A stretch of 29,658 nt of DNA from a virus. Below the pieces are notes generated by a model, which was not told the DNA's origin, did not search any database, and was given only the letters and a program-made list of their open reading frames with translations. Below are positions 1 to 29,658 of the stretch, piece after piece. The DNA lies in the IMG/VR virus record IMGVR_UViG_3300050015_000171, positions 1 through 29,658 of that record. One strand, 5' to 3'. How positions within the stretch are numbered: the first letter of the stretch is position 1; each line of letters begins with the position of its first letter. The position numbers and the translations under genes were made by a program.

Positions 1-1610
<1,610 letters not shown>

Positions 1611-1632
1611 CTGGTTATTAATCCTCTATCAC

Positions 1633-1640
1633 TATTTATT
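1633..1640 (-). promoter_or_regulatory. Possible late promoter box (AATAAATA) for fibre operon
   Basis: On the minus strand AATAAATA lies 22 nt upstream of the 1610 start codon. It differs at one position from the T4 late box TATAAATA. The spacing is plausible, but the window is AT-rich, so this is weak. Confidence 0.3.
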
Positions 1641-1717
1641 GGTTAGAAGTTTTTCCTATATACTTTTTATTTGAAATTTGATTGGTTGCAGAATAAATAA
1701 TACCATACATATAAAAT

Positions 1718-2146
1718 TTATTTATCCCCATTTAAAAATTTATAATTTTCTATAGCATTACGTATATGCCATTGTCTTTGTGATATTTGTTCCATAGTAC
1801 GTTTAAGGAAATCTATCAATTCTTCTTTTCCATCCATTTGAAATCGTAAATTCTGAAGTTCATCATCAGCAGCAAGATATAATTTTACATCGGTATCTAA
1901 TATTTTTTTGAGTAATGGTTTTTTCTCATATACATCAGGCTCAGATTTTTTGCGATAATATTCCCATCGTTCCAAATATAATTTATCCCATTGACGTTCC
2001 AAATTTTTTAATGCTAATTTTTCGGACATCAGAAGTTTATTATATTCATGATGGATATCCGGAGTTCTAATTGACTCTAGGGTGAGTTCATCACCTTCAA
2101 TTTTTAGATCTTTTTTAACTTTGGTATGTAATTCGGAAAGTGTCAT
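1718..2146 (-). CDS. uvsY: UvsY-like recombination mediator
   Basis: The 142-residue length is close to T4 UvsY (about 137). The pattern also matches: an N-terminal 'L.ELH..VKKDLKI..DEL..ES', a central basic stretch with LKNLERQWDKLYLERWEYY, then K-L..L.AD..L, a FLKRTMEQISQR helix and a short C-terminus ending FLNGDK. In T4, UvsY loads the UvsX recombinase onto Gp32-coated single-stranded DNA during recombination-dependent replication and repair. No strong Shine-Dalgarno is visible before the ATG. It lies between a structural protein gene and the fibre genes, consistent with the T4-like habit of placing uvsY among late genes. Assignment rests on length and residue pattern read by eye. Confidence 0.8.
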   Translation of the reverse strand: MTLSELHTKVKKDLKIEGDELTLESIRTPDIHHEYNKLLMSEKLALKNLERQWDKLYLERWEYYRKKSEPDVYEKKPLLKKILDTDVKLYLAADDELQNLRFQMDGKEELIDFLKRTMEQISQRQWHIRNAIENYKFLNGDK

Positions 2147-2229
2147 AATTTATCATTTTAATTAAATACGTGTAATACCACTAAAAAATATGAATTTAAT
2201 TTACCCAAAAATAAGTACTTTAAATTCAT

Positions 2230-2266
2230 AAAGATAGAAATCTTAAAATGTAAAATTTCTATCTTT
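2230..2266 (-). terminator. Probable terminator after tail-tube-fold gene
   Basis: A perfect 12-bp inverted repeat, AAAGATAGAAAT (2230-2241) against ATTTCTATCTTT (2255-2266), encloses a 13-nt loop. It starts 8 nt beyond the stop of the 2274-2855 gene. The stem is AT-rich and lacks a long U tract, so efficiency is uncertain. Confidence 0.5.
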
Positions 2267-2273
2267 TTAATAT

Positions 2274-2855
2274 TTAGTCGGGTTCTACAGTAGCATTTAC
2301 AGTTTCAAAGTCATAATAAGGGTAGGAAAACCGTACAGTAGCTTCAATTGGAGAAGGATCTGTAGTATCATTAGTTAAACTTAATCCACTAAGATATACA
2401 GGAAATGCATCCTTAAAATAAAAAACTATGTTAGGAACAGATTCATTAGTCAATAAAACCAATTGAGCGTCAGAAACTAATCCACCTTCTGGACCAGGTT
2501 GTAAATTCTCAAGTTTAACTTCACCATAATCTTGTCCTGTTTCCACCATACCCATTAAGCGAATCCAATTAGATAATTCCGCCCAATTATTTAAATCCCT
2601 ATCAACTATAAAAGTTAATTCTAGATCATCAAACGTAACATTTAATCCACTACGTTTTATAGGATTAAGACTAGTTTTTTGTTCCCATGCAGGGAGGCTA
2701 ATAGCAGGAATATTAGCCGCCTTGCATGTTAGGGACATTTCTGGCAATTTAGTAAGAAAGAAAGTAAATTTATTCGGTAGAAGTGGATTTAAATTCTTTG
2801 GTTGCCTATTAAATGCCCCATAATTTTGAGATTGTCCTGTTAATGTAAGGCTCAT
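2274..2855 (-). CDS. Tail-tube-fold virion protein (gp19/gp54-like)
   Basis: This 193-residue protein contains 'NKFTFFLTKLPEMSLTCKAA' followed by 'NIPAIS', a basic 'KRSGLNVTFDDLELTFIVD' strand pair and 'NNWAELSNWIRLMG'. That order (N-F/F-x-L…, C-x-A…IPA, then TF-DD-L…FIVD, then an amphipathic helix with paired Trp) is the layout of T4-like tail-tube family proteins, also visible in the clear gp19 at 14478-15065. It is therefore likely a paralogue of the tube fold, acting as a tube, baseplate or tube-initiator subunit. Its start is 1 nt beyond the stop of the glycosyltransferase-like gene, so the two are co-transcribed. Which tube or baseplate position it occupies cannot be decided by eye. Confidence 0.55.
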   Translation of the reverse strand: MSLTLTGQSQNYGAFNRQPKNLNPLLPNKFTFFLTKLPEMSLTCKAANIPAISLPAWEQKTSLNPIKRSGLNVTFDDLELTFIVDRDLNNWAELSNWIRLMGMVETGQDYGEVKLENLQPGPEGGLVSDAQLVLLTNESVPNIVFYFKDAFPVYLSGLSLTNDTTDPSPIEATVRFSYPYYDFETVNATVEPD

Positions 2856-2856
2856 A

Positions 2857-3927
2857 TTATTTTAAAAGTCTTTCATTTGGTGCTAAATTAGGATCATCTT
2901 CATTTCTTGCTCTAAAATAATGCCGTAAATCGTCACGTAATTTAGGTTTATTATTAATTAATTGATATAATCCCTGCCAATCGCGTCTTAAATCTTTTAT
3001 AGGATCAAATTTATTTTCTTCCAAAATATTTGCACGCTCTCTATAAAATCGGTTTGCCTTTGGTCCATGCCAATAATGAGTAATCAGATTATCAATATAC
3101 CAAATATTAGCTTTGATTTCTCTTGCGGCATTGTCTTGCCATTGTCTGGTAGCCCGATAATATGCAGGTAAATTCTCGTAATCAGAATCTCGACCATCAT
3201 TTTTTCCAATTAAACCATATGCCATGACCCAATCAGCACTTCCAAGAATAGCTACATCAAATAATCCACCCATGGCATCCCATGTAGATTTTCTATATGC
3301 CCATCCTAAACCTGTAGCACCCCACCAACTGTTAGATTTTGTCATATCTTTATAACAATTTTCATTAGTTACACTAGGACTATTTAATGTTGCTAAGTCC
3401 TTATAGATATTTGGTACAATTGTATGTGAATAGGAGTATACAAAGCCATTCGTGATACCTAAAGGTCTTTGTCTTTTATCGGTGTCAATAAACTGATGAA
3501 ATAATTGTACTGCATGATAATGTTGTAATTGGTGAATTGCTTCTAATCCCCAATCATAACGCGACATACCGACATCTCCATCTATGTAACCAACATATTG
3601 CGCTGTAGGTGGCATACGTTGGACCACAAGATTTAATACATTTTCTTTTAACCAAAGTTCACTAGTTGTTCGGAATTGGAAGTCATGAGGATTATCAAGA
3701 CTAGTAACTTCAAAAGGTCTATCACCAAAGGCAACTTCACCAACATATAAAATAATATTTGGTGCAGCTTCCATTCTTTTACGAAAATCGTTGAATAATT
3801 CACGTCTAGCAGTCCATCGTTGAGGATTACTGTACATACATGCAATATGTAAAGTTTGGTCCTCAGACCATGGTGATGCCGCTAAGTGTACATTTGGGTG
3901 TGAAAGTTTTTGATGTTCAATTAACAT
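2857..3927 (-). CDS. Glycosyltransferase-like protein (GT-A type DxD)
   Basis: This 356-residue protein has no signal peptide or membrane helix, so it is cytoplasmic. An acidic 'YIDGDVGM' motif (Asp116-x-Asp118) follows a hydrophobic strand and fits the metal-binding DxD of GT-A glycosyltransferases. Downstream are 'WWGATGLGWAYRKSTWDAMG', 'LGSADWVMAYGL' and 'ITHYWHGPKANRFYRERANI', a set typical of phage proteins annotated as family-2-like glycosyltransferases. The substrate could be a virion protein or DNA and is unknown. A late-type box (GATAAATA) lies 35-42 nt upstream and an AGGA site about 12 nt before the ATG. The gene heads a two-gene unit with the tube-fold protein, which makes a virion component a reasonable target. 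That last point is inference. Confidence 0.7.
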   Translation of the reverse strand: MLIEHQKLSHPNVHLAASPWSEDQTLHIACMYSNPQRWTARRELFNDFRKRMEAAPNIILYVGEVAFGDRPFEVTSLDNPHDFQFRTTSELWLKENVLNLVVQRMPPTAQYVGYIDGDVGMSRYDWGLEAIHQLQHYHAVQLFHQFIDTDKRQRPLGITNGFVYSYSHTIVPNIYKDLATLNSPSVTNENCYKDMTKSNSWWGATGLGWAYRKSTWDAMGGLFDVAILGSADWVMAYGLIGKNDGRDSDYENLPAYYRATRQWQDNAAREIKANIWYIDNLITHYWHGPKANRFYRERANILEENKFDPIKDLRRDWQGLYQLINNKPKLRDDLRHYFRARNEDDPNLAPNERLLK

Positions 3928-3961
3928 TATTTGTTTTCCTGCTGCTATAAGGGAACACTAT

Positions 3962-3969
3962 TATTTATC
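3962..3969 (-). promoter_or_regulatory. Late promoter box GATAAATA
   Basis: The T4-type late box variant GATAAATA lies on the minus strand just at the stop of the upstream endonuclease gene. The predicted start near 3956 leaves a leader of about 29 nt before the glycosyltransferase-like gene. Confidence 0.55.
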
Positions 3970-5725
3970 AAGAAATATAAACGCTATTACCACAATCTAC
4001 AATTTTTGTAAAGTTATTGTCTTTCATATTTTGATATTCAGTTTTATTTGGATCAAAAGTATCTAATAAATTCTTTAATTTATGTTTCTGGCATTTTATC
4101 CGAGAATAAATCAAATTATCTTTAACATACCAATAATTTGGAAGTGAATTATGAATAAACTTTAAACCAATCAAATTATAAACCTCACCAGTATTCCATC
4201 TATTATCTGAATAAGAAATAATATTTTTAGGTAAATGTTGTTTTTTGAAAAAATTAAAAAGTTTAGAAGCACCGCCAACTACTATGGTATTTAATTTGGT
4301 TGAAAATCTTAACAATTCCCAATCAAAATTTTTATTGTATCTAGGTTTTCCAAAAGTCATTATAGAAACTAATTCATCATCTAAAAATAAACCATAAGAT
4401 ACATTAAAGTTTATGTATCCTTGAAAATGTGTCTGATTTAAAAATATCTCAGTTTGTTCTTTATCGACTATTTTTATTTTTGTTTTTCTTGCTGGTATTT
4501 TGTGAATTGATTTTTGTTCAATATGATTCTTTATATTGAACCTAGAGAATATAATATCATTTTTAAATTTCCATTCATGTTCAAATATATTAAAGAATTT
4601 TGGTTTAGGCAAATTAATGGAATAACATTCAGTTTTACCATTAAATTTTTCTTCCGGAAGATATTTATAGTCCTTTAATAATTTATGTAATATTTGTTCG
4701 TAATTCCACGCTTGATATAATGTTAGAGTTTCTTCCCAGATAGATTCTATGATGAAATCTTTATATTCTTTGGATGAATATCGTTCTTTTATTTTTGTTG
4801 AAATTCCCAATTTATAAAAGAATGTATTATCTGATTTCCGTGTGAACTTAAAGAAATATATAATTGCTGGAATATTTTTCTTTTCTGGAAATTTTTCAAA
4901 ATATTTATTAAAGTATCCACCGGCTATCTTATTATAACCACATTTTTGGCAATCACAACCTTTTAAATGATTTGTGGGGAACACCCAAAAAGATCCATGT
5001 TCTGGGCAAATAATTTCTATTTTTTCTTTTTGGTTGATATAGATAGATTTAGAGTAATCATAAAAACCATTATGAATTATATTTGATTCTTGAATAAATT
5101 CTTGGGTTGTTTTACTAAATAATTTTCTTTGAGATTCTCTTAAGCATTCAGGACAACCATTAAAAAATAAATGATTCGCTGGAGTTTGAGAGAAATAAGA
5201 GTTATGTAAATTACACCGTATTGGAATTTTTATATTCTTATTTTTATAATTTTTGATTTCACTATAATCAAATTTTTCTCCCCATTTTTCTTTTGCTCGT
5301 TTTAAAAAATGTTTAAATAATTTTTCTTGACAACATATTTTACATTTTTTACCTCCTTTTAATAATTTATAAGGAGATAAAGAAAAAATAATATTGTGGA
5401 TATTACATTTGATTTGTATGTCTTTGTGTATTTGCTGGTATGGCTCCAAAATTGTATATTTATTTGGATATTTTTTTTCTAATATTTCTTTAAAATCTTT
5501 TTTGCGTAATTTTTCTTGTTGAATTATTTTACCACAAAATTTACAACCGCAACCTTTCAGGATAAAATGGTTTAATGGAGAAACCTCAAAAATATTATTA
5601 TGCTCTATACATCTTATTTTTAATTTTTCCTTAAATGATGTATAATGCGTTTTGGAATAATCAAATCTATTTCCGTATTCATTAATAGATTTTTTAATAA
5701 ACTGCTGAGTTGTACACTTGTTCAT
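3968..5725 (-). CDS. Composite Hef-like homing endonuclease with zinc-cluster repeats
   Basis: This 585-residue protein has three parts. Residues about 20-262 contain four repeats, each with FDYSK-like, C-x2-H and a later C-x2-C (for example Cys39/His42 with Cys61/Cys64, and Cys240/His243 with Cys259/Cys262). They look like zinc-binding DNA-recognition modules. Residues about 285-365 ('IIYFFKF…YKLGIST.IKERY…E..LH') resemble a GIY-YIG/T5orf172-type nuclease core. The C-terminal segment, about 430-550, has 'SYGLFLDDELVSIMTFGKPR', 'LLRFSTKLNTIVVGGASKLF' and 'SYSDNRWNTGEVYNLIGLKF', the pattern of Hef-like endonucleases in T4-like phages. The gene is free-standing between gp23 and the glycosyltransferase-like gene, is very AT-rich and has a weak ribosome site, all typical of a mobile endonuclease gene. 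Target site and activity are unknown. Confidence 0.75.
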   Translation of the reverse strand: MNKCTTQQFIKKSINEYGNRFDYSKTHYTSFKEKLKIRCIEHNNIFEVSPLNHFILKGCGCKFCGKIIQQEKLRKKDFKEILEKKYPNKYTILEPYQQIHKDIQIKCNIHNIIFSLSPYKLLKGGKKCKICCQEKLFKHFLKRAKEKWGEKFDYSEIKNYKNKNIKIPIRCNLHNSYFSQTPANHLFFNGCPECLRESQRKLFSKTTQEFIQESNIIHNGFYDYSKSIYINQKEKIEIICPEHGSFWVFPTNHLKGCDCQKCGYNKIAGGYFNKYFEKFPEKKNIPAIIYFFKFTRKSDNTFFYKLGISTKIKERYSSKEYKDFIIESIWEETLTLYQAWNYEQILHKLLKDYKYLPEEKFNGKTECYSINLPKPKFFNIFEHEWKFKNDIIFSRFNIKNHIEQKSIHKIPARKTKIKIVDKEQTEIFLNQTHFQGYINFNVSYGLFLDDELVSIMTFGKPRYNKNFDWELLRFSTKLNTIVVGGASKLFNFFKKQHLPKNIISYSDNRWNTGEVYNLIGLKFIHNSLPNYWYVKDNLIYSRIKCQKHKLKNLLDTFDPNKTEYQNMKDNNFTKIVDCGNSVYIS

Positions 5726-5790
5726 AATGTTTCTTTACAGTATTATTTAGTAAAAGAAACATATACTTTTGAAATTATTTTTAAATAAAA

Positions 5791-5819
5791 AAAGGCAGCC
5801 AATTATATTAGCTGCCTTT
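5791..5819 (-). terminator. Strong intrinsic terminator after gp23
   Basis: AAAGGCAGC (5791-5799) pairs perfectly with GCTGCCTTT (5811-5819). On the minus strand the stem is followed directly by a run of seven T (counting the three in the stem) and TATTT. It lies 46 nt past the gp23 stop and separates it from the endonuclease gene. Confidence 0.9.
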
Positions 5820-5829
5820 GAATTAAATG

Positions 5830-5844
5830 CTGGCCTTCAGCCAG
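5830..5844 (-). other. Second small hairpin between gp23 stop and terminator
   Basis: CTGGC (5830-5834) and GCCAG (5840-5844) form a 5-bp stem with a 5-nt loop. It lies between the gp23 stop and the main terminator, so the major capsid mRNA would end in two tandem hairpins. A role in 3'-end stability is inferred. Confidence 0.5.
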
Positions 5845-5864
5845 TCTTGTCTATTTGTTGAAAT

Positions 5865-7226
5865 CTAGAGCAAATTTACTACTTTTATCATCCTATAATA
5901 GGCTGAGGAATCAGCTTGCAAGGTTGCATTTGCGTCACTCCAGAATGGATTAGGAGCTAGAGCATATCTGGTCTTAAAGGCTATTTTTGGCTGGAAGCTA
6001 TGCGGATCTTGGGCACGGAATAACTGCAATGGCACATATGGGCAATAAAATAAACCGGCATCGTATGCATTAGCACCCTTATAACCAACTAGTAAGAACT
6101 CTTCATTAGCCCCACCGTTACCAAAGTAAGGGTCAATATAGACACGGAAACGACCATTTAGAACACCGGCAAAAGTATTACCAGTATCGTCTACTGTTAG
6201 ATCGGATTGGATAGCAGGAGTATAATCTAATTTACCAGCCATTACAAGCGCACTTGCAACGTCTGAGGAACAGATTATAACATTACCTCTACCGCGTCTA
6301 GTTGCCTTCGCAATAGCGTTTGCTTCACGTTCCACTTGGAACATTAAGCCCTTAAACTTTTCAACTGACCAACGTCCATTGGCATCAACATCTAAGTCGA
6401 ATGTACCAGGAACAGTTGTTTGAGCGGCACCAGGGACGGCGATTAAATAGATTGTACGAATAACTTCACGATTGATTTCTGTTAAGATTTCAGCCGAAAG
6501 AATATTAGCCAATTCTGTTTCAGCATCTAAACCGTGAATAGCTTTTAAGTCTTGAGCCACTTCAATTGAATATTCTGCCTTCAATGCTCTTGTCTTTGCT
6601 TCCACAGAAATTTTATCAATGCTGAATGCCATTTGATTGAAATCTGCACCAACTCCATCACCTAATGCTTCAGCTTGTGCTGTAGCCATTGCGCGACCAG
6701 TTGTATAACCAGAAGCAGTTGGAGGGAATCCAGAACTTACTGGATCAGTACCAGCATGGGCGGTTGCACCTGAGAATGTCTGGACTGCACCAGATAATGT
6801 TGCTCCACCCCAATTTGCACCGAAAGGACCAGCAGGATCTTGTCCAGTGAAGGCTGTATTAGCTTCGTTGAATAATGCCTCTGTACCTTGTTTGTTTGTA
6901 TAACGTGATTTCATTGCGAAGATTAATCCGGTAGGTCCAACCATAGGTTGCACACCGCATACATCGTAAGCAATTAAGTTAGGCATAGCACGTCTGACCA
7001 AAGAAATCAAAATCGGGTCAAAGTTAGCAATACCAGCGCCAGTACTAAGTGTTGGGGCAGACTCAGTTAACATTTGGTGAGTTTTTTCAAACTCATTAGC
7101 TTGATTCTCCATAACTACCGCTGTTACCCGGCGCTTATGTCGATTAGTTAATTTACCAAAATTTTCATCGTCAAGAACCTCTGCCCACTTATCAACTAAT
7201 TTATCAGTGGTAATTTCAGGTCTCAT
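5865..7226 (-). CDS. 23: Major capsid protein gp23
   Basis: The 453-residue protein has the T4 gp23 layout. A charged N-terminal delta domain runs to residue 55, then 'GIANFDPILISLVRRAMPNL' and 'AYDVCGVQPMVGPTGLIFAM', and a C-terminal 'FKTRYALAPNPF'. T4 gp23 is cut by the gp21 prohead protease after a short hydrophobic-x-Glu motif. Here MLTE55-S56 lies just before the conserved GIANFDPILI block, so the mature chain probably starts at Ser56. It forms the hexamers of the capsid shell. A canonical late box TATAAATA lies 60-67 nt upstream and AAGGAG precedes the ATG. Two hairpins, including a strong terminator, close the gene, consistent with very high late expression. Confidence 0.96.
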   Translation of the reverse strand: MRPEITTDKLVDKWAEVLDDENFGKLTNRHKRRVTAVVMENQANEFEKTHQMLTESAPTLSTGAGIANFDPILISLVRRAMPNLIAYDVCGVQPMVGPTGLIFAMKSRYTNKQGTEALFNEANTAFTGQDPAGPFGANWGGATLSGAVQTFSGATAHAGTDPVSSGFPPTASGYTTGRAMATAQAEALGDGVGADFNQMAFSIDKISVEAKTRALKAEYSIEVAQDLKAIHGLDAETELANILSAEILTEINREVIRTIYLIAVPGAAQTTVPGTFDLDVDANGRWSVEKFKGLMFQVEREANAIAKATRRGRGNVIICSSDVASALVMAGKLDYTPAIQSDLTVDDTGNTFAGVLNGRFRVYIDPYFGNGGANEEFLLVGYKGANAYDAGLFYCPYVPLQLFRAQDPHSFQPKIAFKTRYALAPNPFWSDANATLQADSSAYYRMIKVVNLL

Positions 7227-7285
7227 TTTTAATTATTTCTCCTTAAACTCTTTTACAGATAAAACTTAAATAAACTCTTTGGAGT

Positions 7286-7293
7286 TATTTATA
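7286..7293 (-). promoter_or_regulatory. Late promoter box TATAAATA for gp23
   Basis: This is an exact match to the T4 late box on the minus strand. Placing the start 6 nt downstream (about 7280) gives a 54-nt leader that carries the AAGGAG ribosome site of gp23. Confidence 0.85.
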
Positions 7294-7299
7294 AATCCT

Positions 7300-8658
7300 T
7301 TACTTTTTAGCCATTCTAGCTAAAGTTGTTCTAATTGACTGTACTTTTTCCGTACCAACTTGTTCCATATCAGAATTTCCATCTAATACTTGCTCAGATA
7401 GAGTCTTTTTGGTTTCAGTAGGTTTCTTTGGTGTAGAATCTACATTTTCCTTCAAAACACTCAAAGAGGTTTCAAATTGTTTTGCAGACTTATACTCCAC
7501 ACTTTCAGATAAACTTCTCAACTTCTCAACTTGAGTGGCTACCATTCCCTTTGTTACTTTATCAAAAACTTCGGTACGTTCATGAAGTTTTACCTGTTTT
7601 TGAAGGTTGACATTTGTATCAATTTGTTCATTTAATTTCTTTTCTAATTTATTGATACGGTCCACCATTTCAGAAACAACGTCAACTTTTTCTTGAGGTA
7701 ATTCGATATAATGTTCCTCAAATAAACTCTTTAAACCAGTAATGAAATCTTCTGTCAATTCTGATTTAATAGCTTTCTCTAAAGGAACTTCATTTGTTTT
7801 AACCCAATGTTCAACAACTAAATCTAAATGCTCACTTACAGCTTCCGATAAATCTTCACGAATTTGTTCTACCCTAGCATTAAGTTTTTGTGTATATCTT
7901 TCATTCAAGATTTTGCGATAATTCTTAATACTTTGTGATAAGGCAGCCTCAAAGATAATGGCAGTTTTTTCTTTCAAAGCTTCAGAAATTGTTTCACCTT
8001 CTAAAAGGGAATCGGTTGCTTCAGATACTGCTTTCTTATCAGCTTTTTCATCTTCCTTTTCTTCTTTTGCCAGTTGTTGCTTTGTTTTATCGCCTTCCTC
8101 TGAATCGGTTTCTTCCTTAACATGATCGGCCTTTTCACCAGAACCATGAGGTTTACCTAACAGAGTTTTTGCGGCTTCGGATTCAGACTTTTTTACTTCT
8201 TTCTTTTCGTCATCTTCCTCTTCTTTCAAAGCCTTTTTCTTCATAAATGGAGGTAATTCTTTCTTCTTATCTTTACCTTCATCTTTTTTATCGTCTTCCT
8301 CTTCAGTTAAACCGTAAACTTTAGGTTTAGGAGGAAGTTCAGATTTTCCGGCAGATTTATTTTCTTTATCTAAGCCGTCATGTTGGGGTCTAGGTAAATC
8401 TGAATTACCAGGAATGTGACCAGTTGGTCCTTCTGTAGGACTCACACCAGGTGTAGTCTTTAATGTTTTACCAACATCAGTTGGAATAGGTCCGGTCGCG
8501 TCAACTTTTCCTGTACCGTCTAAGCTAGAAGTGACTTCTTGTCCCTTTTCAGGCTTAACTTGCGTAGGACTATGTGTTCCATAAGCCTCTTCAGACTCAT
8601 TCAGAACATTCTTATTTTCGCGGAGGACTTTCTCAATTTTCTCTTTAAAAGAACGCAT
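7300..8658 (-). CDS. 22: Prohead scaffold (core) protein gp22, enlarged
   Basis: The 452-residue protein lies between gp21 and gp23, where T4-like phages place the major scaffold gp22. The C-terminal half (about residues 225-410) is helical and matches the scaffold pattern: 'NYRKILNERYTQKL', a long acidic helix, 'LPQEKVDVVSEMVDRINKLE' and a coiled coil. The N-terminal half is a low-complexity stretch full of Lys, Glu, Asp, Pro and Ser, making the protein much longer than T4 gp22 (about 269). Scaffold proteins form the core around which gp23 assembles and are then cut up by gp21. The gene has its own late box GATAAATA and an AAGGAG site. The low-complexity extension is the odd feature. Confidence 0.88.
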   Translation of the reverse strand: MRSFKEKIEKVLRENKNVLNESEEAYGTHSPTQVKPEKGQEVTSSLDGTGKVDATGPIPTDVGKTLKTTPGVSPTEGPTGHIPGNSDLPRPQHDGLDKENKSAGKSELPPKPKVYGLTEEEDDKKDEGKDKKKELPPFMKKKALKEEEDDEKKEVKKSESEAAKTLLGKPHGSGEKADHVKEETDSEEGDKTKQQLAKEEKEDEKADKKAVSEATDSLLEGETISEALKEKTAIIFEAALSQSIKNYRKILNERYTQKLNARVEQIREDLSEAVSEHLDLVVEHWVKTNEVPLEKAIKSELTEDFITGLKSLFEEHYIELPQEKVDVVSEMVDRINKLEKKLNEQIDTNVNLQKQVKLHERTEVFDKVTKGMVATQVEKLRSLSESVEYKSAKQFETSLSVLKENVDSTPKKPTETKKTLSEQVLDGNSDMEQVGTEKVQSIRTTLARMAKK

Positions 8659-8695
8659 GAATATCTCCTTATTAATCTTTGATATATCTTAATGA

Positions 8696-8703
8696 TATTT
8701 ATC
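8696..8703 (-). promoter_or_regulatory. Late promoter box GATAAATA for gp22
   Basis: GATAAATA on the minus strand lies between the gp21 stop and the gp22 start. The predicted leader is about 32 nt and contains AAGGAG. Confidence 0.65.
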
Positions 8704-8705
8704 AA

Positions 8706-9398
8706 TTACTGGATTTTAAACTTATTATCCAATTCTACTAGGAAATCACGGTAAGTATTTAACTTTACTTCATTTAAATTATTACTAGCAGCGGATTTAA
8801 TAGCTTTTTTCCATTTATCTAAATTTGCCTCTTGAATTAATCCATCAGCAAAAATATATTCTTTATCTTCCATTACTCCTCTTACGAATGCGTCAGGAGC
8901 ACTGGGATCCATTACGATATCGGCAGCCGTAGCCAGACGAAAATCTGACTGGACCATATCAATACCATTTACTTTTCTTAAAGTTCCAATACCACGTGAA
9001 GAAACGCCAAATTGGATTTCTTCATCTAAAAAGTTCTGTACAATTTTTCCAAATGGTGAATTAGAAATTCTTGCTTTTCCAATATAATTATTACCATCTT
9101 GAATCAATGAAATAATTTTATGGGAAACACGTTCTGGATTAATTGTAGGTCCATCAGGGTGACCCAATTCACCAACCGCACGGTTTCTACCTATCATTTC
9201 ATTGATATAGCGATTAACTTCTGGTTCCATTACACCTTTGGCGTATTTTCTTTTATTTTTATTAGGAATTTCTTGCTGTAAAAATACACCTTCAACCATA
9301 TGATATCTTTTACCGTTTAGATCTTCAGTCAAAAAACGGAATTCATCACATGATTCTATTAGTATTTCTGCTTTTTCCCCGTTAAAAGTTGTAGACAT
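8706..9398 (-). CDS. 21: Prohead core serine protease gp21
   Basis: At 230 residues this is about the T4 gp21 size. It shows 'VEGVFLQQEIPNKNKRKY', then 'AVGELGHPDGP' with the catalytic His (His80), 'IQFGVSSRGIGTL' with the catalytic Ser region (Ser133/134), and 'DIVMDPSAPDAFV' at the end of the domain. These are hallmarks of the T4 prohead protease (peptidase family S77), which cleaves scaffold and capsid proteins during head maturation. I chose ATG 9398, 4 nt after the stop of the upstream gene. An in-frame TTG at 9419 would add seven residues but overlap that gene. Neither start has a strong Shine-Dalgarno, so translational coupling is likely. Confidence 0.92.
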   Translation of the reverse strand: MSTTFNGEKAEILIESCDEFRFLTEDLNGKRYHMVEGVFLQQEIPNKNKRKYAKGVMEPEVNRYINEMIGRNRAVGELGHPDGPTINPERVSHKIISLIQDGNNYIGKARISNSPFGKIVQNFLDEEIQFGVSSRGIGTLRKVNGIDMVQSDFRLATAADIVMDPSAPDAFVRGVMEDKEYIFADGLIQEANLDKWKKAIKSAASNNLNEVKLNTYRDFLVELDNKFKIQ

Positions 9399-9402
9399 AT
9401 AT

Positions 9403-9666
9403 TTACCAAAGTGCGACAATATTTTCAGCGGCAGTTCCTGTGCTTTTAATTAAAGAACATCTGATTGGATAAATGTATCCAGCAATACAATATAATTGGA
9501 CTGGAGTAGTATCTCCTGGTGCGGCCCCAGGATCATAATTGGCACCAAAAACTTCAAAAGTAACAGTACCACTGGTTCCTACCATAAATGCATAACAAGG
9601 GGGACTTAAAACTACCGAATCACTAGGTGTAACCGCGGCAGCATGTGAGTAATATCCACCTATCAT
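9403..9666 (-). CDS. Small virion-type protein, similar in pattern to spike-base/decoration proteins
   Basis: The 87-residue protein begins 'IGGYYSHAAAVTPSDSVVL', passes through 'CYAFMVGTSGTVTFEVFGA' and ends 'IYPIRCSLIKSTGTAAENIV'. The order 'AVTPSD…, …VG.SG.VT…, …G.I.PIR….V.STGTTA..IVALY' recurs in small phage and gene-transfer-agent head proteins annotated as spike base proteins, so a small capsid decoration or vertex protein is likely. This rests on pattern memory, not a search. It has a good GAGGA site, follows the gp67-like gene with no gap and precedes gp21, so it is made with the prohead core proteins. T4 has no gene of this kind here that I can recall. Confidence 0.6.
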   Translation of the reverse strand: MIGGYYSHAAAVTPSDSVVLSPPCYAFMVGTSGTVTFEVFGANYDPGAAPGDTTPVQLYCIAGYIYPIRCSLIKSTGTAAENIVALW

Positions 9667-9915
9667 TTATTTTTCCTCTTTTTTGGTTCCAAGCTTCTTA
9701 ATTTTTTCTTTGAAGGCTTGGCGTCTAGAAGCATTAAAAATAGTTTTTTCATCTTGTCCTGATAACTCTTTACCAGAATAAGACTTTGCGGCTACCTTTT
9801 TCTTCTGTTCCTCTAATATTAGACCAGCTTTACGATATAAAGCTCTCTCAGTAAGTTCCTGAACTTGTAAAAACTGTTTATTTTCTACAGCTTCAATTAT
9901 ATTCTTTTGTGGCAT
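9667..9915 (-). CDS. 67: Prohead core protein, gp67-like
   Basis: The 82-residue protein opens 'NIIEAVENKQFLQVQELTER' followed by 'ALYRKAGLILEEQKKKVA', then a charged Lys/Glu-rich tail. T4 gp67 is about the same size and has an N-terminal '..LIEAI…D…A…F..A…R…LI.EEK..IA' with a charged tail, and it lies between gp20 and gp21 as here. It is an internal prohead core component that is largely degraded by gp21. There is no Shine-Dalgarno, but a late-type box GATAAATA ends exactly 5 nt before the ATG, so a leaderless late mRNA is possible in addition to read-through from the upstream gene. Confidence 0.65.
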   Translation of the reverse strand: MPQKNIIEAVENKQFLQVQELTERALYRKAGLILEEQKKKVAAKSYSGKELSGQDEKTIFNASRRQAFKEKIKKLGTKKEEK

Positions 9916-9920
9916 ATTAA

Positions 9921-9928
9921 TATTTATC
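9921..9928 (-). promoter_or_regulatory. Late-type box GATAAATA placed for a leaderless mRNA
   Basis: GATAAATA on the minus strand ends 5 nt before ATG 9915. With T4 late spacing (box at -13 to -6), +1 would be the A of the start codon. Confidence 0.45.
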
Positions 9929-10550
9929 CTTTTACCACGGTCTGGCAGAAATTTACAGCCTTCAAGAAATTAACTTTATTTTTTGTTAAAATATTCAAGA
10001 AAGACTTACGATTATCTTCATTCAAATTTTCAAGTACCGGGTCAATATTTTGTTCCCAGAATCCTTCAGATAATACCATTTGGTTTCCATCACCTAAAAT
10101 GACTGTACGAGATTCATAACGGACACGTTTATTTGTGTCTTCATCATCCCTCATACCACGTTTGTTATCTTCATCGTCAGAACTGGTACTATCCACTTTA
10201 ACTTCCGTCTTTGTAGTTTCTAAAAAGGTGTCAAAGTATTCTTTTAAGTCCTTATCATTAACTTTATACTGTTTTGAGGCTAGTTGGATAGTATTTTCTA
10301 ATTCTAATCCACTTTCCAATACAGTTTCAACAACATAATCAATAGCTTCTTTTACAACAGGATCATAAGTTTCATAAGGATCTTTAATTTCTTTCTTAGC
10401 TTCAATTATGAAAGTTGCACTTATAGATTTTTGTTTTTTATCAATTGCACCGATTAACTTTTCAGTTAATAAGGAATCAACACTTTCAACTAAAGCAGTT
10501 GGATCTTGATTCTCACATGCTAATATGGTATTATTTGCTGTTAGATTCAT
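9924..10550 (-). CDS. Probable prohead core or head protein (gp68 position), unknown
   Basis: The 208-residue protein is acidic and helical, with a central low-complexity stretch of Asp, Glu, Ser and Lys (about residues 121-140). It ends in 'LNEDNRKSFLNILTKNKVNF' and a Cys near the C-terminus. It lies between portal gp20 and the gp67-like protein, the place of prohead core gene 68 in T4-like phages, but it is longer than T4 gp68 and I see no decisive motif. GGAGAA precedes the ATG, and the start overlaps the previous gene by 20 nt, so the genes are coupled. A role in the core is inferred from position and composition. Confidence 0.6.
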   Translation of the reverse strand: MNLTANNTILACENQDPTALVESVDSLLTEKLIGAIDKKQKSISATFIIEAKKEIKDPYETYDPVVKEAIDYVVETVLESGLELENTIQLASKQYKVNDKDLKEYFDTFLETTKTEVKVDSTSSDDEDNKRGMRDDEDTNKRVRYESRTVILGDGNQMVLSEGFWEQNIDPVLENLNEDNRKSFLNILTKNKVNFLKAVNFCQTVVKG

Positions 10551-10875
10551 CTTTTTTCTCCAATTTTAACTCTTTAATTGCTGGTTGTTTCCACGGTCGA
10601 GTTTCTGTTTTTGTTTCCGGTTTCTTAGGAACAACTAATTTAGATGCATCAACAGAAGTAAAGGGTACAGTAACTTGTGTTGATACTTTGGATACCTCTA
10701 CAGGCTTAGGTGTAACTTTGATAGGTTGTCTTTTTGCATGTACATGTGCCGAAGATACTCCATAAACCACTTTCGCTTCATTTGTTTTGGCTCGTAATGA
10801 TCTAGTATCACCAGCACCCGGTCTTAGAATTTTTTTATCACGCATGGCAGCCTTAAAATCTGGTCGTCTATTCAT
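10531..10875 (-). CDS. Small basic Pro/Lys-rich protein downstream of portal (unknown)
   Basis: The 114-residue protein is rich in Lys, Pro, Val and Thr, with an Arg-rich N-terminus ('NRRPDFKAAMRDKKILRPGA') and a Lys/Glu-rich C-terminus. It looks largely disordered. It starts immediately after the gp20 stop with a CAGGAG site and overlaps the next gene by 20 nt, so it belongs to the head-assembly operon. It may be an internal head or core protein. No family is recognised. Confidence 0.6.
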   Translation of the reverse strand: MNRRPDFKAAMRDKKILRPGAGDTRSLRAKTNEAKVVYGVSSAHVHAKRQPIKVTPKPVEVSKVSTQVTVPFTSVDASKLVVPKKPETKTETRPWKQPAIKELKLEKKDESNSK

Positions 10876-12165
10876 TTATTTTTCTCCTGATTTTTTCTTC
10901 TTTGCTGGTGGTTTTGTTTCAGGTTCATCGAAAAATGCACTATTCTCTAAAGAGGCATTTCTTTCGGCTTCCTTATCAGCAATAGGTTTTTCAGTTTTTA
11001 TCTGTTTCTCCATTAATTCGATTTCATCATCTGAAAAACGTAAAATATTTTTATTTATCCATTCACGTGATACGTAACGATCAACGATTGGACCAGGATC
11101 AAATTGTTGTAACAATTCAATTCGTGTTGACCAAATTTCTTGTTCCTTAGCTTCCTGGAAAACTGAATCTTTTTGATAATCAAAAGTTATTTTTTCTCTA
11201 ATTGGATCCCACTCATCAACAAGTATGATGCCCTTAAGGACTAACTGAGATTTCAAAAGTTCTTTAAATAAATGATCGAACCGTTTGCGTATCTTTGTAA
11301 TAAATCTCGAAAACTTTACCTCATCCCGTGAGATTTCGGCGGATCTTCCCATACCAAAACCAGAATCAGATTTCAATCTTGAAGTAGGAACATGAAGAGC
11401 TTTGTATAACCTTTCTTGGAAATACATAATATCTTCTATTTGACCTAAATTGGTATTGGAGATTATTATACCAGCATCAATTGTGTATGTATGATATTGA
11501 TTATAAAGAGTTTCTTTGATTGTTAAATTCCCAACATCAATTTTTTCAGTCAAATATTCTATCTTAGTAATCCGATGATTTACATATTGATTCTCTTGAA
11601 CTAAGTGGGCTAAAGTTTTATATCCAAATTTACGTGCTAACTTATTTAAAGTATTTAAACCCAATTTTCCAGAAAAATTAGCGGCCGTTGTATCTTTATT
11701 GATTTCCAAAAAGTATTCATTTAATTTCCCAGCATTATCAATATGTTTCCAAACATCAGATGCTTTTGTACTTTTAGTTTCTCTAATAAAATCTACCAAT
11801 AAATCCAAACATTTTTTATCAAATTTAATGGTTTGATTTTTAAATACCTTTTCCTTATATTCAGGATTCAAAAAATTATCATGATTACGTTTAGAAAGAT
11901 TTTTACATCTTTGAATATAAATTTCGGTACCTTTAAATTCCTTAAATCCTTCTTTTTGTTTCTCAATTTGTTCTTCACGCCAAATAGGATCTTTATATAG
12001 TTCTATTACTTTATCAGTACCTTTTCTAAAATTCTCAATTGCAGATTGTTTACATCTTTCTGAATTAGGACCAGACGTTCTAGCTTTAGAAACACTCTTT
12101 GAAACCTTTTTATAAATTTTCTTTTTACGTTCAGGATCCAAATTTAATTTTTTATGATATTCCAA
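10876..12165 (-). CDS. 20: Portal gp20, downstream part: intein C-part plus C-extein
   Basis: From an in-frame TTG at 12165, residues 1-237 are the rest of an intein. They include a basic region with NUMOD3-like helices ('KARTSGPNSERCKQSAIENF') and the C-terminal splice block 'YHTYTIDAGIIISN'. From Thr238 the chain is portal: 'TNLGQIEDIMYFQERLYKAL' and 'HVPTSRLKSDSGF', matching the T4 gp20 segment that follows 'TLPGG'. The frame is the same as that of the upstream piece, the only break being one TAA at 12253-12255. No ATG or ribosome site exists before the extein, so the TTG is a track-style start rather than a convincing one. The two portal exteins add up to 532 residues, close to T4 gp20 (524). 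See the intein entry. Confidence 0.8.
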   Translation of the reverse strand: MEYHKKLNLDPERKKKIYKKVSKSVSKARTSGPNSERCKQSAIENFRKGTDKVIELYKDPIWREEQIEKQKEGFKEFKGTEIYIQRCKNLSKRNHDNFLNPEYKEKVFKNQTIKFDKKCLDLLVDFIRETKSTKASDVWKHIDNAGKLNEYFLEINKDTTAANFSGKLGLNTLNKLARKFGYKTLAHLVQENQYVNHRITKIEYLTEKIDVGNLTIKETLYNQYHTYTIDAGIIISNTNLGQIEDIMYFQERLYKALHVPTSRLKSDSGFGMGRSAEISRDEVKFSRFITKIRKRFDHLFKELLKSQLVLKGIILVDEWDPIREKITFDYQKDSVFQEAKEQEIWSTRIELLQQFDPGPIVDRYVSREWINKNILRFSDDEIELMEKQIKTEKPIADKEAERNASLENSAFFDEPETKPPAKKKKSGEK

Positions 12166-12798
12166 AGATTTTTTACTTACATTTTTACAATGTTCTTTAT
12201 ATTTTTCTGGTTCATTTTCTTTTAAATTTAAAACATAATTATTTTCTGAATGTTATAATAAATGATCTTTATGACCCATTTTAACCAAATTATTTGGATG
12301 ATTATTAAATCTATTAAAATCCTTGTGATGTGTTATTGTCTTTTTTGTATCTTTATATTTTTCATTATAAGTCCATACATTTTCTGGAAAATACTTAGAA
12401 ACCATTCTATGTACGAATTCCCATTCCTTAGTATCATTTTGATAAATCTGTTTATATTTACTAGGATTAGAATTTTGTATTTTTTCTTCACGTTCATATA
12501 GAGGTATTAAACTATCACCAACAACTAAATCTTTGGCATCCACTTTACCTCTACCAATTATAGGAAATCTATGATCCGGTGTACAAATAAGACTCTTACC
12601 ATTATCTAAATAAATTTTCATAACATCAGTATTTTTTCGAGTAACACCTGCCCATTCAATTAACCCAGGTACTATATGACCATTTGGATCACAACTATAA
12701 ACCCAATTTTCTTTTCCTTTATTAAATTCATCAATCAAAATGGATAGTTTTTCAGTTCTTCCATCTAATAATTTAATTTCAGTGTCTAAAGCAATACA
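11455..12798 (-). other. gp20 intein with HNH domain, interrupted by in-frame TAA
   Basis: The intein begins at Cys341 of gp20 ('CIALDTEIKLLDGRTEKL', block A) after 'TTLPAG' and has block B 'CTPDHRF'. An HNH endonuclease motif follows ('HHKDFNRFNNHPNNLVKMGH'), then NUMOD-like helices, and it ends 'DAGIIISN' before Thr. It spans 448 codon positions. The penultimate residue is Ser rather than the usual His, and the +1 residue is Thr. A TAA at 12253-12255 interrupts the frame just after the HNH motif, but the same frame resumes and runs to the end of gp20. The N-extein and C-extein join cleanly to a T4-like portal, so the borders are well supported. Splicing activity cannot be judged from sequence. 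Confidence 0.85.
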
Positions 12799-13818
12799 GC
12801 CCGCAGGAAGTGTAGTTACTTCAGTTCCTCTACCGCCTTCACGTCTAGGCAAGAAGAAATCCTCTTGCATGGATAAAAACTTCTTATCATCACGGACCGC
12901 ACCAGTATTAGAATCATAAACAATTTTATTTCTAAAATCATTCATAATTACTTTGATATATTGTTCTGCACGATTTGTTGGCATGTTACCAACATCAATA
13001 TAAAATACTCTTCTTTCAGCGGCTCTACTTAATCTATAAATTACATGCGCGTCTTCCATCGCCCGTAATTGATTTAATGGTTTAATAGCTTTATGTAAAT
13101 AGCTAACAACCATATTACGTGTACTGTCAATTTGTCCAGAATGCACATAACAAATAGAATCAGTTGCGATTTTTACGCCGACTGCGGTTGTACTTTCTAC
13201 GTTTACAATACCGCGTTCATTGTAAAGATAATATTCGAGAATGGCATCAATAATTTCAACGCCACCTTCTCCTAATTTCTTTTTAATTTCACGAATCTTT
13301 CGTACTCTTCTAGGATCTAGATAACGTAATTCTTGAATACCTTTATCAGGATCTTCAGGATTAATCATTATATGATAAAAAAGTCTACCATCAACATACC
13401 AGCGCCGGAAGATTTCCATTCCATCTTCATTGAAATTTAAAAGTTTTAGGATTTCCTCAAAGGCCTCTCTAATGTCATTTTTAATAGAATCTGGTTGATC
13501 TAGTTGTTCTAGATTCACTTGTATAGCAGGTTTATTGTCCTCTTGAACCACTGCATCCGTTATAATGTCCTCTATGGCCTGTTCACATTCAGGTTGCATC
13601 GCCATATCTTTATATCTGGTGATGAGTTCACTCTCATTTTTGGCAGTCCCCTCCAAATCGACATACGTCCCGTATATACCACCACTTGCAATTTGAGACG
13701 CACCATCTAGGTTCGCCGGGATTGCAAATGACTTGAATTTTTGGACCGGGTCATGATCACCAAATTGGAATCCCAATAAACGGAATGACTCCAATAAAAA
13801 TTTATTTTTTATTGGCAT
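12253..13818 (-). CDS. 20: Portal gp20, upstream part: N-extein plus intein N-part
   Basis: Residues 1-340 are the portal N-terminal two thirds: 'LITRYKDMAMQPECEQAIED', 'FRRWYVDGRLFYHIM', 'LRYLDPRRVRKIREI', 'YRLSRAAERRVFYIDVGNMP', 'FFLPRREGGRGTEVTTLPAG'. These match T4-like gp20, which forms the dodecameric ring at the head vertex, docks the terminase and carries DNA in and out. Residues 341-521 are intein, and the ORF then ends in TAA. The start ATG 13818 has GAGG 9 nt upstream and lies inside the last codons of the GIY-YIG endonuclease gene (10-nt overlap). If the TAA is real and not suppressed, no full portal could be made, which is hard to reconcile with an essential gene. Confidence 0.9.
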   Translation of the reverse strand: MPIKNKFLLESFRLLGFQFGDHDPVQKFKSFAIPANLDGASQIASGGIYGTYVDLEGTAKNESELITRYKDMAMQPECEQAIEDIITDAVVQEDNKPAIQVNLEQLDQPDSIKNDIREAFEEILKLLNFNEDGMEIFRRWYVDGRLFYHIMINPEDPDKGIQELRYLDPRRVRKIREIKKKLGEGGVEIIDAILEYYLYNERGIVNVESTTAVGVKIATDSICYVHSGQIDSTRNMVVSYLHKAIKPLNQLRAMEDAHVIYRLSRAAERRVFYIDVGNMPTNRAEQYIKVIMNDFRNKIVYDSNTGAVRDDKKFLSMQEDFFLPRREGGRGTEVTTLPAGCIALDTEIKLLDGRTEKLSILIDEFNKGKENWVYSCDPNGHIVPGLIEWAGVTRKNTDVMKIYLDNGKSLICTPDHRFPIIGRGKVDAKDLVVGDSLIPLYEREEKIQNSNPSKYKQIYQNDTKEWEFVHRMVSKYFPENVWTYNEKYKDTKKTITHHKDFNRFNNHPNNLVKMGHKDHLL

Positions 13819-14414
13819 GTGATAGCCTCAAGCTTATGACATTTAAAACCTTTATGGTGTTTTCTTTTTCCTTGATTTACAGAAATCATATGACTGTGAT
13901 TTAAATTATTAGATTTACAAAATTTAGTAAGATTATTTATTTCTTTTTCTTTGCCATTTGGATAAATAATCAACCAATTTTGGGCTTTAGCTTCAGAAAC
14001 ACTAATAGAAATTTTTCTTTTTTGTGCCTCAGTATGTTTATATCCCTTATGTGCGTCACTTAATTTTTTTCTTAATTCCGGTGATGCCTTTTTACCCCAG
14101 TTCCAATGTTTTTCTCCAGAGGGACACCCACCTTCACCTCCAGGTGTTAAATTAATTAGAGGTCCTGTACCTAAACATTTTCTACCAAATTTTTCTATCA
14201 ACATAATTTCATTTCGATAAGCAGTTATTTCAGATTTTCCTTTATAATAAAATTCTACTTTGGGTTTAATACCTAATTTATTATGAACCTTCATAATATT
14301 TTGAAAATGCTTGCTATGATATCCTTCAAATCGGTTATCTTTTCCTTTACCAACATAAAAAGGTTCAGGAATTTCTTTATCAGTTCTATACCAAATATAA
14401 GTGTAATATGTCAT
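13809..14414 (-). CDS. GIY-YIG homing endonuclease with NUMOD3 helices
   Basis: The 201-residue protein opens with 'YYTYIWYRTD…PFYVGKGK', the GIY-YIG class core in its 'YVGKG' variant. 'AYRNEIMLIEKFG' follows with the catalytic Glu region. Next come tandem NUMOD3-like helices ('SPELRKKLSDAHKG' and 'TEAQKRKISISVSEA') and an IENR1/NUMOD1-like DNA-binding tail ('IYPNGKEKEINNLTKFCKSN'). This is the architecture of phage Seg-type homing endonucleases, which cut an allele lacking them and spread by repair. It lies immediately upstream of gp20 and overlaps its start, so its likely target is the gp19-gp20 junction. That is inferred from the usual habit of free-standing endonucleases. Confidence 0.85.
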   Translation of the reverse strand: MTYYTYIWYRTDKEIPEPFYVGKGKDNRFEGYHSKHFQNIMKVHNKLGIKPKVEFYYKGKSEITAYRNEIMLIEKFGRKCLGTGPLINLTPGGEGGCPSGEKHWNWGKKASPELRKKLSDAHKGYKHTEAQKRKISISVSEAKAQNWLIIYPNGKEKEINNLTKFCKSNNLNHSHMISVNQGKRKHHKGFKCHKLEAITCQ

Positions 14415-14428
14415 TTAATAAAATCCAA

Positions 14429-14451
14429 AAGGGTACCTCTTAGGTACCCTT
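14429..14451 (-). other. Perfect 10-bp hairpin at the predicted 5' end of the endonuclease-gp20 mRNA
   Basis: AAGGGTACCT (14429-14438) pairs with AGGTACCCTT (14442-14451) around a 3-nt loop. On the minus strand it is followed by TTTTGGATTTT, so it may terminate gp19 transcription. It also begins 3 nt after the start predicted from the late box at 14460-14467, so it could cap the next mRNA. Confidence 0.65.
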
Positions 14452-14459
14452 ATGAATAA

Positions 14460-14467
14460 TATTTATA
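14460..14467 (-). promoter_or_regulatory. Late promoter box TATAAATA before endonuclease-gp20
   Basis: This is an exact T4 late box on the minus strand between the gp19 stop and the endonuclease start. The predicted transcript start is about 14454, immediately before the hairpin 14451-14429. Confidence 0.75.
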
Positions 14468-14477
14468 TTGAAACTCT

Positions 14478-15065
14478 TTAAGGATTTGTAGAAATCTGGC
14501 TACCATCATCAGTAGTCGGACCATTTACCCCGGTAGCATCCCACCATTGATATCTCAGAGTAACTTGGAATTTCTCAATCGTGTCATTAGTTCCCCAATC
14601 TAACTCCATTGTTCCTAAGTCAGTTGGAAAAAACCCTTCCATCTGATAAATCTTAATAGGTACGTCACCAATTTTGGCTAATTGTTGAACTTGCGCATTA
14701 GCTGTATAAGCAGCAGGTGTAGCAGCTAGAGGATCACGTATATTACCATCATGAGAGTTCAAAGCACTCATCCATAATTCAAAGGCATCACGAATGACAA
14801 AGTTTTCATCATTCATGACTGTAATTGTCCAAGGTTCAAATGTACGATCCCCGGGATAATAGGATTTTCTTCCCATGTAAGGCAAATCTATTTCACCTAG
14901 TTTACTAGCAGGAATAGATGTTGCTTCCGCCAAAAATGTCATTAATCCACTGGCATTACCCGGAGGTGTTGCCAAGGGTGGGAAAGCAAAGACAACTTGG
15001 AATAGATTAGGTCTTGTACCGCTACCTACTAATGCGGCTCTAAAACCAGTAATACTTCTAGGCAT
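14478..15065 (-). CDS. 19: Tail tube protein gp19
   Basis: The 195-residue protein matches T4 gp19 along its length: 'GTRPNLFQVVFAFP' (T4 'ARPNLFEVEI'), 'GRKSYYPGDRTFEPWTITVM' then 'NDENF' (T4 'GDRTFDDWTVTVMNDE'), 'IKIYQMEGFFPTDLGTMELD' and a final 'FQVTLRYQWWD'. gp19 hexamers stack to form the inner tube of the contractile tail. It is slightly longer than T4 gp19 (163). TTTAAGGAG lies before the ATG, and it follows gp18 with a 23-nt gap, so sheath and tube are made from one mRNA. Confidence 0.96.
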   Translation of the reverse strand: MPRSITGFRAALVGSGTRPNLFQVVFAFPPLATPPGNASGLMTFLAEATSIPASKLGEIDLPYMGRKSYYPGDRTFEPWTITVMNDENFVIRDAFELWMSALNSHDGNIRDPLAATPAAYTANAQVQQLAKIGDVPIKIYQMEGFFPTDLGTMELDWGTNDTIEKFQVTLRYQWWDATGVNGPTTDDGSQISTNP

Positions 15066-15088
15066 TTAATTAACTCCTTAAACCTTTC

Positions 15089-17356
15089 TTAGAATTGTCC
15101 AATAATTTCACTGAAATCTACTCCAGTACGTGTGGCAATAAAATTCAATTGAATGAAATTGATACTCTTAGTAGGTTGTAAGTAAATATCACCTTGGAAT
15201 TGGTTCATATCAATCATATCGGGTGTATTATTTGTAGAATCACAAACAACCTGATATGCATATAAACCACGTCTACCTTGAATATCACGTAAATATGGAT
15301 CAATCAAACCAACGAATTGTGCGCGGGTGATAGCATCATTTAATTCAAATAATACATATTTTGCCGCAATAGCAATAGCTTGTTCAATTACAATAAATAA
15401 CCGTCTAACATTGATACGATCAAAAGCGCTAGGTTGAGATAACATGGTTTTATCACCAAATAAAACAACCCCTTGTCCTGCAAGAGAAATAACAGGATTA
15501 ATACCAGATTGATATAAAACATCGCGGTAGGCTTGTTTTGGATTCCATGCTAAGTTAATTGCTCCCTTGATATTACCACGATTTAAACCGGCAGGAGAGA
15601 ACCACGGATCACGAGTTTGATCGGTACGGACACATAAACCAGCAATGTCGCCGTTATCAGGTACGTAACGATAAACGTCATTCCATTTATCATACTTGTA
15701 AAGCCAGTTGCTTGTCATAAATGCATAGCTAGAACTTGGTAAAGTATTTCTGTAAGTAACCAAATCTGAAGCTTCATTACCAGCATTGTTGACAACTAAA
15801 TCAGATGGTGGTGATAAGAATACAACTGAATCCATACGGGTTTCAGCAATTTCTGTAATCAAGTATTCCACAACAGTGGCATCATAACTTGCAGTTAAAA
15901 TTAATCCAAATGAGAAATCGTCCACATTGAATAAATCATAACCAGACATGATTTGTCCATCTTCTAATGAACCACCATCGCTTCCACCTTCTAAAATTCT
16001 AACGTAAGAAACTGAAGATGTTCCACCAGATAATGCAGTTGAAGAAACAGCAGTAACTAAATCACTACCATCTCCACCAGATGCAAATGCCAATGAAACT
16101 ATAGCAGCCGCAGAAACATAACCATTTATTGCAGCCAAAACATCGGCGGCAGTAGAGGTTATCGCGCCCGTTGCATATGCTAAAGTTACAGCAATTAAAT
16201 AATGAGAACCGCTTGTACCTGATCCAGAAACAGCCACTATAATAGCAGAATCAGAACCAGGATTTATGTATTGTATATTAATGTAATTACCATTAATACC
16301 AGCAATTCTTGAGGTATACACGATACCTGCATTTGTTGCTAATACGGCTAAAGTTGCGGCAGTACCAGCCACATATAAATCATCAAATGCGGTATTTGCA
16401 GCAGTTGTTCCCCAATTAGAAACTGTTGAAGGGAAATCTAACCAACGGACCCAATTTGATGTACGGTCAAGCACTGTAGGATAGTAAATACTTGCGCCTT
16501 GAGCGTTTTGTGCATCAACAGCCTTTGAAACGAAACCGAAGGTTTCTAATACTGTTCCTGGGGCACCGCTAATAACACCTAGGTTATCAACTACAACAAT
16601 GTGTAATTGATCTCCACTACCGTTTAAATTAGCGACATACGGAGAAGTACCAGGAGCGCTAGTGAAATATAATTTCCAAGTCCATGTTGCGAATTGAGTT
16701 GCATCATCGCAAATAGCAACTTGAATACCATTTCCTAATGCACCAGCATACTTAGCACAAAATTCACCGGCATTTGCATTACCCGTTGCGTAGTTGGCTA
16801 AATAATCAGTTTCATTTAAAATCTTTAAACCGACAGTAGGAGTTAAAACAGCTAATATTGTAATAGTATCGCCATTAGTTGGTGCTACTGTAATTGTTGG
16901 GGGTGAATCAACTGTATAACCAGAACCAGGATCTGTAATAGTAACACCTACAATTTCTCCACCATCTACAGTTGCCGTTGCTGTAGCAGAACCGGAAGAA
17001 AATGTTAAAGTAGGAACGTGTACATAACCCGCACCGGGATTTGTAATTGAAATATATGTAACACCGTCATTAATTACCGCAGCATTTCTTGCATCAGTTG
17101 GCAATACACGAACAACATTTAAGTTATTCCCATATTGTAAAAAGCTATCAGCGGTAAAAAATACATCGGCGGTCGCGTTAGAAGGTTCTCCAAAAGTTTT
17201 AACTAAAGTTCCTTCACTATCTACTAATGTTTTGACACTTGCCGGGCCCCAGGTAAAGGGACCAGCCAATACACCACCTGTAGTTGCTACGGCAGGTACA
17301 TAAGTGGAGAGGTCAATTTCATTAATAGAAACACCTGGACTTATTAAGAATGCCAT
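15089..17356 (-). CDS. 18: Tail sheath protein gp18 with inserted domains
   Basis: The 755-residue protein begins 'AFLISPGVSINEIDLSTYVP' and 'GVLAGPFTWGPA', the standard T4-like sheath N-terminus. It ends with the conserved sheath core ('FVGLIDPYLRDIQGRRGLYA', then 'YLQPTKSINFIQLNFIATRT'). The sheath contracts to drive the tube through the cell envelope. Compared with T4 gp18 (659) it carries extra material. Residues about 98-172 hold two 'NPGAGY/DPGSGY' repeats with 'PPTITV', and about 330-450 is a Gly/Ser/Ala-rich segment ('SGTSGSHYLIAVTL', 'GGDGSDLVTAVSS'). These are probably outward-facing decorations. A TATAAATA box lies 67 nt upstream and AAGGAG precedes the ATG. Confidence 0.95.
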   Translation of the reverse strand: MAFLISPGVSINEIDLSTYVPAVATTGGVLAGPFTWGPASVKTLVDSEGTLVKTFGEPSNATADVFFTADSFLQYGNNLNVVRVLPTDARNAAVINDGVTYISITNPGAGYVHVPTLTFSSGSATATATVDGGEIVGVTITDPGSGYTVDSPPTITVAPTNGDTITILAVLTPTVGLKILNETDYLANYATGNANAGEFCAKYAGALGNGIQVAICDDATQFATWTWKLYFTSAPGTSPYVANLNGSGDQLHIVVVDNLGVISGAPGTVLETFGFVSKAVDAQNAQGASIYYPTVLDRTSNWVRWLDFPSTVSNWGTTAANTAFDDLYVAGTAATLAVLATNAGIVYTSRIAGINGNYINIQYINPGSDSAIIVAVSGSGTSGSHYLIAVTLAYATGAITSTAADVLAAINGYVSAAAIVSLAFASGGDGSDLVTAVSSTALSGGTSSVSYVRILEGGSDGGSLEDGQIMSGYDLFNVDDFSFGLILTASYDATVVEYLITEIAETRMDSVVFLSPPSDLVVNNAGNEASDLVTYRNTLPSSSYAFMTSNWLYKYDKWNDVYRYVPDNGDIAGLCVRTDQTRDPWFSPAGLNRGNIKGAINLAWNPKQAYRDVLYQSGINPVISLAGQGVVLFGDKTMLSQPSAFDRINVRRLFIVIEQAIAIAAKYVLFELNDAITRAQFVGLIDPYLRDIQGRRGLYAYQVVCDSTNNTPDMIDMNQFQGDIYLQPTKSINFIQLNFIATRTGVDFSEIIGQF

Positions 17357-17422
17357 CGTGTATCTCCTTGTTTTCTATAATCTCTAAATTGCGATTATTA
17401 TGTAAATCTATACTTTCAAAGA

Positions 17423-17430
17423 TATTTATA
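17423..17430 (-). promoter_or_regulatory. Late promoter box TATAAATA for gp18-gp19
   Basis: This is an exact late box on the minus strand between the gp17 stop and the gp18 start. The predicted start near 17417 leaves a leader of about 61 nt carrying AAGGAG. Confidence 0.85.
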
Positions 17431-17454
17431 AGTTTCAGGATTTCTAATTTTCCT

Positions 17455-18750
17455 CTATGGTGTTGTTATCCATCCAGCTTTTTCTAGATTTTTTAATCTG
17501 TCCATATCAATTGAGGCTCGTTGTAATTCTTGTTCAGCATATTGATCCCAAATATCACTTTGAGCACTTTTCCATATATCTTTTTCAGTAAGTACTACTT
17601 CTTCAGCTTCTTGGTGAGATTCTACCCATCCATATGGAGTTAAATCATGTTCCAATTGGGAAGAAAATTGTCCTTCTAAATCTTCACGGACAGAAGCTTC
17701 CATCATATCTCTAAAATGTTTTTGTGTTGTCAACCATGAAAAGGTAACAAGAGTCATTACCAAATCATCATGATGTCCTTCCGCGGCTTGGTACTTGTCA
17801 CCTTTTAATTCAAAGGTACTTAATTCAGATTTTATATCATTATCATAAATTAATAGTCTGTTAGTTTCGATTAAGGTTTTTAAGTTGGCACAACCTGTAC
17901 GTCTAACTGGAGCACTCATTTTTACTCCACGTTGGACATTTTTACCTGTATGTCCAAAACCAGTGGCTAGAATTTGACCTGAACGGCCTTTAGTGGCCAC
18001 ATAAAGAATATTTGGATATTCATGTATGTGATGTAAATCATCTGAAACTTGGAATCCAGGTCCATCCATTTCTATAATAATAAAAGCATTATTATACCTT
18101 AATGCGATAGGAACTATTTGGTCCGCAAATAAAATTGGAGGCACAGTATTAGATCTGTATTTTGCAACTACTTCATATGGAGAAGTAGTAACATCAATTA
18201 CCGCGAATGCAGAATAATCTAATTGTCGACCTCTTGCAGTATCAACCGCAATCACATAGACTCTAGGTTCATCTTTTGTTCTTGTAGGATCTTTATAAAC
18301 ATCCAAACCATTTTGACTATACTTAGGCGGCATGATTGGCATCAATTTTAAAATTCTGCCATTTATTAAAGTAGCTCCAGATCCTAAGAATTCACAATTA
18401 TGGGATAAAAGATCATCACCATAATAAACTTGATCTTTACCGGAATTTACAACACAGTAAAAATCTGTGTCTTTTTCTTCCAATTTAATTGAACGAATAT
18501 AATGTAACGAATTATTTAATCCTAATAAGCAATCACCAATTTTAAGAACACCGGCATAAATTGGTTTTGTATTCCATAATACAAAAATATGATCTTCGGT
18601 TACTGTCGTTTTCGCGCCATTTTGAAGTGTAATGTGAAGTACTCGGTCTTTTTTATATTTTCGTATCCCGGAGAAATTTTCATACCCATTAGGTGTGAGA
18701 ATTTTATAACGATTAGGATTTTCTTTTAAACCTTCAAGAATTGTAGACAT
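17455..18750 (-). CDS. 17: Terminase gp17 C-part: split-intein C-fragment plus nuclease extein
   Basis: Residues 1-118 are an intein C-fragment: 'YKILTPNGYENFSGIRK', block B 'VTEDHIF' (T-x-x-H, His54), and a C-terminal 'GDDLLSHN' with the His-Asn pair. The +1 residue is Cys119. From there the chain is terminase: 'CEFLGSGATLI', then the RNase H-like nuclease with 'VIAVDTARGRQLDYSAFAVI', 'FIIIEMDGPGFQVSDDL' and 'YQAAEGHHDDLVMTLV', whose Asp residues bind the catalytic metals that cut concatemeric DNA. The gene has its own ATG, 49 nt past the stop of the N-part, with purine-rich AAAGAAA upstream. Neither half is a complete terminase, so function depends on protein trans-splicing or on the halves associating. 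Confidence 0.93.
   Translation of the reverse strand: MSTILEGLKENPNRYKILTPNGYENFSGIRKYKKDRVLHITLQNGAKTTVTEDHIFVLWNTKPIYAGVLKIGDCLLGLNNSLHYIRSIKLEEKDTDFYCVVNSGKDQVYYGDDLLSHNCEFLGSGATLINGRILKLMPIMPPKYSQNGLDVYKDPTRTKDEPRVYVIAVDTARGRQLDYSAFAVIDVTTSPYEVVAKYRSNTVPPILFADQIVPIALRYNNAFIIIEMDGPGFQVSDDLHHIHEYPNILYVATKGRSGQILATGFGHTGKNVQRGVKMSAPVRRTGCANLKTLIETNRLLIYDNDIKSELSTFELKGDKYQAAEGHHDDLVMTLVTFSWLTTQKHFRDMMEASVREDLEGQFSSQLEHDLTPYGWVESHQEAEEVVLTEKDIWKSAQSDIWDQYAEQELQRASIDMDRLKNLEKAGWITTP
18397..18750 (-). other. Split intein, C-fragment (118 residues) in gp17
   Basis: Codons 1-118 of the downstream terminase gene. It carries block B (T51-x-x-H54), a 'AGVLKIGDCLLG' segment and blocks F/G ending in His117-Asn118, with Cys119 as the first extein residue. 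It is the large part of an intein whose small N-fragment is at 18803-18892. Confidence 0.88.
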
Positions 18751-18799
18751 TGATTTATTGTTTCTTTAGGATATTCCTTATAATTATTTTCAAAAATTC

Positions 18800-20704
18800 T
18801 TATTGTGGTAATCGTTCATATAATTCACCTATAGTCATTTTTACATCTTTCTGTAAAACAGAATCGTATAAGTATACATATGAAGTTGTACAAAAACTCC
18901 CAAATTCCTGATCGAATCTCTCCTGGCCGATCATCGCTACAGTACGATCCGCCCATTCCGGCTTTTCTCTACCAGGCACTTCAGTATAGTGGACCTCTAG
19001 AGGTATAAATTGATTCCATTTTGGATGAGTATGATCTAAATGAGCCTTCTCCCAAAGTTCATAGAATAAATTCATTCCATTAGGAGTAGAAACGATAATA
19101 ATCTTTGATGTCATACCCTGAGAAATAACCGGGTATGTAGAGGTCCAAAATTTATCGGCTAATTTAGCTTCAATATGTGCAAATTCATCTAAGAAAATAA
19201 CATTGAATGTTTTACCACGTACTGAGGCTCCTGAAGTAGCATGAGCCGAAATTACAGAACCATTTTCTAATTCAATTCGAGTTTTATTCCAAACCTTTAC
19301 ACCTTGTTGAAGCCACATTGGTAATAATTCAAATGCCAATTGTAATCGGGACATCAATTCTACAGCCGTGTCTCTCTTATTTGCTAAAATTCCAACGCTT
19401 TTATATTTGTTAAAAAGAATATAATGTAAGAAATAAGCAATCATCGTGGTTGAATTATGTGTAGGTATCATAGTTTCCCCACATAGGAACATATGATCTT
19501 CATTATCAACTTGAATGCATCTTACAGGAACACTTTTAATTTTTTTTATTTTTGAAATAAATAAAACATTTGTGTTCCATCTTTCTGGTCCAATTTGAAT
19601 TTTTTGTCTCTTTAATTTCCTAGTTAATCGGAATACATCAAATTTGTGTGTTTTAAAATTTACAGAATAATATTTTTGTCCTTTAATTATTCTAAAGCTT
19701 ACACGGCTTTTAATTCCTAGGGAAGATAAAATTTCTCTGAATCCATCTATAATATGTTTTTTCTTTTGAAAAAAAGAACAATTGCCTTTTTTACCACAAG
19801 TGCCATCTGTATCCATTAGACCCTGAATTAAAGCCAATCTTTGAGATATGGAGCCTCGTAAATATAATTCCGGTATATGTTTATTATTTAATAGATTTTC
19901 AACTCTTAATTGTGGATATAATCCTTTTATATTCCATGATGAAAATTTTTGGTCTTTTTTCTTTTTAAATTTACTTTCTGCTAAAGTATAATCATTTTTT
20001 ATGATATACTGAGAAATTTCCTCCATATCAGAATATAATTGAGTAAATCTTGAATCACAAGAATTACCATCACCCAACCAAATACCTAAAATATATGGAT
20101 CTATAGGTAATTTTTTGGATGAAAATTGTACCGCATCAGGTAATAATATATGAAGATTGCTATGGTTTTTCTTTTTTTGTTTTACTAATTTTTTTAATTG
20201 CTGTGTAGTTACAACTTTTTCACCAGTTCTCCAATCAGAACAATTAACTTTCCATAAATGATCGGCATCAGCCACTACATAATCACCATTATCAAATTCA
20301 ATTTTAAAACAATCATGATTTTCCATAATTTCTGTAATCATGGTTACATTTGCAGATTTTCCGTCAGTTCCTAATATAGTATCACCAATTTTAAGATTTG
20401 CCATATTTGTCCAACCGTATGGTGTAGGAATTGGAGTATCTAAAGCTAATGCTTTTCCGCTCTGACGAGGCATAACAGTAATGACGAATCGTTCCTCATG
20501 TACTGTTTTAACAAGGTTTGCTTGGAATTTCCATAACTTAAAATCAGTGACACCAGCATCAATGGTAACAACCTGAATATATTTTGTAATAAAATAAATC
20601 GGGTCTTCAGAACACTTTTGTAGTTCCTCTAGACGTTTTGGTGTCCATTGTACGTTAACTGCAATATCTTTAAGTGCATGGTTTCCTAGATATGATGATT
20701 CCAT
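18800..20704 (-). CDS. 17: Terminase gp17 N-part: ATPase extein, class 3-like intein, split-intein N-fragment
   Basis: Residues 1-84 and 418-604 form the packaging ATPase; residues 85-417 are a continuous intein; residues 605-634 are the short N-fragment of a second, split intein. Removing the first intein joins 'MPRQSGK' to 'STTMIAYF', restoring the Walker A loop. Walker B with the catalytic Glu follows ('VIFLDEFAHI', Asp506-Glu507), then a coupling motif ('IIVSTPNGMNLFYELW'). The ATPase powers DNA translocation into the prohead through gp20. AGGATAAA precedes the ATG, and the gene follows gp16 by 19 nt. All exteins of gp17 add up to 584 residues, close to T4 gp17 (610), supporting the intein borders. 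Confidence 0.94.
   Translation of the reverse strand: MESSYLGNHALKDIAVNVQWTPKRLEELQKCSEDPIYFITKYIQVVTIDAGVTDFKLWKFQANLVKTVHEERFVITVMPRQSGKALALDTPIPTPYGWTNMANLKIGDTILGTDGKSANVTMITEIMENHDCFKIEFDNGDYVVADADHLWKVNCSDWRTGEKVVTTQQLKKLVKQKKKNHSNLHILLPDAVQFSSKKLPIDPYILGIWLGDGNSCDSRFTQLYSDMEEISQYIIKNDYTLAESKFKKKKDQKFSSWNIKGLYPQLRVENLLNNKHIPELYLRGSISQRLALIQGLMDTDGTCGKKGNCSFFQKKKHIIDGFREILSSLGIKSRVSFRIIKGQKYYSVNFKTHKFDVFRLTRKLKRQKIQIGPERWNTNVLFISKIKKIKSVPVRCIQVDNEDHMFLCGETMIPTHNSTTMIAYFLHYILFNKYKSVGILANKRDTAVELMSRLQLAFELLPMWLQQGVKVWNKTRIELENGSVISAHATSGASVRGKTFNVIFLDEFAHIEAKLADKFWTSTYPVISQGMTSKIIIVSTPNGMNLFYELWEKAHLDHTHPKWNQFIPLEVHYTEVPGREKPEWADRTVAMIGQERFDQEFGSFCTTSYVYLYDSVLQKDVKMTIGELYERLPQ
18803..18892 (-). 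other. Split intein, N-fragment (30 residues) in gp17
   Basis: Codons 605-634 of the upstream terminase gene: Cys605, 'TTSYVYLYDSVLQ', then 'MTIGELYERLPQ' and TAA. It follows the extein 'QERFDQEFGSF'. It contains only the block A region. Block B is on the other polypeptide, so the split lies between blocks A and B, unlike the usual split site at the endonuclease position. Confidence 0.85.
19454..20452 (-). other. Continuous class 3-like intein with LAGLIDADG endonuclease in Walker A of gp17
   Basis: The 333-residue intein starts 'ALALDTPIPTPYGWTNMANL', that is with Ala instead of Cys or Ser. Block B is 'VADADHLWKV' (His65, Trp67), block F is 'VPVRCIQVDNEDHMFL' (Cys312) and block G is 'MIPTHN' (Thr331), followed by Ser. 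Trp, Cys and Thr at these places are the W-C-T triplet that defines class 3 inteins, where the block F Cys performs the first attack. Two LAGLIDADG helices, 'YILGIWLGDG' and 'ALIQGLMDTDG', indicate a homing endonuclease. The insertion lies between Lys84 of the GK pair and the following Ser. Confidence 0.9.
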
Positions 20705-20723
20705 TTTATCCTATAACAATGGA

Positions 20724-21266
20724 TTAACCATTTGTAATCCCTTTTTCTTTTTCTGTTTGTGTTTCTAATTTTCTACGTTTCAATTCTTGTAAAGCATCCA
20801 GCATTTCTAAAGTAGTTCCTTCTAAGATGTTAACATTATCAGCTTGAGCAATATTAATTGATGAACTTTCCTCAGATGAACTGGTTTTCTTTATAACATC
20901 ACGAACATCTTTTTGTAACGTCATTAATTCACGGGTACCATCCAACAATACTTTGATAAGATTACCAACAACTTCAATGGTTCTTGGAGAATCAGTATCA
21001 CTTGCCAAATTTATAGCAGTATCTAATACTTTATTTCCTTTTTCTAAAAGACCATGTAAATTATCTCTAGAGAATTCATAGTCATCAGAAACATCTTTTG
21101 TTATTTTAATTGAATCTTTTTCAATAATTTCTGGAAAAGGTAAAGAAGGAACTAAAGTTTCCTGATGTACCTCTGGTAATAATTTATTAATTTCTATCTG
21201 GGCTATATCCAGAGAACTGGAAATTTTTTCAGCAATTGGTTTTTTTGGTGGTCTTCCACGTGGCAT
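20724..21266 (-). CDS. 16: Terminase small subunit gp16
   Basis: The 180-residue protein has 'DDYEFSRDNLHGLLEKGNKV' and 'LASDTDSPRTIEVVGNLIKV', the pattern of T4 gp16 ('DDYGVVRRNMH…A..A.DSPRHMEV…L'). A long central helix and polar tails also match. gp16 binds viral DNA as a ring and stimulates the gp17 ATPase. It lies directly upstream of gp17 as in T4. There is no Shine-Dalgarno, but a late-type box CATAAATA ends exactly 5 nt before the ATG, so the mRNA may begin at the start codon; it may also be read from the gp15 transcript. Residues 2-10 are a basic 'PRGRPPKKP' tail. Confidence 0.88.
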   Translation of the reverse strand: MPRGRPPKKPIAEKISSSLDIAQIEINKLLPEVHQETLVPSLPFPEIIEKDSIKITKDVSDDYEFSRDNLHGLLEKGNKVLDTAINLASDTDSPRTIEVVGNLIKVLLDGTRELMTLQKDVRDVIKKTSSSEESSSINIAQADNVNILEGTTLEMLDALQELKRRKLETQTEKEKGITNG

Positions 21267-21271
21267 ATTAT

Positions 21272-21279
21272 TATTTATG
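21272..21279 (-). promoter_or_regulatory. Late-type box CATAAATA placed for a leaderless gp16 mRNA
   Basis: CATAAATA on the minus strand ends 5 nt before ATG 21266, at the stop of gp15. With T4 late spacing the A of the ATG would be +1. It differs from TATAAATA at one position. Confidence 0.5.
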
Positions 21280-22258
21280 CGGTACTACTAAATTCAAATG
21301 TAACCAAATCTAAAGGTAAAACCATTTCATCCATCGTCATACCCAATTTTCTGTATAATACCCAAGTATCATCATAAAAATAATAGATGGCTTGAGTCCC
21401 CGATAATAAAATATTATCGGCTTGGCTAGTTGTCTTCCATGCAGTGGTAACACTTAAACCATTATTAGTATCGTTTCCATTTATAGGATCAACAAAATAA
21501 TTTACATTATACGTAATTACAATATTATAAGAATCATCAAGATTTGCAGTGTCAGGATCAGCTACAATGTTTATATTACCTCCATTAGTGTCGCCAATTT
21601 CTAAAACATCAACATTTGCAGTTTTAATAACTGGATTAGTCTTAATTGGAGGATAAATAAAGGCTTGTGCCTGAAAATTGAAATTCCATTCTATAATTCG
21701 TTTATCTAAGAAATTACCTTCATATGAATCTGAATGTGAGGTACTATTTAAGGTAATTACAATATCTCTATGATAATTCATTGGTTCAATATCAATAATA
21801 GGAACCGTATAATCAGGTCGGAAAAATGCCAATATTTGTTCTACTATAGCGAACGAATCGCTTAAGGTACGAGTTTGTAGTGTCAATTCGTAATTAAAAA
21901 TATAGGGAATAGGATTCAACTGTACATATGCTGATGGACCATTACCAGTGGGGGCAACTCTATAATTAATGGCTGGTAATTTTCTTTTTGAGTCATACTG
22001 AAAATCTACCAAATCATAACTCATTCTCGGCAATACAATTTGCACATGACGTTGATTAGGTTCATCACCAGCATTTGGGTCTTCAGCTTCACGAACAGAC
22101 CATTTTTCTTTCGCTGCCTGGCTTATTGGTACTTTTATGGTTTGAACCGCACTAGTAGATGGATTTATTCGTTCAATTGAAATATCATCAAAAATATATC
22201 CAAATGCTGTCGTTACTTTTTTAATAGTGTGAAAGTAAAATACGTCATTACCTAACAT
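21275..22258 (-). CDS. 15: Tail terminator/sheath stabiliser gp15
   Basis: The 327-residue protein shares the T4 gp15 plan: 'TAFGYIFDDISIERI', 'IKVPISQAAKEKW', 'VLPRMSYDLVDFQYDSKRKL', 'LNPIPYIFNYELTLQTRTLS', 'FAIVEQILAFFRPDYTVPI' and 'RIIEWNFNFQAQAFIYPP'. gp15 hexamers cap the finished tail and join it to the neck proteins gp13/gp14. The C-terminal part from about residue 235 holds an extra segment ('NYFVDPINGNDTNNGLSVTT') that resembles repeats seen in phage fibre and decoration proteins, making it longer than T4 gp15 (272). AAAGGAAC precedes the ATG, and it follows gp14 by 10 nt. Confidence 0.93.
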   Translation of the reverse strand: MLGNDVFYFHTIKKVTTAFGYIFDDISIERINPSTSAVQTIKVPISQAAKEKWSVREAEDPNAGDEPNQRHVQIVLPRMSYDLVDFQYDSKRKLPAINYRVAPTGNGPSAYVQLNPIPYIFNYELTLQTRTLSDSFAIVEQILAFFRPDYTVPIIDIEPMNYHRDIVITLNSTSHSDSYEGNFLDKRIIEWNFNFQAQAFIYPPIKTNPVIKTANVDVLEIGDTNGGNINIVADPDTANLDDSYNIVITYNVNYFVDPINGNDTNNGLSVTTAWKTTSQADNILLSGTQAIYYFYDDTWVLYRKLGMTMDEMVLPLDLVTFEFSSTA

Positions 22259-22268
22259 GTTAGTTCCT

Positions 22269-23453
22269 TTAGAACGGGGCGTTTGGATCGAGATTTAAGA
22301 AATTTTCAACTCTATCAGCAATTGTAGTGTTATCTGCTAGAGGATCATTTATAATACTATTATCATTTTCTAATTCAGTTGCAATACTATCAATATCAGG
22401 TACTCCAGTATCCAAGGTTTCATGACTGAAGCGGAATTTCTCACACGTTAGTTTCCAAACATAAATTTTACCTAATTGATAAAATACTTCTTCATGGTCG
22501 GCAAATAAAATTTCAAATATATCATGAGTAATAGGAAGATAAATCAAATCACCTTCTTTTGGACGTACTTGCGTCATTATAGTCCATGCTGCTAAATTTG
22601 TTCCAGTAATAATATTAACATTCGTAATTGTAGCAGTTGCACTTGAAGTGGTATCTAATAAAGTTTCATTATAAAGAAATCGTCCCAGAGTTTCATTTAT
22701 TTGCATTACACTAGTCATTGTATTAAAACTAACAACAACCGCAGTTGCATTACTTACACTGCCACTTAGAAGATCTCCAGATGTAAATATTCCAGTTACT
22801 CCAGTCAATGTCAGTGTATCTGTGCCAGGCACAATATTTAAATTAGAAGATACTCCGCTTATAGTTGCAGATGCGCTACTAGTGGTATCTGATAAGATTT
22901 CACTTGTAGAAAATGATCCTGTAGTTTGGTTTATGGTTAATACATTTGAATTAACGCCTAATATAGTGCCTGTTGCATTAGAGTTCTGTCCTACAATTAT
23001 ATCATTCACTGCAAGCGTTCCAGATATTCCCGTGAGTATTAATGTAATCGGTAAAGCATTCACATAAATTAACCCTTGATAATGTAAAGCATCATTAACA
23101 TTATATGTGACCGTAGGACTCCAATATTTCTTCCAATTTAATCCTAAAAACTCTTCATCAAATCGGCGTTTTGCCATAATAAATGTAGCTTGCTTGTCAA
23201 TATTTAAACCAAGTTTATTTAAAAAATTTTTGTCACCCATAAATCCATCAACATTTTCCATGTATGCTTCAATAGTATATGCTGAATTGAATGCTCTTTG
23301 GGGATCTTCACCATATAATGAACTGAAATCTACAAGAGTTTTTGGACAGAATTGGATATCCATACCATATATTTGTATAGATTCAATTACCATATTTTCT
23401 ACCAAATTCTGTTCATTATAACTGGTTTGAAAATTGAAGTATTTATTGGTCAC
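22269..23453 (-). CDS. 14: Neck protein gp14 with inserted repeat domain
   Basis: The flanks match T4-like gp14: 'LVENMVIESIQIYGMDIQF' near the N-terminus, 'KRRFDEEFLGLNWKKYW' and the late 'KEGDLIYLPITHDIFEILFA' with 'FYQLGKIYVWKLTCEKFRFS'. gp14 completes the head-tail connector with gp13. Residues about 132-290 are an insertion of Thr/Ser/Asn-rich beta repeats ('SFSTSEILSDTTSSASATIS' and 'RFLYNETLLDTTSSATATIT'), explaining 394 residues against 256 in T4. Translation starts at GTG 23453, with no Shine-Dalgarno. A late-like ACTAAATA ends 5 nt before it. The gene heads the minus-strand structural block. Confidence 0.87.
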   Translation of the reverse strand: MTNKYFNFQTSYNEQNLVENMVIESIQIYGMDIQFCPKTLVDFSSLYGEDPQRAFNSAYTIEAYMENVDGFMGDKNFLNKLGLNIDKQATFIMAKRRFDEEFLGLNWKKYWSPTVTYNVNDALHYQGLIYVNALPITLILTGISGTLAVNDIIVGQNSNATGTILGVNSNVLTINQTTGSFSTSEILSDTTSSASATISGVSSNLNIVPGTDTLTLTGVTGIFTSGDLLSGSVSNATAVVVSFNTMTSVMQINETLGRFLYNETLLDTTSSATATITNVNIITGTNLAAWTIMTQVRPKEGDLIYLPITHDIFEILFADHEEVFYQLGKIYVWKLTCEKFRFSHETLDTGVPDIDSIATELENDNSIINDPLADNTTIADRVENFLNLDPNAPF

Positions 23454-23458
23454 AAAAC

Positions 23459-23466
23459 TATTTAGT
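23459..23466 (-). promoter_or_regulatory. Late-like box ACTAAATA placed for a leaderless gp14 mRNA
   Basis: ACTAAATA on the minus strand ends 5 nt before the GTG start, the same spacing as for gp16 and the gp67-like gene. Two positions differ from TATAAATA, so it is weaker. It lies 2 bp from the -35 of the divergent plus-strand promoter. Confidence 0.4.
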
Positions 23467-23468
23467 AC

Positions 23469-23497
23469 TTGACATTACTTTTAATTTGTGACATAAT
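23469..23497 (+). promoter_or_regulatory. Sigma70-type promoter for the plus-strand block
   Basis: TTGACA (23469-23474), 17-bp spacer, CATAAT (23492-23497). The predicted start near 23504 leaves a leader of about 41 nt with AAAGGA before ATG 23545. Confidence 0.8.
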
Positions 23498-23544
23498 AAA
23501 AGTGTGATTAAAATTAAACAGAAAATAATTTCTAAAGGAAATAG

Positions 23545-23709
23545 ATGAAGAATTCCAAAAATAAAACAAAGAAAGTTACAGCAGCTACCAAGAAAAAGGT
23601 AAAGGCGTTAAAGAAGAAAAAGAATCCAGGATATACTCGCATTGATATGGGCACAATGGAACCGATTGAAGGATTCAGCCAAGTCTATACTTTTAGGAAT
23701 ATTCCATGA
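23545..23709 (+). CDS. Small Lys-rich protein (unknown)
   Basis: ATG 23545 is preceded by AAAGGA at a good distance and by a strong promoter. It encodes 54 residues: a very basic first half ('KNSKNKTKKV', 'KKKVKALKKKK') and a more ordinary tail ending 'GFSQVYTFRNIP'. The basic part could bind nucleic acid. Its TGA overlaps the ATG of the next gene (ATGA). No family is recognised. Confidence 0.65.
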   Translation: MKNSKNKTKKVTAATKKKVKALKKKKNPGYTRIDMGTMEPIEGFSQVYTFRNIP

Positions 23710-23903
23710 CACCAAACGAAAAACGACTTTTACAATCAGTAAAAGAATTAATGAACACCTATTCAGATGATTTATCGAATTATGATATTGATAGTTTCAA
23801 TTATAATTTAGAAGTTCTTTTGGAAAGGTACGGATTTTCTTTAGAAGAATATCATGATCTTCTCAAAGAAGAAGTTGAAGAATTGGTAAATTTTGGAGAT
23901 TAA
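23706..23903 (+). CDS. Small acidic helical protein (unknown)
   Basis: The 65-residue protein is acidic and predicted helical ('NEKRLLQSVKELMNTYSDDL', 'YGFSLEEYHDLLKEEVEELV'). It is translationally coupled to the basic protein before it, so an acidic-basic partnership is possible but unproven. The next gene starts 2 nt after its stop. No family is recognised. Confidence 0.65.
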   Translation: MTPNEKRLLQSVKELMNTYSDDLSNYDIDSFNYNLEVLLERYGFSLEEYHDLLKEEVEELVNFGD

Positions 23904-23905
23904 AT

Positions 23906-24514
23906 ATGAATACACAAGAAATTTATGCAATTCAACCAGATGACTTCGGATGGCGTAAATTACCTACTGGTAATTATGTACGTTTAGGTACTGGAGTCAT
24001 TTTATGGAATGGAGTCATTTTAGGTAATGGAGTCACTCTATGTGATGGAGTCACTCTAGGTAATAGAGTCACTCTAGGTAATTTTGTCACTTTAGGTGAT
24101 TATGTACGTTTAGGTGATGGAGTCCGTTTAGGTAATGGAGTCCGTTTAGGTATTGGAGTCATTCTAGGTAATGATGTCACTTTAGGTAATTATGTACATT
24201 TAGGTAATTTTGTCCATTTAGGTAATGATGTCACTCTAGGTACTGGAGTCCGTTTAGGTGATAAAGTCTCTCTAATACCAGGGACTCAATTAGCATCTGG
24301 AGTCACTCTAGATAAAACACCAATTCAAATCCAATGCAATCCGTATCCAGTATACCAATATTCTCCAACTGAAATTGGAGTTGGTTGTGTAATCCATGAC
24401 TTTGAGTACTGGATGCGATCTGAGGATCCGGATGAACTTGAGTATCATCCAGAATGTAATCCTTGGAGTGTATATCGTAAAGCAATTCAATTTATTATTG
24501 AAAATAAATGGTAA
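23906..24514 (+). CDS. Left-handed beta-helix (hexapeptide repeat) protein
   Basis: The 202-residue protein contains about 18 consecutive hexapeptides of the form [L/I]-G-[N/D/T]-x-V-x, between residues about 25 and 135 ('VRLGTGVILWNGVILGNGVT' and so on). This is the signature of left-handed parallel beta-helices. In hexapeptide acyltransferases a His and other active-site residues interrupt the coils. Here the repeats are almost uninterrupted and no catalytic pattern is visible. The C-terminal part ('GVGCVIHDFEYWMRSEDPDE', 'NPWSVYRKAIQFII') is a separate small domain. At DNA level the region is an 18-bp tandem repeat, so it may change length easily. A structural or ice/surface-binding type role is conceivable, but function is unknown. 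Confidence 0.75.
   Translation: MNTQEIYAIQPDDFGWRKLPTGNYVRLGTGVILWNGVILGNGVTLCDGVTLGNRVTLGNFVTLGDYVRLGDGVRLGNGVRLGIGVILGNDVTLGNYVHLGNFVHLGNDVTLGTGVRLGDKVSLIPGTQLASGVTLDKTPIQIQCNPYPVYQYSPTEIGVGCVIHDFEYWMRSEDPDELEYHPECNPWSVYRKAIQFIIENKW
23985..24260 (+). repeat. 18-bp tandem repeat array encoding hexapeptides
   Basis: About 15 degenerate copies of an 18-bp unit of the type TTAGGTAATGGAGTCACT lie head to tail in the beta-helix gene. Copies vary at the x positions but keep the Leu-Gly and Val codons. Confidence 0.75.
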
Positions 24515-24588
24515 TTATATACATGAATACACGGCTCGGTAGTGATCGACACAACTGCTCCTACCACGGAGAAGGGAGCGGGGGACTA

Positions 24589-25026
24589 ATGGCTATACCA
24601 CTTGCGGTCGCTGCTTTTTGCTTTACGGCTGTCTCATGCGAAACAAAAAGGAAACGGTTTAGAAGTGATAAATTTGTTAGTAATCAGACGTGCGGACTGT
24701 TTGTTCAGATGGAATCGCACCCATTCACTGTTGGAGCGGTGGATATGAGTCAGTTTATCCAATCCAGTATCTCGGGGTTGCAAGCCGTCAAGTCTGTGTC
24801 AGTGAAAGCTGACAATGGCCGTGTCCAAGTCGAGGTTGCGGTGGACAAGTTCGAGTGGAAGTACCTGGAGCAGATCTACGAGAAGGAGTTGTATTTATCG
24901 GACGTTTTTCGTGGACAAGCCTTGGATTTCCGGGTGATTGATGAGTCTCCCAATGCCGGGGAAGCCGCCCACGCCGGCGGTCCAGGATTGATATGGAACC
25001 TGGTTTCTTTGCCGCCGGTGGATTAA
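24589..25026 (+). CDS. GC-rich ORF of foreign appearance (unknown)
   Basis: From ATG 24589 the ORF gives 145 residues. A G-rich site (GGGAG, GGGGG) lies just upstream, and in-frame ATGs at 24508 and 24523 have none. The N-terminus 'MAIPLAVAAFCFTAVSC' is hydrophobic and followed by 'ETKRKRFR', so a membrane segment or lipoprotein-like signal with Cys17 is possible, though the positive charges lie on the wrong side for a normal signal. The middle has 'SVSVKADNGRVQVEVAVDKF' and 'KYLEQIYEKELYLSDVF'. Codons are GC-rich, unlike the AT-rich neighbours (38 of 60 bases are G or C in 24961-25020). It looks like a recent import. No family is recognised. Confidence 0.55.
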   Translation: MAIPLAVAAFCFTAVSCETKRKRFRSDKFVSNQTCGLFVQMESHPFTVGAVDMSQFIQSSISGLQAVKSVSVKADNGRVQVEVAVDKFEWKYLEQIYEKELYLSDVFRGQALDFRVIDESPNAGEAAHAGGPGLIWNLVSLPPVD

Positions 25027-25059
25027 TATGACCGCATTTTGGCCTTGGATGAATTAAGA

Positions 25060-25079
25060 ACCGAGGAATAATCCTCGGT
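25060..25079 (+). other. 8-bp hairpin between GC-rich ORF and helicase
   Basis: ACCGAGGA (25060-25067) pairs with TCCTCGGT (25072-25079) around a 4-nt loop. It is not followed by a T run, so it is a weak terminator candidate at best; it may mark the right border of the GC-rich insert. Confidence 0.45.
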
Positions 25080-25121
25080 AAGATGCTGTTATATTAATGT
25101 AAGTTTGGTATAAATTTCCTT

Positions 25122-25150
25122 TTGACATCCTCATAATTTTTTGATATTAT
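25122..25150 (+). promoter_or_regulatory. Sigma70-type promoter placed for a leaderless helicase mRNA
   Basis: TTGACA (25122-25127), 17-bp spacer, TATTAT (25145-25150). Only 5 nt separate the -10 box from ATG 25156, so transcription would start at or next to the start codon. No Shine-Dalgarno is present. Confidence 0.8.
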
Positions 25151-25155
25151 AAATC

Positions 25156-26790
25156 ATGAGCGAAATTAAGTTATCACCACAACAAATTATCGCCATTAAT
25201 TTCATGGTTAACGGAACAGGAAACGCCTTATTGAAGGCTGTTGCCGGATCTGGTAAAACCTTTACATTGATGGAGATTGTTATGGTGCTAGAAGGATTTG
25301 TAGCCATCTGTGCTTACAATACTTCAATCGCTGGAGAGATTGAGGAAAAGGTTACCAAACTTACTCTAAAGTCTGGTACTACGGTTTATGTAGGTACATG
25401 CCACCGTTTCGGCCGGAGAGCATTAATAAAACAATTCCCTAAAGGTCATCTTCCCAAACCGGGGGATAGATCTAAAATTGACCAGATGATGGATGAAATG
25501 GTTCATCCAAAAACGAAGATTAAAGGAGTTCCCAAGCACCTTCAGAGTTTTGTCCGTAAAGCTTACACTCTTGCCCGTCAATGGGGTGTCGGAGTTTTAC
25601 CTGAATTTCCTTTCAATAGCCGTGAAGCTTGGCTTAACCTTATAGACCATTTCGACCTTCGGGATGAATTTGCTAACTCTGACGGTAAGTTACCTCTAGA
25701 TATTGACCAGTTGGTATCTGAAGGATGCAATTGGGCAACTCGCTTGATTAAATATGGTGTGGAATATTGTGAGAAACTTTGGGATTTCGAGGATATGATT
25801 TATGTTGTCCTGTATCTGAATCTCAGGGTTGAACCTAACAATATTGTCCTGGTTGATGAATGCCAGGATATCAATCCAACCCGCCGGTCATTAATCAAGA
25901 AAATGATTGCAGTGGGAGGTAGGGTTTTATTCGTTGGGGATCCTCACCAAGCGATTTATGGATTTACTGGTGCGGATGCAAAGTCATTTGAGAATATCAA
26001 AAAGGAATTTAATTGCACCGAATTAGATCTAACATGGTCATTCCGTTGCGCTCAAGATATCGTTAAGTTTGTCCAACAATGGGTAAATCACATTCAAGCT
26101 TCTCCTGAAGCCCCTAAAGGGTTAGTAGTTACGATGGACGAATTGAATATGTGGAAACCAATCATGATTGGAACAAATTACTTTACGGGTGAATCGGTTA
26201 CTCAGGAGCCGTTAACGGTTAAGGATGCTATTTTATGCCGCAATAATGCTCCACTGGCCGCTTTGTTTTTTACCTTGCTTAAGAATGGTATTCCATCACA
26301 TATTGAAGGTAAAGATATCTCAGGTAAACTTTTGAAGTTAATCCGACGTTGGCCTAAACTTAAGACCTTGATCGCGTTGGAAGATAAACTCTTGGAATAT
26401 AAAGAGGATCAAATCCAAAAAGGATTACAAAGCGGTAAAGAAACAAAAGCGGCTGAAATTGCAGATATCGTGGATGCAATTATTGCGATTATTTCAGGAA
26501 TTGGAAAGAACAAAAAAGTTCAAGATTTGGAAGATAAGATTGTTGGTATGTTCCAAGACACTCAAGGTAATAAGAGCAAAACGTTAACATTAACGTCCAT
26601 TCATAAATCAAAAGGACGTGAATGGGATAGAGTATTCTGGTATGGACGAAATCGTTGGAATCCTTCGTCTTATGCCCGTCAAGATTGGCAGATGGAACAG
26701 GAAAAGAATTTGATGTATGTAGCCGGAACAAGAGCAAAAACAACCTTAGTTGATATTGTGGTTCCTATACCGAAAAAGAAAGGATATTAA
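25156..26790 (+). CDS. UvrD/Rep-type superfamily 1 DNA helicase
   Basis: The 544-residue protein has the SF1A helicase motifs in order. Motif I is 'AVAGSGKTFT' (residues 28-37), motif II 'VDECQD' (233-238), motif III 'GDPHQAIYGFTGA' (from 261), motif IV 'LTWSFRC', motif V 'TSIHKSKGREWDRV' and motif VI 'EKNLMYVAGTRAK'. The Q-motif 'LSPQQ' is near the N-terminus. Such enzymes unwind DNA 3' to 5' using ATP, in replication restart or repair. It is shorter than UvrD (about 720) and lacks large 1B/2B insertions. It is not the SF1B Dda of T4 as far as the motifs show. It has its own promoter with the -10 box 5 nt before ATG, suggesting a leaderless, probably early, mRNA. Confidence 0.9.
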   Translation: MSEIKLSPQQIIAINFMVNGTGNALLKAVAGSGKTFTLMEIVMVLEGFVAICAYNTSIAGEIEEKVTKLTLKSGTTVYVGTCHRFGRRALIKQFPKGHLPKPGDRSKIDQMMDEMVHPKTKIKGVPKHLQSFVRKAYTLARQWGVGVLPEFPFNSREAWLNLIDHFDLRDEFANSDGKLPLDIDQLVSEGCNWATRLIKYGVEYCEKLWDFEDMIYVVLYLNLRVEPNNIVLVDECQDINPTRRSLIKKMIAVGGRVLFVGDPHQAIYGFTGADAKSFENIKKEFNCTELDLTWSFRCAQDIVKFVQQWVNHIQASPEAPKGLVVTMDELNMWKPIMIGTNYFTGESVTQEPLTVKDAILCRNNAPLAALFFTLLKNGIPSHIEGKDISGKLLKLIRRWPKLKTLIALEDKLLEYKEDQIQKGLQSGKETKAAEIADIVDAIIAIISGIGKNKKVQDLEDKIVGMFQDTQGNKSKTLTLTSIHKSKGREWDRVFWYGRNRWNPSSYARQDWQMEQEKNLMYVAGTRAKTTLVDIVVPIPKKKGY

Positions 26791-26791
26791 A

Positions 26792-27016
26792 ATGAAAGGT
26801 GATATTCAGATACTCGCAACCGTAGAATGTGAAAAATGTGGATACCAATTGACAGTAGAATTAACAGAAACTTATACCAGTCAGGATCATTCCTGGGATG
26901 ATAGGTATGTGAATAAGCAAATGGATGCTGACGGGTGGTATGGAATGACCTGTCCTATGTGCCTTGATGATGAAGATGAGGAAAATCATGAAGGTCAATT
27001 AAATGATGATGAATAA
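26792..27016 (+). CDS. Small zinc-ribbon protein
   Basis: ATG 26792 lies 1 nt past the helicase stop with AAAGGAT upstream, so the two are co-translated; a longer reading from 26750 would overlap the helicase. The 74-residue protein has two Cys pairs, 'CEKCG' and 'CPMCL', about 50 residues apart, likely holding one zinc ion, and an acidic tail ('DDEDEENHEGQLNDDE'). It could be a helicase partner or a DNA-mimic-like acidic protein; function is unknown. Confidence 0.7.
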   Translation: MKGDIQILATVECEKCGYQLTVELTETYTSQDHSWDDRYVNKQMDADGWYGMTCPMCLDDEDEENHEGQLNDDE

Positions 27017-27053
27017 CCAAAGGAATTTGTTCTAGAATCACGTTTCGTTTTTC

Positions 27054-27122
27054 GCGCTATCTATGTACTCGCATTGCTTATTGATCGTTTATAGCGCTTC
27101 TAAAGAGCAATGCGAAGTACAT
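27054..27122. other. Interlocked inverted repeats with pseudoknot topology
   Basis: GCGCTAT (27054-27060) can pair with ATAGCGC (27091-27097). ATGTACTCGCATTGCT (27063-27078) can pair with AGCAATGCGAAGTACAT (27106-27122) with one bulged base. The arms alternate a-b-a'-b', the order of an H-type pseudoknot. No T run follows on either strand, so it is not a plain terminator. The stretch 27017-27194 holds no gene apart from this element and the late box at 27133. Confidence 0.6.
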
Positions 27123-27132
27123 TTAAATCTCT

Positions 27133-27140
27133 CATAAATA
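27133..27140 (+). promoter_or_regulatory. Late promoter box CATAAATA for gp13
   Basis: CATAAATA on the plus strand lies 11 nt after the interlocked repeats. The predicted start near 27146 gives a 49-nt leader carrying GGAGGGG before gp13. Its presence on this strand fits a late structural gene. Confidence 0.6.
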
Positions 27141-27194
27141 ATAATAGACATAACAATTTAACCTGATATTGCTACTTTGGAGGGGTTTAAAAAG

Positions 27195-27932
27195 ATGCCG
27201 GAACCTAATTCTAGAGAGGAATTCGGTCAATATTGCCTGAGACGTTTAGGGTCTCCTATTATTGATATCGAAATTACTCCAGATCAAATTGATGATAATA
27301 TAGATGATGCACTTACAATTTGGCGCGAATTCCACTATGAAGCCACTCAAAGGACCTATTTTGCCCATGTAGTAACGGAAACAGATATGGTTAATAGGTG
27401 GGTACCATGCGGCGATAACATACAGTCTGTTGTAAGGGTTATTGAATGTAATGAGTCTAACCTAAATATCTTTGATGTCCGCTATCAACTCCGGTTACAA
27501 GATTTTTATAATTTCTCCAATGTGTCAATGCAACATTATGTTATTACAATGGAGAAACTTCGGTTGATAGATTGGCTCCTAAATCCTGAGCCTACTATTT
27601 CCTTTGAACGTTTAGCGAACCGTATTTACCTAAATGCAGACTGGCAATATAGAATTAGGATAGGACAAACCTTAGTCTTTGAAGTCTACCAATGGTTAGA
27701 TGAGGAAACATACCCTAGGATTTGGCATGATAAGTGGCTCAAAAAGTATGCTACCGCTTTAATGCGGCGTCAATGGGGATCAAATATCAAAAAATATAAT
27801 GGTATTCAAACCTTAGGAAATGTAACTTTAAATGGACAACAAATTTATGATGAAGCCTCAGCGGAGATTGAGGAATTAGAGGATAAGTTGCATTCGGATT
27901 ACCAAATACCTCCGAGGATTTTTATCGGCTAA
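27195..27932 (+). CDS. 13: Neck protein gp13
   Basis: The 245-residue protein matches T4-like gp13. It has 'CLRRLGSPIIDIEITPDQID', 'DALTIWREFHYEATQR', 'FDVRYQLRLQDFYNF', 'YPRIWHDKWLKKYATALMRR' then 'QWGSNIKKYNGIQT', and 'NVTLNGQQIYDEASAEIEEL' with 'PPRIFIG' at the end. gp13 forms the neck ring that seals the packaged head and receives the tail with gp14 and gp15. ATG 27195 follows a strong GGAGGGG; an in-frame TTG at 27177 overlaps that site and is rejected. In T4 genes 13, 14 and 15 lie together on one strand; here gp13 lies 3.7 kb away on the opposite strand behind its own late-type box. Confidence 0.93.
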   Translation: MPEPNSREEFGQYCLRRLGSPIIDIEITPDQIDDNIDDALTIWREFHYEATQRTYFAHVVTETDMVNRWVPCGDNIQSVVRVIECNESNLNIFDVRYQLRLQDFYNFSNVSMQHYVITMEKLRLIDWLLNPEPTISFERLANRIYLNADWQYRIRIGQTLVFEVYQWLDEETYPRIWHDKWLKKYATALMRRQWGSNIKKYNGIQTLGNVTLNGQQIYDEASAEIEELEDKLHSDYQIPPRIFIG

Positions 27933-27945
27933 ATTGGGAGAATTT

Positions 27946-28149
27946 ATGTCAACTCCTTATACCTATTGTGATAGGTTAGAGGATATACTACACGAACAGT
28001 TGGATGATTTATTCCATCATCGGAGACATATGTTAAACAAAGAGTGTCCACAACCTTGTATGGAATGTGAGAAAAATAAAATTATAATGGAAATTCTCCT
28101 AAGTGTCTTTAAAGAACCGGAACCTTCTGTTATTATAAAAGACTCTTGA
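27946..28149 (+). CDS. Small Cys-rich protein (unknown)
   Basis: ATG 27946 follows GGGAGA and lies 13 nt after the gp13 stop; it encodes 67 residues. 'CPQPCMECEKNK' holds three closely spaced Cys that could bind a metal, preceded by 'LDDLFHHRRHML' with several His. It is probably read from the gp13 mRNA. No family is recognised. Confidence 0.6.
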   Translation: MSTPYTYCDRLEDILHEQLDDLFHHRRHMLNKECPQPCMECEKNKIIMEILLSVFKEPEPSVIIKDS

Positions 28150-28175
28150 TATTCCATTATAATTTGTGATATGAT
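28146..28175 (+). promoter_or_regulatory. Sigma70-type promoter placed for a leaderless SprT-like mRNA
   Basis: TTGATA (28146-28151), 18-bp spacer, TATGAT (28170-28175). ATG 28182 begins after 6 nt, which puts +1 on the start codon. No Shine-Dalgarno is present. Confidence 0.7.
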
Positions 28176-28181
28176 TACATC

Positions 28182-28598
28182 ATGTTAAGCATAGATGCAG
28201 AAAAACTTGCCAAACAATTGATTCAACAATATTGTCCTGGATATGTATTTCAATGGGACAGGTCTAAAAGGCGTTTCGGTGCTTGTTACCGAGGCAAATC
28301 AACAATTTCACTAAGTTTGGATTTAACCATCCGGAATAGTGAGGAACAAGTACGTGATACAATCCTGCATGAAATCGCTCATGCATTGACTCCAGGACAT
28401 CACCATGATTATACGTGGAAGATGGCTTGTATCCGTATCGGTGCTAAGCCGGAAAGATGTTATAATTCCACGGTAATAAAAGCTGACCATGTATATGAGG
28501 CAAAGTGCCATTGCATGGTACATAAAGCTTTCCGAAGGATTCGGCGCAATTTGATTTGTAAGCATTGCCGCGTACCTTTAGTTTTCCAACAAGTTTGA
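28182..28598 (+). CDS. SprT-like zinc metalloprotease
   Basis: The 138-residue protein has 'TILHEIAHALTPGHHHDYTW': HEIAH (residues 63-67) supplies two zinc ligands and the catalytic Glu, and the following PGHHH supplies the third, as in SprT/Spartan-family proteases. A C-terminal zinc ribbon follows with 'CHCMVHKAF' and 'CKHC'. Family members such as Spartan cut proteins crosslinked to DNA; in phages the substrate is unknown. The length fits short SprT proteins. The gene starts 6 nt behind a -10 box without a ribosome site, so a leaderless mRNA is predicted. Confidence 0.85.
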   Translation: MLSIDAEKLAKQLIQQYCPGYVFQWDRSKRRFGACYRGKSTISLSLDLTIRNSEEQVRDTILHEIAHALTPGHHHDYTWKMACIRIGAKPERCYNSTVIKADHVYEAKCHCMVHKAFRRIRRNLICKHCRVPLVFQQV

Positions 28599-28623
28599 CA
28601 TTCCTTTTTCTTTATGTTATTAT
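28595..28623 (+). promoter_or_regulatory. Sigma70-type promoter
   Basis: TTGACA (28595-28600) overlaps the SprT-like stop, followed by a 17-bp spacer and TATTAT (28618-28623). The first ATG downstream is at 28631 (7 nt after the box). The main gene at 28695 has its own AAGGAG. Confidence 0.8.
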
Positions 28624-28630
28624 GTAATTG

Positions 28631-28723
28631 ATGATAGAGAGTAATGGCATCCATCACGGCTTTAAGATGAAAAAATTTAAAGGAGAGTTACCATATGTCC
28701 CGAAAGGAACTTGTAACACTTAA
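28631..28723 (+). CDS. Possible leaderless micro-ORF (30 residues)
   Basis: ATG 28631 lies at the position where transcription should start, as for the other leaderless genes here. The ORF runs 30 codons ('MIESNGIHHGFKMKKFKGEL…') and ends in TAA at 28721-28723, overlapping the start of the next gene in another frame. It could be a leader peptide that controls the downstream start, or chance. No family is recognised. Confidence 0.3.
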   Translation: MIESNGIHHGFKMKKFKGELPYVPKGTCNT

Positions 28724-28943
28724 CAGAACGTTAGCGATCAAGGTTGGACCTGATATCGAAAAAGTTTCTTCCTTCACAGGAATTGGGGAAGCAACTTGGA
28801 ATAGGAATGATGAGATAACCTATCAAATCCATGAGATTCATTTTCCTACACCAATACATATTCTTCCTATTGGTCCGTTTTTGAACACTTACCCGAAACT
28901 ATCCTTCAAGAAAACGGCAATTGTTTCTACTCAGGATGTATAA
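28695..28943 (+). CDS. Small protein (unknown)
   Basis: ATG 28695 follows AAGGAGAG at a good distance. The 82 residues have a basic N-terminus ('SRKELVTLNRTLAIKVG'), then 'GIGEATWNRNDEITYQIHEI' and a Pro/Ile-rich C-terminal half. The mix of short strands suggests a small beta fold. It is driven by the promoter at 28595-28623. No family is recognised. Confidence 0.65.
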   Translation: MSRKELVTLNRTLAIKVGPDIEKVSSFTGIGEATWNRNDEITYQIHEIHFPTPIHILPIGPFLNTYPKLSFKKTAIVSTQDV

Positions 28944-28950
28944 TTCCTGA

Positions 28951-28979
28951 TTGACATTCCATAATTTTCTTGTTAATAT
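28951..28979 (+). promoter_or_regulatory. Sigma70-type promoter placed for a leaderless mRNA
   Basis: TTGACA (28951-28956), 17-bp spacer, TAATAT (28974-28979). ATG 28986 begins after 6 nt. The promoter begins with the same TTGACATTCC as the one at 28595. Confidence 0.7.
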
Positions 28980-28985
28980 TAAAAC

Positions 28986-29318
28986 ATGAGACATGACCAA
29001 AGACAACTCGCTATAGTTCATTCCGTAACATTTGAGAATTATTACGGAATTGAAGTTGCCCATGCCACCGTTGTGGAACACCCTAAGTTTCGTGCGAGTG
29101 ATGAAATCTATACCTCTAAAGTTATTTGGAAGTTCCCGAATGGTTATTTCATTACAAACCATACGCGGTACAAGGTAGTTCCTAAGCCTGTTCCGGCTCC
29201 TGCACCAATTGCGGCGCCTTATAATGAGGCCCGGGATTACGATAACATGGTTTTCTCTGAGGAGTATTACTATGACGCAGATTATGAGGAATATGATTAT
29301 GAATCCGTCGGATGTTAA
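28986..29318 (+). CDS. Small protein with Pro/Ala linker and Tyr/Asp-rich tail (unknown)
   Basis: The 110-residue protein has an N-terminal beta-rich part ('IVHSVTFENYYGIEVAHATV'), a 'VPKPVPAPAPIAAP' linker and an acidic Tyr-rich tail ('EEYYYDADYEEYDYESVGC'). There is no ribosome site; the start lies 6 nt after a -10 box. The last 20 nt overlap the next gene. A tail of this kind could bind a protein surface, but no family is recognised. Confidence 0.6.
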   Translation: MRHDQRQLAIVHSVTFENYYGIEVAHATVVEHPKFRASDEIYTSKVIWKFPNGYFITNHTRYKVVPKPVPAPAPIAAPYNEARDYDNMVFSEEYYYDADYEEYDYESVGC

Positions 29319-29607
29319 AGTTGGAATGGAAGCAACTTGGAATTCTGGCTCCGATTGCTATCCATGTACCATTATAGCCAAGAGTAAATTAGGTAAGAGA
29401 ATCACTATCCAGGATGCTGAGGATAAGGTAATTTCTGGAAGTCAACATGACGGTTCGGCAAAGTATGAATACAAGGCTAATCCTGCCGGTCGTATCCAAG
29501 CCGCTACCTACCGTAAAGATGGAGTTTACCGATTGCAAGGGTATGGAAAAGGATATGGTATTGTAAACATAGGGTTCTACCGGCGTTATTACGATCCGAG
29601 TTTTTAG
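29299..29607 (+). CDS. Small basic protein (unknown)
   Basis: ATG 29299 follows GAGGAATATGATT and gives 102 residues; upstream in-frame ATGs from 29209 lie inside the previous gene and read a Met/Ile/Arg-rich shadow, so they are rejected. The protein has 'VGMEATWNSGSDCYPCTII' with a Cys-x2-Cys, then 'KLGKRITIQDAEDKVISGSQ' and 'YRKDGVYRLQGYGKGYG'. It resembles a small beta-barrel of the kind that binds nucleic acid, but this is a guess. The gene overlaps the previous one by 20 nt and ends in a terminator. Confidence 0.65.
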   Translation: MNPSDVKVGMEATWNSGSDCYPCTIIAKSKLGKRITIQDAEDKVISGSQHDGSAKYEYKANPAGRIQAATYRKDGVYRLQGYGKGYGIVNIGFYRRYYDPSF

Positions 29608-29622
29608 GGAGAAATCCCTAAA
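29603..29622 (+). terminator. Intrinsic terminator at end of plus-strand block
   Basis: TTTAGGGA (29603-29610) pairs with TCCCTAAA (29615-29622) around a GAAA tetraloop, followed by GTCTTTTAT. It overlaps the TAG stop of the last gene. After it, 29623-29658 holds only a purine-rich AAAAGGAA that may be the ribosome site of a gene beyond the edge. Confidence 0.8.
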
Positions 29623-29658
29623 GTCTTTTATAATAACGATATCTTGAAAAGGAATATT

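What the first reader, a model, noticed from the sequence alone, without database searches (positions are those of the whole stretch)
18397..18892. Terminase gp17 is encoded in two genes joined by an atypically split intein
The upstream gene ends with extein 'FDQEFGSF', then 30 intein residues starting at Cys605 and a TAA. 49 nt later a new ATG starts a gene with 118 intein residues (block B T-x-x-H, final His-Asn), then Cys and 'EFLGSGATLI' of the nuclease half. The split therefore lies between intein blocks A and B, leaving a very short N-fragment. Most natural split inteins are broken at the endonuclease site after about 90-110 residues. From memory, the AceL-TerL intein found in lake metagenomes has this same host protein and layout; the motif 'IT/LTPEGY..F.GI.K' at the start of the C-fragment looks related. 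No homing endonuclease lies in the gap. An assembled packaging ATPase-nuclease would then need trans-splicing, a possible control point on packaging.
Basis: partly seen in the sequence, partly recalled or inferred. Interest (0 to 1): 0.88.

Follow-up and report, generated by a model that had tools for sequence, protein, structure and literature searches.

The report
Split terminase intein, possibly rewired chemistry
A phage DNA-packaging motor gene is broken in two inside a self-splicing protein insert of a known, widespread type; a DNA-cutting gene that once sat in the break has been deleted, and the splicing chemistry of this insert's small lineage appears to have changed.

Summary
The split is real. 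TerL (gp17) is encoded by two genes 49 nt apart, with the parts of an intein, split between blocks A and B, on their facing ends. It is a new member of a known kind: the AceL-TerL / GOS-TerL / Cat atypically split TerL inteins. One scan of viral contigs confirmed 358 relatives, and cultured T4-like phages have it too.

Two corrections. First, the intein does not start at Cys605: inteinless relatives read FDQEFG-CEF(L/I)GSG, so it starts at Ser603 (32 + 118 residues) and Cys605 is position 3. Second, the 49-nt gap is the remnant 3' end of a homing endonuclease gene that is intact in the nearest relatives.

The unusual part: of 52 distinct relatives, 48 have Asp/Glu at motif C2:4. The other four, the window among them, form one clade with Cys there, and their position 1 is Ser or Pro, never Cys. 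That is the core of class 3 chemistry (internal Cys nucleophile) inside a class 1 family, though the Trp and Thr of the WCT triplet are absent. If confirmed, it would be an independent origin of class-3-like splicing, in an atypically split intein. Splicing itself is untested, and no evidence supports a packaging control point.

The parts
18800..20704 (-). TerL N gene (634 aa): ATPase half with a continuous Walker A intein, ending in IntN
   Evidence: Terminase_6N
18899..19453 (-). N-extein segment after the Walker A intein, ending FDQEFG (residue 602)
   Evidence: aligned with inteinless TerL
18803..18898 (-). IntN, 32 residues, Ser603 to Gln634 (block A)
   Evidence: empty-site alignment and position-6 rule
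18896..18898 (-). Ser603, intein position N1:1 (Cys605 of the finding, 18890-18892, is position 3)
18751..18799 (-). 49-nt intergenic gap
18732..18806 (-). Remnant of the 3' end of a Vsr-like/DUF559 homing endonuclease gene (RIFENNYKEYPKETINQCLQFLK), overlapping the start of the C gene as in the relatives
   Evidence: profile hit E=1.6e-6 in the six-frame window; upstream part alone 6.5 bits, about 3 of 19,684 shuffles as high
17455..18750 (-). TerL C gene (431 aa): IntC followed by the nuclease half
   Evidence: Terminase_6C
18397..18750 (-). IntC, 118 residues (blocks B, F, G), ending Ser-His-Asn
18454..18456 (-). Cys99 of the C gene, motif C2:4 (block F:4): proposed internal nucleophile
18394..18396 (-). 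[quoted passage not shown]
17458..18396 (-). C-extein, nuclease half of TerL (DTARG at 170, GHHDDLVM at 325 of the C gene product)

Best explanation
Two precursors are made: (N-extein with a cis intein)-IntN32 and IntC118-(C-extein). The intein fragments associate and ligate the ATPase half to the nuclease half, giving a scarless ...FDQEFG-CEFLGSG... TerL. The gene was split with a homing endonuclease gene sitting between blocks A and B, and it stayed split after that gene was deleted in this phage, leaving its last ~25 codons. In this small clade the step that starts splicing is most likely no longer carried by residue 1 but by the internal Cys99 at motif C2:4, which attacks the bond before Ser603 and passes the N-extein to Cys+1, before Asn118 cyclises. 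Shown here: anatomy, boundary, endonuclease remnant, residue switch. Inferred: that splicing occurs (about 0.9) and that Cys99 rather than Ser603 starts it (about 0.55).
For: Intein homology; intact TerL halves under purifying selection (dN/dS about 0.05-0.16 in exteins, 0.18-0.48 in IntC); conserved His-Asn|Cys in the clade and nearly all relatives; empty sites that fix the junction; same split with an intact endonuclease in L003/L015/L028 and its remnant in the gap. For Cys99: 48 of 52 distinct inteins have Asp/Glu at C2:4 and all these have Cys1 or Ser1; the four with Cys there have Ser1 (2) or Pro1 (2) and form one clade, 100/98; the Pro1 pair is under purifying selection (dN/dS 0.22 IntC, 0.27 IntN) with different Pro codons (CCG, CCT).
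Against: No splicing experiment. The window itself has Ser1, a working nucleophile in GOS-TerL (PMC11766414). Cys at F:4 is the second most common residue there in inteins generally (PMC4031507). [quoted passage not shown] The clade has only four full members, and its nearest neighbour in the tree is uncertain (long branches).
Confidence: 0.8

Rival explanations
1. Ordinary class 1 chemistry: Ser603 is the first nucleophile, as in GOS-TerL (Ser1/Cys+1), and the Asp-to-Cys change at C2:4 is tolerated but not catalytic.
For: Ser1 with Cys+1 is frequent in this family (23 other distinct members) and active in GOS-TerL (PMC11766414). Cys at F:4 also occurs outside class 3 (PMC4031507).
Against: All 23 other Ser1 members keep Asp at C2:4. 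The window is not in their clade. Two clade members have Pro1, which cannot perform an acyl shift, but are conserved.
Confidence: 0.3
2. One reading: Cys605 is the first residue and nucleophile, shifted by two residues, leaving Ser-Phe in the product.
For: All four clade members have a Cys at position 2 or 3, which is rare in the other members.
Against: It breaks the position-6 rule that all 52 distinct members obey; needs an insertion and an equal deletion to keep the 22-residue distance to the IG-x-LYE motif; and leaves residues seen in none of 16 distinct inteinless contigs.
Confidence: 0.07
3. No ligation: the two TerL halves work as separate proteins, with the intein parts serving at most as a docking pair, like the genes-in-pieces ribonucleotide reductase of a T4-like phage.
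For: A precedent exists for a gene split by a homing endonuclease that works in pieces (cited in PMC3322345 and PMC10448857). Some catalytic positions vary in the clade (Pro1; block B Thr is Ala in L003 and L028).
Against: Asn at the intein end, the penultimate His and Cys+1 are kept in the clade and across nearly all relatives, which docking alone would not require; related AceL-TerL and GOS-TerL splice in vitro (PMC11766414).
Confidence: 0.06
4. Assembly or sequencing artefact in one continuous gene.
For: A single contig covers the junction, and an exact 33-base search across it found no second one. A stop codon elsewhere in the window is absent from a near-identical contig.
Against: The genes are in different frames with an endonuclease remnant between them, and the same split is in three independent contigs.
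Confidence: 0.02

Closest known systems
AceL-TerL, GOS-TerL and the consensus Cat intein (atypically split TerL inteins; Cat = PDB 6dsl)
   Same: Host protein TerL, split between blocks A and B, short IntN (25-37 aa in the literature, 32 here), Cys+1, IntC homologous to CatC (E=1.6e-11; PMC11766414).
   Different: Cys instead of Asp at motif C2:4 together with no Cys at position 1; a recognisable endonuclease remnant in the gap. The AceL and GOS sequences themselves were not available to align.
AceL NrdHF, described in 2020 as the first naturally split class 3 intein (PMC7891396)
   Same: Split intein in a phage gene with fractured organisation; no Cys at position 1; Cys at C2:4; departs from the WCT triplet (MCT there, F-C-S here).
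   Different: NrdHF is split at the usual endonuclease site (98 + 48) with Ala1 and Ser+1, and keeps the Thr; here 32 + 118 in TerL, Ser1 or Pro1, Cys+1.
gp17A/gp17B of Aeromonas phage PX29 and the terminase genes of Campylobacter, Vibrio, Providencia and Serratia phages
   Same: TerL in two genes with intein parts on the facing ends; PX29 is annotated as such in its record; some keep an endonuclease in or fused to the break.
   Different: Those for which an N part was read have Cys1 and Asp/Glu at C2:4; endonucleases of other families (GIY-YIG, HNH) in most.
Fractured genes with split inteins and Vsr-like homing endonucleases (Dassa et al. 2009, known to me by title and from citations; not held)
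   Same: A free-standing endonuclease gene separates the intein parts in L003, L015 and L028; its C-terminal domain matches DUF559 / MTES_1575.
   Different: The endonuclease gene is deleted in the window.

Membership tests
Atypically split TerL inteins (AceL/GOS/Cat type) | Inserted in T4-like TerL at the QE-x-x | C(E/S)F site | tested here: met
Atypically split TerL inteins (AceL/GOS/Cat type) | Split between blocks A and B, IntN of about 25-40 residues | tested here: met
   32 residues
Atypically split TerL inteins (AceL/GOS/Cat type) | IntC homologous to the Cat consensus | tested here: met
   PDB 6dsl chain B, E=1.6e-11
Atypically split TerL inteins (AceL/GOS/Cat type) | Trans-splicing activity | not testable with these tools
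   needs expression of both fragments
Class 3 inteins | No Cys at N1:1 (criterion of PMC7891396) | tested here: met
   Ser in window and L015, Pro in L003 and L028. Ser is itself nucleophilic, so this is weak for the window alone
Class 3 inteins | Cys at C2:4 (block F:4) | tested here: met
   4 of 4 in the clade, 0 of 48 elsewhere
Class 3 inteins | Trp at N3:12 (block B:12) | tested here: not met
   Phe at His+2 (TEDHIF)
Class 3 inteins | Thr at C1:5 (block G:5) | tested here: not met
   Ser (SHN)
Class 3 inteins | Branched thioester on the C2:4 Cys | not testable with these tools
   needs mutants and trapping
GOS-like Ser1 class 1 TerL inteins | Ser at position 1 with Cys+1 | tested here: met
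GOS-like Ser1 class 1 TerL inteins | Asp at C2:4, as in the 23 other Ser1 members | tested here: not met
   Cys99
GOS-like Ser1 class 1 TerL inteins | Groups with the Ser1/Asp members in a tree | tested here: not met
   separate clade, 100/98; (GOS-TerL itself not in the tree)
Fractured gene with homing endonuclease | Endonuclease gene between the intein parts | tested here: not met
   only a 3' remnant in the window; intact in L003, L015, L028

The most novel reading that the evidence does not exclude
This clade is a natural, independent conversion of a class 1 split intein to internal-nucleophile (class-3-like) splicing, without the full WCT triplet and in an atypically split intein, so that the short IntN carries no needed nucleophile and both nucleophiles sit on IntC-C-extein.
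Probability: 0.5. Interest if true: 0.68.

Novelty: new variant of a known kind. Interest (0 to 1): 0.5.

Why it matters
The split TerL intein itself is not new. What would matter is the chemistry. Class 3 inteins were held to come from a single event (PMC4031507), and one structural study argued that they would not arise directly from class 1 inteins by accumulated mutations, after a grafted WCT motif gave no splicing (PMC7664689). A four-member clade inside a class 1 family, with residue 1 Ser or Pro and the C2:4 Asp replaced by Cys, makes that question directly testable with two small protein fragments. A 32-residue IntN without a needed nucleophile could also be useful for labelling. The survey further shows, at one gene, successive states of endonuclease-linked gene splitting: empty site, split with endonuclease, split without it, with at least 16 changes of endonuclease state on one tree.

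Tried and rejected
Cys605 as position 1: rejected on the empty sites and the position-6 rule. A real second split gene in the portal (in-frame TAA at 12255-12253): rejected, because a near-identical contig (L123, 99.96% over 4,777 b) is open there. Exact DNA search across the junction for a second contig of this phage: none. Cellular genomes: no relative of the clade. A DNA pattern for DFYCVVN-x-GK found no clade member beyond L003/L015/L028; a scan with the N part added one, L108, whose contig breaks off inside the endonuclease gene. PDB search with IntN alone gave nothing useful. DNA comparison of the bare 49-nt gap with the relatives was not significant by itself; the protein profile was. 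A first count of endonuclease changes by gap length (19) was replaced by one based on the total distance between the intein parts (16). Structure prediction was not run: the two fragments are not contiguous in the DNA, and a model would not tell the candidate nucleophiles apart.

Full report
Observation. On the minus strand, TerL is encoded by an N gene (20704..18800, 634 aa) and a C gene (18750..17455, 431 aa), 49 nt apart and in different frames. Pfam gives Terminase_6N for the first and Terminase_6C for the second. The facing ends hold intein sequence; IntC matches the consensus atypical intein CatC (PDB 6dsl) at E=1.6e-11 and the gp41-1 intein at 5.5e-7. The literal description in the finding is correct.

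Boundary. Relatives without the intein read FDQEFG-CEFLGSG (L004, L005, L121), FDQEFG-CEFIGSG (L110-L117) or YAQEYL-CEFLGSG (L006, L009, L012); two have another residue before EFLG (L120, L122) but the same spacing; 16 distinct contigs in all. The junction therefore lies after Gly602 and position 1 is Ser603. With this numbering all 52 distinct relatives with both parts have Thr, Ser or Gly at position 6; with Cys605 as position 1 the window has Val there. The distance from the junction to the I-x-x-x-Y motif (IGELYE in the window) is 22 residues in the window, L003, L014, L015 and Vibrio phage 1.244.A alike. Splicing after Gly602 restores the inteinless sequence without a scar; splicing before Cys605 would leave Ser-Phe, which none of the inteinless contigs has.

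Distribution. A scan of IMG/VR with a six-sequence alignment confirmed 358 relatives, of which 80 were kept. Cultured phages of Campylobacter, Vibrio, Aeromonas, Providencia and Serratia have such inteins in TerL too. The record of Aeromonas phage PX29 already notes an N-intein on gp17A and a GIY-YIG endonuclease with a C-intein on gp17B, and the paper on Campylobacter phage IBB_35 reports a terminase gene interrupted by an intein and a homing endonuclease (PMC3322345). AceL-TerL (25+104, Cys1), GOS-TerL (37+115, Ser1/Cys+1) and Cat (30+104) are the characterised members (PMC11766414). As a split TerL intein the finding is therefore a new member of a known kind.

The gap. The closest relatives L003, L015 and L028 have the same split, but with a gene of about 330-357 aa between the parts whose C-terminal domain matches DUF559 / MTES_1575, nuclease families of the Vsr-like type. 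A profile of these three has one significant hit in all six frames of the window, at 18806-18732, E=1.6e-6, aligned to profile positions 311-335 of 336. Part of that stretch overlaps the start of the C gene, so the part upstream of its ATG was tested alone: 6.5 bits, reached by about 3 of 19,684 shuffles. The gap is the 3' end of a deleted endonuclease gene. IntN ends LLQDRLLDK in L015 and LPQ in the window, so the deletion probably removed the end of IntN too. On a tree of 57 members, 34 have an endonuclease-sized insert between the parts and 23 do not, with at least 16 changes, while only two members are unsplit. L092 (37 nt) against L094/L095 (642 nt), and L097 (52 nt) against L099 (1,128 nt), differ in this while their inteins are nearly identical. 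Losses and gains were not told apart in general; in the window the remnant shows a loss. Intein-bearing and empty alleles come from the same metagenomes, going by contig names (L028 and L115; L003 and L121; L015 and L009).

Chemistry. Among 52 distinct inteins, 25 have Cys1 with Asp or Glu at C2:4, 23 have Ser1 with Asp, and four have Cys at C2:4: the window and L015 (Ser1), L003 and L028 (Pro1). These four are one clade with 100/98 support, separate from the Ser1/Asp members and placed among Cys1 members; the exact neighbour is uncertain because of long branches. Pro cannot start splicing by an acyl shift, yet the Pro1 pair is under purifying selection (dN/dS 0.22 in IntC, 0.27 in IntN), uses different Pro codons and keeps His-Asn|Cys. 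The economical reading is that the Cys at C2:4 has taken over the first step, as in class 3 inteins, which one survey collected as inteins with no Cys at their N-end and a Cys at C2:4 (PMC7891396). Against it: the Trp and Thr of the WCT triplet are Phe and Ser here; Cys at F:4 is the second most common residue there in inteins generally (PMC4031507); and the window's own Ser1 could work as in GOS-TerL. I put the internal nucleophile at about 0.55 and Ser603 at about 0.3, and do not file this as a class 3 member because two defining features are not met. It may still work like one.

What is known of class 3. AceL NrdHF was described in 2020 as the first natural split class 3 intein, among 1,701 class 3 inteins that were otherwise all unsplit; it is split at the usual site (98+48) (PMC7891396). 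Class 3 inteins were thought to stem from one event (PMC4031507), and a class 1 intein given the WCT motif did not splice (PMC7664689). I found no paper in the held library on an atypically split class 3 or class-3-like intein, but most subscription papers are not held.

Context. The same N gene holds a second, continuous LAGLIDADG intein in Walker A with Ala1 and, read directly from the sequence, a complete WCT signature (for the endonuclease domain). The portal gene has an HNH intein; its in-frame stop is absent from a near-identical contig. Nothing found supports a regulatory role of TerL splicing.

Noticed in passing
window 19454-20452 (-): Continuous 333-aa LAGLIDADG intein in TerL Walker A (GK|ALALDTPIPT...MIPTHN|STT) with Ala1, Trp after the block B His (DHLW), Cys at F:4 (VRCIQV) and Thr at G:5 (PTHN): a complete class 3 signature. 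The site is empty in L003 and L004 and filled in L006-L012 and L014.
   Followed up: partly
window 10876-13818 (-): Portal (gp20) gene with an HNH intein (G|CIALDT...IISN|TNLG) and a single in-frame TAA at 12255-12253 with the frame open beyond. A near-identical contig (L123, 99.96% over 4,777 b) is open there, so this is a polymorphism or an error, not an established split. The portal of L003's and L004's contigs has no intein.
   Followed up: yes
window 13809-14414 (-) and 3968-5725 (-): Two further free-standing homing-endonuclease-like genes: a NUMOD3 gene overlapping the end of which the portal gene begins, and a 585-aa gene with a weak T5orf172 match next to the major capsid region.
   Followed up: no
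L030 4974-4979: IntN and IntC are separated by a single in-frame stop followed at once by ATG, while the close relative L014 is one continuous reading frame.
   Followed up: no
L003, L015, L028 and window, IntN/IntC against extein: Silent divergence between clade members is mostly lower in the intein and endonuclease than in the extein (for example L028 and L015: dS 0.56 in IntC, 1.20 in extein), which fits recent horizontal movement of the element.
   Followed up: partly
L002 610-2589, L022 2307-4637, L025 2766-4595: In cultured phages the endonuclease in the TerL break can be fused to the N part (Vibrio 1.244.A, GIY-YIG-like) or to the C part (Vibrio Va1, Vsr-like by eye; Aeromonas PX29, GIY-YIG), so different endonuclease families sit at the same A/B position.
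   Followed up: partly
L019 and L021 (Campylobacter phages CP21, IBB_35): TerL appears to carry several split inteins at different sites, with endonuclease genes in between.
   Followed up: no
window 18890-18892 and clade members: All four clade members have a Cys at intein position 2 or 3 (window and L015: 3; L003 and L028: 2) besides the C2:4 Cys; a disulfide or a helper role is possible and unexplained.
   Followed up: no
window 23906-24514 (+): 202-aa ORF made largely of repeated G-x-x-V-x-L-G-N/D hexapeptide-like units, as in left-handed beta-helix proteins.
   Followed up: no
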